Origin: Deltaproteobacteria bacterium
Lineage (GTDB): Bacteria > Desulfobacterota > Desulfuromonadia > Geobacterales > Pseudopelobacteraceae
DNA length: 64,000 nt
Reading direction: 5' to 3'
Assembly (NCBI GenBank): GCA_019162745.1
Contig: JAFLLC010000029.1
Location: forward strand, 124,001-188,000
This document shows positions 1 to 64,000 of the stretch, piece after piece (within the stretch, counting starts at the first letter, position 1; every line of letters starts with the position of its first letter). A program made the translations under genes and the position numbers. The notes under the pieces are model-generated. The model searched no databases. It saw only the letters and a program-made list of their open reading frames with translations, and was not told where the DNA came from.

Positions 1-401
1 TATATATAGCCGCTTTCGCCGACGTTTATTTTCCTCAACGCCAGTCGTGCTTCATTTTTGGCTGTTTTCAGATCAATTTTTTCCTGTGCATACAGGTGGT
101 TCTCGGCGGCAACAAGGTTATAGGAAAGTGCGGTCAACGTCGCCAGTTCATTGTTGAGATTCTGAGCTTTGTCCTGTTTGTAGACCTGGAACTGCTGGTA
201 GTGGGAATTGAGGAGGTCGATGCAGAATGCGGAAAGATGCTGAAGGTCGTCCTTGCTGGTTTTGGTTATGCCCAGATAGGCCTGCTGGTTGGCGATGAGG
301 CCGATTACTCCGGCAACGACAAAAATTGGAATTATAACAAGCGGCAGGACCAGCGCCAGCAATTTACCGCGAAGTTTGAATTTATTGAGGAATGAATACA
401 T
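1..401 (-). CDS. Sensor protein N-terminus (TM helix + Cache-like extracytoplasmic domain), truncated by window edge; likely chemoreceptor or histidine kinase
   Basis: Own reverse-strand translation (absent from ORF track): MYSFLNKFKLRGKLLALVLPLVIIPIFVVAGVIGLIANQQAYLGITKTSKDDLQHLSAFCIDLLNSHYQQF...LRKINVGESGYI, open to position 1; TM helix plus Cache-type 'GESGYI' motif. Confidence 0.75.
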   Translation of the reverse strand, partial: MYSFLNKFKLRGKLLALVLPLVIIPIFVVAGVIGLIANQQAYLGITKTSKDDLQHLSAFCIDLLNSHYQQFQVYKQDKAQNLNNELATLTALSYNLVAAENHLYAQEKIDLKTAKNEARLALRKINVGESGYI

Positions 402-529
402 TGTGCCTCTGTATTTGAAATTGCCTCTTCACTGCGTTTCGGTTTATAAGGTATGTCCGGATTAAAAGCAATAGCGACAAGGTATGAGAGTTTATTGCAG
501 TACAGTAAATATGCTCCCAAGGGTATAAA

Positions 530-1792
530 ATGTCCAGTAAACGTGTTGTCATCGCCGGAATGGGTTTTGGCGGGTTACAGGCCTCTAAAGCACTGGCTGG
601 AAGCGCTGTTGAATTGACCATGGTTGACCGTAATAATTACCATCTTTTCCAGCCGCTCCTGTATCAGGTAGCAACCGCAGGGCTTGAACAGGAAGCGATC
701 GCTTATCCTCTGCGTGGCCTGACCCGCCGCTGGCGGGGCGCTTCGTTCCTGCTTGCTGAAATCAGCGGCATCAACCTGGCCGGAAAATTAGTTCTGACTG
801 ATGCCGGCGCCGTTCCTTATGATTATCTGGTCGTCGCAACCGGCAGCCGCACCAACTTTTTCGGCATGGAAAGCGTCGCCGCACATGCCTTTGACCTCAA
901 ACAGCTTGATCAGGCTGAAGATTTACGCAACAATATTCTGCTTATGTTCGAACGAGCTTCCCGGGAGACGGACCCGGAGCGAAGATCTGCACTGCTGACG
1001 TTCGTGATCGTCGGTGGCGGTCCGACCGGGGTCGAGTTTGCCGGAGCGCTGAGAGAGTTGATCGTATACGTTCTTTCGCAAGATTACCCGGCTATTTCCG
1101 TTTTAGAAACCAGAATAATTCTGATTGAGGCTGCCGCTTCGCTGCTGACTGCCATGCCGGCCGACCTCCGGGAGTACGCATATCTGAAACTGCTCTCCAT
1201 GGGCGTTGAAGTGCTGCTTGAAAACAGGGTTGTCGGAGCGACCGCTGAATCAGTCGAACTCCATGGAGGAACCGTCATCGCTTCACATACGCTGTTCTGG
1301 TCTGCCGGGGTAGCTGCAGCGGAAGTGGCGGAATATATCGAAGGGGCTGAGCGCGGCGCTGCCGGGAGGATCGTGGTTCAGCCTGATCTCAGCATCAAAG
1401 GGCATCCGGAGGTGTTTGTCGTTGGCGACATGGCATGCTTTCTTGAGGAGGGGGTGCCATTACCGATGATGGCACCGGTGGCAATTCAGCAAGGTGCTCA
1501 TGTTGCCCGGGCCATTCTTGCGCGTGAACAGGGCCGGATATCCCCCCCTTTTCATTATTGTGACAAGGGTTCGATGGCGACTATCGGCAGGAGTTGTGCC
1601 GTAGCTGCCGCAGCAGGTTTCAAATTCCGCGGTTATATCGCCTGGCTTGCCTGGCTGCTGCTCCATTTGTACTACCTGATCGGTTTTCGGAACCGTTTGG
1701 TCGTCATGATGAACTGGACGTATGCATATTGGTTCCACGAACGGCAGGTCCGGCTTATTACGGCAAAAAAACGCCGGGCGGCTTCATTGTAG
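530..1792 (+). CDS. ndh: Type II NADH dehydrogenase (NDH-2) / FAD-dependent oxidoreductase
   Basis: FAD-binding N-term VVIAGMGFGGLQASKAL, NAD-binding VIVGGGPTGVEFAGAL, VFVVGDMA, C-terminal hydrophobic segment. Confidence 0.88.
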   Translation: MSSKRVVIAGMGFGGLQASKALAGSAVELTMVDRNNYHLFQPLLYQVATAGLEQEAIAYPLRGLTRRWRGASFLLAEISGINLAGKLVLTDAGAVPYDYLVVATGSRTNFFGMESVAAHAFDLKQLDQAEDLRNNILLMFERASRETDPERRSALLTFVIVGGGPTGVEFAGALRELIVYVLSQDYPAISVLETRIILIEAAASLLTAMPADLREYAYLKLLSMGVEVLLENRVVGATAESVELHGGTVIASHTLFWSAGVAAAEVAEYIEGAERGAAGRIVVQPDLSIKGHPEVFVVGDMACFLEEGVPLPMMAPVAIQQGAHVARAILAREQGRISPPFHYCDKGSMATIGRSCAVAAAAGFKFRGYIAWLAWLLLHLYYLIGFRNRLVVMMNWTYAYWFHERQVRLITAKKRRAASL

Positions 1793-1943
1793 CAATCCGG
1801 CACATCACCGTTTACCCTGTTCCCGGTTGATCTTGACTTTTATGGTTTTAATCTCGTATTGTTTAACGAAGTCTGTTGAAATATTTGAAATAATAGCCCG
1901 AATAAATTTGGCGTTCGAAAAATGTCAAGCGGAGATAACTCAT

Positions 1944-2666
1944 TTGAAGGCATTTGTTGTCATACCAACCTATAACGAAAAGGATAATGTAAGACCTTTG
2001 ACAAGCGCTGTCCTTGCACAGCACCCTGACCTCCGGATTCTGTTTGTTGATGATAATTCTCCGGACGGCACCGGTTTGATTATTGATGATCTGGCAGCAG
2101 GAAATGACCGTGTCCATGTACTGCATCGCTCGGGAAAACTTGGCTTGGGTTCAGCTTATAGAGAGGGGTTCAAGGCTGCTCTTGCAATGGATGCGGATTA
2201 TTTGCTGGAAATGGACGCGGACTTTTCCCATGATCCGGGGACATTGCCGCTTTTTCTCTCTGCAATCAAGGAGAGCGATCTGGTTATCGGTTCCCGTTAT
2301 CTGAATGGAGTCAGTGTCGTCAACTGGCCGATCAGGCGCCTTATTTTAAGTTATTTTGCGAGTGCCTATACACGGTGGGTTACCGGATTGAAGTTGCGTG
2401 ACTGCACAAGCGGCTTCAAATGTTTTCGCCGCTCTACCATCGAAGCAGTAGATCTGTCACGCATTACATCGGACGGTTATTCGTTCCAGATAGAGATGAA
2501 TTACCGCTGCATGGAAAAAGGATTTCGCATTACCGAAATTCCGATTATTTTTATTGATCGCCATGCCGGCACTTCAAAAATGTCCGGTTCCATCGTCCGG
2601 GAAGCGGTATTCATGGTCTGGAAGCTTCGTTTGCAGAGTATCCTTACACGATTACTGGGGAAATAA
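1944..2666 (+). CDS. Polyprenol monophosphomannose synthase-like family 2 glycosyltransferase
   Basis: AFVVIPTYNEKDNV, FVDDNSPDGTG, LEMDADFSHDP, GSRYLNG, DCTSGFKCFRR; TTG start at 1944 preferred over the long upstream ORF extension, with purine-rich upstream sequence. Confidence 0.85.
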   Translation: MKAFVVIPTYNEKDNVRPLTSAVLAQHPDLRILFVDDNSPDGTGLIIDDLAAGNDRVHVLHRSGKLGLGSAYREGFKAALAMDADYLLEMDADFSHDPGTLPLFLSAIKESDLVIGSRYLNGVSVVNWPIRRLILSYFASAYTRWVTGLKLRDCTSGFKCFRRSTIEAVDLSRITSDGYSFQIEMNYRCMEKGFRITEIPIIFIDRHAGTSKMSGSIVREAVFMVWKLRLQSILTRLLGK

Positions 2667-2673
2667 TATTACC

Positions 2674-2859
2674 ATGTCGCACGATATTTGGTCAGTCATT
2701 CTCATAACCGGTTTAATCGGCTGGTTATTCTCCAGCATCATGCTGATGCTGAAGGCGTTTCCCCAAAAGGAAGTATTTATAGTGTCAACCGGAATAAGGT
2801 GGGGATCAGCAGCGCTGATCTCATTCTTTATTTGGATTGCCGGTATGCTAAAAGCCTGA
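2674..2859 (+). CDS. Small (61 aa) two-TM membrane protein
   Basis: MSHDIWSVILITGLIGWLFSSIMLMLKAFPQKEVFIVSTGIRWGSAALISFFIWIAGMLKA; ATG directly after the preceding gene, hydrophobic. Confidence 0.6.
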   Translation: MSHDIWSVILITGLIGWLFSSIMLMLKAFPQKEVFIVSTGIRWGSAALISFFIWIAGMLKA

Positions 2860-2959
2860 TTATTTTAAATTTATCCAGACCGGGTGATGAAGACCACAGG
2901 TATCCGGCTTGGGTTTTAAAACTTTACTATTCTGCAGTCTATGGTATTAGAATAAGACT

Positions 2960-4168
2960 ATGTCACTCTATTCATGCAAACTTGGTGCATCAGACGGAAA
3001 AATTATCCTCAGGGATTTTGAGGCAGCAGATGGTGAGGTTCTGCGCAAAAATCTGGAGGATCAGGGTTTTTTTGTTTTTGCAGTTAAAAAGAAGCCGTTT
3101 CAGTTCCTGTTTGACAAGGGTCTCAAGCGCAGAAAGATCGATAACAGGGCTCTTTTGACCTTTAATCAGGAGATGCTCGTACTGATAAAGGCCGGCATGC
3201 CGATCATGCAGGTTCTTGATGCTATTTTGGAGCGTCATGATTCCGGTCCGTTGTACGAAGTCCTGGTTCAGGTTCGTGAAGATGTAAAGGCGGGTGCCGC
3301 ATTGTCGATCGCGATGGAAAAACATGGCCGGGCATTCCCCTATCTGTATGTTGCCTCCATTCGTGCCGGTGAACGGACCGGTGACCTTCCGCAAACCATC
3401 AGGCGCTACATCGAATATTTGAAGCGGGTCGGCACACTGCGGAAAAAAATAGTGGCAGCCGTATTCTACCCTGCCATCCTTATTGTGTTTGCCTTTCTCG
3501 CGATAACACTTCTGCTGGTATATGTCGTTCCCACCTTCAGTCAGGTTTACGCCGATTCAGGATCGCAGCTCCCCGCCCTGACACAGCTATTGATTACATT
3601 TACTTCATTGCTCAGGCGTTATTTCGTTTTCGGGATAATTGTCTGCATCGGCATACTTGCCGCATTCAGATCATGGAAGAACACCGAAGCGGGGCGATAT
3701 ACGCTCGATCGTTTCAAACTGACCGTCCCTGTGGCCGGGGATGTTTTTACCAAGTATTCTGTGGCCGGCTTCACCCGTACCCTGGCGACGGTCCTTGGCA
3801 GCGGTATTCCGATCATTGAATCACTGCGCATGTCGATCGGGACAATGGATAACGTATTCATGGAAAAACGCATGTTCGAAGCGGTCCGCTTTATTGAAGA
3901 GGGAGGGCGTCTCTCGGTAGCGCTTGAACGCATCCATATAATGCCGCCGTTGGCACTGCGCATGCTCGGAGTAGGTGAAACTACCGGATCGCTCGAAGAC
4001 ATGCTGATTGATATTTCCAATTATCTGGAAGACGAACTTGAAGAACGGATGCATCTGCTGACTACCGCCATAGAACCGGCCATCATGCTGATCATGGGAG
4101 TAGTTATCGGCGTCATCATTATTGCGATGTACCTTCCTATTTTCAAAATTGCCGGCACGGTAGGCTAG
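2960..4168 (+). CDS. gspF: Type II secretion inner-membrane platform protein GspF/PilC family
   Basis: Duplicated GspF domains, FNQEMLVLIKAGMPIMQVLDAI..., FTRTLATVLGSGIPIIESL, C-terminal TM. Confidence 0.9.
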   Translation: MSLYSCKLGASDGKIILRDFEAADGEVLRKNLEDQGFFVFAVKKKPFQFLFDKGLKRRKIDNRALLTFNQEMLVLIKAGMPIMQVLDAILERHDSGPLYEVLVQVREDVKAGAALSIAMEKHGRAFPYLYVASIRAGERTGDLPQTIRRYIEYLKRVGTLRKKIVAAVFYPAILIVFAFLAITLLLVYVVPTFSQVYADSGSQLPALTQLLITFTSLLRRYFVFGIIVCIGILAAFRSWKNTEAGRYTLDRFKLTVPVAGDVFTKYSVAGFTRTLATVLGSGIPIIESLRMSIGTMDNVFMEKRMFEAVRFIEEGGRLSVALERIHIMPPLALRMLGVGETTGSLEDMLIDISNYLEDELEERMHLLTTAIEPAIMLIMGVVIGVIIIAMYLPIFKIAGTVG

Positions 4169-4175
4169 GATAGCA

Positions 4176-5894
4176 ATGCAACCATTCAGAAGAAAAAATA
4201 TCGGCGTTATTCTGATAGAACGGGGAAGCCTTAATCCTGACCAGCTGCCCGCTATCATTGAAATCCAGGCGACAACCCGGCAGCGTTTTGGCGAAATAGC
4301 CATTCACGAAGGGTTTATAACTGAAGAAGCTCTGGCGCGGGCTTTGGCGGAACAATTCAACCTTGAATATATAGAACTGCTTAACTTCAAAATGGACTCC
4401 GAACTGCTCAACCAATTGCCGCCTGATGCAATTTACCGTTTTCATTTTGTGCCGCTGGAGATTCATCCGCATGCCATTGTTGTCGCCGTAGCTGATCCGA
4501 CCGACGTTGTCAAACTGGATGAACTTGAACTGCTCCTTGATCGTCAGGTTCAGATCCGCATCGCCTCCGCCTCCGCGATTGCTGCGGTAACAAAAGCCGG
4601 TGAGGGAACGCGCCGTGTTCTTCGAGAAGTGTCCGAAGACTTTATGCTCCAGCTGGTAAAAGAAACCGACCGGGGTGAAGAAGTATTATCGGTTGAGACC
4701 CTGTCCGATGACACCAGCCCGATCATAAAACTGATCAATACGACTATTCTTGACGCGCTGAACCGCCGGGCGAGTGACATTCATATTGAAACCGGTCCTG
4801 ACGGAGTCGATATCAAGTACCGAATTGATGGGGTGCTCTACAAAGCGAACGACACAATTGACCAACACTTTCAGGCCCCGATCATTTCACGGCTTAAAGT
4901 CATGAGCGAGCTCGATATATCCGAGCGGCGCGTCCCTCAGGATGGGCGCTTTAAAATCCGCTTTGGAGAAAAATCGATCGACTTCCGTGTTTCGATCATG
5001 CCGAGCTCCATGGGAGAGGATGCCGTAATCCGTATTCTCGACAAAGAGAGCATTGCCAGCGACCTGAAGGGATTAACACTGGAAAACCTCGGAATCAGTG
5101 ATCGTGAGATCAAACGGCTGCGGAGAAAAATCCGCGAACCGTATGGCATGGTCCTGGTGACCGGTCCGACCGGTTCCGGTAAAACAACAACGCTCTACGC
5201 CGCCCTGACCGAGATTCATACCGGCGAGGATAAAATCATCACGATTGAAGATCCTGTTGAATACATGCTGCGCGGCGTACTGCAGATTCCTGTTAATGAA
5301 AAGAAGGGGCTGACCTTTGCCAAAGGATTGCGCTCAATTCTGCGCCATGACCCGGACAAAATCATGGTCGGAGAAATACGCGATTCCGAGACCGCACAGA
5401 TCGCAGTCCAGTCAGCCCTGACCGGCCACCTGGTATTCACCACGGTACATGCCAACAACGTTTTTGATGTTATCGGCCGTTTCATCCATATGGGCATCGA
5501 TCCCTATAATTTCGTATCATGCCTTAACTGCGTCCTGGCGCAAAGACTGGTGAGAAAGGTCTGTACCGCCTGCCGGCGTCCGGTACAGTACAGTGATGAA
5601 CAGCTGATTGACGGCGGCGTTGATCCGGAACGTTTTCGGGGGATGACACTGTATGAAGCGCACGGATGCGACCTGTGTCACGGCACCGGCTACCGCGGCC
5701 GCGTTGCCATTGTCGAACTATTGGAGCTGAATGACCAGATCCGGGATCTCATTATTGCCAAGGTTCCCGCTACCCAGCTGAAAAAAGCTGCCCGCGATGC
5801 AGGGGTCATGTTTTTGCGCGATTCAGCTGAAGAAAAGCTGGCCGCCGGTATAACAACAATCAAGGAGATAAACCGCGTCACGTTTGTTGAATGA
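4176..5894 (+). CDS. gspE: Type II secretion / type IV pilus assembly ATPase GspE/PilB
   Basis: Walker A GPTGSGKTTTLYAAL, Asp/His boxes, CxxC...CxxC zinc motif (CTACRR...CDLCHGTGYRGR). Confidence 0.95.
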   Translation: MQPFRRKNIGVILIERGSLNPDQLPAIIEIQATTRQRFGEIAIHEGFITEEALARALAEQFNLEYIELLNFKMDSELLNQLPPDAIYRFHFVPLEIHPHAIVVAVADPTDVVKLDELELLLDRQVQIRIASASAIAAVTKAGEGTRRVLREVSEDFMLQLVKETDRGEEVLSVETLSDDTSPIIKLINTTILDALNRRASDIHIETGPDGVDIKYRIDGVLYKANDTIDQHFQAPIISRLKVMSELDISERRVPQDGRFKIRFGEKSIDFRVSIMPSSMGEDAVIRILDKESIASDLKGLTLENLGISDREIKRLRRKIREPYGMVLVTGPTGSGKTTTLYAALTEIHTGEDKIITIEDPVEYMLRGVLQIPVNEKKGLTFAKGLRSILRHDPDKIMVGEIRDSETAQIAVQSALTGHLVFTTVHANNVFDVIGRFIHMGIDPYNFVSCLNCVLAQRLVRKVCTACRRPVQYSDEQLIDGGVDPERFRGMTLYEAHGCDLCHGTGYRGRVAIVELLELNDQIRDLIIAKVPATQLKKAARDAGVMFLRDSAEEKLAAGITTIKEINRVTFVE

Positions 5895-6838
5895 CCGGAA
5901 CAGGATACGCCATGTTGTTTGCCAGAAATCCAATCGGAATAGAAATCAGCCAGCATGGGGTGACCTGCGCCTTAACGGGGGGCAGCGTCGCCTCTCCACG
6001 TGTCGAGCGGGTGGCCCACGCCCCCTTTTCTCCGCAGACTCTTCAAATTTCACTTCGTGAGCAGAACGTTCTTGAACCCGACGCATTCGTTGCCGGTTTG
6101 AAATCGGCCTACAACCAACTGCTCTGCCGATCACCGAGGGTTGCGGTCTCTTTGCCTGATGAAACATGCAGGCTTATGCTGCTTGACTTGGAAGGACGTT
6201 TCAAAAGCCGCGCGGAAGCCTTGGATCTGATCCGCTGGAAACTGAAGAAAAGCATCCCGCTCGACAGTGCCGACACCCAACTTGATTATCAGCAGCTGAT
6301 GGTTCGGGAAAATGGCGATCTGGCGCTTTTGGTGGCGATAGCATCCCGTAAGGTACTCTCCCAGTATGAAGACCTGATTACACAGGCGGGACTTTCTCCT
6401 GCTCGTATCGATTGCCATACCTTCAATATCTGCCGGCTTTTTGATCGCCGCCTCTCGCTCCATGATGACTGCATCCTGATATCATTTTACGGCAGCACCT
6501 TGTCAATAGTGGCTTTTGCGCAGGGGATTCCGGAATTTATCCGCGTCAAGCACCTGTCCGGCACGCTGGCGACTGACAGCCGGGTATACCTGGAAATAAA
6601 CAGTTCCCTGCTGGTTTATAAAGAACGGTTTCCTGAACGGCCGGTGCAGACTGTTTTCTGTGTGGCATCACCTGATATTGCTCAAAACTATCTGGAGATG
6701 GTCGCCGAAGCGACCGGAACCACACCGACCCTGCTTGAGGCAAAAAGTGCCGTAACGCCGGGGAATTCAGCGCCGGGCGACCAGATGAGGTTATTCCCCT
6801 GTACTGTTGCCATTGGCGCGTCCCTGAGGAGTCTCTGA
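5891..6838 (+). CDS. PilM/GspL-like actin-fold assembly protein
   Basis: IGIEISQHGVTCAL..., position in the pilMNOP-like operon, 4-nt overlap with gspE. Confidence 0.75.
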   Translation: MTGTGYAMLFARNPIGIEISQHGVTCALTGGSVASPRVERVAHAPFSPQTLQISLREQNVLEPDAFVAGLKSAYNQLLCRSPRVAVSLPDETCRLMLLDLEGRFKSRAEALDLIRWKLKKSIPLDSADTQLDYQQLMVRENGDLALLVAIASRKVLSQYEDLITQAGLSPARIDCHTFNICRLFDRRLSLHDDCILISFYGSTLSIVAFAQGIPEFIRVKHLSGTLATDSRVYLEINSSLLVYKERFPERPVQTVFCVASPDIAQNYLEMVAEATGTTPTLLEAKSAVTPGNSAPGDQMRLFPCTVAIGASLRSL

Positions 6839-7374
6839 TGCGTTTCACTATTAATCTTGCGACGCGCACCTACCTTGACCATCGCGTACTGAACATGCTC
6901 GCATATTGCGCCATCGCGGTACTGCTCGTTATGGCGGGGTGGAATATCAGCCGGGTATCTTCAAATAGGGGTGAACAGAGCCGACTGAATGCTGAAATAG
7001 CCGCTATCCAAAGCAGACTCGGGGCTAAACCGGGCGGTATTTCCGAGACTGATTTCAACCGGCAGAAGGCTCGCATCCGCTTCTATAATGAAATTATTGA
7101 GCGCAAGAGCGTAAACTGGCTCAATCTGCTTGAGACGTTTGAAAAGGCCACGCCGCAAGGGATATCGCTCTTATCGCTTTCAGAGGACAAGGGGCAGGGG
7201 GAGTGGAAACTGGAGGGGCGCGCCAGATCTTTCAAGTCCGTGCAGCAGTATCTTGAAAGCTTGGAAACAGCTGAAAACTTTTCAAACGTCCTGCTGCTAT
7301 CCCATCAAAAGCTGACTCCGGGTGAGAATATGCATGGCGTACAATTTACCATCTCCTGCAAGGTAGTGAATTGA
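6838..7374 (+). CDS. PilN-like assembly protein
   Basis: MRFTINLATRTYLDHRVLNMLAY (NLATR motif typical of PilN), single TM, operon position. Confidence 0.75.
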   Translation: MRFTINLATRTYLDHRVLNMLAYCAIAVLLVMAGWNISRVSSNRGEQSRLNAEIAAIQSRLGAKPGGISETDFNRQKARIRFYNEIIERKSVNWLNLLETFEKATPQGISLLSLSEDKGQGEWKLEGRARSFKSVQQYLESLETAENFSNVLLLSHQKLTPGENMHGVQFTISCKVVN

Positions 7375-7919
7375 TGAAACAGCTCATGTTAGAAATAGTC
7401 CGTCAGAAATGGCGTTTTTTGAGCATCATCCTGATTCTGCTGCTGCTCAACGTGGCCCTGATTTTCGTTGTATCTACCTATCAGCTCCCTATTCTGGCAG
7501 ATCTGCAAACGAAGTGGAGCAGTCTGCGCCGGAGTTCTGCAGGCACCGGGCAGATGGATCCCGCTGCCCTTTATCAGCAGGCTTCCGCCGACCTCGAAAA
7601 GGTGAAAGGAAAGATACCTGAGAAAAAGCAATTTGCCAGGGTATTGAGTGAATTGCTGGAAGCTGCGGCAAGCAGCGGAGTCGAAGTCGGTGCCATCAGC
7701 TATAAACCGCAACTCATCAAGGAAGAAGCGCTGCTTTCCTATCAGGTGGCACTTTCTGTCAGCGGTGGGTATGCAGCCGTAAAAAGTTACCTTGCCGATC
7801 TTCAGGGAAATCCGGAATTGCTGGTGGTTGATGCCGTTTCTTTTTCAAACAGTGACCCCTTTGTCGAGAATGTGGTCATGGCTCTCCGCATTACGGTTTA
7901 TCTCCGGGAGGGTGCATGA
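7371..7919 (+). CDS. PilO/GspM-like assembly protein
   Basis: N-terminal TM, coiled-coil, 4-nt overlaps with both neighbours. Confidence 0.7.
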   Translation: MMKQLMLEIVRQKWRFLSIILILLLLNVALIFVVSTYQLPILADLQTKWSSLRRSSAGTGQMDPAALYQQASADLEKVKGKIPEKKQFARVLSELLEAAASSGVEVGAISYKPQLIKEEALLSYQVALSVSGGYAAVKSYLADLQGNPELLVVDAVSFSNSDPFVENVVMALRITVYLREGA

Positions 7920-8509
7920 ATCGGCAACGCTTGATTCTGTTCATTCTGGTGATACTCTTTGGTATCGCCGTATTCTGGAGCTACAGAGCTGTACCCAGGC
8001 CCAAAACGGTCAGCACTTTGACCTTCAAACCGGGGCAGCAGGTAAAATCGACCGTTGCTGCCACGGATAAACAGGCCCGTAATGCAGACGATGGCAGCAG
8101 AGTTAAAATCAGCCTGCTTGAAAAAGAACCAGCCACTTTCAAGGGGTATCGGCGCAACCTTTTCAAGCCTGTTTTTGCCGATGAGGTGAAAATTGTCAAA
8201 CAGCAACCTATAGCAATCAAGACGCCACCCAAACAGATTACTCCTCCCGTTGTGCCGGCCGTGATTCAGCCTGTAACCGTCCCGCTGGCGCGCTTCACGT
8301 TCCTGGGGTTTTTAAAAAAAGGGACTGTTAAAACCATTTTTCTGGCGAAGGATAATGATATTGTGCTGGTAAAAAAAGGGGATAAAATTGCCGGCCGCTA
8401 TGAAGCGACCGATATATCTGACCAGGCGCTGACACTGAAAGTTGCTGATACCGGCGCTGTAATTGTAATCCCTTTGATAGAAAACCTGCCGCTTGCCACG
8501 GCGCGATAA
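7916..8509 (+). CDS. PilP/GspC-like periplasmic protein
   Basis: N-terminal TM, Pro-rich linker, C-terminal HR/PilP-like domain RFTFLGFLKKGTVKTIFLAKDNDIVLVKKGDKIAGRYEATDI. Confidence 0.65.
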   Translation: MNRQRLILFILVILFGIAVFWSYRAVPRPKTVSTLTFKPGQQVKSTVAATDKQARNADDGSRVKISLLEKEPATFKGYRRNLFKPVFADEVKIVKQQPIAIKTPPKQITPPVVPAVIQPVTVPLARFTFLGFLKKGTVKTIFLAKDNDIVLVKKGDKIAGRYEATDISDQALTLKVADTGAVIVIPLIENLPLATAR

Positions 8510-8534
8510 CTAATATTCCGAGGAGACGCTTTCA

Positions 8535-11090
8535 ATGCGCTACCTGAACCTTACTTCACATATCGCTTTATTGCTCGCTCTGGGACTGCTCTCATCCTGC
8601 GCCTCCACGGCTTCGCGCTCTTTCAGGGCTGCGGAAAAACTGGAAGCGGAAGGAAAATATGAAGAGGCAATGTACAGTTATGCAGAATCTTTTAAAAGCG
8701 ACCCGACAGTCAATGAGCCGAGGATAAGATTCCTTGAAACCCGCCAGAAAGCGGCTGATCAGCGGTTCAAGCGCGGGATGGCCTTGGTGGAGAATGGTAA
8801 TCATGTCGATGCGCTGCCGGAATTTCAGGCAGCACAGGGTATTGACCCGACTCAGGGACGCTTTGTGCAGCAGATAGAAATCACGACCCGGTACAGGGAC
8901 GCCCAGATGGCTTATGAGGAGGGGAGTGATTTTGAGAAGGGAAACAAACTTAAGGATGCCCACCGCCAATTCATCAAGGCAGCCGGACTGTTTCCCGAAA
9001 ATAGAGAATACCAGGCTGCCCTTGAACGGATAACCAAACTGCGCAAAAGTAAAGTAGAGAGTTATGAGCTGCACCTGAAATCAGCCAAGCCGATTACCCT
9101 CAAGTTTAAAGACGCAAAGTTGAAGGATGTTTTTAATATCCTGACTCAGCTTTCGGGGATAAATTTTGTCTTTGACGATGGCATCAAGGACGCCCCTGTC
9201 TCAATTTTTCTTGAAAATGCGTCGTTCCAGCAGGCGCTTGACCTGCTTACCAACATGAACAAACTCGGTACAAAAAATCTGAATGAAACTGCAGTGCTGG
9301 TTTATATGAACACGCCGGAGAAGAGCAAACAGTATGATGACATGCAGCTGCGAACCTTTCACCTCAACTATATGGATGCAAAAAAAGCCATCAACCTGAT
9401 CCGTACCATGATCCAGGTCCGCAAGATATATGTAAACGAAGATTCAAACTCGATCGTCGTACGGGATACTGAAGATATCGTTGCGGTGATTGAAAAGATC
9501 CTTGATGCCAACGACCTTCCCGAGGCGGAGGTTGTCCTTGATGTCGAGGTGATAGAGATAAGTGATAAAAATGCACAGAATGTCGGGATGCTGCTGAGCA
9601 ACTATAATGTCCAGTTGGGCGCTTTCTCGCCAAGTAATGAACTGCTGTCAACAACTTTAGCAGGTGCAACCGCTGGTACTACAACCACTTCCACAACCAC
9701 AACTACTACCACCGGTAGCACAACTACCACCACTGCACCTGCTGACGTTGGCATTTCAAATCTTGTAAAAGCCTTTACTATGAAGGGTTTTGGCGGCTAC
9801 GTCACCGTGCCGAATGCGACCTTTAATCTCGGTAAAACCCTTGCCAATGGAGAAGTGCTATCAAATCCAAAAATACGGGTAAAAAACAAGGAAAAGGCCA
9901 AATTCAACGTCGGTACCAGAGTGCCGATTACGACTACAACATTGAACGGCACAGTATCGCAGGTAAACGTCCAGTATGTAGACGTCGGTGTAAAGGTTAA
10001 TGCGGAACCGACCATTCAGCTCAATAACGAAATCTCCATCAAGCTCAATCTGGAAGTGAGTTCCATACTGCAGAAAGAAACTGTTGGGGCGGACAAGAGC
10101 ACCAGTGTTGTGACGATCGGCACCCGTAATCTAGAGACGGTGCTCAGCTTGAAAGATGGCGAGACAAGTGTTATCGGCGGCCTTATCCAGAACAGCACCA
10201 ATAATGATAAGTCCAAGGTATATCTGTTGGGCGATATTCCGCTGATCGGGTCACTCTTTACCAACACCAACTCATCCAAGGACAAGACCGAACTGGTATT
10301 GGCGATTACCCCGCGGCTTGTTCGGGGAATTTCGGTCCCGCTCCCCGGTCTCGCTTCGTTTGCTTCCGGTAAAGAAGATCACCCTTCGCTGGTCAGAGCG
10401 ATGTCCTCATTTGATCTGGAACCGGTTTTTGAGGGAGAAACCCCGCCGAAAGGGATTGAAAATAAAAACGGCACACCTCTGACTCCGGCCGCAATGCAGG
10501 ACCATGCTCCCCAAGGTTCGGCAGCGCCAGCACCATCACTTATGCCGCTTTCTGCCGCTGTCCCTGCTACTATTCCGGCTCCAGTTTCACCTGTTCCGAT
10601 CGCACCTTTACCGGCTGCTATTCAGCCCGCTCAAATAGTGCCCCCTGCAGCAGCTGTTCCGGCTCCTGTTCCAGCGCGGCGTGGCCTTCTGCAGATTGCT
10701 GCCCCTTCATCAGCCACGGTTGGGCAACAGTTTGCTCTGGATATAAAGGTCAGTGACGTAGAAGATCTTGCCACTGCCCCGTTTGTGCTTACATATGACC
10801 CGGCCCTTGTTGATTTTATAGCGATCAGTGAGGGTGCTTTTATGAAAAATGACGGTAAAGCGACAGATTTCGGCAGTATGGCTGATTCTGTCGGTGGTAC
10901 GGTAGCGGTTACGTTGGGGAGGAAAGCAGGAAACGGCGGCGTGTCAGGCGCCGGTACGCTTGCATCGGCGTCATTCAGGGCAAAAAAACAGGGATCGGCA
11001 AGTTTCGCCTTCAAAAACGTGGTGTTCGGGGCGTCAAGCGGCTCCACCCTGAATATTCTTCCCTTCAGTACGGCGGTAGATATCCGCTGA
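8535..11090 (+). CDS. gspD: Lipoprotein secretin (GspD/PilQ family) with N-terminal TPR-like region and C-terminal cohesin-like domain
   Basis: Lipobox LLSSC; secretin domain LKDGETSVIGGLIQ...DIPLIGSLF...TELVLAITPRLV; C-term LQIAAPSSATVGQQFALDIKVSDVEDLATAPFVLTYDPALVDF... cohesin-like. Confidence 0.9.
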   Translation: MRYLNLTSHIALLLALGLLSSCASTASRSFRAAEKLEAEGKYEEAMYSYAESFKSDPTVNEPRIRFLETRQKAADQRFKRGMALVENGNHVDALPEFQAAQGIDPTQGRFVQQIEITTRYRDAQMAYEEGSDFEKGNKLKDAHRQFIKAAGLFPENREYQAALERITKLRKSKVESYELHLKSAKPITLKFKDAKLKDVFNILTQLSGINFVFDDGIKDAPVSIFLENASFQQALDLLTNMNKLGTKNLNETAVLVYMNTPEKSKQYDDMQLRTFHLNYMDAKKAINLIRTMIQVRKIYVNEDSNSIVVRDTEDIVAVIEKILDANDLPEAEVVLDVEVIEISDKNAQNVGMLLSNYNVQLGAFSPSNELLSTTLAGATAGTTTTSTTTTTTTGSTTTTTAPADVGISNLVKAFTMKGFGGYVTVPNATFNLGKTLANGEVLSNPKIRVKNKEKAKFNVGTRVPITTTTLNGTVSQVNVQYVDVGVKVNAEPTIQLNNEISIKLNLEVSSILQKETVGADKSTSVVTIGTRNLETVLSLKDGETSVIGGLIQNSTNNDKSKVYLLGDIPLIGSLFTNTNSSKDKTELVLAITPRLVRGISVPLPGLASFASGKEDHPSLVRAMSSFDLEPVFEGETPPKGIENKNGTPLTPAAMQDHAPQGSAAPAPSLMPLSAAVPATIPAPVSPVPIAPLPAAIQPAQIVPPAAAVPAPVPARRGLLQIAAPSSATVGQQFALDIKVSDVEDLATAPFVLTYDPALVDFIAISEGAFMKNDGKATDFGSMADSVGGTVAVTLGRKAGNGGVSGAGTLASASFRAKKQGSASFAFKNVVFGASSGSTLNILPFSTAVDIR

Positions 11091-11665
11091 TGAAGGCCAT
11101 CGCGAATCAAAATGGTTTCACCTATATTCTTGCTCTGACCGTGGTGATGATCATGGGGATAATGCTTGGTATGGCGGGACAATCCTGGAAAAAAATAAAA
11201 CAGCGGGAACTTGAAGAAGAGTTGATCTTTAGGGGAGATCAGGTCGCTGAGGTTGTGTATCAGAAAATGCTCTGTGGCAATCCTGGCTTGGATCCGTTAA
11301 AGGTAAACCAATCTTTGTGGCCTGTTAATTCACCAAATGGCACTATTCTTGACGATCTTGTAATTGGCAAGGAAGAACCATGTAATAAATCAACAAAAAA
11401 ATTCCGCCTCAGGCCATCTGCGGCCCTGGATCCGACAACAAACAAGCAGTGGCAGATAATCAAGCCTGTTGGTGACACAACCCGGTTTCTAGGTGTGGCA
11501 AGCGTCAGCACGGAAGAACCGCTCAGGAAGACTTTTAAGGATATCTATGATTCAAAATTACTTGATGACAAGAAACAGTACAGTGACTGGTCGTTTACGT
11601 GGGAATTAAAACAGAATGTAAATGCAAAGCAGTTATTACCTCAAAACCTGAATATTACGAGGTGA
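11090..11665 (+). CDS. Minor pseudopilin-like protein lacking Glu+5
   Basis: NG|FTYILALTVVMIMGIMLGMAGQSW: prepilin-like hydrophobic helix after Gly, without Glu at +5. Confidence 0.7.
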   Translation: MKAIANQNGFTYILALTVVMIMGIMLGMAGQSWKKIKQRELEEELIFRGDQVAEVVYQKMLCGNPGLDPLKVNQSLWPVNSPNGTILDDLVIGKEEPCNKSTKKFRLRPSAALDPTTNKQWQIIKPVGDTTRFLGVASVSTEEPLRKTFKDIYDSKLLDDKKQYSDWSFTWELKQNVNAKQLLPQNLNITR

Positions 11666-11666
11666 T

Positions 11667-12158
11667 ATGTACAGTACGTTAAGAGCTCGCAGGGGGCTTT
11701 CACTCATAGAGTTGATCGTAACCATAACGATTCTCGGTATTCTGGCGGGCGGGATTATACCCTTTGCCCGCATGACCGCTCAAAGGACAAAAGAGATCGA
11801 GCTGCGCAGAAATCTTCGCACTATTCGACTTGCCATTGACGAGTATAAGCACAAATTTGACAAGATGCCTGATGGGCCGCTAAAGACCGGTTCCGGCTAC
11901 CCGAAGGATTTACAGGAATTACTTGACGGCCACGACTTTGGTGATGCAAAAGCGGGAAAAATTAAATTTCTGCGGCGTAAGATATACGACCCGTTTCATC
12001 CGCCCGAAAGTGAAAACGATGATATGTGGGGCTGGAATTTACGCTCTTCGGTCGATGCGCCGGATTCAACTACCTGGGGTAAAGAGGATGTTTTTGATAT
12101 TTACTCGATGAATGAAGGAATGGCACTCGATGGCAAAACAAAATATAACCAGTGGTAA
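11667..12158 (+). CDS. Type II secretion pseudopilin (GspG-like)
   Basis: RRG|LSLIELIVTITILGILAGGIIPFARM; C-term DIYSMNEGMALDGKTKYNQW. Confidence 0.88.
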   Translation: MYSTLRARRGLSLIELIVTITILGILAGGIIPFARMTAQRTKEIELRRNLRTIRLAIDEYKHKFDKMPDGPLKTGSGYPKDLQELLDGHDFGDAKAGKIKFLRRKIYDPFHPPESENDDMWGWNLRSSVDAPDSTTWGKEDVFDIYSMNEGMALDGKTKYNQW

Positions 12159-12636
12159 TACTTTGGTTCACGCTGCCCGGCTGCATCGTTCCGGAGGAAA
12201 ATACACACTTGACCGGCGCGGTTTTACGCTGATTGAGTTGCTGATTGTTGTCTCAATCATCGGTATCCTCGCCGCCATCGCCGTGCCGAACTACCAATGG
12301 GGCATCATAAAGGCAAGAGAAGCCGTTTTGCGTGAAGATCTCTATAATTTCAGGTCTGTTATTGATCAGTTCCATGCTGATCAGGGTAAATATCCTGATT
12401 CGATCGCCGAGCTGAAAGAAAAGAAGTATATGCGGGAGATTCCCAAGGACCCCTTTACCGGAACGTCTGATTCCTGGGTTGCTGTAGCGCCTCCTCCCGA
12501 ATCATCCGGTTCTGAATCAGCTTCACAACCGGGAGAGGGTAGTAGCAGTAGCACTTCTCCCGGAAACGTGTATGATGTCCATAGCGGTTCAAATTTGGTA
12601 AGTTCGGATGGGAAAACCCCCTATAATGAATGGTGA
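12130..12636 (+). CDS. Type II secretion pseudopilin (GspG-like), paralog of the preceding gene
   Basis: RRG|FTLIELLIVVSIIGILAAIAVPNYQ; C-term DVHSGSNLVSSDGKTPYNEW; start uncertain (12112 or 12130). Confidence 0.88.
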   Translation: MAKQNITSGNTLVHAARLHRSGGKYTLDRRGFTLIELLIVVSIIGILAAIAVPNYQWGIIKAREAVLREDLYNFRSVIDQFHADQGKYPDSIAELKEKKYMREIPKDPFTGTSDSWVAVAPPPESSGSESASQPGEGSSSSTSPGNVYDVHSGSNLVSSDGKTPYNEW

Positions 12637-12639
12637 TCT

Positions 12640-13332
12640 ATGATTCAGCTGCATAATGTGTCACTTGCATACCAACAGGATGCTTCGGCGCTCAATAATA
12701 TCGATCTCAACATAGGCAAGGGGGAGTTCGTCTTTCTCACCGGACCTTCGGGTGCGGGGAAAACGTCTCTGTTGCGCCTGCTCTATGCTGCGCTTACTCC
12801 AAATCGTGGTCAGGTTCTGATCGATGGCCAGAATATAACACGTATATCCAGATCTCAGATTCCGCTGCTGCGCCGCTCAATTGGGGTGGTCTTTCAGGAC
12901 TTCAAGCTGCTGCAAAATCGCACCGTTTTTGAAAATGTAGCCATAGCGTTGGAAGTATTGGGATGGGGCAGGGCGGATATCGGCAAGAAAACCATGCACA
13001 TTCTCAAGCAGATGGGGATTGAATCCAAATATAATCTTACTACCCAGCGTCTATCCGGTGGCGAACAGCAGCGGGTGGCTTTGGCCCGGGCTCTGGTCAA
13101 TGATCCGAAAATTCTGCTGGCGGACGAACCGACCGGCAACCTGGATGATGCTAACAAAAATCAGATTCTCAATATATTCAAAGATGCAAACATACGCGGC
13201 ACGACTGTGGTCGTCGCGACTCACGACCGTCGTCTGATTGAGCAGAGTCATAAGCGTTTGGTTACATTAAATAAAGGGGAAATCGTTGAACAAATGGAAA
13301 AAGAAACAGCCAGCGGCCATCAAATCCTTTAA
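12640..13332 (+). CDS. ftsE: Cell division ATP-binding protein FtsE
   Basis: Walker [41 protein letters not shown], followed by ftsX. Confidence 0.93.
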
Positions 13333-14254
13333 GCGTCCCACGCTTGCAGGCGATGGTTTTGGCGGTAGAGCCGGATTCTTCCTTTCTCGGGCTGTAAACA
13401 ATATTCGTCAAAATATTTTTGTTAACGTCGTAACAGTAGGTACGATCACCCTGGCACTGCTGATCGTTTCCCTCTTTATGCTCGTCTTTGTTAATCTTGA
13501 AAGCGCAACCGAAAGCTGGAGTGAGCGGGTGCAGGTAACGGTCTATTTTGACAAAGAACTGACAAACCCGGATCAGAGTGCTTTTCGTGAGAAGATATCT
13601 GCGCTGTCAGGGGTGTCTCGCGTCAGTTATGTGAGTCGTGATGAAGCTCTGAAGCGATTTAAAATTCGTTTGCAAGGTCAGGAAGCCCTGCTGGAAGGGA
13701 TACGCCCCGAGGTGCTCCCCACTTCGTTCGAGATTGCTCTTAAGCGTTCCCATCGTGATACGGCCTCTGTTGAAAGTTTCGTCACTGAATTAAAGCGGAT
13801 CCCCGGCATTACGGAAGTGCAGTATGGTGAAGAGTGGGTACGCCGTTTTAACTCGTTTTTAAACTTTATGAGGTTGCTTGGCGTCCTTTTGGGTGGATTT
13901 CTGGTGATTGCTGCGATCTTCATCGTTTCAAATACGATCAAGCTAACCATTTACTCCCGTCGGGAAGAATTGGAGGTCATGGCTCTTGTCGGGGCAACGC
14001 GTTTTTTCATCAAGGCCCCTTTTCTTCTGGAAGGATTGATACAGGGATTTGTTGGCTCAGTTCTTTCTATTATCCTGCTGTTTGGCCTGTATGAAGGATT
14101 TCTGCAAAATGCAGGAAGTTTTCTTACCTTTAATCCCGTCTCTTCAGGATTGAGCTTCCTGTCGCTTGAGTACATTGCCGGATTGCTGCTGGCTGGCAGC
14201 ATGCTCGGATTTCTCGGGAGTCTTACCTCACTGAAGCGCTTTATAAATGTGTAG
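13286..14254 (+). CDS. ftsX: Cell division protein FtsX
   Basis: FtsX family: four TM, FKIRLQGQEALLEGIRPEVLPTSFEIAL, C-terminal permease domain; overlaps ftsE by 47 nt, TTG start. Confidence 0.9.
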   Translation: MNKWKKKQPAAIKSFKRPTLAGDGFGGRAGFFLSRAVNNIRQNIFVNVVTVGTITLALLIVSLFMLVFVNLESATESWSERVQVTVYFDKELTNPDQSAFREKISALSGVSRVSYVSRDEALKRFKIRLQGQEALLEGIRPEVLPTSFEIALKRSHRDTASVESFVTELKRIPGITEVQYGEEWVRRFNSFLNFMRLLGVLLGGFLVIAAIFIVSNTIKLTIYSRREELEVMALVGATRFFIKAPFLLEGLIQGFVGSVLSIILLFGLYEGFLQNAGSFLTFNPVSSGLSFLSLEYIAGLLLAGSMLGFLGSLTSLKRFINV

Positions 14255-15442
14255 ATGATGAAGAGAACTGCAGTTATACTCACTCTGGTGATGATGGTCA
14301 CTTCCCTGACGTTTGCACAAAACCCAAAAGATGAATTAAGTGGCGTCAAACGGGAGATAAAGGCTCAAAAGCAGCTCATTACCAAGACCCGCAAGGTCGA
14401 AGCGGTTATCTCAACTGAGCTGCGGGGGATCCTGCGAAATCTTGAGCAGAAAGAGTCTGACCTTGGCCGGCTGAACCGCGATCTGCTCGGCGTTGAATCT
14501 AGTCTTACCCGAACCGGACACGAGATTGAAAAGGTGTCGGATGAAGCAGGTCGTAAACGGGTAGAGATTGAGCACCGCTTGACTTCATTATATAAAGCGG
14601 GAGAACTTGGCGCCCTGCGGATGTTCTTTTCGGCAGAGTCGTTTCCTCAGCTTGCCGAAAATATTCGCTATATGAGATCAATTATTGAGAACGACAAGCG
14701 TATTTTTCTTGAATATAATCAGAAAATTGACCATCTTAAAGGTCTGAAGGCAAATTTAGAGAGCGATGCGTTAAAAAAAGCACACATCAAGACCGGCATT
14801 GAGCAAAAAAAACGTGAGATAGAAAAGGAAAAGAGCAAAAAATCAGCCTATCTTGGCAAGGTGCGTCTGGATCGCAAGGGTTACGAGTCTTCATTAAAGG
14901 AATTGCAGGTCAATGCCTCCAAGCTGCAGGCTATGATTAACCGGCTGAATGCTTTAAGTCGTCGCAGAGCATCATCCCGCCAAACAAAGCCTGGAGCCGG
15001 GCTTAAACCGCTTGCTGAATTGCCGCCGGTCCCCGATCGTGGCTTTGCTTCACAAAAAGGGCGTATGAATCTTCCGGTTCGTGGCGAAATTATTGAATCA
15101 TACGGAAAGCATAAACACCCGGAATTTAATTCGTATACCTTCAGTAAAGGGCTGTCAATTTCTGCTTCATCCGGAACCGAGATCAAGGCGGTTTATGAAG
15201 GCACCGTTATTTTTGCCGATTATTTCAAAGGTTTTGGTAATATGATGTTGGTAGATCACGGGGGTGGTTATTTCACCCTTTATGCCCACGCGTCCAGGCT
15301 CTCAAAGAAAGTCGGAGCCGAGGTTGCACGGCATGAAACAATCGGGTCTGTTGGTGATGTTGATTCAAGTAAGGGTAATATGCTGTATTTCGAAATCCGG
15401 CATCAAGGTAAGCCGGTCGATCCGGCCGGATGGGTTCGCTGA
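14255..15442 (+). CDS. EnvC-like murein hydrolase activator (coiled coil + degenerate LytM/M23 domain)
   Basis: Signal peptide, long coiled coil, LytM C-term (GFGNMMLVDHGGGYFTLYAHAS...LYFEIRHQGKPVDP) directly downstream of ftsEX. Confidence 0.87.
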   Translation: MMKRTAVILTLVMMVTSLTFAQNPKDELSGVKREIKAQKQLITKTRKVEAVISTELRGILRNLEQKESDLGRLNRDLLGVESSLTRTGHEIEKVSDEAGRKRVEIEHRLTSLYKAGELGALRMFFSAESFPQLAENIRYMRSIIENDKRIFLEYNQKIDHLKGLKANLESDALKKAHIKTGIEQKKREIEKEKSKKSAYLGKVRLDRKGYESSLKELQVNASKLQAMINRLNALSRRRASSRQTKPGAGLKPLAELPPVPDRGFASQKGRMNLPVRGEIIESYGKHKHPEFNSYTFSKGLSISASSGTEIKAVYEGTVIFADYFKGFGNMMLVDHGGGYFTLYAHASRLSKKVGAEVARHETIGSVGDVDSSKGNMLYFEIRHQGKPVDPAGWVR

Positions 15443-15482
15443 TAATCAGTACTAGAAGCATCAATATATGTGGAGGAAACAA

Positions 15483-16856
15483 ATGAGTGCACCAGGCAGC
15501 AAAAAAACAAGAATAATCGTTGGTTTTGCAGTAGTCGTGGCATTTTTGTCCATCTTTATCATCAGCTCCCAACGTCGCAGTTCGGCAGAGGGCAAGGGGA
15601 GTGATTATGAATCTATCGAACTCTTCACGGATGTCATGGCGATTGTAAAGAAGAGTTACGTTGAAGAAGTAGATACCAAAAAGCTGATATACGGTGCTAT
15701 TAACGGGATGCTTTCTTCGCTTGACCCGCATAGCTCGTTTATGACGCCAGAAACCTATAAAGAGATGAAAATTGATACCAAGGGAGCGTTTGGCGGGCTG
15801 GGGATTGAAATATCCGTAAAGGACGGAGTCCTGACCGTTATTTCGCCAATCGAGGATACCCCGGCATTTAAGGCCGGCATCAAGGCCGGTGACATGATTC
15901 TCAAAATAGACGGCAAATTCACCAAGGATTTGAATATCAATGATGCTGTCAAGCGTATGCGGGGACAAAAGGGGTCCAAGGTTGTCCTGACCATTATGCG
16001 TGAGGGTTTTGATAAGCCGAAGGATTTCCCGATAGTCCGGGATATCATTCAGGTCAAGAGCGTTCGGTCCAACCTTATGGACGGTGGTTATGGCTATGTG
16101 CGTATTGCCCAGTTCCAGGAAAAAACCGACGAAGACCTGCTGAAGGCTCTTAAGGCCATGAAGGGTGAATACAAGGGTGAGCTTAAAGGTCTGGTGCTTG
16201 ATATGCGCAACGATCCGGGCGGGTTGCTTGATCAGGCGGTCAAAGTTGCCGATCATTTTGTTGCGGAAGGGCAGATGATCGTCTATACCGAAGGACGCGA
16301 AAAAGACTCAAAAATGCAGTTTACTGCCAAAAAAGGTGGTAAAGAGGCCAATTACCCGATCGTAGTACTGATCAACGGCGGCAGCGCCAGTGCTTCCGAG
16401 ATTGTTGCGGGAGCCCTTCAGGATCATAAACGTGCCATCATTCTTGGGACCCAGAGCTTTGGTAAGGGGTCGGTACAGACTATTATCCCACTGTCTGATG
16501 ATTCGGGACTCCGTTTGACAACCGCCCGTTACTACACTCCCAAGGGACGCTCAATTCAGGCCAAGGGTATAACGCCTGATATTACGGTCGAAGCGGTTGA
16601 ACTGCCGAAAACAACCAGTAAAAAAGAATCCATGCATCTTAGCGAAAAAGATCTTGAGAACCATTTTGAGGGTGAAGACAAAACCGGAGATGGTGATGTA
16701 AAAAAGGATGAGAAGAAGATCGATAAAAAAGATGAAAAAACTGAGAAAATCCCGCAAAAGCTGGAAGAAGGTCTGAAGAATGATTATCAGGTGCTGAGAG
16801 CACTGGATCTTCTTAAGGGGTGGGAGCTCATCAAGTCAATGGGAAGTGGTAAATAA
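15483..16856 (+). CDS. ctpA: S41 family C-terminal processing peptidase
   Basis: PDZ domain; catalytic GGSASASEIVAGALQD and FGKGSVQ; SD ggagg upstream of ATG 15483. Confidence 0.93.
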   Translation: MSAPGSKKTRIIVGFAVVVAFLSIFIISSQRRSSAEGKGSDYESIELFTDVMAIVKKSYVEEVDTKKLIYGAINGMLSSLDPHSSFMTPETYKEMKIDTKGAFGGLGIEISVKDGVLTVISPIEDTPAFKAGIKAGDMILKIDGKFTKDLNINDAVKRMRGQKGSKVVLTIMREGFDKPKDFPIVRDIIQVKSVRSNLMDGGYGYVRIAQFQEKTDEDLLKALKAMKGEYKGELKGLVLDMRNDPGGLLDQAVKVADHFVAEGQMIVYTEGREKDSKMQFTAKKGGKEANYPIVVLINGGSASASEIVAGALQDHKRAIILGTQSFGKGSVQTIIPLSDDSGLRLTTARYYTPKGRSIQAKGITPDITVEAVELPKTTSKKESMHLSEKDLENHFEGEDKTGDGDVKKDEKKIDKKDEKTEKIPQKLEEGLKNDYQVLRALDLLKGWELIKSMGSGK

Positions 16857-16899
16857 TAATGATTTTAAGGAATTGTGCCATAGTGGTGTCGGATAAATA

Positions 16900-17871
16900 A
16901 TGGCCGTTCCAGCCAAAAAGAAATTCCGCAAGCAGCCATCCGGATCCCGGGTGGCTGCTCTGGTGTTGCTGCTTTTGATCGTCATTGCAGTTGGCGGGTA
17001 TTTTATCTTTTCTCCGGCCACAAAAACGGGGATGACACCCCGAAAACCGGAATTTTCGCGCGTCACACCCGGCATCCCTGGTGCACCAGTTCCGCAGGCT
17101 GCCATTTTGGAGCAGCCAGCCATTCCCCTGCCTCTACACAATAAGCAGTACGATTATCCGGCTCCTGTAATTCCTGAAACTGAAAAACATGGGTCGGTTG
17201 GTAGTACATCCGGACGTTTGGCGGTTATTATCGATGATATGGGCAGTCGATTGTCAGAGGCCCGTTCGCTGGCTGCAATCAATGTCCCGCTGACTTTTGC
17301 AATAATCCCGGGGCTGCCGGTCGATAAGGAGGTAGCGGCCTATGCGGCCACAAAAAATATTGAAACCATGATCCATATTCCGATGCAGCCTAAAGGATGG
17401 CCGGCAAAACGTCTGGAAGCAAATGGTCTTCTTGTGTCCATGAATGCAGATGATTTGCAGATTCGGGTGGCAGGGTTCGTACAGCAGTTTCCTGGAGCTG
17501 TAGGAGTCAATAATCACATGGGTTCGGAATTTACCGAACATGAAGAACAAATGGCTGCAGTGCTTCAGACGGTGAAGGAGAACGATCTGTTTTTTATCGA
17601 CAGCGTAACGTCAGCGGATAGCGCAGGTTTGAGGGTGGCGCAACGGATGGGTATAAGGTCGGCACGGCGGAATGTCTTTCTTGATAACGAACAGAAGCGG
17701 AACTACATTCTTGGACAGCTCAATCAGGCTGTCAAGATGGCCAGGAAATACGGTTCGGCAATAGCCATCTGCCATCCACATCCGGCCACGATTGCAACCC
17801 TTGCAGCGTCACTGCCTGCACTTGCCAGCCAGGGTGTGCGGCTGGTACCGGCGTCACAGCTCGTCAGATAG
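16900..17871 (+). CDS. Divergent polysaccharide deacetylase family protein (YibQ-like)
   Basis: LAVIIDDMGSRLSEARSL...LTFAIIPGLP...MIHIPMQPKGWP...NNHMGSEFT...FFIDSVTS. Confidence 0.85.
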   Translation: MAVPAKKKFRKQPSGSRVAALVLLLLIVIAVGGYFIFSPATKTGMTPRKPEFSRVTPGIPGAPVPQAAILEQPAIPLPLHNKQYDYPAPVIPETEKHGSVGSTSGRLAVIIDDMGSRLSEARSLAAINVPLTFAIIPGLPVDKEVAAYAATKNIETMIHIPMQPKGWPAKRLEANGLLVSMNADDLQIRVAGFVQQFPGAVGVNNHMGSEFTEHEEQMAAVLQTVKENDLFFIDSVTSADSAGLRVAQRMGIRSARRNVFLDNEQKRNYILGQLNQAVKMARKYGSAIAICHPHPATIATLAASLPALASQGVRLVPASQLVR

Positions 17872-19264
17872 CTGAAATTTCTTCAGCAAGCTGCTTCTGC
17901 AGCCGGGAAATATTTTTATAAGACTCCTCATGCAGAACGGCCTCAGGTTTGTTCGGGTCCACCGGATACACTGAAAGCCAACTCTCCTTCCGTAAGGCAC
18001 CTTCAAAACCTGCCAAAGCTTCGTTTAACAGCAGATATAAACGATCGTGTACACCGTTGAATTCTCCGGCATCAAATCCCTGCATTTGTATATTCTTCTG
18101 GAGCAGCTGCTCTCCGGTCATGCTGAACTGACGATAATCAAGCCTGCATGTTTCCGGAGTAATCCGTGGCAACAGTAGTGACACGACTCTTGCAGCCTTG
18201 TCGGCAACCAGGGTCCTGGCCGCAGCGAATTCCGGGTCGTTTTCCTGAATGCCATAAAGGGTCGAGCAGAGCATGCTGCTGACACAGTTACCATGCAGGA
18301 AACCCCGGGCGGAACGATCAGACGTTTCAAAATAGAAGCTGCGGTCATTGCTGTGCTCTGCCAGTACAGCGCCGCAGATCAGACAGCGCTCCGTCAGACC
18401 TTCAAGCCGAGCCAGATATGATTCCTTTTTGCCCGCCTCCTTTTCAAGCAGCCAGGTGTGATAAAGGCACGCCCTGGTTTCTTTAGTCGCATCGACGCTT
18501 CTTAAGATGTCACGGGTTATTTCCATAAACTGGCCATGGACTTCGGTGCCGCGGGCATGGGTCAGGATCGGATATATTTTACCATCCGGATTTGTATTCA
18601 GACTCTCGACTTTCGGGCTTTTTGAAATATACGAATCCAGGCAACGATAGCCGAGATTGACTGCAATCGCACGCAGGAGCGTTTTCTGATCCTTGAATAT
18701 CCCCTCAAACTTTATACGCTCGTCGATCAGGCAGGGGATCAGTGCCAGTGATTTCTTGTCGATACCACGCTGGTCGAACAGTGCAAAAATGTTTTTGCAG
18801 TTTTCAAGGCTGGGTAGATCCTTGACCGGAATCAGCACCCGGTCGGCGGCATACAGGGCATTCTGGGTCAGGATGTTAAGATCAGGGCGTGTATCTATGA
18901 TGACGATACCTGAGATGCCGGACTCAGCCAGCATCCGGGTCAGGGTCATCGGCCCTTTGAAGCGTTCGTGGATATCGCCAAGCTCTGATGAAGAACGGAT
19001 AAAGCCGACTCCATACTGCCCGGTCTGGACGACTTCGCTTGCTTTTGCCCCCATCAAAAGAGCATGGACATCGGCAGCATCCCCACTGCGTTTTTTCAGT
19101 TCGAACATCTTGTCAATTGTGAAGTGATTATCAAAGGAGAATATTGTTACCGGCAGATCCTCGCGCATCGCTTTCAGATAGATTGCCAGATTGGTTGCGA
19201 GGGTTGTCTTGCCGACGCCTCCTTTTTCGGAAGAGATAGTTATGGTATAGGGATAGGCATACAT
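17864..19264 (-). CDS. ParA/MinD-like P-loop ATPase with Cys/His-containing C-terminal extension
   Basis: TISSEKGGVGKTTLATNLAIYL deviant Walker A, VIIDTRPDLN; C-terminal CLICGAVLAEH...FLHGNC; start ATG at 19264 preferred. Confidence 0.8.
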   Translation of the reverse strand: MYAYPYTITISSEKGGVGKTTLATNLAIYLKAMREDLPVTIFSFDNHFTIDKMFELKKRSGDAADVHALLMGAKASEVVQTGQYGVGFIRSSSELGDIHERFKGPMTLTRMLAESGISGIVIIDTRPDLNILTQNALYAADRVLIPVKDLPSLENCKNIFALFDQRGIDKKSLALIPCLIDERIKFEGIFKDQKTLLRAIAVNLGYRCLDSYISKSPKVESLNTNPDGKIYPILTHARGTEVHGQFMEITRDILRSVDATKETRACLYHTWLLEKEAGKKESYLARLEGLTERCLICGAVLAEHSNDRSFYFETSDRSARGFLHGNCVSSMLCSTLYGIQENDPEFAAARTLVADKAARVVSLLLPRITPETCRLDYRQFSMTGEQLLQKNIQMQGFDAGEFNGVHDRLYLLLNEALAGFEGALRKESWLSVYPVDPNKPEAVLHEESYKNISRLQKQLAEEISAI

Positions 19265-19477
19265 TAAAAGTGGTACCGCCGTAAAAAATTGAAATTTATT
19301 ATTCTGTATCGGGGAGTCGATACTAGACAATTTGCCGTTGACGGTCAACCGTTTGCTGCGCTGTGCTAAAAATGCTTTAAATTCATTGCATAGCTTGCAT
19401 CCTGAAATAACTTGTTTATAATTGATTCACTCTTTGCCGGATGAACATGGAATATACATTTGAAACAGGGGATGTTT

Positions 19478-20584
19478 ATGGGTTTTATTGATAAGGTGAA
19501 AGGTGAATTGCTGGATATTATTCAGTGGCTGGACGATTCCGATGATACGCTTGTGTACCGTTTTGAACGTTATAACAACGAGATAAAGTATCATGCCAAG
19601 CTGATAGTACGCGAGGGTCAGGTGGCGGTGTTTATAAATGAAGGGCAGCTGGCTGATGTTTTCAAGCCTGGCACCTATACCCTTGAAACGGCAAACCTGC
19701 CGGTTCTGGCAACCTTGCAGGGGTGGAAATATGGTTTTGAAAGCCCTTTCAAGGCGGAAATATATTTTTGCAGTACCCGTCAATTTACAAACATGAAGTG
19801 GGGTACACCTGGTCCTTGTACCATGCGCGATCCGGAGTTTGGAGCGGTACGGGTCACGGCTTATGGGCTGTATTCTATCAAAATAAAGACTCCTGAACTT
19901 TTTATCCGTGAAGTCGTCGGCACCGACGGCACCTTTTCAACAGGATCAATTGAAGATAATCTGCGCGGCAAGATCGGCACCCGTATCAAGGAGGTAATGC
20001 CTGAAACCGGCATCCCGATCATCGACCTCGAAAGCAAGGTGGTCCAACTGGGTGAAACGCTCAAAAGCAGGATAGTTCCGGCTTTTGAAAAGCTCGGCCT
20101 CGATCTGGTTGAGGTACAGGTTCAGGATATCGGCTTGCCGGAGGAGGTTGAGAAAGCCATAGACAAAGCCGGCGCCATGCGGGCTATTGGTGATATGCAG
20201 AGTTATACCCAATATGAAACCGCCAGCGCGATTCGTGATGCGGCTAATAATCCGGGCGGACTGGCTGCAGCTGGTGTAGGCGTCGGAATGGGGTTTGGCA
20301 TGGGAGGGCAGATAGCCGGCGCCATGGCTGGCAATACCCTCCCGGGCGGCTTGCCGCTTCCGCCGCCATTACCCGGTCACGTGCAGTTTTATGTTGCTCT
20401 GGCCGGTCGGCAGTCAGGCCCATACGACCTGGTCGCCATGAAGCAGATGGCACAGTCAGGACAGTTGACGCGCGAATCACTTGTCTGGAAGCAGGGGCTC
20501 ACCTCCTGGATTACTGCCGGTCAGCAGCACGAGCTGGATCTGCTGTTTGGATCTGTGCCACCTCCGCTTCCGTCAGCGGGTTAA
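19478..20584 (+). CDS. SPFH-domain protein with C-terminal GYF_2-like domain
   Basis: SPFH-like core (KYHAKLIVREGQVAVFINEGQLADVFKPGTYTL); C-term QFYVALAGRQSGPYDLVAMKQMAQSGQLTRESLVWKQGLTSWITA. Confidence 0.82.
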   Translation: MGFIDKVKGELLDIIQWLDDSDDTLVYRFERYNNEIKYHAKLIVREGQVAVFINEGQLADVFKPGTYTLETANLPVLATLQGWKYGFESPFKAEIYFCSTRQFTNMKWGTPGPCTMRDPEFGAVRVTAYGLYSIKIKTPELFIREVVGTDGTFSTGSIEDNLRGKIGTRIKEVMPETGIPIIDLESKVVQLGETLKSRIVPAFEKLGLDLVEVQVQDIGLPEEVEKAIDKAGAMRAIGDMQSYTQYETASAIRDAANNPGGLAAAGVGVGMGFGMGGQIAGAMAGNTLPGGLPLPPPLPGHVQFYVALAGRQSGPYDLVAMKQMAQSGQLTRESLVWKQGLTSWITAGQQHELDLLFGSVPPPLPSAG

Positions 20585-20624
20585 AGGCGCACTGAATCGT
20601 ACTTGCAATAAACAGGAGAATTTG

Positions 20625-21818
20625 ATGCGTCTTACACCTGCAATAGAGCTTGAATACCGTTGCAAAAAACTTCAGGAGGAGATGATAACGGACTCACTGG
20701 ATGCGGTCATAATCGTCCAGAATGCTGATCTCTTTTATTTTACCGGTACCGTACAGAGAGGGAATCTGTATGTTCCGGCCTCCGGTCAGCCGCTCTTCAT
20801 GGTTCGCAAGGATGCCGGGCGGGCCAGGATGGAGTCCGGCCTCAAGGAAGTGATGCCCTTCAACTCTATGAAGGATATTCCCGACATTCTAATCCGTTAC
20901 GGATACGCAGAGCCAAAACGGATCGGATTGGAGTTGGATATTCTTCCGGTAAACTTTTATGAACGTTACCGTGCTATTTACCCGAATGCCGATTTTTCTG
21001 ATGCAACACCGTTGATTCGCAAAGTAAGGATGATTAAATCTCATTATGAGATTCACCTTATGCAGGACGCTGCTGATCAGGTCGATCGGGTATATAATCG
21101 TGCCGGCGAAATTATCCGCGTTGGCATGACCGATCTGGAGGTAGCAGCAGATCTGGAGTTTACAGCAAGAAAAGATGGTCATCAGGGGTTTGTAAGGATG
21201 CGCGGTTTTAATTCCGAACTCTTTTATGCTCAAATATTTTCCGGAACTGACAGCGCCGTTCCTGCCTATTCAGATACACCGCTGGGAGGGATGGGGCTTA
21301 ATCCTTCTTTCGGTCAGGGCGCCGGTCTGAAGCGTATTGAACCTCATGAACCGGTCATTATCGATTTTGCCGGATGCGTGGACGGGTATTTAATCGATCA
21401 GACCCGTGTGTTTTCAGTCGGAGAACCGTCTGACCGATTGCGGAGAGGGTATGATGACATGCTGAAGATTCAGGAATTAATGATGAGTAGAGCAGACGTT
21501 GGCATGAGCTGGGGTGCGCTGTATGATACCTGTTTCAAGTGTGCTGTTGAGATGGGTTATGCCGACAGCTTCATGGGGGCAAAGGGGGCGCAGGTTTCAT
21601 TTATCGGACATGGGCTTGGAGTAGAAATTGATGAATACCCGTTTATAGCCCGTGGTTTCAATAATATGACTCTGCAAGTCGGGATGGTGTTTGCTTTTGA
21701 GCCGAAAGTCGTCTTTCCGGGCGAAGGCGCAGTCGGCATTGAAAATACGTTTTATTTGAGTAATGAAGGGCTTAAGCGCCTTACACACTCCAGTGATGAC
21801 ATGATAATTCTGAGTTAA
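20625..21818 (+). CDS. M24 family Xaa-Pro aminopeptidase
   Basis: Creatinase N-domain + M24: VIIDFAGCVDGYLIDQTRVF, FIGHGLGVEIDEYPFI, MVFAFEPKVVFPGEGAVGIENTFYL. Confidence 0.88.
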   Translation: MRLTPAIELEYRCKKLQEEMITDSLDAVIIVQNADLFYFTGTVQRGNLYVPASGQPLFMVRKDAGRARMESGLKEVMPFNSMKDIPDILIRYGYAEPKRIGLELDILPVNFYERYRAIYPNADFSDATPLIRKVRMIKSHYEIHLMQDAADQVDRVYNRAGEIIRVGMTDLEVAADLEFTARKDGHQGFVRMRGFNSELFYAQIFSGTDSAVPAYSDTPLGGMGLNPSFGQGAGLKRIEPHEPVIIDFAGCVDGYLIDQTRVFSVGEPSDRLRRGYDDMLKIQELMMSRADVGMSWGALYDTCFKCAVEMGYADSFMGAKGAQVSFIGHGLGVEIDEYPFIARGFNNMTLQVGMVFAFEPKVVFPGEGAVGIENTFYLSNEGLKRLTHSSDDMIILS

Positions 21819-21849
21819 ATCCTCCGTGAAAATTTTTTGTTGCATTTTA

Positions 21850-21889
21850 TGTATACGGTCTAGTATAACAGTCGTGCAAATTGTATACA
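21850..21889. promoter_or_regulatory. Cluster of TGTATAC half-sites upstream of citrate synthase (candidate operator)
   Basis: TGTATAC (21850-21856), GTATAACA (21863-21870), perfect palindrome TGTATACA (21882-21889), ~115-155 nt upstream of the start codon. Confidence 0.4.
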
Positions 21890-22003
21890 GTATGCTGAAA
21901 ATGAGTCCTGTTTCTCCCCGTAAGAGATGATGTATGTAGGCAGAAAGCGGAAAAAGCTTTTTATCCGGGTTCACCCCCACACCACGAAAAGGAGAGTAAA
22001 ACC

Positions 22004-23326
22004 ATGGCCCTGAAAGACACACTCAAGCTGAAGATCGAGGAACACCGTCCCCGTACAACAAAGCTCGTCAAAGAATTCGGTCAAGTCGTTATCGACAAGG
22101 TAACTATCGATCAGTGCATCGGTGGTGCCCGTGATATCCGTTCGCTCGTAACGGATATCTCCTATCTGGATCCGCAGGAAGGGATCCGTTTCCGTGGTAT
22201 GACCATCCCTGAGACCTTTGCTGCGCTGCCCAAGGCTGCCGGCTCTACCTACCCGACCGTTGAATCCTTCTGGTACCTTCTTCTTACCGGTGACGTCCCT
22301 ACTGATGCGCAGGTTACCGAAGTCGTTGCCGAGTGGAAAGTACGTCAGGTTGTTCCACAGTATGTATTTGATGCTGTTCGTGCTCTGCCGAAAGACAGTC
22401 ACCCAATGGTCATGCTTTCTGTTGCCATGCTGGCACTACAGAAAGACTCCAAGTTTGCCGGCTTCTATAACTCAGGCAAATTCAACAAGATGGTTGCATG
22501 GGAATATGTCTATGAAGATGCCTGTGATATTGTTGCCCGTATCCCAATCATCGCCGCCTTTATTTACAACCTGAAGTATCGCAACGATGTACAGGTCGCT
22601 ATCGACCCGACACTCGACATGGGTGCTAACTTTGCCCATATGATCGGCCAGAAAGAGGAGTACAAGGACGTTGCCCGTATGTACTTCATTCTGCACTCCG
22701 ACCACGAGTCCGGCAACGTTTCGGCTCACACAACACACCTTGTTCATTCAGCACTGTCAGATCCTTACTATTCTTACGCCGCCGGTTTGTGCGGCCTGGC
22801 CGGTCCGCTGCACGGCCTCGCCAATCAGGAAGTTCTTGACTGGACTCTCAAGTTCCAGGAAAAATACTGCAAAGGTGTCGAGCCGACTCCGGAGCTTATC
22901 AAAGCTGCACTCTGGGATACACTCAATGCCGGTCAGGTTATTCCCGGTTACGGTCACGCAGTTCTGCGTAAGACCGACCCTCGCTACATGTCACAGCGTG
23001 AATTCTGCCAGAATACTGAGGGCCTCAAAGATTACCCGCTGTTCAAAGTTATCTCCATGATCTTCGAAGTTGCTCCTGGCGTTCTCACTGAGCATGGCAA
23101 AACCAAAAACCCATGGCCAAACGTTGACGCACAGTCCGGCGTTATCCAGATGTACTTTGGTCTGACCGAGTTTGAATTCTACACCGTTCTGTTCGGTGTA
23201 GGTCGCGCTCTTGGCTGCATGGCCAACATTACTTGGGACCGTGGCCTCGGCTACGCTCTTGAGCGTCCTAAGTCTGTTACCACTGCAATGCTCGAGAAAT
23301 GGGCTGCTGCAGGTGGTCGTGAATAG
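22004..23326 (+). CDS. gltA: Citrate synthase, eukaryote-like type
   Basis: GGARDIRSLVTDISYLDPQEGIRFRG, AAGLCGLAGPLHGLANQEV, PGYGHAVLRKTDPRY; similar to mitochondrial-type and Geobacteraceae citrate synthases. Confidence 0.95.
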   Translation: MALKDTLKLKIEEHRPRTTKLVKEFGQVVIDKVTIDQCIGGARDIRSLVTDISYLDPQEGIRFRGMTIPETFAALPKAAGSTYPTVESFWYLLLTGDVPTDAQVTEVVAEWKVRQVVPQYVFDAVRALPKDSHPMVMLSVAMLALQKDSKFAGFYNSGKFNKMVAWEYVYEDACDIVARIPIIAAFIYNLKYRNDVQVAIDPTLDMGANFAHMIGQKEEYKDVARMYFILHSDHESGNVSAHTTHLVHSALSDPYYSYAAGLCGLAGPLHGLANQEVLDWTLKFQEKYCKGVEPTPELIKAALWDTLNAGQVIPGYGHAVLRKTDPRYMSQREFCQNTEGLKDYPLFKVISMIFEVAPGVLTEHGKTKNPWPNVDAQSGVIQMYFGLTEFEFYTVLFGVGRALGCMANITWDRGLGYALERPKSVTTAMLEKWAAAGGRE

Positions 23327-23357
23327 TAGAAAATCAGATTTATATTAAATGCATCTA

Positions 23358-23393
23358 GAAAGGGGACACAGAAATGTGTCCCCTTTCTATTTT
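23358..23393 (+). terminator. Rho-independent terminator after citrate synthase
   Basis: GAAAGGGGACACA-gaaa-TGTGTCCCCTTTC followed by tattttt. Confidence 0.85.
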
Positions 23394-23488
23394 TGTGCCG
23401 GTATATTAATTTTCCTGCTTGCAAAAAAAATATGTACGGTATAAAAGACAATATCAGTCGTGTTTAAATTTATAAATCAGGGGGAATA

Positions 23489-24067
23489 ATGTCAGCTTCA
23501 ATCAAGGGGACAAAAACAGAGCAGAATCTGCTCAAATCGTTTGCCGGTGAGAGTCAGGCGCGTAACCGCTATACATATGCTGCCGGTGTGGCTAAAAAAG
23601 AAGGTTTTGTTCAGATAGCCGATATTTTTGAGGAAACGGCTAATCAGGAGAAGGAACACGCCAAACGCTTTTTCAAATTTCTGGAGGGAGGAGAACTGGA
23701 AATCACCGCCACTTTCCCGGCCGGGAAAATAGGCACTACCGCAGAGAACCTGCTCGAGGCCGCAAACGGTGAACATGAGGAGCACGCGCTGCTCTATCCG
23801 GGTTTTGCTGCGATAGCCAAAGAAGAGGGGTTTCCGGCAATTGCCGCTGCATGGATTGCAATATCGGTATCCGAAAAACAACATGAAAAACGTTATCGCG
23901 AACTTTTGGCAAATATCGAAGCCGGCCGTGTATTTTCCCGGGATGGCGACGTTGTCTGGCGTTGCCGCAACTGCGGGTATCTCCATACCGGCAAGGAGGC
24001 GCCAGAACTTTGTGCCGCCTGCATACATCCTAAAGCGCATTTTGAATTGCTGGGTGAAAACTGGTAA
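23489..24067 (+). CDS. rbr: Rubrerythrin
   Basis: Ferritin-like EExxH helices ([37 protein letters not shown]) and C-terminal rubredoxin-like [20 protein letters not shown]. Confidence 0.95.
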
Positions 24068-24135
24068 ATACCAGAGCCCTGTTTTCCTTTAAGGAATTTA
24101 CAGGAGCTACTATCTACGTAAAAGGAGAAAATACT

Positions 24136-24516
24136 ATGGCAAAATTACTTGAAGTTTACAAATGTGAGTTGTGCGGCAATATTGTTGAGGTTGTTCATGG
24201 GGGGGAGGGCGATCTTTCCTGCTGCGGGCAGGAAATGAAGCTGATGTCGGAAAACACCGTTGACGCAGCCAAAGAGAAGCATGTCCCGGTGATTGAAGTG
24301 GGCGACGGTTTTGTAAAAGTGACAATCGGTTCTGTTGCGCATCCGATGGAAGAGAAGCATTATATCGAGTGGATTGAGCTGCTTGCCGATGGCGTGGCGT
24401 ATCGCCAGTTCCTCAAGCCGGGGGATGCACCGACCGCTACATTTAATGTCACAGCCAAAAATATTACCGTCCGTGAATTCTGCAACCTGCACGGACTTTG
24501 GACTGCACAGGGCTGA
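24136..24516 (+). CDS. dfx: Desulfoferrodoxin (superoxide reductase)
   Basis: Dx domain [12 protein letters not shown]...[11 protein letters not shown] site [23 protein letters not shown]. Confidence 0.95.
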
Positions 24517-24537
24517 TCTGCAATAAATCATTATTTG

Positions 24538-24568
24538 CAGCGGGAGCCTGGAAACGGGTTCCCGCTGA
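24538..24568 (+). terminator. Hairpin after desulfoferrodoxin (possible weak terminator)
   Basis: CAGCGGGAgCC...GGgTTCCCGCTG stem; no strong T tract. Confidence 0.4.
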
Positions 24569-24603
24569 TTGTCTGCTGAGTTCTTTACACATTTCCCCTG
24601 CTC

Positions 24604-25767
24604 ATGTATTATCCTCCAGTGAAACGTATTTTATCCTTCTACATAATTCGTGAAATTTCCTCACTCTTCCTGCTTGGTATTGCCGTTTTCACATTGGTTC
24701 TGCTGATGGGGCGCCTGATCAAGCTGACTGATCTTGTCGTGTCATATGGTGTCCCGCTGGCGGATGTCGGCATGATGATCATCTATCTTGTTCCGTCATT
24801 TCTGGTATATACGATTCCAATGGCCTTTTTGCTGGCTGTGCTTCTGGCGTTTGGCCGGCTTTCGGCCGATAACGAGATTATTATCATCAAGGCCAGCGGC
24901 ATGAGTCTTAGTCAGGTGATGCCGCCGGTGATTTTCTGTGCAACTGTTGCCGTGCTGCTGGCGCTGGGCGCAAGCACTATCGGCGTGCCGTGGGGCAACA
25001 GCGCTTTCAAGGAGCAGAGTTTACAGGCACTGAAGCGGAATATTTCCGCAACCATTCGAGAAAAAACATTCTGGGATGATATTCCGGGTGTCGTAATGTA
25101 TACCGACCGGTATGAAGAACAGAGCCAAACATTGAAAGGGGTTCTTATCCACGATGGCCGCAATCCTGATCGACCCATGACAATATTTGCGCAGGACGGA
25201 GTCGTTACGGCGGCGCCAGACAGTCAGGCACTGCTGCTCTCCCTGCATGATGGCTCCATTCATATGGCTGGCGCCGACGGTCTCTACCGGTTGGTTCATT
25301 TTGGTGAATACAGTATGACGGTTGGCGAAAATGGGAGCAGCAGCGAAATAACCCGGAATGAGTCTGATATGTGGCTGTCTGAGTTGCAGCGCCGGATTAA
25401 AGATCCTGTCACATCTGCCATTGACCGCCTGAAAATATCGGCAGAGCTTCACAGCCGTTTTACCTTTCCATTCGCTTCACTGGTTTTCGCAATCCTTGCC
25501 GTTCCTCTGGGGATGCAGAATCGCCGCTCGGGTAAATCTGGCGGTTTTACCGTCAGCCTTTCAGTTATACTCGCCTACTACGTTCTGATGTCAGTCGCGC
25601 GGACGCTGGCGGAGAAAGGTGTTGTTCCCCCTGCCGTCGGACTCTGGATTCCCAATCTGATTTTCTTATGCCTTGGTGTGTTTTTTTTACGAATGGCATC
25701 ACTGGAAAAGAGAATCCCTACTTTACCGCTGCGAAGATTTATGGATTATTTCAGGAGAACCACCTGA
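24604..25767 (+). CDS. lptF: LPS export permease LptF
   Basis: LptF/G family: ILSFYIIREISSLFLLGIAVFT..., paired with lptG. Confidence 0.9.
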   Translation: MYYPPVKRILSFYIIREISSLFLLGIAVFTLVLLMGRLIKLTDLVVSYGVPLADVGMMIIYLVPSFLVYTIPMAFLLAVLLAFGRLSADNEIIIIKASGMSLSQVMPPVIFCATVAVLLALGASTIGVPWGNSAFKEQSLQALKRNISATIREKTFWDDIPGVVMYTDRYEEQSQTLKGVLIHDGRNPDRPMTIFAQDGVVTAAPDSQALLLSLHDGSIHMAGADGLYRLVHFGEYSMTVGENGSSSEITRNESDMWLSELQRRIKDPVTSAIDRLKISAELHSRFTFPFASLVFAILAVPLGMQNRRSGKSGGFTVSLSVILAYYVLMSVARTLAEKGVVPPAVGLWIPNLIFLCLGVFFLRMASLEKRIPTLPLRRFMDYFRRTT

Positions 25768-25768
25768 T

Positions 25769-26848
25769 ATGGGCATAATCAACCGTTATATCGCCCAGAC
25801 CTGGCTGCGCCTGCTGATGCTCTGTATCAGCGGTTTTGTCGGGATCTATCTGGTAATTGATCTGATTGAGAAAATCCCCCGTTTTATGCGCGCCGGGGGG
25901 AATGCCGGCGATATGCTGCAGTACTTTATCTGGAAGCTTCCTGAAATGATCAGTCGTACCGCGACGTTCTCCGTTCTTATGGCTACATTGCTGACGCTCG
26001 GGGTACTTTCCCGCGACAGCGAAATTATTGCGCTGCGCAGTTGTGGAATCAGCCTGCTAAGAATTTCTCTGCCGATGCTGACGCTCGGGCTTTTTGTCAG
26101 CATTTTGTTGTTGATCAACACCGAATTGATATTGCCGTATAGTTATGCGCATACAGAACAGATCGAGAATGTAAAGATCAAGAAAAAAAGTGATCGTATA
26201 ACGTTCAAACGCAACAATATCTGGTTTCGCTCCAAGTCGATGATCCTGCAGGCACGACTGTTTGAACCTAAAACAAGTACCTTGAGCGGAGTCGTAGTCT
26301 GGAACGTAGACAGCTTCATGAATCCGGTCAGCAGGATTGACGCTGCTGCGGCGCTCTACCGGGAAGGGCGCTGGACCTTGAATTCCACCACGCTGAGAAA
26401 TTTCGAGAGTGCCGCCGGGTATGCGCCGCACTCAGCACAAACTATAGAGCTGGATCTCAAACTTAAAATTGGAGACTTGCAGGTACTGGAAAATGATGCC
26501 GACAATATGAGTATCCGCACGTTGAAGGAGTATGCTGAAAATCTGAGGAGCGGCGGCTATCAAGCCTATCGCTATCTGACGCTGATGCACGCCAAGATTG
26601 CGTCTCCCTTTGCGGCCCTGGTAATGGTGCTTCTTGGGATCCCGTTTGCTCTGAAAAACAACCGCTCCGGCGGTATCGCCATGAGAATCGGTACAAGCAT
26701 CGGAATCGGTTTTGTCTATTTTGTTGTCAACGCCGTGCTGCTCTCATATGGCCGTAACGGCGTTTTGACCCCGGTTGTCGCGGCCTGGGGAGCTAATTTT
26801 ATTTTTTTGTTGAGCGGAATCTGGCTTTCGATGACGGTTAAAGGGTAA
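25769..26848 (+). CDS. lptG: LPS export permease LptG
   Basis: MGIINRYIAQTWLRLL...; second LptF/G family member; ATG 25769 start. Confidence 0.9.
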   Translation: MGIINRYIAQTWLRLLMLCISGFVGIYLVIDLIEKIPRFMRAGGNAGDMLQYFIWKLPEMISRTATFSVLMATLLTLGVLSRDSEIIALRSCGISLLRISLPMLTLGLFVSILLLINTELILPYSYAHTEQIENVKIKKKSDRITFKRNNIWFRSKSMILQARLFEPKTSTLSGVVVWNVDSFMNPVSRIDAAAALYREGRWTLNSTTLRNFESAAGYAPHSAQTIELDLKLKIGDLQVLENDADNMSIRTLKEYAENLRSGGYQAYRYLTLMHAKIASPFAALVMVLLGIPFALKNNRSGGIAMRIGTSIGIGFVYFVVNAVLLSYGRNGVLTPVVAAWGANFIFLLSGIWLSMTVKG

Positions 26849-26883
26849 TACCGAAGGACACCTCAATAATGTGGAGGGGACAC

Positions 26884-27807
26884 ATGCTGCTGATATACTT
26901 ACGAACAGTCATTTTTGTATTCTGTTTTGGTCTGGCGAGCGTAGCGACTGCTGCAGAACATCCGAAGCAGACAAAAAACGGGAGTACCTTAAAACCTGTT
27001 TCTTCGGCAATGCCGGTCATTATTCTCAGTATCATTCCGGCGCAGGCCGAACCGGGTGCAAAGGTGATGCTGTCCGGAAACGGCTTCGGGGAAAGCGCCT
27101 CTGTTTTTCTGGGGAGCGTCGAAATCCCTGCCCGGACCACCGGGACCAAGTATGCTGAATTCAATCTGCCGCCAAAACTGGCGCCGGGCCTGTACGCACT
27201 TTATCTGAAACGCTCCGACGGCACGACCGGCAGATCCTATAATTTTACGGTCCTCCCGCTGCGTCCCGTACTGAGCTCTCTGCAGCCGTCCCGTATCAGC
27301 TCCTGTGCTGCAGGCAAGGAGCGCGAAGTGATTGCCCGTGGCAGTAATTTTGGCAGTACTTCGATGCTTTTCTTTAACGGGGCTGCGATCGCCAGCACAC
27401 TTGTTTCGCCGGAATCCCTCTCTTTCATTGTACCGGCTGTGCCGGGGGGACTTCACCAGGTGCTGGTTAAAAACTCTCCCGAAAACGGTTCGGTGCCGCT
27501 GACTCTGGTCGTCGAAACCAGACCGGAAATTGATCAGGTCACAGTCGGAAACGAGCACGTCAACTTATATGAACTGATTATCACCGGAAGGAACTTCAAC
27601 CAAAGCTCTTCATTGTATGTGGATGGCATCCAGATCGGCGGACGCGGCGGGCAGGATATTGCTGAACGGGAAAAGCTTATCTATGTTGACTGCACCAAAT
27701 TGATCTACCAGCGGCACCCATACTCTCCTGTCAATAAGGATTTCCGTATTCAGGTTGTCAATCCCGGAGGAGAAGCTAGTCAGGTTGTCACCGTAACGGC
27801 CCCCTGA
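26884..27807 (+). CDS. Exported IPT/TIG (Ig-like) repeat protein
   Basis: Signal peptide; repeated IPT/TIG-type segments (IPAQAEPGAKVMLSGNGFGES..., LQPSRISSCAAGKEREVIARGSNFGS...). Confidence 0.72.
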   Translation: MLLIYLRTVIFVFCFGLASVATAAEHPKQTKNGSTLKPVSSAMPVIILSIIPAQAEPGAKVMLSGNGFGESASVFLGSVEIPARTTGTKYAEFNLPPKLAPGLYALYLKRSDGTTGRSYNFTVLPLRPVLSSLQPSRISSCAAGKEREVIARGSNFGSTSMLFFNGAAIASTLVSPESLSFIVPAVPGGLHQVLVKNSPENGSVPLTLVVETRPEIDQVTVGNEHVNLYELIITGRNFNQSSSLYVDGIQIGGRGGQDIAEREKLIYVDCTKLIYQRHPYSPVNKDFRIQVVNPGGEASQVVTVTAP

Positions 27808-27832
27808 TTTTAGTGCAAACTCACTAACTATC

Positions 27833-30487
27833 TCAGCGTTTTCCCCACAGCGTCAGGAGCGCCGGCAGAAATACCAGAAACGCGGCGACGCTGGCGATCA
27901 TACCAAGCGACATGACTGCGCCGATACTGGAAACACCCTGGTGGTGCGCAACCATAAGAGCGCCAAAGCTGAACAGGATCGTCAAGGCGTTCAGGAATAC
28001 TCCAATGCCGGCGCTGCTGACCGCTACCATGCCAGGAGACTCATTTCCCTGGCGGTAGCGGTTCAGTATATATATTGCCGAATCGATTCCTACCCCCAGA
28101 ATCAGCGGCAGCACAATGATATTGGCCGAGTTGAAACTGATCCCTGTTAATCTCATACCGCCAATCATCAATAATAGCCCGGCCCCCAGAGGCACTATTC
28201 CCAGCAGGGCGTAGCGGATGCTCCTGAAATTGATCAGCAGGATGACGGCGATGCCGATGAATGCATAGATGAAAGCTTTCAGGTAGGCATCTCGCAGCAC
28301 GGAGAGCGATTCATACACCATGACCGGTTCGCCGGTGGCTTGCGGCGAGACGCTCTTGACCTGAGCGACGAACTCCTGCAGCGGTTCCCGCTCGAAAATT
28401 TCTTTCTTCGCTGCCACCTGCAGCAGCAGTTTGCCGCTACTGCCGACAAAACGCTGCAAAAGCTGCGGCGGAACATCAGCTTCGCTGATCGGCGCTGCCT
28501 CCAGACTCTCTTTCACCATCCGCAGTTTGTCGGGCAGACCGGCAAACATGCTCCCCTGAAATTCCCGCAGCAGTCCCAGAGCATTTTTATCCTTTTCCGC
28601 TTCCAGCGTGCTGAAAAATTTGTCCAGTGTAGTCAGAAAGGCTGCCGTCGGCTTTGCTTCCGGGGCTTTGCGCACCTCCAGCGCATTCTTGAGTTTCTCT
28701 ACCCGGTCACGGAAATCTTCAAATACTTTCGGAAGCGCCATGACCTGCAGGTTTTCTTCATATGGTACCGGCTTGACCTGAGCCATAATCAGGCGTAGCG
28801 CCGTCAGTTCTGCAAGTTTTTCACGCTGTTGGTCAGGCACAAAGGACAGCTTGCTGACAACATGATCTACGGCAGGCAGCTTCTCCAGTCGCTCGGCCAG
28901 AGTGCGTGCTTCTGCTTCATCCCTGGCTGTCACGACGGCAAAATAGCCGGAGTTTTCCTTGCTGCGCATCAGCTTGTAGGCGTACTCAACCGATTGCAGC
29001 CCTTTGGCCTGCAGGTTCATCAGGTTGTAATCGAAGCGCATGGTCAGGGCAGGGTACAGGCAGACCAACGACAGCAGCAGCGCTGCGGCGATGACCGTTT
29101 TCGGTCTGGAAAAAAGAAAAGGTAAGAAAGCTCCCTTCCTTTCAATGTGATGGTTGGCGGAGGGCTCTGGTGAGGCCTTCCGAAACCGCGCCAGCAGCAC
29201 CAGCATCGCCGGCAGTACGGTGAAGGTGGCAATTACGCAGATGACAATACCGCTGGCCGCGATGATGCCTAATTCGGCAATGCCTTTGAAATCCGTAAGG
29301 ACAAACGTAACAAAGGCCAGCGCTGTTGTGGCAGCGGCCATGGTTATGGAGCGGTAATTTGTCGTGAGCGCTGTCTCGATCGCTGTCGGGTGCCCGGCGC
29401 CATGGGTCAGCTCTTCCTGATAGCGCAGCACCACCTGGATGCCGTACTCGATCCCAAGTCCTATCAGCATTATGGCAAAAACCATCGAAAGTATATTCAG
29501 GTGCCCGATCGTCAAGGTGGCAAAACCGAAGGAAAGGCTGATTCCAACGATCAGAGAAACCATTGCTGCGATCACGTTCAGCAGGCCGCGGAAGGCAAAC
29601 AGCAGCAGGATCACGGTCAGGGAGAGGGAGAGTATCGTGGCAATGCCGATGTCTCTCTGACTGGTGGCCATCTCTTCATACTCCAGCACCGGCACTCCGG
29701 TCAGGCCACCACTTATTCCCTTGAACTCGGGCTTTTGCAGAATTTCATCCAGGGCGGCACGGGCTGCCTTGATCGACTTCTCGGAAGCGACAAAGCTTCC
29801 CTCTTTCTTGATAGGCAGCATTGTTATGATCTGCTGTCTGCCGGCACTCTCCAGCATGGAAGGCCTGTCGCCGCCACCTTTCAGGAAGGAATCCATCGAC
29901 AATCCACTTGATTTACCGTCAAAAGCCTTGAACCCCTTGTCCAGCGTGGTCAGCATGAATGTCAGGCTCGCCAGCACCGCCGGATCACCCGATTCCAGAT
30001 AACCATCGATCTGCCCGGTCAGGCTGGTGAAAAGTGTTTGTACCGATGGCGCGGCAGATAGATCTTTCAATATCGGAGCCGCTATTGTCAACGTATGACG
30101 CAGGTTTTTAATGTCATCCAGCGGCATGAACAACAGGCCGTTTTTGCGGAAGAAGGGGAGATCCCCAGGATAAAAAACTTCGCGGAATATATCTTTGTCT
30201 ACAGTAAGTCGGGTATAGAGCGCATCGGCAGCACGGGTTGATTTTTCGGCATCATCCGATTCTATCACCGCCACAATCTCTTCCTGATCTCCGAATTCGG
30301 TGCGGTAGGCGCGGTAATCAACCTGAAAGGTGGCGTTCCTCGGCATCAGATCATCCCGGCCGGTCAGGAACTTCATGTTATTTATCGTGTATATGACAGA
30401 GATGGAAGAAAACAGCAGGGCCAGGGTAAGAATCAGGCGCGGATATTGAGAGATGAATGTGAACAGACGACTATGCTTTTTGGACAC
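27833..30487 (-). CDS. RND superfamily exporter (MMPL; HpnN-like)
   Basis: Two RND modules with TM clusters, LIGLGIEYGIQVVLRYQEE and LILGVGIDSAIYILNRYRQ; GTG start 30487. Confidence 0.82.
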   Translation of the reverse strand: MSKKHSRLFTFISQYPRLILTLALLFSSISVIYTINNMKFLTGRDDLMPRNATFQVDYRAYRTEFGDQEEIVAVIESDDAEKSTRAADALYTRLTVDKDIFREVFYPGDLPFFRKNGLLFMPLDDIKNLRHTLTIAAPILKDLSAAPSVQTLFTSLTGQIDGYLESGDPAVLASLTFMLTTLDKGFKAFDGKSSGLSMDSFLKGGGDRPSMLESAGRQQIITMLPIKKEGSFVASEKSIKAARAALDEILQKPEFKGISGGLTGVPVLEYEEMATSQRDIGIATILSLSLTVILLLFAFRGLLNVIAAMVSLIVGISLSFGFATLTIGHLNILSMVFAIMLIGLGIEYGIQVVLRYQEELTHGAGHPTAIETALTTNYRSITMAAATTALAFVTFVLTDFKGIAELGIIAASGIVICVIATFTVLPAMLVLLARFRKASPEPSANHHIERKGAFLPFLFSRPKTVIAAALLLSLVCLYPALTMRFDYNLMNLQAKGLQSVEYAYKLMRSKENSGYFAVVTARDEAEARTLAERLEKLPAVDHVVSKLSFVPDQQREKLAELTALRLIMAQVKPVPYEENLQVMALPKVFEDFRDRVEKLKNALEVRKAPEAKPTAAFLTTLDKFFSTLEAEKDKNALGLLREFQGSMFAGLPDKLRMVKESLEAAPISEADVPPQLLQRFVGSSGKLLLQVAAKKEIFEREPLQEFVAQVKSVSPQATGEPVMVYESLSVLRDAYLKAFIYAFIGIAVILLINFRSIRYALLGIVPLGAGLLLMIGGMRLTGISFNSANIIVLPLILGVGIDSAIYILNRYRQGNESPGMVAVSSAGIGVFLNALTILFSFGALMVAHHQGVSSIGAVMSLGMIASVAAFLVFLPALLTLWGKR

Positions 30488-30651
30488 GACGGCTCCTTTT
30501 GTTAAATACACGCCCCTCAAATAGCACCGCAGGTGGTGAAAAGTCAATGACAGGGGAATCTGGAAATGGCGTATTTCAGCCGGATTTGCTCTTGTAAACA
30601 ACAAAATTAACGATATAATCACAGCACCATAAGCATCCGAGGAGAATCAGA

Positions 30652-33603
30652 GTGGCGCACAAAAAATTAACAGCACTAAAAACAGCAGAATCACTGCCAG
30701 AGACGACCGGTACAATATTACCTGAACCCCAATTCCCCATCGTCGGCATCGGTGCCTCAGCCGGTGGTCTTGCTGCTTTTGAAGCCTTCTTTTCCGGTAT
30801 GCCGGCTGACAAAGATCCCGATATGGCTTTTGTGCTGGTGCAGCATCTGGCCCCCGATCACAAAAGCATACTGACGGATCTGATCCGGCGCTATACCCGC
30901 ATGCAGGTTTTTGAGGCGACAGATGGTGTAATTGTACAGCCTAACTGTGCCTATATTATTCCGCCCGGTTATGACATGGCCGTATTTAAAGGTGCGCTGC
31001 AGCTGCTGGAGCCGACTGCGCCGCGCGGTCAACATCTGCCCATTGATTTTTTCTTCAGCTCGCTGGCCCAGGACCAGCAGGAACGTGCCATCTGCATAAT
31101 ACTTTCCGGCACCGGCAGTGACGGCACGAAGGGTGCCCGTGTGATCAAAGGTGAAGGCGGGGTGGTCATAGTCCAGAACCCCGGTTCCTGCGAATATGAC
31201 GGTATGCCGCGCAGCGTAATAAACTCCGGCTTGGCGGACTATATCCTGCCGCCTGCTGAAATGCCGGCCCAGATTATCTCCTATGCAGCCCACGCCTTCG
31301 GTATTCCGCATCATCCTGCCACCACACAGAGTCCTGCGGACGAAAACGCGTTGAACAAGATATTCGTCCTGCTGCGCAACCAGACTGGTCATGACTTTTC
31401 TCAGTATAAACCGACCACCATTAATCGCCGCATCGAGCGGCGCATGGCTCTTTACCAGATTGAAACAAAAGATGGCTATGTCAAATATCTGCAGCAGACC
31501 CCAGCCGAAGTAGAAACACTTTTTAGAGATCTTTTGATCGGTGTTACCAATTTTTTCCGCGACCCGGAAGCCTTCAAGACTCTTGAAAATAAGGTCATAC
31601 CCATGTTGTTTACCGGCAAGGCTGCCGGCAGTGTCATCCGCGTCTGGTCACCAGGATGTTCAACTGGTGAGGAGGCTTATTCCATCGCCATCCTTCTCCA
31701 GGAACATATGGAGAAACTGAAGCAAAACTACTCCTTACAGTTATTCGCGACCGACATCGACAGCAAGGCGGTAGCTACCGCCAGGGTCGGTCTCTATCCG
31801 GCCAGTATCGCTGTTGACATCTCGCCGGAACGGCTCGCGCGTTTCTTTACCCTGGAAGCTGACGGCAACGCCTATCGCATCAATGAATGGCTCCGCAAAA
31901 TGCTGGTTTTTTCCGAGCAGGACATTATCAAAGATCCTCCCTTTTCAAAAATCGACCTGATCAGCTGCCGTAATCTGCTGATCTATATGAGCGGGGAATT
32001 GCAAAAAAAACTGATACCCCTGTTTCGTTACGCGCTGAACCCTGGGGGCATGCTTTTTCTGGGCACGTCCGAAACAGTTGGCAGCTTTGGAGACCTGTTT
32101 GAATCAGTTGACCGTAAAGCGAGGCTGTATCGGCGTAAAGATGATATTCACTGTGCTCCGCGAGCCGCTCTGATTCGGCCTGCCCTACAGGTAGCGACGA
32201 TCGGTGCATCGCTCCCGCTGCTGTCTGCCGGGACGACAGCCGCTGTAAAAGCTCCTCTGCGCGAGCTGACCGAAGAGGCACTGCTGCAGCAGGTAATTCC
32301 GGCTGCGGCACTTGTCAACGCCAAGGGGGACATTCTTTATCTGCACGGTCGTACCGGGATGTATCTGGAGCCGGCCTCAGGCGTGGCCGGTATCTGTAAC
32401 ATCCTGAAAATGGCCCGTGAAGGGTTGCAGCACAAGCTGACCATTGCCCTGCACAAAGCTGTCGCCGGTAAAGAGATCGTGATGGTATCCGGCCTGCGCG
32501 TCAAAACCAACAGTCACTTTACAATTGTTAACCTGAATATACGCCCGGTGGCGGCAGATCCCGCAAGGGCGCCTGAAACTCCTCTGTACCTTGTTGTTCT
32601 TGAGGAAGCGCCGCTGGCGGAACTGGTTAACAACCTTCTGCCAGTGGATACTGACGCGCACATCGCGGCGCTTGAACAGGAGCTGCGCGACAAGGAAGAA
32701 AGCCTGCTTATCGCCAATAAGGATCTGGAGGCTTCCAACGCAGAACTCAAATCCTCCAATGAGGAGATGCAGTCGATGAATGAAGAATTGCAATCGACAA
32801 ACGAAGAGTTGGTAACATCCCAGGAGGAGTTGCAATCCGTTAACGAAGAGCTGTTTACTGTTAATGCCGAACTGCAGTCGATGGTGACAGATCTGTCACG
32901 GGCCAAAAATGACATGAACAATCTGCTGGCCGGCACCGACGTCGGTTCGATCTTTGTCGATTTTCAACTGCGCATTGTGTACTTTACACCCGCCGCTACC
33001 AAGATCATCAACCTGGTCCGCAGCGATGTGGGGCGACCGTTAGATCACTTCGCCTCCAACCTGATCGACTACAACAATCTGAAAGCCGATATTAATTCGG
33101 TACTTGATTCCCTGGAATCAAAAGAAATAAATGTGCAGACAACCGGAGGTGAGTGGTACGCAATGCGCATCATGCCGTACCGCACGATAACCAACGCGAT
33201 CGAGGGGGCGGTGATTACCTTTATAGACATTACCGCTATACAAAAAGCGCAGAAGGATCTGCTCCGCCTGACTGCGATAGTGCGTGACAGCAACGATGCC
33301 ATCTTGCTGGTGGACATGGATGGCAAGATCCTGGCCTGGAATCCGGCGGCGGAACGGTTGTACGGCTGGAGTGAATCCGAGGCGCTGCAGTTGAATGTTA
33401 TGGACATGGTTCCGGAAGGGGAGCGAGAAAAGGCTTTGCAGCAGTTGCATGATCTGAGTTTTAATAATAAGCTGGCGCCGTATCGCACGCAAAGGATCGC
33501 TAAAGACGGCAGAAAAGTGGAGGTGCTGATAAGCGCCACCGCTCTGGTGAATTATGCAGGTGATGTGTACGCTGTAGCGACTACTGCAAGGCCTGCGGAA
33601 TAG
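30652..33603 (+). CDS. CheB-CheR fusion with coiled coil and PAS domains (non-canonical chemotaxis-type protein)
   Basis: CheB: GIGASAGGLAAFEAFF, VQHLAPDHKS, GTGSDGTKGA; CheR: TNFFRDPEAFKTL, SPGCSTGEEAYSIAILL, FSKIDLISCRNLLIYM; heptad NEELQSTNEEL region; PAS domains. Confidence 0.92.
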   Translation: MAHKKLTALKTAESLPETTGTILPEPQFPIVGIGASAGGLAAFEAFFSGMPADKDPDMAFVLVQHLAPDHKSILTDLIRRYTRMQVFEATDGVIVQPNCAYIIPPGYDMAVFKGALQLLEPTAPRGQHLPIDFFFSSLAQDQQERAICIILSGTGSDGTKGARVIKGEGGVVIVQNPGSCEYDGMPRSVINSGLADYILPPAEMPAQIISYAAHAFGIPHHPATTQSPADENALNKIFVLLRNQTGHDFSQYKPTTINRRIERRMALYQIETKDGYVKYLQQTPAEVETLFRDLLIGVTNFFRDPEAFKTLENKVIPMLFTGKAAGSVIRVWSPGCSTGEEAYSIAILLQEHMEKLKQNYSLQLFATDIDSKAVATARVGLYPASIAVDISPERLARFFTLEADGNAYRINEWLRKMLVFSEQDIIKDPPFSKIDLISCRNLLIYMSGELQKKLIPLFRYALNPGGMLFLGTSETVGSFGDLFESVDRKARLYRRKDDIHCAPRAALIRPALQVATIGASLPLLSAGTTAAVKAPLRELTEEALLQQVIPAAALVNAKGDILYLHGRTGMYLEPASGVAGICNILKMAREGLQHKLTIALHKAVAGKEIVMVSGLRVKTNSHFTIVNLNIRPVAADPARAPETPLYLVVLEEAPLAELVNNLLPVDTDAHIAALEQELRDKEESLLIANKDLEASNAELKSSNEEMQSMNEELQSTNEELVTSQEELQSVNEELFTVNAELQSMVTDLSRAKNDMNNLLAGTDVGSIFVDFQLRIVYFTPAATKIINLVRSDVGRPLDHFASNLIDYNNLKADINSVLDSLESKEINVQTTGGEWYAMRIMPYRTITNAIEGAVITFIDITAIQKAQKDLLRLTAIVRDSNDAILLVDMDGKILAWNPAAERLYGWSESEALQLNVMDMVPEGEREKALQQLHDLSFNNKLAPYRTQRIAKDGRKVEVLISATALVNYAGDVYAVATTARPAE

Positions 33604-33627
33604 AATGAATTAGAAGAGGATTACACC

Positions 33628-34914
33628 ATGACAAGCAGACAACCGGAATCTACTCTGACGTTACGTCAGCGTGCCGAAGAAAAGTTTAAAACTGGTGGTG
33701 TCACCTCTAAAGTTCTTTCAGCCGAGGAGATAGATCAACTCGTCCATGAACTGCAGGTGCATCAAATCGAGCTGGAGATACAAAATGAGGAGTTGCGCCA
33801 CATTCAGCATGATCTGGAGACGGTGAAAAACCGCTACTTCGACCTGTATGATCTGGCGCCGGTTGCGTATCTGACCCTCAGCGGGCTGGGGCTGATCATG
33901 GAGGCCAATATAACCGCTGCAACCCTGTTTCGTACGACACGAAAAGAGCTGCTTAATAAGCCGGTAACAAATTTCATACTGCCGGAAGACCAGGGCTCGT
34001 ATTACCTGTACCGCAAACAGGTTATCGAAGGCAATGAATCTCATGGTTGCGAACTTCGTATGGTTCGTGCGGACGGTTCCAGTTTCTGGGCCTATAAGCA
34101 TGCGATGTCGGTGCAGGATGGTGAGTACCTGGTTACTTTGACCGATATCACCAGAATCAAACAGACGGAAGAGGAATTGCGCCGCGCCAAGATTGAGGCC
34201 GAAGCGGCCACTGTTGCCAAGAGTCACTTTCTGGCAAACATGAGCCATGAGATCCGCACCCCGATGAATGCAATCATCGGGGTTATTCAGCTTCTGGAGA
34301 TGGCTGATTTGCCGCAGGAGCAGCGGGAGGATTTGGCTATGGCAAAAAAAGCCGGTCTTGATCTGGTACGGCTGATTAACGATATACTCGAACTCTCCAA
34401 AATTGAAGCACACAAGGTAGAGCTCGAAATATCTCGCTTCAACTTGAAAAACGAGATTGCGGATATCATTAAATTACTGTCACTTCAAGCCCGTGAAAAA
34501 GGCCTGGAGCTTACCTGTTCAATAGCTCCCGACGTTCCGACCGCGCTAAAAGGTGACGCGGGACGATTGCGGCAGATCATCATTAACCTGGTAGGCAACG
34601 CCATCAAATTTACCCATGCCGGCTCCGTAGAGCTGCAGATCCGCAAAGATGCCGAGAATGCAGATACCGCCACTATCCGCTTTATCGTACGCGATAGCGG
34701 CATCGGCATTGCGGCAGATAAACAGAGGCTTATATTCGAGCCGTTTACCCAGGCAGACAGTTCCACCATACGCAAATATGGCGGCACCGGTTTGGGCCTG
34801 ACGATCAGTAAACGGTTTGCTGAACTGATGGGTGGACATACCGGTGTGGAGAGTACTGAAGGCAAAGGTTCAACCTTTTGGTTCACCGTTATGATGGAGA
34901 AGCAGCCAGGATAG
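33628..34914 (+). CDS. PAS-domain sensor histidine kinase (no receiver domain)
   Basis: H-box FLANMSHEIRTPMNAIIG, N-box NLVGNAIKFT, G-boxes DSGIGIA, GGTGLGLTISK. Confidence 0.93.
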   Translation: MTSRQPESTLTLRQRAEEKFKTGGVTSKVLSAEEIDQLVHELQVHQIELEIQNEELRHIQHDLETVKNRYFDLYDLAPVAYLTLSGLGLIMEANITAATLFRTTRKELLNKPVTNFILPEDQGSYYLYRKQVIEGNESHGCELRMVRADGSSFWAYKHAMSVQDGEYLVTLTDITRIKQTEEELRRAKIEAEAATVAKSHFLANMSHEIRTPMNAIIGVIQLLEMADLPQEQREDLAMAKKAGLDLVRLINDILELSKIEAHKVELEISRFNLKNEIADIIKLLSLQAREKGLELTCSIAPDVPTALKGDAGRLRQIIINLVGNAIKFTHAGSVELQIRKDAENADTATIRFIVRDSGIGIAADKQRLIFEPFTQADSSTIRKYGGTGLGLTISKRFAELMGGHTGVESTEGKGSTFWFTVMMEKQPG

Positions 34915-34975
34915 TAATGATCGGAAATGTATTGCCCCGCAGCTAAAATATATGTTATATATCAACAGTTCGTGA

Positions 34976-35008
34976 ACCACAGAGCTCACCAAGGCCCTGT
35001 GGTTTTTT
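34976..35008 (+). terminator. Rho-independent terminator
   Basis: ACCACAGagc...ggcCCTGTGGT followed by TTTTT. Confidence 0.75.
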
Positions 35009-35036
35009 ATTTCTCAGCGAGGAGCACCCAACCAGC

Positions 35037-36674
35037 ATGATTGCAGCATCAAATATCACCCTTTCCTACGGTAAACGAGTACTTTTCAAAGATGTTAATA
35101 TCAAATTCACCCCCGGCAACTGCTATGGTTTGATCGGCGCAAACGGGTCGGGGAAGTCGACCTTTCTCAAGATTCTTGCCGGTGAGATTGAGGCGGACAA
35201 GGGGGAAGTCGTTGTCGGTCCCCGGGAGCGAATAGCCGTTCTCCGTCAGGACCAGTTTGCCTTCGATGATGAAACCGTTTTCAACACGGTGATCATGGGG
35301 CACAAGCGGCTGTACGATGTCATGATCGCGCGTGAAGCTATTTATGCCAAGGCTGAATTCAGTGAAGAGGACGGTGTGCGTTCCGCCGAACTTGAGAGTG
35401 ATTTCGCGGAAATGAACGGCTACGAAGTTGAATCCGAGGCAGCCGTGCTTCTGAACGGCCTGGGGATATCCGAAGAGCTGCGAACAAAGCAGATGAAGGA
35501 ACTTGAGGCGGGTGACAAGGTGCGCGTACTGCTGGCGCAGGCCCTGTTCGGCAATCCGGATGTGCTGCTGCTGGACGAACCGACCAACAACCTTGACCTG
35601 AAATCCATAAACTGGCTGGAAGAGTTTCTGTTCCGCTTTCCCAATACTGTCATCGTTGTGTCGCATGACCGTCACTTTTTGAACCAGGTCTGTACGCATA
35701 CCGCCGATATCGATTTCGGGCGGATTCAAATTTATGTCGGCAATTATGATTTCTGGTATCAGGCTGCCCAGCTGAACTTAAAGCAGAAGCAGAACGAAAA
35801 CCGCAAAGTATCCGAAAGAGCTGATGAACTTAAAGCTTTTATCCAGCGCTTCAGCTCCAATGCCTCCAAGGCAAAGCAGGCAACTTCGCGCCGGAAACTG
35901 CTCGACAAACTTACCGTTGAGGATATGCCGATCTCATCCCGTAAATATCCGCATGTGGTTTTCAAACCGGAGCGCCCCTGCGGCGATATTATTCTGGAAA
36001 TTGAAGGATTGACCAAAGAGATAGACGGGGTCAAGGTGCTGAATAATTTTGACCTGATTGTGCGCAAGGGGGACAAGATTGCTTTTGTCGGAGCAAACTC
36101 CCTTGCGAGAACGACACTTTTCCAGATTCTGGCCGGTGAGCTGAAACCGGACAGCGGCACCTACCGCTGGGGCATCACTATTTCCAGTGCCTATTTCCCC
36201 AAAGAAAACAGCCAGTACTTTGAACGAGAAATGACCCTTATTGAGTGGCTGGGGCAGTATTCACCCCCGACTGAGGGTGAGACCTTTGCCCGCGGGTTCC
36301 TCGGCAGGATGCTGTTCTCCGGCGAAGAAGCCATGAAGAAAACAACGGTTCTCTCCGGCGGCGAAAAAGTCCGCTGTATGTTGTCGCGCATGATGCTGAC
36401 CGCCGCCAATGTGATTGTTCTGGATGAACCGACCAACCACCTCGATCTGGAATCGATTACCGCGCTTAATGAGGGACTGATCGCGTTTAGCGAGGTAGTA
36501 CTGTTTGCTTCTCACGACCATGAATTTGTCTCAACCATTGCCAACCGGATTATTGAGATCACGCCGGGTGGCGTTATTGACCGGACTATGGGTTTTGAAG
36601 AATATCTTGAGAGCGAAGATGTCAATCGTGAGCGTGATGAACTGTATCACGGTCACGCCGATCTGACTCTTTAA
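35037..36674 (+). CDS. ABC-F family ATPase (YbiT-like)
   Basis: Two NBDs; GANGSGKSTFLKIL, LLLDEPTNNLDLKSINWLEEFL, LSGGEKVRCMLSRMML; second Walker A reads GANSLARTTLF. Confidence 0.92.
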   Translation: MIAASNITLSYGKRVLFKDVNIKFTPGNCYGLIGANGSGKSTFLKILAGEIEADKGEVVVGPRERIAVLRQDQFAFDDETVFNTVIMGHKRLYDVMIAREAIYAKAEFSEEDGVRSAELESDFAEMNGYEVESEAAVLLNGLGISEELRTKQMKELEAGDKVRVLLAQALFGNPDVLLLDEPTNNLDLKSINWLEEFLFRFPNTVIVVSHDRHFLNQVCTHTADIDFGRIQIYVGNYDFWYQAAQLNLKQKQNENRKVSERADELKAFIQRFSSNASKAKQATSRRKLLDKLTVEDMPISSRKYPHVVFKPERPCGDIILEIEGLTKEIDGVKVLNNFDLIVRKGDKIAFVGANSLARTTLFQILAGELKPDSGTYRWGITISSAYFPKENSQYFEREMTLIEWLGQYSPPTEGETFARGFLGRMLFSGEEAMKKTTVLSGGEKVRCMLSRMMLTAANVIVLDEPTNHLDLESITALNEGLIAFSEVVLFASHDHEFVSTIANRIIEITPGGVIDRTMGFEEYLESEDVNRERDELYHGHADLTL

Positions 36675-36698
36675 TCTGAAATATGCTTTCAGTAATAG

Positions 36699-36727
36699 AC
36701 CACAGGGATATCTCCTTGTGGTTTTTT
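36699..36727 (+). terminator. Rho-independent terminator
   Basis: ACCACAGGGAtatcTCCTTGTGGT followed by TTTTT. Confidence 0.75.
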
Positions 36728-36743
36728 ACACAACGGAGAGGTC

Positions 36744-37181
36744 ATGATATCACCTTCAACTCTCACTGTTACCTGGCTGAAGCCCGACATTGAAGAGGAA
36801 CGCTGGGAGTATTTTAATCATCCGGCCAAACAGGAGTGGTATAGATCCCATGCGGTCACCTGGGAGCAGATTGTTTCCGCTTTTGACGGTGGGAGGTTGG
36901 TTCCTTATCCTCGAGCCTATACAATCGGTGAAATTCCGGTTACGCTTTCATATCACAGCTATGAAGAGTATCTGGTCTACCTTGCCCGGGCGAAGCGGGG
37001 CTACCGGAAAAATTATTCCCGGATGGAGGATGCGTTGCAGAGTGCCGGTTCGCTGGCTCTCAAGGCACCGATAATTCTCTGCAGCGGCGGGGAGGGAATC
37101 CTCTTCTCCGGTTACCGGAGGCTCTGTCTCGGGTGGAATTACGGTATGACCCCTTATGCGTGGTTTGTTCGGCTTGGATAG
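36744..37181 (+). CDS. Uncharacterised protein, possible ParB-like fold at C-terminus
   Basis: Good SD (cggagagg); APIILCSGGEGILFSGYRRLCLGWNYGM resembles the ParB-like 'GxHRxxAxxxxG' region; weak. Confidence 0.55.
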   Translation: MISPSTLTVTWLKPDIEEERWEYFNHPAKQEWYRSHAVTWEQIVSAFDGGRLVPYPRAYTIGEIPVTLSYHSYEEYLVYLARAKRGYRKNYSRMEDALQSAGSLALKAPIILCSGGEGILFSGYRRLCLGWNYGMTPYAWFVRLG

Positions 37182-37223
37182 CTTAGATGTTTTTTATTTA
37201 TATTAATCAGGGAGTTTTACGAG

Positions 37224-38858
37224 ATGGTTCAGTTGACAAATATATACAAACAGCACGGCTCACAGATTCTGTTTCGCGACGCGAGCTGTCAAATACTCCC
37301 CGGAACGCATACCGGACTGGTCGGTCCTAACGGCGCCGGGAAAACGACGGTATTTCGTCTCATAGCCGGAGAGGAAGAGCCGGATGCAGGTGAGGTGATC
37401 CTGCCCAAAAACAAAACGATCGGCTATTTTTCCCAGGAAGTCGGAGAAATGTCAGGGCGGTCGGCACTTGAGGAGGTTATGGCGACCTGCGGCTCAACCG
37501 TGCGTCTGGCGGCAGAGATGAAGGAGATGGAGGCGGCAATGTGCGAGCCGCAGTCCGATGATGCAATGGCTGCCCTGCTGGAACGTTATGGCACCGCTGT
37601 TGAAGAGTTTGAGCATATGGAGGGGTATGATCTTGATTCGCGCGCCCAGGCTGTACTAACCGGCCTCGGGATCGGCCCTGACCGCTACAATCATCCGGTT
37701 GAGTCGTTTAGCGGCGGTTGGAAGATGCGCATCGCCCTGGCCAGTATCCTGACCTTCAAGCCGGATGTACTGCTGCTTGATGAACCTACCAACCACCTTG
37801 ATGTCGAATCGATTGTCTGGCTGGAGGAGTGGCTTTCCAGTGAATTCAAAGGGGCGCTCCTGATGACCAGCCATGATCGTGATTTTATGAACCGGGTTGT
37901 TACCAGGGTTATTGAGGTGGCCAATACGGCTGTCACGACCTATGGCGGAAATTATGATTTCTACGAACGTGAACGGGACATCCGCCTCGAACAGCTGATC
38001 GCTTCACACAAGCGTCAGCAGGATATGCTGGCCAAGGAAGAAGAGTTTATCGCCCGCTTCGCCGCCCGCGCTTCCCATGCCGCCCAAGTGCAATCCCGGG
38101 TCAAAAAACTGGAAAAAATTGAGCGGATCGAGATCCCGGCCGAAGAGAGAACAGTACGTTTCGGTTTTGCCGAACCACCTCGGAGCGGCGATGATGTGGC
38201 CGCTTTTGAAGGTCTCGGCAAGGTCTGGCTGACGCCTGACGGGGAGGAAAAACCGGTTTTCCACGGCGTGACCGGCATGGTGAAGCGTCTGAACAAGATC
38301 GCCGTCGTCGGTGTGAATGGCGCCGGTAAATCGACCTTACTCAAGATCATGGCGGGACAGATCGAAGCAACCGTTGGCAGCATGACAATCGGCGCCAATG
38401 TCGAGATCGGCTATTTCAGCCAGCACGCCATGGAACTGCTGGATCCCAGGAAGACCATCTTTGAAACCATGCAGGATTATATGCCGCTCGCCACCATCGG
38501 ACAGATACGCAACCTGCTTGGCGCATTCCTCTTTTCGGGTGACTCCGTAGAAAAACGTATCGAAAACCTCTCGGGCGGCGAGAAGAGCAGGGTGGTGCTG
38601 GCTACTATTCTGGCCCGTCCGGTCAATTTTCTGGTTCTTGACGAACCGACGAACCACTTGGATATCCGCTCCCGCGAGATGCTCCTTGAAACCCTCAAAA
38701 ACTTCGGCGGGACGATCGTGCTGGTCAGTCACGACCGGCATTTCCTCCGTTTGCTGGTTGATCGGGTTTTTGAGGTTGATCATGGCGAGATGCTGGTGTA
38801 TGAAGGGAACTATGATTATTACCTGTCGAAGAGTCACCATACGGCAGGCTGCAGGTAA
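37224..38858 (+). CDS. ABC-F family ATPase
   Basis: GPNGAGKTTVFRLIAG, FSGGWKMRIALASILT, LLLDEPTNHLDVESIVWLEEWL, GVNGAGKSTLLKIMAG, LSGGEKSRVVLATIL. Confidence 0.92.
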   Translation: MVQLTNIYKQHGSQILFRDASCQILPGTHTGLVGPNGAGKTTVFRLIAGEEEPDAGEVILPKNKTIGYFSQEVGEMSGRSALEEVMATCGSTVRLAAEMKEMEAAMCEPQSDDAMAALLERYGTAVEEFEHMEGYDLDSRAQAVLTGLGIGPDRYNHPVESFSGGWKMRIALASILTFKPDVLLLDEPTNHLDVESIVWLEEWLSSEFKGALLMTSHDRDFMNRVVTRVIEVANTAVTTYGGNYDFYERERDIRLEQLIASHKRQQDMLAKEEEFIARFAARASHAAQVQSRVKKLEKIERIEIPAEERTVRFGFAEPPRSGDDVAAFEGLGKVWLTPDGEEKPVFHGVTGMVKRLNKIAVVGVNGAGKSTLLKIMAGQIEATVGSMTIGANVEIGYFSQHAMELLDPRKTIFETMQDYMPLATIGQIRNLLGAFLFSGDSVEKRIENLSGGEKSRVVLATILARPVNFLVLDEPTNHLDIRSREMLLETLKNFGGTIVLVSHDRHFLRLLVDRVFEVDHGEMLVYEGNYDYYLSKSHHTAGCR

Positions 38859-38913
38859 AACTATGCAATAAATACTACACCAACTGGATTTGGAAATAAA
38901 AGGAGAAATGAAC

Positions 38914-39090
38914 ATGGCCAAGCCGAATTATTCTTTTGAAAAGCGCAAGAAAGAGCTGGATCGTCAGAAGAAGAAGGATGAAAAGAAGGCGCGCAAGGGT
39001 GAACAAAATGCAGACGGGACCGAAGTCACTGAAGGTGCTGAAGTAACGGAAAGCACTGAAGAGGCGGAAAAAGCTCCCGAGGAAGCGTAA
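38914..39090 (+). CDS. Small Lys/Glu-rich protein (58 aa)
   Basis: MAKPNYSFEKRKKELDRQKKKDEKKARKGEQNADGTEVTEGAEVTESTEEAEKAPEEA; SD ggaga. Confidence 0.55.
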   Translation: MAKPNYSFEKRKKELDRQKKKDEKKARKGEQNADGTEVTEGAEVTESTEEAEKAPEEA

Positions 39091-39141
39091 ATTAAAACTG
39101 CCATGTAATATCTTTTGTCCGGCATTGTATCGTTATTAATA

Positions 39142-39180
39142 CAGCAAAGCCCTTTCTTTTCTAAAGAAAGGGCTTTGCTG
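39142..39180. terminator. Bidirectional Rho-independent terminator between convergent genes
   Basis: Near-perfect hairpin CAGCAAAGCCCTTTCTTT-tct-AAAGAAAGGGCTTTGCTG. Confidence 0.85.
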
Positions 39181-39183
39181 TTT

Positions 39184-40572
39184 CTACAGCGATTCGGCGG
39201 CCTTGATAACTGTCTGGTCACCGGCAGATTTTGGTTTTCTGCTGCGTCGGCGTGGTTTCTTTTTGACTTCTCCTTCGGTCGGTAGAACCGCTGCTGCCGG
39301 TTTGGCAACCACCGCAGTTGCCTTTTTAAGCGGACGCGCTGCAGGGCGCCCGCCCTTATCATTGCCCCGGCCGGCACCAGGTTTGTCCCGTTTCAGATCC
39401 TGAACCCTTTTTGGCCGCGGTGTCCGCACATAATCGAGCACATACAGACTATCATCAGCCCACTCGGTGGGAATTTTGGTTTTAATATAACCTTCAATCG
39501 CTTCCAGAAAAAATGCGCCATCCTCATCGACCAGGGAAATCGCCTTACCTTCGGCTCCGGCACGCGCGGTCCGCCCGATGCGGTGGACATAATCCTCGCA
39601 ATCCTGGGGTAAGTCATAATTGATGACATGGGAGACACCGTCAATGTGCAGGCCTCGTGATGCAACATCGGTTGCAATCAGAATCGGGAGCGTGCCGTCT
39701 TTGAAGTTGTCGAGGATTTTCATTCGCCTGCGCTGGTCAACGTCACCTGAAATGACTTTGCAGGGGAAATTATTCGCATTCAAGAGGTTATGCAGATGCT
39801 CCGCCTCCCGTTTGGTGTTCATGAATATCATGGTGCGTTCCATGCAGTCACGCCGCAGAATCCCGAGCAGTAGTGAAAATTTCTCTTTGCGGGAGCAGTG
39901 GAACAGGAGTTGCTCCACACGTTCGGCGGTCATTGTTTCCGGGGTTACCGAAACCCTGGTCGGTGAATTCATGAACTCGTAAGCTAGCTCCATGACCCGG
40001 GGGTTGAGAGTCGCTGAAAACATCATGTTCTGTCGTTTTTCAAATGGCGGTAGTTTACGGAGGATAAAACGGAGATCGGCAATGAATCCGAGATCAAACA
40101 TACGGTCAGCCTCGTCAATTACCAGCACCTCAATATCTTTCAGGCTGTAGATCTTCTGCTTGAGGTAATCGATCAAACGTCCCGGAGTTCCAACGATAAT
40201 ATCGGCGCCGTCCAGCAGGGCGTTCTTCTGTTTCATATAATCAACACCGCCATAAATAGCCTGAACGGCGAAACCGCAGTGGACTCCAAGTTGTTTTGCA
40301 TCCGCTTCGATCTGAATAACAAGTTCGCGGGTTGGCGCCAGAATCAAGGCTCGTGGTCTGCCGACAGGATGGTCATTTGCCAGCAGTCGGGTGAAAAGTG
40401 AAATCAGAAAGGCGGCTGTTTTGCCGGTTCCGGTTTGTGCCTGACCGGCGATGTCAATCCCCTTTAGTGTCGTTGGCAGGGTTTGTTCCTGAATCGGGGT
40501 ACAGATGCTAAAACCGGTCTCGGCAATGCCGCGAAGCACCTGTTCGGGAATCGGAAGTTCGTCAAATCGCAT
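39184..40572 (-). CDS. DEAD-box RNA helicase
   Basis: AQTGTGKTAAFL, PTRELVIQI, VIDEADRMFD, FSATL, HRIGRTARAG; basic C-term; start 40572. Confidence 0.93.
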   Translation of the reverse strand: MRFDELPIPEQVLRGIAETGFSICTPIQEQTLPTTLKGIDIAGQAQTGTGKTAAFLISLFTRLLANDHPVGRPRALILAPTRELVIQIEADAKQLGVHCGFAVQAIYGGVDYMKQKNALLDGADIIVGTPGRLIDYLKQKIYSLKDIEVLVIDEADRMFDLGFIADLRFILRKLPPFEKRQNMMFSATLNPRVMELAYEFMNSPTRVSVTPETMTAERVEQLLFHCSRKEKFSLLLGILRRDCMERTMIFMNTKREAEHLHNLLNANNFPCKVISGDVDQRRRMKILDNFKDGTLPILIATDVASRGLHIDGVSHVINYDLPQDCEDYVHRIGRTARAGAEGKAISLVDEDGAFFLEAIEGYIKTKIPTEWADDSLYVLDYVRTPRPKRVQDLKRDKPGAGRGNDKGGRPAARPLKKATAVVAKPAAAVLPTEGEVKKKPRRRSRKPKSAGDQTVIKAAESL

Positions 40573-40758
40573 ATTATTTCCTTTATTTTGCATCTTATTA
40601 TAACAATTTATCACCATATACCGTGCTGACACGTCTGGCAATGTAAACATGAAGCAGTCTCACTCATAAACAGCCATAAACCCTTGCCAGAAATGCTTTG
40701 ACAAAGCGGAAGCCATTCAATTACTATGGCACGAATTTACCTATAAGGATGTAATCTC

Positions 40759-41727
40759 ATGCAGGCAGCACTTGCCATTATCGGCGAAGATCTAAAACTG
40801 GTTGAACAGCAGTTCCGTAAAGATCTGCAATCTGATGTGCCACTTATTCGGAAAGTCGGGGAGTACGTTCTCTCCAGCGGCGGCAAGCGTGTCCGCCCGG
40901 CACTGCTGCTGTTGGCCGCCCGCTTGAGTGACTATGCTGGTGACAAGGCTGTGCCGCTGGCAAGTGTAATTGAGTTCATTCATACGGCCACCCTGCTGCA
41001 TGACGACGTTGTCGACAGTGCTACGCTGCGTCGTGGTCTCGCTTCAGCCAATACTCTCTGGGGTAATGAAGCCTCGGTACTTGTTGGTGATTTTCTGTTT
41101 TCAAAATCATTTTCTCTCATGGTAAATGTTGGCAGTCTTGATATACTGCGGGTCCTTTCCGATGCGACGACGGTGATCGCAGAGGGCGAGGTCATGCAGC
41201 TGCTCTGCACGGGTGAACTGGATCTGACTGAGGAGCGATACATTAAAGTCGTCCGCTCCAAAACAGCTATTCTGATGTCTGCTGCCTGTGAAGCGGGGGC
41301 TATTCTCGGCGCGGCAGTCCCGAATCAACAGCAGGCTTTGGCCGATTTCGGCATGGATCTCGGCATCGCATTCCAATTGATGGATGATATACTTGATTAT
41401 ACAGCCACCGAGGAAGAGTTCGGCAAGTGCATCGGGCATGATCTTGAAGAGGGAAAGATTACGCTGCCGCTGATCCATACTCTTAAACAGTGCAGCGATT
41501 CTGAGCATGCGGTGATTGCTGCAGTTGTTGAAAAGGATGAAATGTCGCTGGATGACTTTCGTGCTGTTTCCGGCATTGTTAAGCAGTACGGCGGTATTGC
41601 CTATACAGTTGAGGCTGCCCACTCTTACATAAACCGCTGCAAGGGCCATCTGGATCTGTTTTCGCCATCACCGGTGCGCGATGCTCTGCTCAGTCTGTCT
41701 GAATATATTGTAACGCGCAGCAAATAA
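40759..41727 (+). CDS. Polyprenyl diphosphate synthase (octaprenyl/IspB-like)
   Basis: LLHDDVVDSATLRRG (FARM), LMDDILDYTA (SARM). Confidence 0.9.
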   Translation: MQAALAIIGEDLKLVEQQFRKDLQSDVPLIRKVGEYVLSSGGKRVRPALLLLAARLSDYAGDKAVPLASVIEFIHTATLLHDDVVDSATLRRGLASANTLWGNEASVLVGDFLFSKSFSLMVNVGSLDILRVLSDATTVIAEGEVMQLLCTGELDLTEERYIKVVRSKTAILMSAACEAGAILGAAVPNQQQALADFGMDLGIAFQLMDDILDYTATEEEFGKCIGHDLEEGKITLPLIHTLKQCSDSEHAVIAAVVEKDEMSLDDFRAVSGIVKQYGGIAYTVEAAHSYINRCKGHLDLFSPSPVRDALLSLSEYIVTRSK

Positions 41728-41788
41728 CCATCCCCCTCGACCCCTCCTTGAAATGGAAGGAGGAAGTTCTTAAATTACCGGAGGTTTC

Positions 41789-42328
41789 ATGCATCGGATT
41801 ATTTTCCTTTTTATAGCTTGTCTGTTCCTGTCTCTGAACGCCTGTTCCAAAACAGATTCGCCCAATTCGCCCAATTTGCCCAAAATGGGCGCAGTTGCAA
41901 AAGAAAAGAGTCCTGCGCCGGATGTTTCTGTCATATCGCTTGCCAATGGGAGTAATCTGAAGTTATCAGATCTTAAAGGCAAAGTTGTGTTGCTTAATTT
42001 CTGGGCGACCTGGTGCCCCCCCTGCCGTGAAGAGATCCCCTCCATGATGAAGCTGAACACCTTTATGACCGGTAAACCGTTTCAGATGGTGGCGATTTCG
42101 GTTGATGAAGGGGGCAAGCCGGCTATTGAATCGTACTTCAAGGAGTCCGGTTTTTCGCTTCCTACCTACCTTGATGAAAGTGGCGCTTCAGCCAAATCCT
42201 ATGGTGTTACCGGGATTCCTGAATCATTTATTATCGACAAACAGGGTGTAATAGTCAAAAAAGTCATAGGCGGATTCGCCTGGGATTCCCCTGAAACTGT
42301 CTCATTTATTGAATCGTTGATGAAATAG
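41789..42328 (+). CDS. TlpA-like thioredoxin-fold lipoprotein
   Basis: Lipobox LNAC; FWATWCPPCREEIPSM. Confidence 0.92.
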   Translation: MHRIIFLFIACLFLSLNACSKTDSPNSPNLPKMGAVAKEKSPAPDVSVISLANGSNLKLSDLKGKVVLLNFWATWCPPCREEIPSMMKLNTFMTGKPFQMVAISVDEGGKPAIESYFKESGFSLPTYLDESGASAKSYGVTGIPESFIIDKQGVIVKKVIGGFAWDSPETVSFIESLMK

Positions 42329-42336
42329 GGAGCCCC

Positions 42337-43068
42337 ATGAGTGGTCATGAAGTAACCTATATAGGGGCCTTTATTGCCGGCCTTCTGTCGTTTCTCTCGC
42401 CCTGTGTGTTTCCGCTGATACCTTCCTATATTATGTATATCACCGGCATTTCTTATGCGGATATGCAGGAAGAGCACCCTTCGCACATCATCCGTCAAAA
42501 AGCGATTCTTCACTCATTGTGTTTTATCTGCGGCTTTACAGCGGTGTTCGTCCTGCTGGGCGCCTCTGCAACATATATCGGATCATTCCTCTCTGCGAAC
42601 GCCATCATCATCAGAAAAGTCGGCGGTGTGCTTCTGGTACTGCTCGGCCTTCATGTCACCGGCCTCATTCCCCTCAAGTTTCTGCTGGGTGAAAAAAGGG
42701 TTAACATCAAGCATAAGCCAGCCGGTTACGCCGGAAGTTTTCTTGTCGGCCTTGCGTTCGCCGCCGGTTGGACCCCTTGTATAGGGCCGATACTCGCCGC
42801 GATACTGGCAGTTGCTGCAACCGAGGAGAGCGTGTATCAGGGGATTTTGCTCCTGTTGCTATACTCTATGGGTTTGGGCGTGCCTTTCTTCCTTTCGGCG
42901 CTTGCCATGAACAGATTTATGGCTGTATTCAACCGCTTTAAAAAGTTTATTCACGTATTTGAAATCATTACCGGAATTCTTCTGATGGTGGTCGGTGTGC
43001 TGATCTACACCAACTGGCTTTCACGTCTTTCCGGTTATGTGACGTATTTTTACAAGGGATTTGAGTGA
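42337..43068 (+). CDS. ccdA: Cytochrome c biogenesis / thiol-disulfide transporter CcdA-like
   Basis: GLLSFLSPCVFPLIPSYI, GLAFAAGWTPCIGPIL; six TM. Confidence 0.92.
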   Translation: MSGHEVTYIGAFIAGLLSFLSPCVFPLIPSYIMYITGISYADMQEEHPSHIIRQKAILHSLCFICGFTAVFVLLGASATYIGSFLSANAIIIRKVGGVLLVLLGLHVTGLIPLKFLLGEKRVNIKHKPAGYAGSFLVGLAFAAGWTPCIGPILAAILAVAATEESVYQGILLLLLYSMGLGVPFFLSALAMNRFMAVFNRFKKFIHVFEIITGILLMVVGVLIYTNWLSRLSGYVTYFYKGFE

Positions 43069-43496
43069 AGGCCCACCGCGCTCCACATTCAATTCAGCTG
43101 GCTGTCTCGCAACTTGTAGTAACTGAAGCTTTTTATGCCGGTATTTTGGAACTGCCGGTACGGCGTTCATTTACCTCGAAAGGTGCGCCGGATCATCTGG
43201 TCATCGATATGGATGGCATGGCGATTGTTTTTGTGGAGGAGGCTGATGTTATCAAGGCCCACCCGGTGCTTGAATCTCGTTTCAGCATGTTTCCGCGCGG
43301 CATAGGTGTCACGCTCCATTTTGAAGTCGTCGATATAGAGGATATTCGTGACGCTATCATGGAGGAAGGGCTTGAGGTTCTCTACCCGCTGGAAATCAGA
43401 CCATATGGCGTCAAGGAGATGTGGTGCTTCGATCCGGACGGTTATCTGATCGTCCTTGACGAATCGATACCGGTACAAAATAAGGTTGGGCTGTAG
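43065..43496 (+). CDS. VOC (glyoxalase/bleomycin resistance) family protein
   Basis: HSIQLAVSQLVVTEAFYAGILELPV...WCFDPDGYLIVLDE; 4-nt overlap with ccdA. Confidence 0.82.
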   Translation: MKAHRAPHSIQLAVSQLVVTEAFYAGILELPVRRSFTSKGAPDHLVIDMDGMAIVFVEEADVIKAHPVLESRFSMFPRGIGVTLHFEVVDIEDIRDAIMEEGLEVLYPLEIRPYGVKEMWCFDPDGYLIVLDESIPVQNKVGL

Positions 43497-43515
43497 CTCA
43501 GCCTTTTGTTTTTGG
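43482..43515 (+). terminator. Terminator hairpin overlapping the VOC stop codon
   Basis: AAGGTTGGGCT-gt-AGCTCAGCCTT then TTGTTTTT (stem with G-U pairs). Confidence 0.65.
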
Positions 43516-43556
43516 CAAATGATTACGTAATTCCAGATAAAAGTCGGGACTAAACT

Positions 43557-43826
43557 ATGAGTGAAATGATTTTTCTGCTGCTGCTTTTCGGTCTTCCGGC
43601 CGCCATAGGATTCAAATATGCGCTATCCAGAGGGAAAAATCCCTTGCTGTGGGGGTTGTTGTCCGGGGTCTTTCCGTTTTTTCTGGTGGTTCTCCATTTC
43701 CATAAACCGACCCATGAAATACGCGGGCATTTCCGGAAGTGCACCACATGCGGCAGGACTTTTCCTTGGAAAGATTCTGTCTGCAAATACTGCGGTACAG
43801 CTATTGCCGATTCGGAAACAATTTAA
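43557..43826 (+). CDS. Small membrane protein with C-terminal zinc ribbon
   Basis: TM N-term; CTTCGRTFPWKDSVCKYCG (CxxC...CxxC). Confidence 0.65.
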   Translation: MSEMIFLLLLFGLPAAIGFKYALSRGKNPLLWGLLSGVFPFFLVVLHFHKPTHEIRGHFRKCTTCGRTFPWKDSVCKYCGTAIADSETI

Positions 43827-43961
43827 TTCAGATCACAGGAACTTTCCACGTCCTGTTAAATATTTATCCGCCCCGAAATATATTTTTACTCTTGCTAAAA
43901 CAGGCACTTTTCAGTATGTTTATCGCATCAAAATGCTCATTTAATTTAATCCGGAGGAAGC

Positions 43962-44906
43962 ATGCCCAGCCAGCCAGGGAAGACTAAATTTCAGATTGAT
44001 CTGCGTCAGCATCTGCGTGACCAGAACATCAGCGGCAATCTTGTCCACCTTATATGTGAAATTGCCGAAGCAAGCAAATATGTGATCAACGCAGTGCGAA
44101 CTGGAGAACTGGGTGTCGCCGGTACTTCCAATCTGTACGGCGAAGAGCAGCTTGCCCTTGATGTCCTTTCCGATCGTATTCTGCGCAAACGGCTGCAGCA
44201 TTCAGGGGTTGTCTGCAACATCGCATCCGAAGAAATGGATAATATATTTCAGGTTTCCAGCAACCCGCAGGGGATGTTTTCGGTTGCCTACGACCCGCTG
44301 GACGGCTCTTCGCTGGTTGATGTCAATCTGGCGGTCGGCACCATTGTCGGCATCTATCAGGGTAATGATCTGCTTCAGCCCGGCAGAAAAATGGTCGGTT
44401 CCATTTATATCCTGTACGGTCCCCGTGTCTCTTTGGTTTATTCGGTTGGTAAAGGGGTATTCGAGTTTACGATGAATCAGCTGATGGAATACACGCTTAC
44501 CCGTGGAAATATTCAGATGGAGCCGTGCGGCAATATTTATTCTCCCGGCGGCTTGCGCAAAAAATACAGTGAGGGCAATGAACGCTTTGTCCGCTATCTG
44601 GAAGATAAGGGTGCAAAACTGCGCTATTCCGGCGGGTTTGTGCCTGACTTCAATCAGATTCTTATGAAGGGGAAGGGGGTCTTCATGTATCCGGCGCTCA
44701 GCGATGCCCCGAATGGCAAGTTGCGTTTGCTGTATGAGCTCAACCCGATGGCGTTTCTGATCGAGCAGGCCGGGGGCGCCGCCACAAATGGTGAAATCCC
44801 GATCCTTGATATTGTACCTGAAGGTCTTGAACAACGCTGTCCGGTATATATCGGCTGCAGAGAGGATGTTGCCAAGGCTGCGGAGTTTCTGAACGGTACC
44901 TGTTAA
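43962..44906 (+). CDS. fbp: Fructose-1,6-bisphosphatase class 1
   Basis: ASEEMDN, YDPLDGSSLVDVNLAVGTI, KLRLLYELNPMAFLIEQAGG. Confidence 0.95.
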   Translation: MPSQPGKTKFQIDLRQHLRDQNISGNLVHLICEIAEASKYVINAVRTGELGVAGTSNLYGEEQLALDVLSDRILRKRLQHSGVVCNIASEEMDNIFQVSSNPQGMFSVAYDPLDGSSLVDVNLAVGTIVGIYQGNDLLQPGRKMVGSIYILYGPRVSLVYSVGKGVFEFTMNQLMEYTLTRGNIQMEPCGNIYSPGGLRKKYSEGNERFVRYLEDKGAKLRYSGGFVPDFNQILMKGKGVFMYPALSDAPNGKLRLLYELNPMAFLIEQAGGAATNGEIPILDIVPEGLEQRCPVYIGCREDVAKAAEFLNGTC

Positions 44907-44919
44907 AGAGAAAAGCGTC

Positions 44920-45213
44920 ATGCATAATTCTGAACAAAAACCTGATATTCTGCCTCAGCGCCTTTGCAGTGAGATTCAGCTTTTCGACCTCTGTGATTTG
45001 GATTCGTGCAGTAACAGAAGCGGCCGTTACTGTACGGACTCCATTCTGCTGGGGCGTTTTGAAAGGATTGCAGAGAATGAGCTCCGGCTCCCGGATCGTT
45101 ATACTGCAGAAGATATTGATGATGCGGAAGCGTATGACGGTGACCTGATTGATGAAGATGAAGATTCTATTGATGATTTGGATGGCGGGGAGGATGATTT
45201 TCGGGAAGAATAG
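44920..45213 (+). CDS. Acidic uncharacterised protein
   Basis: 97 aa, Cys-containing LFDLCDLDSCSNRSGRYCTDS and Asp/Glu-rich tail; downstream of fbp. Confidence 0.5.
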   Translation: MHNSEQKPDILPQRLCSEIQLFDLCDLDSCSNRSGRYCTDSILLGRFERIAENELRLPDRYTAEDIDDAEAYDGDLIDEDEDSIDDLDGGEDDFREE

Positions 45214-45243
45214 TAGGGGGTCTTCTGCATAATGTCTACTACG

Positions 45244-45273
45244 GGGTTCAGCTTAGGCTGGTCCCTTTTTTTT
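45244..45273 (+). terminator. Terminator between convergent genes
   Basis: GGGttCAGC-ttag-GCTGgtCCC followed by T8. Confidence 0.75.
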
Positions 45274-46318
45274 ATATAAACCGTTTACCTGCACATTCCT
45301 CCCAGTGTCTGCGTGGAATCGAAAGAAACAGGTCTGCGATGGCCGGGTCAAATTGAGTCCCCCGATTATTGATGATTTCGGAAGTTACTTTGTCAAAGGG
45401 GAGTGCCTTCCGGTACGGCCGATCGGATGTCATGGCATCCAGCGTGTCAACAACAGAAAAAATACGGGCGCCGATCGGAATCTGTTCCCTTTTGAGCTGT
45501 TTTGGATAGCCTGTGCCATCAAACCGCTCATGGTGACTGAGGATAATCTCGGCTGGCGCCTTTAAAAAGCCTATCTCGGACAAAATGTCATAGCCTACTT
45601 GCGGATGCTTGCGCATTTGGATCCACTCGCCATCATCAAGCTGGCCAGGTTTGAGCAGGATATTATCGGATATACCGATCTTTCCAATATCGTGAAGCAG
45701 CGCTCCTTTTGCCAGATCATGGAGCTGCCTGTCGGCTATTCCGAGCTTCCCCCCCAGAAAAGCCGCAAAGTTCATAACACGTTCCGAATGAGATCCAACT
45801 TCCCTCTCACGTGCATCAAGGGCTCTTACCAGCGCGGTCAGGGTGTTGTCATAGGCGCTGGAGAGTTCCCCCATCGTTTTACGGATCTGGGCGGTCTGTT
45901 CCATGACCTTGTACTCAAGGCTTACCTGATAATTCTTCTTTTCAAGGGCAAGGGCGCGACGTTCGATCAGATTCTTTACGGTCAGAATCACGCGATTAAT
46001 GCCGAACGGCTTGGTTATGTAGTCGTCAGCCCCGAGGTGTACACATTCCATGGCGGTATTCATATCGGAAAGCCCCGTGACCATCAGAACAGCGATATCC
46101 GGGTTAGCTTTCTTCAGGTCGCGCAGCAGTTCAACTCCGCTTCTGCCGGGCATCATTATGTCCGAAATGACGAGGTCTACCGGTTGGCCCTCCAGCAGTG
46201 CAAAAGCTTCATCGACATTGGCCGCCTGATGACAAATATACTCCTCCTGCACCAAGGCGGCAGAAAGTAAATCCCGAATCATCTCTTCATCATCAACAAT
46301 CAGAATATGTTGCTTCAT
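45272..46318 (-). CDS. REC-HD-GYP response regulator (cyclic dinucleotide phosphodiesterase family)
   Basis: REC: ILIVDDEEMIRD, LVISDIMMPGRSG; HD-GYP: LLHDIGKIGI, HHERFDGTGYPKQL; start 46318. Confidence 0.93.
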   Translation of the reverse strand: MKQHILIVDDEEMIRDLLSAALVQEEYICHQAANVDEAFALLEGQPVDLVISDIMMPGRSGVELLRDLKKANPDIAVLMVTGLSDMNTAMECVHLGADDYITKPFGINRVILTVKNLIERRALALEKKNYQVSLEYKVMEQTAQIRKTMGELSSAYDNTLTALVRALDAREREVGSHSERVMNFAAFLGGKLGIADRQLHDLAKGALLHDIGKIGISDNILLKPGQLDDGEWIQMRKHPQVGYDILSEIGFLKAPAEIILSHHERFDGTGYPKQLKREQIPIGARIFSVVDTLDAMTSDRPYRKALPFDKVTSEIINNRGTQFDPAIADLFLSIPRRHWEECAGKRFI

Positions 46319-46576
46319 TCCTTTTTGTCTCCACGTGTTGTTGGTCCACGAATAAACTCTTGCTGCACAAGCCCTGCAAGGTCCTGCAGAAATACTTTCT
46401 TTGTCAGTCGGCAGTAATTTTGCAGACAGCTTTACTCTTCTACCATGCAATTGTCATGTTTTCAAGTGGCATGACCTATGGTATACAACGGATGCGTACG
46501 ATATTCATAGTCCGCCCACTTTCGGCCACTCCGGGGAATCCATGTTCCGCTCTGCTTCTTTGAATAATTGACCGCC

Positions 46577-49000
46577 ATGTCACGCCGCTGGCCGTTCCTG
46601 CTCCCTTTTTTGTTTATGACTGCCGGTATGACCCTGTCTGCTCTCAATGGCTATTTTTTAGATTTGACCTCTGTTCTTGCTGTTTTTACCTGTCTTCTGC
46701 TCGCATCATTTCTGCCTAAACCGGGGATTTTTTCTGCCTGTATTGCCCTGTTTTTCTTTTTCTGGGGCCTGTTTGCTCTGCAACCCTGGTTATCTCCGGA
46801 GACAGCTCCAAATTCCGTCAGTTTAAAAAACTCCGATAGCCCCATAACAATCGAAGGAGTCCTTTCAACACGCCCTTCAGTTGCTCCGGAAGGAAGCCGC
46901 GTGACCGTTCAGGTCGAACGCATATTCAGCGGGAATCGGTCCGAAACGGCGTCCGGTTTATTATTGCTGTATGTCAGTGAGGGGGATGTCTCTCTGACCC
47001 GCGGAGACCGGATCCGCTTTATCTCCCGTGTTTCTGTGCCGCGTCTGCTTGGCCTGCCGGGTGAATTCAATTATCCCCGCTATCTTGCCTTTCAGGGAAT
47101 ATCAGCAACCGGACGTGTACCCTCCCAAGCCGATATTGTCCTTATTCGCGCCGCTGCAGTGGAATCCTGGCAACGTATAATTGACCAGACGGCGCAAAGT
47201 CTTGGTAACGCTATTCGTGGCGCGGTTCCTGACGTAAATGTTTCTTCTGTCTTGACAGCGCTGCTTATAGGCGATCAACGGAGGATTCCACAGGATCTGG
47301 CAAATGCATATACCAAGGCTGGAGTAAACCATATCCTGTCAATATCCGGGTTTCATGTCGGTATAATTGCTGCCTTCATAACGGTTATGCTTGTATGGCT
47401 GCTGACCCGTTTTGAATATATTGCGCTGTGCTGGAATGTGCGCCGGATTGCACTGCTGATCGCCGTTCCGGCAATGGTGGCGTACCTGCTCTTAACCGGT
47501 AATGCTCCGGCAACGGCGCGTTCGGTGATTATGCTGACTATTTTTGCCGCAGCACTTTTCGCGGAGCGGGAGCGAGACTCAATCAATACACTGCTGTTTG
47601 CAGCGTTTTTTCTGGTGGCGATCAATCCGCCAACTCTTTTTGATGTCTCCTTTCAACTCTCATTTATTTCGCTGTGGGGGATACTTATTGCCGTTCCGTT
47701 GATCATGGAGCGTACCGCAACCGTCTGTTCTCCCTTGCTGCGCAGTATGATCCAGTTTATGGCTGTATCTGTTGCCGCATCGTGTATAACCCTTCTTCCG
47801 GTTCTGTTTATTTTCAAGGTGGCATCTCTTAACGGAATTCTGACCAATTTCCTGATTGTGCCGCTGTTGGGTTACGGTGCTGTTCTAACCGGATTTATTG
47901 CTCTTCCCCTGGTTGTTCTTTTCCCTTCCTCTGCTTTTCTTCTGCTCTGGCCGGCAGCGACACTGGTTGCTGTTTCGAACCGGTTTGTCATGTGGTGTAC
48001 CTCCCTTCCGGTATTTAATTTTCACGGTATCACCGGTTGGGACATGTTCTTTTTTCTGTTCTTCATGACCTGTATGACTTTTTTGAGGGGCAAGGTTCTG
48101 CTTCGGGTTTCAAGTCTGCTGATTCCGCTCTTTGCAATTATTTTGCATCTTTACGCTGCAAACGCCACTGATGGCCGACTGCACATTACGATGCTCAGTG
48201 TCGGCCAGGCTGAATCCTTGCTGGTGCGACTTCCGGATGGCTCGACTCTGCTCGTGGATGGAGGCGGGTATCTGCATGATATCGGCAACGATTTCGGTCA
48301 GCGTATGCTGGCACCCGCGCTGGGTGCGTTGCACGTCGGGCGGGTTGACAGGATGATAGCGACGCATGAACACCCCGATCATAGCGGCGGACTTCCGTAT
48401 ATCATTAAAAATTTCCCGGTTGGTGAGTTCTGGAGCATCAAAAATGTAACAGCCGAAATCAGCAGCGAGCTGATCAAAAAAAAGATGGCACAACGTACGC
48501 TTGCTGCCGGGGATGTTATTACGCTCCCCGGTCCTGTCACCGTCACGTTCCTTTCTCCGGCAAGATCTCTGCAGACAATAGCGGAGATCGATGAATCGAG
48601 TGCAAATGAACAATCGCTCGTATTCCGTCTCAGTTATGGTGCCTTCAGCATGATCTTTTGCGCCGATGCCGGTTTTGAGGCTGAACAGGTGATGCTTGCC
48701 GGCCCTGATGAGTTGCAATCTACGGTTCTTAAGGTCGGGCATCATGGCAGCCGCTACTCAACGTCTGAGGAGTTTCTGAAACGGGTCAATCCGGAAGTGG
48801 CGCTGATTTCTGCCGGCGCCGGGAACCGCTTTGGACTGCCATCGACGCGAACGGTTGATCTGCTGAGATCAAAAGGAATTCCCACCTATCGCACTGATCG
48901 TGATGGAACTATTGAACTTGTTACCGATGGAGTCAGCTGGTCTGTTTCAACCCCCTACAGATCCGCCGGAAATATTTTGCCGTTTGACTCCGTACAGTGA
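46577..49000 (+). CDS. comEC: DNA internalization-related competence protein ComEC/Rec2
   Basis: DUF4131-like N-term, competence TM domain (NHILSISGFHVGIIAAFI), C-term metallo-beta-lactamase (THEHPDHSGGLP, LKVGHHGSRYSTSEEFL). Confidence 0.92.
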   Translation: MSRRWPFLLPFLFMTAGMTLSALNGYFLDLTSVLAVFTCLLLASFLPKPGIFSACIALFFFFWGLFALQPWLSPETAPNSVSLKNSDSPITIEGVLSTRPSVAPEGSRVTVQVERIFSGNRSETASGLLLLYVSEGDVSLTRGDRIRFISRVSVPRLLGLPGEFNYPRYLAFQGISATGRVPSQADIVLIRAAAVESWQRIIDQTAQSLGNAIRGAVPDVNVSSVLTALLIGDQRRIPQDLANAYTKAGVNHILSISGFHVGIIAAFITVMLVWLLTRFEYIALCWNVRRIALLIAVPAMVAYLLLTGNAPATARSVIMLTIFAAALFAERERDSINTLLFAAFFLVAINPPTLFDVSFQLSFISLWGILIAVPLIMERTATVCSPLLRSMIQFMAVSVAASCITLLPVLFIFKVASLNGILTNFLIVPLLGYGAVLTGFIALPLVVLFPSSAFLLLWPAATLVAVSNRFVMWCTSLPVFNFHGITGWDMFFFLFFMTCMTFLRGKVLLRVSSLLIPLFAIILHLYAANATDGRLHITMLSVGQAESLLVRLPDGSTLLVDGGGYLHDIGNDFGQRMLAPALGALHVGRVDRMIATHEHPDHSGGLPYIIKNFPVGEFWSIKNVTAEISSELIKKKMAQRTLAAGDVITLPGPVTVTFLSPARSLQTIAEIDESSANEQSLVFRLSYGAFSMIFCADAGFEAEQVMLAGPDELQSTVLKVGHHGSRYSTSEEFLKRVNPEVALISAGAGNRFGLPSTRTVDLLRSKGIPTYRTDRDGTIELVTDGVSWSVSTPYRSAGNILPFDSVQ

Positions 49001-49056
49001 AATAGAGTACATAGATACGGTGATTTTAAGACATTTCCTTTATTGATCGGCGTTAA

Positions 49057-50421
49057 ATGGATACGATCCTGTTAGTTGAAGATGATCGTTTTTTTCGGGA
49101 AATGTTCTCCAACCTGCTGCAAGCCGAAGGGTATCAGGTTGAAACAGCATCCTGCGGGAATGACGGGCTTGAAATGCTTGCCAAAGGGCAGTATTCGCTT
49201 GTTATTACCGATCTGGTCATGCCTGATATCAGTGGCCTTGAGGTCCTTTCACGGGTGCGTGAAAGCCACCCGACGGTCGATGTCATCATGGTCACCGGCA
49301 ATGCCAATCTTGAGTCTGCTATTTTTGCCCTGAAACATGGTGCCCGTGACTACCTGATAAAGCCGGTTAATCCGGATGAGTTAAAACATTCCGTTGCCCA
49401 GTGTATCCAGCAGCGCCGTCTCCTCGATGAAAATGACGAGCTGAAAAACATGCTTTCACTGTTCCGCGCAAGTCAGGTTATTGCCGGCTGTCTTGACAGA
49501 GAACACCTTTACTACTTGCTTGTTGAAACTATTGCCCGCGAAGCCGGACTCAGCCGTGCCCTCGGGTTTTTCATGGCTGAAGGAGTTTTGGAGCTTAAAA
49601 TAACAAAGGGGATTTCCACCGCAGCAGGTAAATGTCTTTTGGAAGAGATTCACGCCCGGCTTGCCGCATTGCCAGCGGCAGAGTTTTCAATCCGGCATCT
49701 GCACCTTTCACCAGCGTCTGCCCAGGAAGGGTTCACCGAAGCCTTCCTGATCCCGGTGGGATCTCATGCTGAACTGTTCGGCGCGGTTGTGCTTCTGAAT
49801 AACCCTTCCAGCGCGCTTCCTGATAGTGAGAAATATAGAAAGAATATACTGTTTTTGATAGAACAGTCACTGCGAGCCTTTGAAAATGCCGAAACTTTTG
49901 CCAAAGCAAAAGATCTGTCGTTTATTGACGATGTCAGCGGCCTCTATAACCATCGCTACCTGGATATTGCTCTTGAGCGCGAAATGAAGCGGGTTGAGCG
50001 ATATGCCTCGCATCTTGCGGTGCTTTTCATCGACGTCGATTCGTTCAAGCAGGTAAACGATACTCATGGACATCTGGTCGGAAGTCGGGTTCTGGCGGAA
50101 TTCGGCGCACTGATCAAAAAAGCGGTCCGTGATGTTGATATTGTCATTCGTTACGGTGGCGATGAATATACCGCCATACTGGTGGAAACATCCTGTGACA
50201 AGGCCGAACTGGTTGCTGAACGTATCCGGAGGCAGGTTGAGGTACATCATTTTCAGGGTTCCGGGGGGCAGGCCATACATTTGACCTGCAGTATCGGTTT
50301 TGCCTGCTGTCCTGATGATACCGCTTCCAAGGATGCACTGCTTGAAATGGCCGACAATGCCATGTATGCCGGCAAAGCATCGGGTAAGAACTGTGTTCGG
50401 CGTGTAACTCGCTGTGACTGA
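49057..50421 (+). CDS. REC-(GAF-like)-GGDEF response regulator; candidate Hypr-type cGAMP synthase (GacA-like)
   Basis: REC: ILLVEDDRFFREMF, ITDLVMPDISG; GGDEF: FIDVDSFKQVNDTHGHLVGSRVLAEF, RYGGDEY; Ser replaces Asp in GHxxGD. Confidence 0.9.
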   Translation: MDTILLVEDDRFFREMFSNLLQAEGYQVETASCGNDGLEMLAKGQYSLVITDLVMPDISGLEVLSRVRESHPTVDVIMVTGNANLESAIFALKHGARDYLIKPVNPDELKHSVAQCIQQRRLLDENDELKNMLSLFRASQVIAGCLDREHLYYLLVETIAREAGLSRALGFFMAEGVLELKITKGISTAAGKCLLEEIHARLAALPAAEFSIRHLHLSPASAQEGFTEAFLIPVGSHAELFGAVVLLNNPSSALPDSEKYRKNILFLIEQSLRAFENAETFAKAKDLSFIDDVSGLYNHRYLDIALEREMKRVERYASHLAVLFIDVDSFKQVNDTHGHLVGSRVLAEFGALIKKAVRDVDIVIRYGGDEYTAILVETSCDKAELVAERIRRQVEVHHFQGSGGQAIHLTCSIGFACCPDDTASKDALLEMADNAMYAGKASGKNCVRRVTRCD

Positions 50422-50439
50422 CAATTCACCTTACAGCTG

Positions 50440-50541
50440 AACCCCAACTCCAGCCCTTTCCGGCTCCCTTTAGGCCCCAGAGGGTCCTTGTCAGGGGAGA
50501 GCCTTTAAAGTTTCCCCCTGATAAGGGGGGCCAGGGGGGTA
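50440..50541 (+). repeat. Dispersed intergenic repeat, copy A
   Basis: AACCCC...CTCCCTTTAGGCCCCAGAGGGTCCTTGTCAGGGG...CCCCCTGATAAGGGGGG...; same family as 54881-54976 (inverted) and 63682-63772. Confidence 0.85.
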
Positions 50542-50579
50542 GTTTTTGTCTTGCGCTTTTCTAAATTATGAGGTGATCT

Positions 50580-51836
50580 GTGGCTCTAACAGCAGTCAAA
50601 GGTTTTAATGATATTCTCCCGGATGAATCCGGGCGCTGGCAGTATATTGAACAGACGGCCCGAAGGGTTTTTGAGCTGAACGGTTTTGGTGAGATCCGGG
50701 TTCCGGTTCTGGAAAAAACCGAGCTATTTTGCCGCTCGATCGGTGATGCAACCGATATCGTCGAAAAGGAGATGTACACCTTCACCGACAAGGGTGAAAA
50801 CAGCGTCACGCTTCGACCGGAAGGGACAGCCGGAGTCATGCGCGCCTTCATCGAACATAAAATGTATGCACAGGATCCGATCGCAAAGCTGTACTATATG
50901 GGGCCGATGTTCCGTTATGAACGCCCTCAAAAAGGACGCTACCGTCAGTTTCATCAGATCGGCGCCGAAATCACCGGTGTAAACGATCCGCTGGCTGACG
51001 CTCAGGTACTGAACATGCTGACTTCCTTCTTTCGTGAAATCGGCTTGACCGAGCCGACGCTGCAGATAAACTCGCTCGGTTGCCCGGAGTGCCGTCCCGC
51101 GTACCGCAACGCTTTGCGGTGTTTTCTGGAAGAGCGGATGGAGCATCTCTGCGAAGATTGCAAGCGGCGTTTTGACACCAATCCGCTTCGCACACTTGAC
51201 TGCAAGGCGTCGGGCTGCATTGAGGCGACATCCGGGGCTCCGTCAGTACTGGAACATCTCTGCAGCGGCTGCGATGATCATTTCAGCTCTGTACGCCGCT
51301 ATCTCGATCTTTCGTCCACACCTTACAGTATCAACTCCCGCATGGTACGAGGACTCGATTACTACACCCGCACGACCTTTGAGATGGTTACCGGATTGCT
51401 CGGTTCGCAATCTGCCGTTGCTGCGGGGGGGCGCTATGATGGTCTAATATCGCAGCTCGGTGGACCGGCTATTCCAGGAATCGGTTTTGCAATGGGGCTT
51501 GAGCGGGTTGCGCTGCTGCTCGGCAGCCAGGAGTTTGCGACTCTCCCTGACCTGTTTATTGCCACGATGGGGGGAGGGGAGCGTGATGTCGCCTTCCGCC
51601 TGATGGATGGTCTGATAAAGTCCGGAGTTCGCGCCGAAATGGATTACGAAGGAAAAAGCCTGAAGAGTCAGATGCGCCGGGCCGACAAGCTTCGGGCGCG
51701 CTATAGCGTTGTAATCGGTGGAAATGAAGTTGATTCCGGACGAGCCTCCTTCAAGCGGATGGCTGACGGTATCCAGGCAGATACTGAGCTGACGGTCGGC
51801 GCGATACAACTGTTGATCGGGAAGCCGGAGCAGTGA
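50580..51836 (+). CDS. hisS: Histidyl-tRNA synthetase
   Basis: Class [60 protein letters not shown]. Confidence 0.96.
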
Positions 51837-52864
51837 TGGACGCCAGTATAATCCGCACAATCACTCCTGAAAAACGGGATGATGACAGTCAGTTTGACAC
51901 AACTTTGCGCCCTCGATCCTTTGATGACTACATTGGTCAGGAGAAGATAAAGGGGAACCTGCGCCTCTTCATAGATGCCGCCAAGGGGAGGGGAGAGGCG
52001 CTCGACCATGTCCTGCTGTACGGTCCCCCTGGTCTTGGCAAGACGACGCTGGCCAATATCATCGCCTGCGAGATGGGTGTCAATATCAAGTCCACCTCCG
52101 GACCGGTTATTGAACGTCCCGGCGATCTGGCCGCCATCCTGACCAATCTTGAGCCGCATGACGTCCTCTTTATCGACGAAATCCACCGGATTTCACATAT
52201 AGTTGAAGAGATCCTTTATCCGGCCATGGAGGATTATCAGCTCGATATCATGATCGGCCAGGGGCCGAGCGCCCGCTCGATCAAGCTGGATCTGCCACGT
52301 TTTACGCTGGTGGGCGCCACCACCCGGGCCGGTCTTCTCTCCTCGCCGCTGCGCGATCGCTTTGGGGTTATCTCGCGCCTTGAATTTTACACCTATGACG
52401 AACTTGCCACCATTATCTGTCGCTCATCCGGTATTCTCGGGATGGAGATCGATCCCCGCGGGGCGGCCGAGCTGGCCCGCCGCAGCCGGGGAACCCCCCG
52501 GATCGCCAACCGACTGCTGCGCCGCGTGCGTGATTATGCCCAGGTGCGGGCCGATGGCGTCATAACTCTTGAGGTAGTGCGGGCAACACTCAAGCTGCTT
52601 GAAATAGACGAAATGGGTTTTGACCAGATGGATCGGATGATCCTGCTGACTATTATTGACAAGTTCGGAGGTGGACCGGTTGGTCTGGACACCATTGCCG
52701 CCGCTATCAGCGAGGAGAGTGATACGATCGAGGATGTCTACGAGCCGTTTCTGATTCAGAACGGATTTATCAATCGTACCCCGCGCGGCAGAGTTGCTAC
52801 CCGTGCGGCCTACCTGCATTTCGGCCGTATCGCCCCGGAATCCTCCCAGGCGAATCTGTTCTAG
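51833..52864 (+). CDS. ruvB: Holliday junction DNA helicase RuvB
   Basis: [63 protein letters not shown]. Confidence 0.97.
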
Positions 52865-52866
52865 CC

Positions 52867-53559
52867 ATGCAGCAGTTTTTTGATTTCCCCATTAACCAAA
52901 GCTTCAGCTTTGACAGCTTTGTATCCTGTGAAGGAAACACAGCGGCACTCAGGTTTGCGCTGAGGATTGCCGATCCCTCCGATTCCGAGACCCTGCTTTA
53001 TCTGTATGGCCCACCCGGGTCCGGAAAAACCCATCTGCTGCGCTCCATCGCCGGGAGCAGTTTCCCCTATCTTTCGCTCCGTGAACCGCTCTCCCCGGAA
53101 CGCCTGGTATCGATATTCACCTCAGCCGAAGGGTTGGTGGTGGATGACCTGCAGAATATGCCGGATGATCCTGACCTGCGGCGGGCTCTCTGGCAGCTGT
53201 TCAATGAATTTCACACCTCCGGTCGCACGATCGCCATGGCCGGAGCTACGCCGCCGCGTGATCTTGCCAACATGGACGACCACCTCACTTCGCGGCTGTT
53301 ATGGGGACTTGTTGCCAGGCTCGATACGTCTGATGATAACTCCCGGAGAATGATTATCAGGAAGGTTGCCGAGGATCATCAAATCAGGGTGCCAGACGAT
53401 GTGGTTGACTATATTCTGGCAACTACCAGCAGGGAAGTCGGCGCACTGATAACTTTTTTTCAGCAGTTATACCGTTTCTCAATGGCTGAAAAACGGCGCA
53501 TCACAATGCCGCTTGCCAGGGAAGTGCGCGAACTGTATCTGACGGAGCGTATGTTATGA
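52867..53559 (+). CDS. Hda-like / DnaA-family AAA+ ATPase lacking the DNA-binding domain
   Basis: N-term QQFFDFP; Walker A GPPGSGKTH; Walker B LVVDDLQNM; TSRLLWGLVARL; no DnaA domain IV. Confidence 0.82.
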   Translation: MQQFFDFPINQSFSFDSFVSCEGNTAALRFALRIADPSDSETLLYLYGPPGSGKTHLLRSIAGSSFPYLSLREPLSPERLVSIFTSAEGLVVDDLQNMPDDPDLRRALWQLFNEFHTSGRTIAMAGATPPRDLANMDDHLTSRLLWGLVARLDTSDDNSRRMIIRKVAEDHQIRVPDDVVDYILATTSREVGALITFFQQLYRFSMAEKRRITMPLAREVRELYLTERML

Positions 53560-54878
53560 CCCCGTTCAGGAACCGATTGAAGACTCCGGAAGAGATTGAA
53601 CTGGAGCACAAATATCAACAGTTGGTACGGGTTAAAACCGAGCTTCAACAGCGTGAACAGGATTACAACCGCTTGAAGTCTGAAATAAGAATCTTTGAGC
53701 AGGTTTATGAGGATGTACTTGGAGCCCGGATTGAGACGCTGGAAGATCTTGAATGGCAGTTAAAGGGGTTCCTGAATGAGACGACGGCAGAAAGCCCGGC
53801 TGAAGCGGAGAAGCTGCCGCCATCATACACTCACTTCCAGCATACAACGGACCTGCTGGACGATGACGAAGAACCTCGGGATGCAACAAACCTTAGTCTG
53901 AAATCGTTGTATCGGGGAGTGGCCAAAGCGGTTCACCCCGATCTTGCTGCTGATGAGGTAGAACGACTGCGCCGCCAGGAACTGATGGCGCTTGCCAATG
54001 AAGCGTATCAAACCGGGAACCGGCAGGTGCTGATCGATCTTTTAAGTGAGTGGGAGCAGGCGCCGCTATCATATGGATCGGAGCTGGATATTGCCCTTGA
54101 GCTTGTGCGCGTTATTCGTCAACTTGCAGCGGTTCAACAAAATATCCATGCTATTATCCGTCAGACCGAAGAGCTGAAGCAGACCGATATTTTCCATTTT
54201 AAACTGAGGGTAAGTGATGCGCTGGCCGATGGTGTTGATCTTCTGGCGGAGATGGCAGCTGCCGTTGACCTGGACATAGCTCGCATCCGGCGGCGCCTGT
54301 CAACAATTTGCGGTGAGGCAGGAGAGTCCGCCGGCGCGGACAGTGCTCTCTTTGAAACGCGCATTGTCCGCTTTCCTCCTGAACAGAACTGCGGTTCGCT
54401 CTTTATCCGTAAGGCGTCTTCTCTTGATTTCAGAGACTGGCAGCGCATCGGGATTGCACGGGGCGCCAAAGAGATCTTCATTAATACATCGTTGCGGCTG
54501 GATCTGAAAGCTGATACCTGTTTGGATACAGCATTTCTGGCAGAGTTGCAGCCGGACGACCTTCAAGCTCTGTTTCTTTATAATTGCGATGACAGGATAC
54601 TGTCGCAAATCGTGCATCTGAGTGGTCTGGAGGAGCTGTATCTCTCCGATACCGCTGTCACCGATCAGGGTTTGGCCCTGCTCCATCCTCTGGTGTCACT
54701 GCAACGAATATCGATCTATCACACCGCTATTGGCGATGAAGGCATTTTGAACCTGTCGCTGCTGCCGGGACTGAAATGGCTCACCTGCAGCGGGACTGAC
54801 GCCACGGAGAAGGGATTTAACCTGTTCCGGAGGGCCGTGCCCGGCTGCAAGACAGTTAACTTTAAATGGCGCTATTAG
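53556..54878 (+). CDS. J-domain-like protein with C-terminal leucine-rich repeat-like region
   Basis: LKSLYRGVAKAVHPDLAADEVERLRRQELMALANEAYQTG (HPD motif); C-term LSGLEELYLSDTAVTDQGLALLHPLVSLQRISIYHTAIGDEGILNLSLLPGLKWL; ATGA overlap with upstream gene. Confidence 0.78.
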   Translation: MTPFRNRLKTPEEIELEHKYQQLVRVKTELQQREQDYNRLKSEIRIFEQVYEDVLGARIETLEDLEWQLKGFLNETTAESPAEAEKLPPSYTHFQHTTDLLDDDEEPRDATNLSLKSLYRGVAKAVHPDLAADEVERLRRQELMALANEAYQTGNRQVLIDLLSEWEQAPLSYGSELDIALELVRVIRQLAAVQQNIHAIIRQTEELKQTDIFHFKLRVSDALADGVDLLAEMAAAVDLDIARIRRRLSTICGEAGESAGADSALFETRIVRFPPEQNCGSLFIRKASSLDFRDWQRIGIARGAKEIFINTSLRLDLKADTCLDTAFLAELQPDDLQALFLYNCDDRILSQIVHLSGLEELYLSDTAVTDQGLALLHPLVSLQRISIYHTAIGDEGILNLSLLPGLKWLTCSGTDATEKGFNLFRRAVPGCKTVNFKWRY

Positions 54879-54880
54879 TC

Positions 54881-54976
54881 AAACCAACTCCCCAATCCCC
54901 CCTTGTCAGGGGGGAAGTTTTGAAGCCTCCCTTGATAAGCACCCTCTGGGGCATAAAGGGAGGTTTGGTGGGGTTT
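54881..54976 (-). repeat. Dispersed intergenic repeat, copy B (inverted)
   Basis: Reverse complement CCTCCCTTTATGCCCCAGAGGGTGCTTATCAAGGGAGGCTTCAAAACTTCCCCCCTGACAAGGGGGGATTGGGG aligns with copies A and C. Confidence 0.85.
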
Positions 54977-55006
54977 GATGCGAAAGATCAAGAATAAGGA
55001 GTTTAT

Positions 55007-55855
55007 ATGCTTAAAGTCGGTAACTACAATCAACTTACAATCACCCGCATCACCGCATCCGGCGCCGTTTTTTCGCTGGAGGAAGGAGAGGTGCTGCTCC
55101 CTTTACGCCTTGTTCCGACAGGGGCGGAAGCGGGCACACTTCTGGATGTTTTTGTTTATGTCGATTCTGACGGGCGTTTGACCGCCACCACTAAAAGGCC
55201 GCGTGCGGTTGTGGGTGAGTTTGCGTTTCTGAAAGTCAAGGAAGCGACGACGGTCGGCTCTTTCCTTGACTGGGGCCTGGAAAAAGATCTGCTGCTGCCG
55301 TTTGGCGAGCAGATGGAACCGGTGCGGCGTGGGGATCAGGTGCTTGTACGGATTTTTCTGCACCCCAGCGGCAGGATTGTGGCGACCGCAAAACTGGATA
55401 AATTTATCATGCCGGCTGATGACACTCTGGTCGAAGGTGAAGAGGTTGAACTGCTGGTATATGGCCTCACCGATCTTGGCGCCAAGGTCATTATCAACAA
55501 CAGTTTCGGCGGACTGATCTTCCATACGGAGCTGGTTGCCAAACCCCGTTGCGGCGAGCATTTGCGCGGCTATGTCAAAAAGATCAGGGACGATGGCAAA
55601 GTCGATGTTACCCTGCGGATAGGGGGCGCCACGGAGGCGGCCAAAGACCGCACGGTTATCCTTGATGCTCTCGCAGCTCACGGCGGTTTTCTGCCGCTGA
55701 CGGACAAAAGTTCCCCTGAGACAATAGCTGCACAGCTCCGCTTGAGTAAGAAAAGCTTCAAAAAAGCGGTCGGGGGGCTGTACAAAGAGGGCGCTGTTTC
55801 CATGCTTCCCGATGGAATTCGGCTGCGCAGTGTGCAGGCGAAGGAGGGGATATGA
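55007..55855 (+). CDS. CvfB-like S1-domain RNA-binding protein
   Basis: S1 repeats (VGSFLDWGLEKDLLLPFGEQ), winged-helix C-term (GGFLPLTDKSSPETIAAQLRLSKKSFKKAVGGLYKEGAV). Confidence 0.85.
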   Translation: MLKVGNYNQLTITRITASGAVFSLEEGEVLLPLRLVPTGAEAGTLLDVFVYVDSDGRLTATTKRPRAVVGEFAFLKVKEATTVGSFLDWGLEKDLLLPFGEQMEPVRRGDQVLVRIFLHPSGRIVATAKLDKFIMPADDTLVEGEEVELLVYGLTDLGAKVIINNSFGGLIFHTELVAKPRCGEHLRGYVKKIRDDGKVDVTLRIGGATEAAKDRTVILDALAAHGGFLPLTDKSSPETIAAQLRLSKKSFKKAVGGLYKEGAVSMLPDGIRLRSVQAKEGI

Positions 55856-56814
55856 AGTTTCGAGTTGGTGTTGTTATCTCGGTTGTTCTCTGCTGCGCCG
55901 CTCTGCTTCTTGCCGGTTGCAAAAAAGCTGAAGTAGCACAAAAGAGTGGTTTGCAGGTGGTGACGACCCTGTTTCCCCTTTATGATTTTGCCCGCATAAT
56001 TGCCGGAGACAGGGCGCAGGTGACGATGCTGCTGCCACCCGGTGTCGAGCCGCATACCTTTGAACCGAGGCCGGAAGATATGATCAGGATCAATCGGGCC
56101 GGGCTGTTCATTTATACGAGCAAATACATGGAGCCGTGGGCGGAAAAAATCATTACCGGTGTTGACAATAAATCGTTACATGTCGTAAATGCCGGAGAAC
56201 GGGTCAGTTACATGGCTGGTATGAGCCATGAACATGAGCATGATGTGAACAGTGGTGATCATAAGCATGATCAGAAAGGCTTGGATCCTCATATTTGGCT
56301 TGATTTTACCAATGCTGCGCTCATGGTTGATTCAATCGTGGAAGGTTTTATCGCGGCTGATCCCTGTGGCGGGATTGCGTACCACCGAAATGCAGAAGCG
56401 CTGAAAAAAGAGCTGATCGCGCTTGACCTTCGCTACCGGGAAAGTCTGGCCAACTGCTCTACCAGAAAACTCCTGCATGGCGGACATTACGCGTTTGGCT
56501 ATCTGGCTCGCCGCTATGACCTGGATTATCACGCGCTCAGCGGAATTTCATCAGATTCGGAACCATCAGCCGAACGGATGGCCGCGCTTGTTCGTGAAAT
56601 AAAATCATCCGGCGCTAAATATCTCTTTGCCGAAGAGCTGTTGTCGCCACGTATAACCGAAACGTTAGCTAAAGAAGCTGGTGTCGGTGTCCTGATGCTT
56701 CACGGCGCGCATAATCTGTCTCGGGATGATCAGTCTAAAAATGTTTCTTTTTTTGATTTAATGGAACGTAACCTTATACAGCTGCAGAAAGGTCTTCAAT
56801 GCCGGGGGAAATAG
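55852..56814 (+). CDS. znuA: Zinc ABC transporter substrate-binding lipoprotein
   Basis: Lipobox LLAGC; PPGVEPHTFEPRPED; His-rich loop HEHEHDVNSGDHKHDQ; DPHIWLD. Confidence 0.9.
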   Translation: MKFRVGVVISVVLCCAALLLAGCKKAEVAQKSGLQVVTTLFPLYDFARIIAGDRAQVTMLLPPGVEPHTFEPRPEDMIRINRAGLFIYTSKYMEPWAEKIITGVDNKSLHVVNAGERVSYMAGMSHEHEHDVNSGDHKHDQKGLDPHIWLDFTNAALMVDSIVEGFIAADPCGGIAYHRNAEALKKELIALDLRYRESLANCSTRKLLHGGHYAFGYLARRYDLDYHALSGISSDSEPSAERMAALVREIKSSGAKYLFAEELLSPRITETLAKEAGVGVLMLHGAHNLSRDDQSKNVSFFDLMERNLIQLQKGLQCRGK

Positions 56815-57551
56815 TCAGGTCAGAACTGCTGGCGTGCAGTTATCGTGAGGGCAGGGTGCTGGAGGATATTTCCTTTGAGGTGCAGCGCGGTGATTATGTC
56901 GGTATCGTCGGGCCGAACGGTTCCGGTAAGAGCACTCTTGTTAAGGCGCTACTCGGTTTGGTGACGATCAGCAAGGGGAGTGCGTCGCTATTCGGTACTC
57001 CACTGTCAAACTTCACAGATTGGCATAAAGTTGGCTATCTGCCGCAAAGTCTTCATCTGGTCAATCCGATTTTTCCTGCGACGGTACATGAAACGGTGGG
57101 TCTCGGCCTGTTATCACTGAAGCGCTTCCCCAAAAGGTTGAATCGAGCCGATAAGGATAAAATAGATAAAACACTCGATGAATTAGGTATTTTAGATTTA
57201 GGACATAAACTGATAGGTGAGCTGTCAGGTGGCCAGCTGCAGCGTGTTCTGCTTGCGCGCGCCATTGTAAACGATCCTGAACTGCTGGTGCTTGATGAAC
57301 CGACCGCCGCCCTCGATCCGGAAACAAGAGTTCGTTTTTATGCCATGATCTCTGATATCAATCGCTCCCGTGGCGTCACGGTCTTGCTGGTGACCCATGA
57401 CAGCGGTACAATTGGAGAACACGCTTCAAAGATGCTCTATCTGGATAAAAGGCTGCTTTTTTACGGCAGTTTTACCGAATTCTGCCACTCACCGGAGATG
57501 TCGTCCATGTTTGGCGAACACTCCCAGCACCTGATGTGCCACAGGCATTGA
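56799..57551 (+). CDS. znuC: Zinc ABC transporter ATP-binding protein
   Basis: GPNGSGKSTLVKALLG, LSGGQLQRVLLARAI, LVLDEPTAALD. Confidence 0.9.
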   Translation: MPGEIVRSELLACSYREGRVLEDISFEVQRGDYVGIVGPNGSGKSTLVKALLGLVTISKGSASLFGTPLSNFTDWHKVGYLPQSLHLVNPIFPATVHETVGLGLLSLKRFPKRLNRADKDKIDKTLDELGILDLGHKLIGELSGGQLQRVLLARAIVNDPELLVLDEPTAALDPETRVRFYAMISDINRSRGVTVLLVTHDSGTIGEHASKMLYLDKRLLFYGSFTEFCHSPEMSSMFGEHSQHLMCHRH

Positions 57552-57553
57552 TC

Positions 57554-58387
57554 ATGAATCTTTTAGAAATCCTTTCTTACGGCTTTATCCAACGTGCCCT
57601 GCTGGCCGGCACTCTGATTGCGTTGCTCTGTTCGGTGCTGGGTGTCTTTCTGGTGCTGCGGCGTTTGTCATTGATCGGTGACGGACTGGCGCACGTCACC
57701 TTTGGCAGCACCGCCATCGCCCTGGCGCTCCATATCTATTCGGCCATGTCACTACTGGTGTCGGCGCCAATTGTGATGCTGGCATCTCTTGGCATACTTA
57801 AACTGTCCGAAAAGGGTCGCTTGAGCGGTGATGCCGCAATCGGCCTGGTCTCTGCCCTCGGAATCTCGGTCGGAATTATTCTGGCAAGTGTGGGGGGGGG
57901 ATACAACGTTGATCTGCTCAGCTATCTGTTTGGCAACATCCTTTCGATACGCAGCGAGGAAGTGGTTGTTGCGGGGCTGCTCTGCCTCGGGGTTATGCTG
58001 TTGTTGACGCTCCATTATCAAGAGCTGTTCGCTATCTCTTTCAGTGATGAACTGGCCAAAGTATCGGGCATCCGGACTTCCTACATAAACTCAATTCTGG
58101 TGGTGCTGACTGCGCTGTCGGTGGTTCTGGCGATGAAGCTGGTCGGCATTATGCTGATTTCGTCAATGCTGATTGTTCCAGCGGCAGGCGCCCTGCAGCT
58201 GGCACGCGGTTTCAAGGTCTGTATACTCCTGGCTGCGATTCAGGGGTGCTGTTCGGTTGTTATCGGTATTATTATTTCTATTATGTCAAACCTCCCCGCC
58301 AGCGCCACAATCGTCATGGTTAATCTGCTGATTTTTGCCGCTGCATGTGTAGCCCGCCGGATTATCTACCCTAAAAACAGTAACTGA
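57554..58387 (+). CDS. znuB: Zinc ABC transporter permease
   Basis: ABC-3 family permease, operon position; start 57554. Confidence 0.9.
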   Translation: MNLLEILSYGFIQRALLAGTLIALLCSVLGVFLVLRRLSLIGDGLAHVTFGSTAIALALHIYSAMSLLVSAPIVMLASLGILKLSEKGRLSGDAAIGLVSALGISVGIILASVGGGYNVDLLSYLFGNILSIRSEEVVVAGLLCLGVMLLLTLHYQELFAISFSDELAKVSGIRTSYINSILVVLTALSVVLAMKLVGIMLISSMLIVPAAGALQLARGFKVCILLAAIQGCCSVVIGIIISIMSNLPASATIVMVNLLIFAAACVARRIIYPKNSN

Positions 58388-58410
58388 AATCATTTGGAGA
58401 GAACGGTCTG

Positions 58411-59658
58411 TCAGCGATTTCCGCCGGCCATTTTAGTGCTTTCCGGCGTTCTGCGCAGCAGCCACATGAAAACCGGTCCGGCTAAACCACCGATACCGAT
58501 AAAGGCAAAGGCGACGCCCCATTCCGCCTGAAATCCGGGGTAGGGGTGCCAGTCGCGGAATGTGTCCAGCGCCCAGCCGAAAACTGTTGGCGAGATCATC
58601 CCCATCGAATATCCGATCAAAGACTGCAGTCCCATGGCGGCGCCCAGATAGCCGGGAGCGACCAGTTCGGTCAGGCCGGTCGAAAATACCGGAGATTCGG
58701 CAACAACCAGATAGCCGTAGGCGAGACCGACCGCAAGGGTCAGTGGGAGATTGGTGTTGATCAGCCAGCCGAAGGTGAAGGAGAGGAGGGCGCTTGCCAG
58801 CATCACGACCGTAATGGTCGCTGTGCGGCCGAAACGGTCGGACAGAGTGCCGGTAATGGCGGTCGAAAATGCGCCGATGCCGATCAGAACTGCGGCAATG
58901 GCGGAGGCGAAGCCGGTTGCCCGTGACATTTCAAATCCCCAGCCGACCAATGCAGAAGAGAAAAAAGGGGCCAGCCAGCTGCGCATGCCGTACATCTCCC
59001 ACATGTGGGCCCCATAACCTAAAATCATCAACAGGGCGGGGCGATTCCTGATGACTTCACCGGTATATCCGCTTTCGCTGACGTTGTGGATGGGGGGACG
59101 ATACCCGGCAAAAAGCGGAAAGGCCAGTACTGCACCGATACACACGCCGATTGAACAGAAAATAAAGGCGATCCGCCAGCCGTAAATCCCGGTTAAAACA
59201 CCGGTCACAGCGAGTGAAAGAGAGCCTCCAAACACAAGTGAACCGACATAGATACCGATGGCCTTGCCGCGCCTTGCTGGTTCAAAGCGCTCAGCCACCA
59301 GTTTGAGACCCGGCATATAGGTTCCCCCCATGCCGATGCCGGTCAGGGCGCGAAAAATCATGCCGCTGGTAAAGTTGTCAGCAAAGAGCGCAAAGAGCAG
59401 GTTGCCGCCCGCCGAGCAGAATGCGGCGGTGATGAAGATATGCTTGATATTGAATTTATCGGAAAGGATGCTTAAGAGGACGCCTGAGGCGATATAGCCG
59501 AGCTGATAGACCGAAAAGATCATACCGGCCCGGGTATTGTTCATGCTCCATTCTATTTTGAGAAGTGGAAGGACAGCGGAGTAATTGATGAAAACCAGCA
59601 TGATGAAGAGCTGGCAGCAGCAAAGGAGCGCCAGCCAGCGGCTGTCTGAGCGGATCAT
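58411..59658 (-). CDS. MFS transporter
   Basis: 12-TM MFS pattern, GIGMGGTYMPGLKLVAERFEPARRGKAIGIYVGS. Confidence 0.9.
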   Translation of the reverse strand: MIRSDSRWLALLCCCQLFIMLVFINYSAVLPLLKIEWSMNNTRAGMIFSVYQLGYIASGVLLSILSDKFNIKHIFITAAFCSAGGNLLFALFADNFTSGMIFRALTGIGMGGTYMPGLKLVAERFEPARRGKAIGIYVGSLVFGGSLSLAVTGVLTGIYGWRIAFIFCSIGVCIGAVLAFPLFAGYRPPIHNVSESGYTGEVIRNRPALLMILGYGAHMWEMYGMRSWLAPFFSSALVGWGFEMSRATGFASAIAAVLIGIGAFSTAITGTLSDRFGRTATITVVMLASALLSFTFGWLINTNLPLTLAVGLAYGYLVVAESPVFSTGLTELVAPGYLGAAMGLQSLIGYSMGMISPTVFGWALDTFRDWHPYPGFQAEWGVAFAFIGIGGLAGPVFMWLLRRTPESTKMAGGNR

Positions 59659-60200
59659 GGGAACATGTCGGCATCCTTGAATGTGTGCCCCTGGCCGTCT
59701 TTGGCTGAAACGTTTGGCGCTGCTGTCAGCGGCCAGCTAATATTCAGATCCGGATCGTTCCAGGCGATGCAGCGCTCATGCTCCGGCGCGTAATACTCCG
59801 TTGTCAGATACAGAAACTCGGCAACGTCGGATGTTACGTAGAAACCATGGGCAAAACCTGGCGGCACCCACATCTGGCGCTTGTTTTCGGCCGAAAGCAT
59901 GGCGCCGTACCACTGTCCGAAGCTTGACGAACTGCGGCGGATATCCACGGCAACATCGAATACTTCACCGACAACAACCCGCACAAGCTTCCCCTGCGGC
60001 TGCTGAATCTGATAATGCAGTCCCCTCAGGACGCCTCCGGTGGATCGTGAATGATTGTGCTGAACAAAATTGAGGTCAACTCCGGTCAGGTCGCGCCAAC
60101 TGCGTTCATTGAAACTTTCAAAAAAGAAACCGCGATCGTCGCCGAATACTTTCGGCTCCAGAATCAGGACATCAGGAATGGTGGTGGTGATAATTTGCAT
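59655..60200 (-). CDS. rfbC: dTDP-4-dehydrorhamnose 3,5-epimerase
   Basis: DVLILEPKVFGDDRGFFFESFNERSW, QHNHSRSTGGVLRGLHYQ, WVPPGFAHGFYV. Confidence 0.94.
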   Translation of the reverse strand: MQIITTTIPDVLILEPKVFGDDRGFFFESFNERSWRDLTGVDLNFVQHNHSRSTGGVLRGLHYQIQQPQGKLVRVVVGEVFDVAVDIRRSSSSFGQWYGAMLSAENKRQMWVPPGFAHGFYVTSDVAEFLYLTTEYYAPEHERCIAWNDPDLNISWPLTAAPNVSAKDGQGHTFKDADMFP

Positions 60201-60226
60201 GCGTGTAAAACCCCATAAAAAATTGA

Positions 60227-60955
60227 CTAGGAAGGTTGCGGCTGATTCTGTGAAACGTAGGCACTGCTGCGACCTTCTGCAAAGGTCAGGTGGTGAAGCA
60301 TGGCATCGCGGGCTGCCTGAGAATCTCTGGCTTTGATCGCCTGTACAATAGAATTGTGATGTTCAAACAGAAGCTGATGGTCTTCCTGGGTCAGGTAGAC
60401 CGCTCGCCAGACGGTCTGCTGAAACTGCTTCATAGCATCAAAAAGGCTCTGCATCAGGTGCAGCCAGACAATATTATGGGTGGCCCGGGCAATTACTATA
60501 TGGAGATTGGCATCAAGATCTTCTGACGGCTGCTTTGTCTCAAGGTTATGCTCCATTCCGGCAATAATTTCTTCCATGCGGCGGATATCTTCAGGCAGAG
60601 CGCGCTCGGCGGCATACCAGGCGGTCCATGATTCCATTGATTTACGGACTTCAATGACATCAAGGGCCCGATCCTGCTGGACGCGAATCAGCTCACTGAG
60701 CGGGTTGGCGGCGGCGGTCTCCACCAGCGACATGACAACCGTGCCGCCTCCCTGATACGACATGACCAGTCCGGACGATGCCAGGACGTTCAGGGCCTCA
60801 CGTACCGAGGGGCGTGACACTCCGAACATCTCGGCCAGTTCCCGCTCCGGCGGCAGTTTGTCGCCAGGTGCAAACTCTCCGGCCAAAATTGATGAGCGGA
60901 TCTGATCGGCAATCTGGGTGGAAACTTTTTTGGGTTTAATCGGTTTAAAATTCAT
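60227..60955 (-). CDS. GntR/FadR-family transcriptional regulator (LldR-like)
   Basis: wHTH: STQIADQIRSSILAGEFAPGDKLPPERELAEMFGVSRPSVREALNVLASSGLV; FCD domain; start 60955. Confidence 0.9.
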   Translation of the reverse strand: MNFKPIKPKKVSTQIADQIRSSILAGEFAPGDKLPPERELAEMFGVSRPSVREALNVLASSGLVMSYQGGGTVVMSLVETAAANPLSELIRVQQDRALDVIEVRKSMESWTAWYAAERALPEDIRRMEEIIAGMEHNLETKQPSEDLDANLHIVIARATHNIVWLHLMQSLFDAMKQFQQTVWRAVYLTQEDHQLLFEHHNSIVQAIKARDSQAARDAMLHHLTFAEGRSSAYVSQNQPQPS

Positions 60956-60968
60956 GGTCTGTTCCAAT

Positions 60969-61001
60969 AAAAAAGGGGTGTCATAACGGCACCCCATCTT
61001 T
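60969..61001 (-). terminator. Hairpin with U-tract on minus strand between glcF and the GntR gene
   Basis: Minus strand: GGGGTG-ccgttatga-CACCCC-TTTTTT, ending ~13 nt before the GntR ATG. Confidence 0.7.
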
Positions 61002-61037
61002 TATAGCATTTTCAACAATTCTGCAACCGGCTCGACG

Positions 61038-62279
61038 TCAGGAATCCATGCTTTGAGCCAGTATTTCAGTCAGGTGCATTATTTTAACATCAGGCAGATG
61101 ATCTGCCAGGCCTTTCTTCAGTTGCAGCAGACATCCCGGGTTGCTTGTCACCAGCAGTTCGGCACCGCTTGCCCGCACAGTGTCCAGCTTTCGCTGCAGG
61201 ATACGGTCGGACATCTCCGGTTTGCTGATATTGTATGTACCTGCGCTGCCGCAGCATGCATCAGCAGATTCCAGCTCTTTATATTCAACTCCCGGAATCA
61301 ACTTCAGCAGATCGCGCGGCTCCTGGCGAATCCCCTGGCAATGGGCGATGTGGCAGGGGTCGTGGTAAGTGACTTTTATCGGCAGTGGTTTGAGGAGCTT
61401 CATCAGGTCATCGGCATGGAGGGCCAATATCTGGGAAATATCCCGTACTTTGGTACTGAATGCCTCTGCGGCGTCGGAGCCTTGCAGATGATGACCGTAT
61501 TTTTTGAGTTCCGCCCCGCAGCCGCCGCAGTCGGTAACGATGAAATCCAACTCGTAGCCTGCGAAGATGTCAATATTGGTGCGTGCCGCTTCCTTCATTC
61601 CGTCCAGATCGCCCCCCAGCATGTTGGGTGCGCCGCAGCAGACCTGATTGCGCGGGGTAATGACCCTGTAGCCAAGGCTGGAGAGCAGTTTAATCGTGGC
61701 GCGACTCGCATCGCTGAAAATCAGGCTCATGACGCAGCCGAGGAAGAAGCCGACCGTACCGCGCTCTCTGCCGACCGCCGGCGTTATCTCCAGAATTTCC
61801 TGGCGTAGCGGCTTGGCGGGTAGGGGGGGCAACAGTCCCTCCATCCGCCCCAGCGGTTTGGGAAACATTTTGAGGACACCGAGATTTCTGACCAGCTTCT
61901 GCAAACCGGTGCGCTGGTAAATTCTCATCGGCACCATTGATGTCTCCAGATGGTCCGGGTGCGGTACGAGTTTGCGCAGGATCAGATCCTCCATAAAACT
62001 GAGTCCGCTCTGAGACTTCCGTTCGCAGGTAAATTCCGCCACCAGCTCGCCGGCATTGACCCCGCTGGGACAGGCCGTGGCGCAGGCCTGGCAGTCGAGG
62101 CAGAGCGACAGATATTCAAGAAGGCGTTCCGATTGATCCAGTTCACCCTCCTGCAGTTTACGGATAAGAGCTACCCGGCCCCGAGGTGACGCGGTCTCAA
62201 GGAATGTTTCCTTGTAAGTCGGGCATGTGGGGAGACACATGCCGCAGCGCATGCAGTTGATAAGTTTGACGTAGTCCAT
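61038..62279 (-). CDS. glcF: Glycolate/lactate oxidase Fe-S subunit
   Basis: Two CxxCxxCxxxCP clusters (CMRCGMCLPTCP, CLDCQACATACP) and CCG domains. Confidence 0.92.
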   Translation of the reverse strand: MDYVKLINCMRCGMCLPTCPTYKETFLETASPRGRVALIRKLQEGELDQSERLLEYLSLCLDCQACATACPSGVNAGELVAEFTCERKSQSGLSFMEDLILRKLVPHPDHLETSMVPMRIYQRTGLQKLVRNLGVLKMFPKPLGRMEGLLPPLPAKPLRQEILEITPAVGRERGTVGFFLGCVMSLIFSDASRATIKLLSSLGYRVITPRNQVCCGAPNMLGGDLDGMKEAARTNIDIFAGYELDFIVTDCGGCGAELKKYGHHLQGSDAAEAFSTKVRDISQILALHADDLMKLLKPLPIKVTYHDPCHIAHCQGIRQEPRDLLKLIPGVEYKELESADACCGSAGTYNISKPEMSDRILQRKLDTVRASGAELLVTSNPGCLLQLKKGLADHLPDVKIMHLTEILAQSMDS

Positions 62280-62280
62280 A

Positions 62281-63651
62281 TCAGAATATCTTTCCGGGAT
62301 TCAAGATCCCTTTCGGATCAAATGCCTGTTTGATACCCCTCATAACCCGGATTCCCGATTCGCCGACAAGTTTTGGCAGATACATTTTTTTGGCCAGACC
62401 GACGCCATGTTCACCGGTGATGGTGCCACCCATGGCGATGGCGGCATCAAAGATCTCTTCGAAGGCGGCATGGGCCCGCGTGATTTCGTCTTTATCCCGC
62501 TCGTCGGTCAGGCAGGTGGGGTGCAGGTTGCCGTCGCCGGCGTGACCAAAGGTGCCGATGACCACATTGTGTTTTTTTGCGGAATCCTGAATGACCTTCA
62601 GCATGGCGGCGATGCAGCTGCGCGGCACGGTGGCATCCTCCAGTATCGTGGTCGGCTTTAGCCTGGCCAGCGCTGACAGGGCCGTGCGACGGGCTTCGGT
62701 CAGCTTGAGCGCTTCGGCCGCGTTTTGTGCGGTCTGGAAAAATGAGCAGCGGTGTTTTTTACAGATCTCCGCCACCGCAGCGGCCTCCTCGGCGATCACC
62801 ACCGGATGACCATCAACCTCAATCAGCAGCACGGCGTCCACATCCAGCGGCAAACCGACATGGGCGTATTCTTCAACGCACTTGATGGTAACCTTGTCGA
62901 GGAATTCGAGGGTTGCCGGAATCACCTTGGCGGCGATGATGGCAGAAACCGCCAGGGCGGCATCCTGCAATACCGGGAAGTGAGCCAGCATGGTAATTTT
63001 CCCCTGCGGTTTCGGAATAAGCTTGACGGTGATGCCGGTGAAGAAACCGAGAGTCCCCTCGGATGAGACCAGCAACGGGTTGAGATTGTACCCGGCGACA
63101 TCCTTGACAACCTTGCCGCCGGTACGGAGCAGTTCGCCGTCAGCGAGTATTGTTTCAAGCCCCATAACGTAATCGGCTGTTACGCCATACTTGAGCCCGC
63201 GGAGGCCACCCGAATTTTCGGCAACGTTTCCCCCCATGGTGGAGATGTTCATGCTCCCCGGATCGGGAGGATAGAACAGGCCGAGTTTTTCGACTTCACG
63301 GTGCAGTGTGCTGGTGATCAAACCAGGTTCCATCGTTGCGGTAAGGTTTTCTTCGTCAATTTCCAATAGGTGATTAAGACGGCTGGTCTGTACCACTACG
63401 CCTCCTGCGGAGAGTGATCCGCCTGACAGGTTGGTTCCTGACCCGCGTGGGGTGACGCAGATTCCTGCCCCGTGGCAGAGGCGCATGATTCGGGCTACTT
63501 CACCGGAGGTGCCGGGCAACAGCACCGCCCCCGGCAGGCGTTCGAGCTCAGGGGTTGAATCGTAGCCGTAGACGGCAAGTGATTCGCGGTCGGTCAGGGC
63601 GTATTGTTCGCCGACGATTGTTTGTAATTCTTTTATGAATGATGGTTCCAC
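62281..63651 (-). CDS. glcD: FAD-linked oxidase (GlcD / D-lactate dehydrogenase family)
   Basis: FAD-binding PRGSGTNLSGGSL, DPGSMNISTMGGNVAENSGGLRGLKYG, GHAGDGNLHP. Confidence 0.92.
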   Translation of the reverse strand: MEPSFIKELQTIVGEQYALTDRESLAVYGYDSTPELERLPGAVLLPGTSGEVARIMRLCHGAGICVTPRGSGTNLSGGSLSAGGVVVQTSRLNHLLEIDEENLTATMEPGLITSTLHREVEKLGLFYPPDPGSMNISTMGGNVAENSGGLRGLKYGVTADYVMGLETILADGELLRTGGKVVKDVAGYNLNPLLVSSEGTLGFFTGITVKLIPKPQGKITMLAHFPVLQDAALAVSAIIAAKVIPATLEFLDKVTIKCVEEYAHVGLPLDVDAVLLIEVDGHPVVIAEEAAAVAEICKKHRCSFFQTAQNAAEALKLTEARRTALSALARLKPTTILEDATVPRSCIAAMLKVIQDSAKKHNVVIGTFGHAGDGNLHPTCLTDERDKDEITRAHAAFEEIFDAAIAMGGTITGEHGVGLAKKMYLPKLVGESGIRVMRGIKQAFDPKGILNPGKIF

Positions 63652-63681
63652 GGGTAAACTCCTTCTGTTTAGTATAAATAT

Positions 63682-63772
63682 AACCCCTCCCTGCTCCCTT
63701 TAGGACCCAGAGGGCCCATATCAGGGGAGGGCCTATAGCTTCCCCCCTGATAAGGGGGGATTAAGGGGGGTT
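63682..63772 (+). repeat. Dispersed intergenic repeat, copy C
   Basis: AACCCCTCCCTGCTCCCTTTAGGACCCAGAGGGCCCATATCAGGGGAGGGCCTATAGCTTCCCCCCTGATAAGGGGGGATTAAGGGGGGTT. Confidence 0.85.
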
Positions 63773-63779
63773 GTCTTTT

Positions 63780-64000
63780 TTACGGTATCATCCACTGCAG
63801 GAAATACGCCTGCAGATACACAATAACACCAACAATCGCCGTTAGAAAAATTGAGTGTTTAAAGGTAAAGCGGAACAGGGTGCCCTCTTCGCCTACCATA
63901 CCACATGCTGCTGTAGCCACGGCTAGAGATTGTGGGGAAATCATCTTCCCCATGACGCCGCCGCTGGTATTGGCTGCTGCGGTCAGGATCGGGTTGATGC
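63780..64000 (-). CDS. lldP: L-lactate permease C-terminus, truncated by window edge
   Basis: Own reverse translation (absent from ORF track): ...[72 protein letters not shown]. Confidence 0.88.

Follow-up and report, generated by a model that had tools for sequence, protein, structure and literature searches.

A GacA-type Hypr GGDEF protein, very probably a cGAMP synthase, from an uncultured genus whose genome also carries GEMM-Ib riboswitches

The plus-strand open reading frame at positions 49057..50421 of the window, the 64-kb stretch of DNA analysed here, encodes a 454-residue protein with a REC / GAF-like / GGDEF layout, and the question raised by this locus is which cyclic dinucleotide the protein makes. 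The Pfam and NCBIfam models both label it a diguanylate cyclase, as foreseen by the initial annotation, which held that such a plain label would miss a Hypr-type enzyme carrying serine in place of the selectivity aspartate. The reading favoured here, with a probability of about 0.92, is that the gene is a gacA ortholog whose product makes cGAMP that is read out by GEMM-Ib riboswitches.

Focusing on the protein itself, the receiver domain (residues 4–113, 49066..49395; Pfam PF00072) contains the phospho-acceptor Asp52 (49210..49212), assigned by residue alignment and also present as D52 in GSU1658 (PMC6456294), and the GGDEF domain occupies residues 289–445 (49921..50391; Pfam PF00990). The region between them, around residues 147–283 (49495..49905), is without a Pfam match, and its GAF-like character is inferred from the predicted secondary structure. 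In the structure predicted from an 18-sequence alignment (mean pLDDT 82, pTM 0.47), the REC domain is followed by a long helix, the GAF-like α/β domain, a poorly predicted hinge (residues 284–298) and the GGDEF domain; given the pTM of 0.47, the placement of the domains relative to one another is unreliable. A structure search with this model returned PleD, WspR-type enzymes and the Geobacter GGDEF structure 6D9M.

The motif FKQVNDTHGHLVGSRVLAEF is present in the translation, and Ser343, encoded by AGT at 50083..50085, lies within it exactly as first reported. The best match among all solved structures in a HMMER sequence search was 6D9M (E = 7.5e-61), a T4 lysozyme fusion of the G. metallireducens GacA GGDEF domain (PMC6456294); the two GGDEF domains share 101 of 164 residues (62%) in a gapless HMMER alignment, in which Ser343 falls on the active-site serine of 6D9M. 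In the corresponding alignment with PleD, Ser343 falls on residue 344, which is aspartate in PleD and is the counterpart of the selectivity serine in GacA (GSU1658 S347; S348 in GmGacA) and in Bd0367 (PMC9140294). The equivalence previously proposed from motif comparison is thus upheld, and it was the alignment with GacA and PleD that had been set beforehand as a possible refutation; Ser343 stayed on D344, and a misplaced motif is ruled out by both alignments. The window protein departs from canonical diguanylate cyclases such as PleD and WspR, which have Asp at 344, and its Ser343 with GGDEY agrees with the Hypr type, which is defined by Ser or Thr at this position and, alongside Ser, by GGDE[F/Y] rather than GGEEF.

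The remaining residues to which roles have been assigned in GacA are matched as well. By residue alignment, Asn334 (50056..50058) corresponds to Asn339 of GmGacA, the sugar-edge guanine contact, GGDEY (residues 367–371, 50155..50169) supplies the Asp required alongside Ser, and Arg389 (50221..50223) corresponds by position to the I-site Arg393 of GacA (PMC6456294). The retained RxxD of the I-site, RDVD, is found at residues 358–361 (50128..50139). Both the GAF-like middle domain and the Asp, not Glu, in GG-D-EY are parts of the GacA signature that the initial annotation had left unmentioned and that hold here, the former on the predicted structure. Neither the metal-binding Asp nor Asn334 nor the catalytic Glu is altered, and all three are invariant among the orthologs.

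The combination of serine with GGDE is of particular weight in the published Goldilocks model of substrate selection, according to which Ser is compatible with GGDE only and not with GGEE because the base shifts towards the serine (PMC6456294). Among 80 relatives fetched by patterns that left residue 343 free, and so without selection on it, GGDE is carried by all 62 proteins with Ser and GGEE by 17 of the 18 with Asp; the window protein, with Ser343 and GGDEY, obeys the same rule. Hypr domains make up 0.17% of GGDEF domains (PMC9140294), and only one other GGDEF domain in the host genome has Ser at the selectivity position. Many Ser/GGDEF Hypr-type domains were also encountered beyond the Geobacter relatives (L032–L079), in Acidobacteria, Nitrospirota, Anaeromyxobacter and other metagenome-assembled genomes; these were fetched by pattern search and are mostly acidobacterial.

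The gene was followed through 39 genomes of the same order, comprising the host genome and 38 relatives from eight genera. An ortholog with E below 1e-80 was found in 34 of them, and in all 34 residue 343 was readable and proved to be Ser, accompanied by GGDE[F/Y]; chance or a sequencing error as the origin of Ser343 is ruled out by this fixation. The upstream comEC-like gene (46568..49000, +) and the downstream hisS-like gene (50580..51836, +) are conserved neighbours: of 18 syntenic loci of the order, nearly all retain the arrangement comEC–gacA–hisS, down to 49% identity and among them the locus of a named isolate, Pelotalea chapellei DSM 13688 (51% identity). At two of the 18 loci comEC was not seen, one of these loci beginning inside gacA. 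Taken together with the domain layout and the close relation to GacA, these observations make it very likely that the window gene is orthologous to Geobacter gacA. A REC-HD-GYP protein encoded at 45272..46450 (−) is a neighbour kept mainly within the genus and is possibly a cyclic dinucleotide phosphodiesterase. A role for it as a dedicated cGAMP phosphodiesterase is unsupported, because it is absent or unseen at several syntenic loci and because the genome contains nine HD_5-domain matches.

Twelve matches to the c-di-GMP-I (GEMM-I) family lie above the cut-off in the host genome, and nine of them have in common a AAUACUAAACC-type sequence instead of AAaGGCAAAcc; this places an A at the equivalent of Vc2 G20, and P2 has a C/U-G/G start. 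The correspondence of the model column to Vc2 position 20 is our own reading of the alignment, and on this reading the nine are GEMM-Ib riboswitches of the cGAMP type. Published work places cGAMP selectivity in GEMM-I at the G20A position, puts A14 of the 4YAZ structure within the binding pocket, and describes selectivity in pilM as guided by the equivalent of Cd1 G11. Only part of the candidates was scored in the first pass of the search, and a profile built from the nine riboswitches re-found the same nine in the genome. All nine sit on contigs other than that of the window; no riboswitch was found within the window by Rfam search, and neither a cis riboswitch nor a clear σ70 promoter was found 5′ of gacA. 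The genes 3′ of the GEMM-Ib riboswitches encode PilM, PilN, PilO and a PilQ-type secretin, a protein with nine CXXCH motifs (a nine-haem cytochrome), an L,D-transpeptidase with a SPOR domain, and fibronectin/Ig-type surface proteins; this set resembles the targets reported for GEMM-Ib in Geobacter, among them cytochromes, transpeptidases and pilM (PMC6456294, PMC9262584). The other three matches keep G at the specificity position (L119:2637-2729, L119:4062-4155 and L118:1562-1655) and are c-di-GMP-like; two of these three are an unusual GGU..GGACAC variant, and precede a gene for a GH26 glycosidase and one for an Ig-repeat surface protein.

These results bear on two explanations in which the protein would not be a cGAMP synthase. 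It could be an ordinary diguanylate cyclase with an incidental Ser343, making mainly c-di-GMP in the cell, as its family label implies; c-di-GMP synthesis is not wholly lost in Hypr enzymes, and GSU3350 remained a diguanylate cyclase when its Asp was changed to Ser (PMC6456294). However, the 62% gapless identity to the domain of a proven cGAMP synthase, the fixation of Ser among the orthologs, its coupling to GGDE and the GEMM-Ib riboswitches in the genome make this explanation very improbable. Still less credible is a catalytically dead GGDEF domain retained as a c-di-GMP-binding receptor or regulator: the published mutants combining Ser with GGEEF were inactive (PMC6456294), but the window protein carries GGDEY, not GGEEF, and its catalytic and metal-binding residues are preserved as described above. 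The window protein is thus very probably a cGAMP synthase, and the proposed GacA-type Hypr assignment is favoured by the alignments, the residue signature, the neighbourhood, the relatives and the nine riboswitches. Since the published Hypr enzymes also yield some c-di-GMP and c-di-AMP, the term cGAMP synthase denotes here the main cellular product and not the sole one.

A different matter is whether GacA would be the principal source of cGAMP. The host genome also encodes a HAMP protein (G000:C58:18580-19896) that resembles GSU1937 in combining the selectivity Ser with GGDDF; GSU1937 contributes cGAMP in G. sulfurreducens (PMC8835794). Such a GSU1937-like gene is present in 28 of the 39 genomes, with Ser in 28 of 28 copies; given this second synthase, cGAMP may under some conditions come mainly from a gene other than gacA. 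Of the two G. sulfurreducens enzymes, GSU1937 is dominant during growth on Fe(III) citrate and GacA on fumarate (PMC8835794). Strong GEMM-Ib matches occur in 34 of the 39 genomes, not counting two marginal ones (E above 1e-5), and all 34 of these genomes carry gacA and/or the GSU1937-like synthase; the two genomes that lack both have no strong GEMM-Ib match (Fisher p = 0.013, with relatedness ignored). The presence of GEMM-Ib tracks the GSU1937-like gene somewhat more closely than gacA, and it is conceivable, if on balance doubtful, that the window protein makes cGAMP but that most of the cGAMP in this organism comes from the GSU1937-like protein. Against this stand the wider occurrence of gacA (34 versus 28 of the 39 genomes) and six genomes with GEMM-Ib in which no Ser-type synthase other than gacA was found. 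Three further genomes of the host's genus (G008, G020 and G022, at L171, L172 and L168; fragmented assemblies of 510–850 contigs) keep a Ser-type gacA with no strong GEMM-Ib match, and the GSU1937-like gene was not found in them either. The enzyme is therefore not strictly tied to the riboswitch, and cGAMP in these three may act via another receptor.

In the host genome, G017 and G014, the HAMP-GGDDF gene is the second gene 3′ of one or more GEMM-Ib riboswitches on the same strand (L128:1903-5400, equivalent to G000:C58:16402-19896; L202, G017:C51; L208, G014:C59). A lipoprotein gene and the GGDDF gene are separated by 208 bases. Because of this position, a positive feedback loop can be proposed in which two cGAMP synthases act in series in the genus, GacA starting the signal and the HAMP-GGDDF enzyme following once its gene is switched on by cGAMP, with some receptor of another kind where there is no strong GEMM-Ib. 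We regard this proposal as speculative and rather unlikely; if it is true, cGAMP could raise its own synthesis via the HAMP-GGDDF enzyme. A general rule placing the second synthase under riboswitch control was rejected, the arrangement being found in only three of 13 genomes examined.

Beyond the observed residues, orthology, riboswitches and riboswitch neighbours, the mechanism of the favoured GacA reading draws on published GacA work, from which the catalytic reaction and its product, the regulation and the direction of switching would be carried over. The protein would dimerise with one purine nucleoside triphosphate per GGDEF domain, Ser343, in place of Asp, would hydrogen-bond the Watson–Crick edge of either guanine or adenine, and ATP and GTP would be joined to give 3′,3′-cGAMP, with some c-di-GMP and c-di-AMP. 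Binding of c-di-GMP at the I-site (RDVD and Arg389) would restrain the enzyme, and cGAMP would turn on the pilus, surface-protein, cell-wall-enzyme and multihaem-cytochrome genes via the nine GEMM-Ib riboswitches.

Among known systems, GacA (GSU1658 in G. sulfurreducens; Gmet_1914, PDB 6D9M, in G. metallireducens) is the closest in domain layout, selectivity Ser, GGDE[F/Y], D52, the RxxD and R393-equivalent arginine of the I-site, and a genome in which GEMM-Ib riboswitches precede genes for pili, cytochromes and transpeptidases; the window protein differs in its GGDEF domain, which is 62% identical, in having GGDEY instead of GGDEF, and in coming from a different, uncultured genus. GSU1937, the second Hypr enzyme of G. 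sulfurreducens, shares the selectivity Ser and has its homologue in the same genome, but is a membrane HAMP protein with GGDDF, unlike the soluble, GGDEY-bearing REC protein of the window. Bd0367 (DgcA) of Bdellovibrio bacteriovorus is likewise a Hypr GGDEF protein, with S214 at the PleD D344 position (PMC9140294), but belongs to another lineage and regulates predation and gliding, and is not known to have a GEMM-Ib regulon. PleD shares the GGDEF fold, the I-site and REC input, but has Asp344, GGEEF and two REC-like domains with no GAF-like domain, and makes only c-di-GMP.

In conclusion, GacA, its structure and its riboswitch regulon were already published, and this study adds a new member and a wider range. 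The annotation of the window protein is corrected from plain diguanylate cyclase to GacA-type, and the perfect coupling of Ser to GGDE in 62 relatives provides independent support for the published substrate-selection model. Within one order, GacA and the GEMM-Ib regulon extend over at least eight genera and are not confined to the small number of cultured Geobacter species investigated before.
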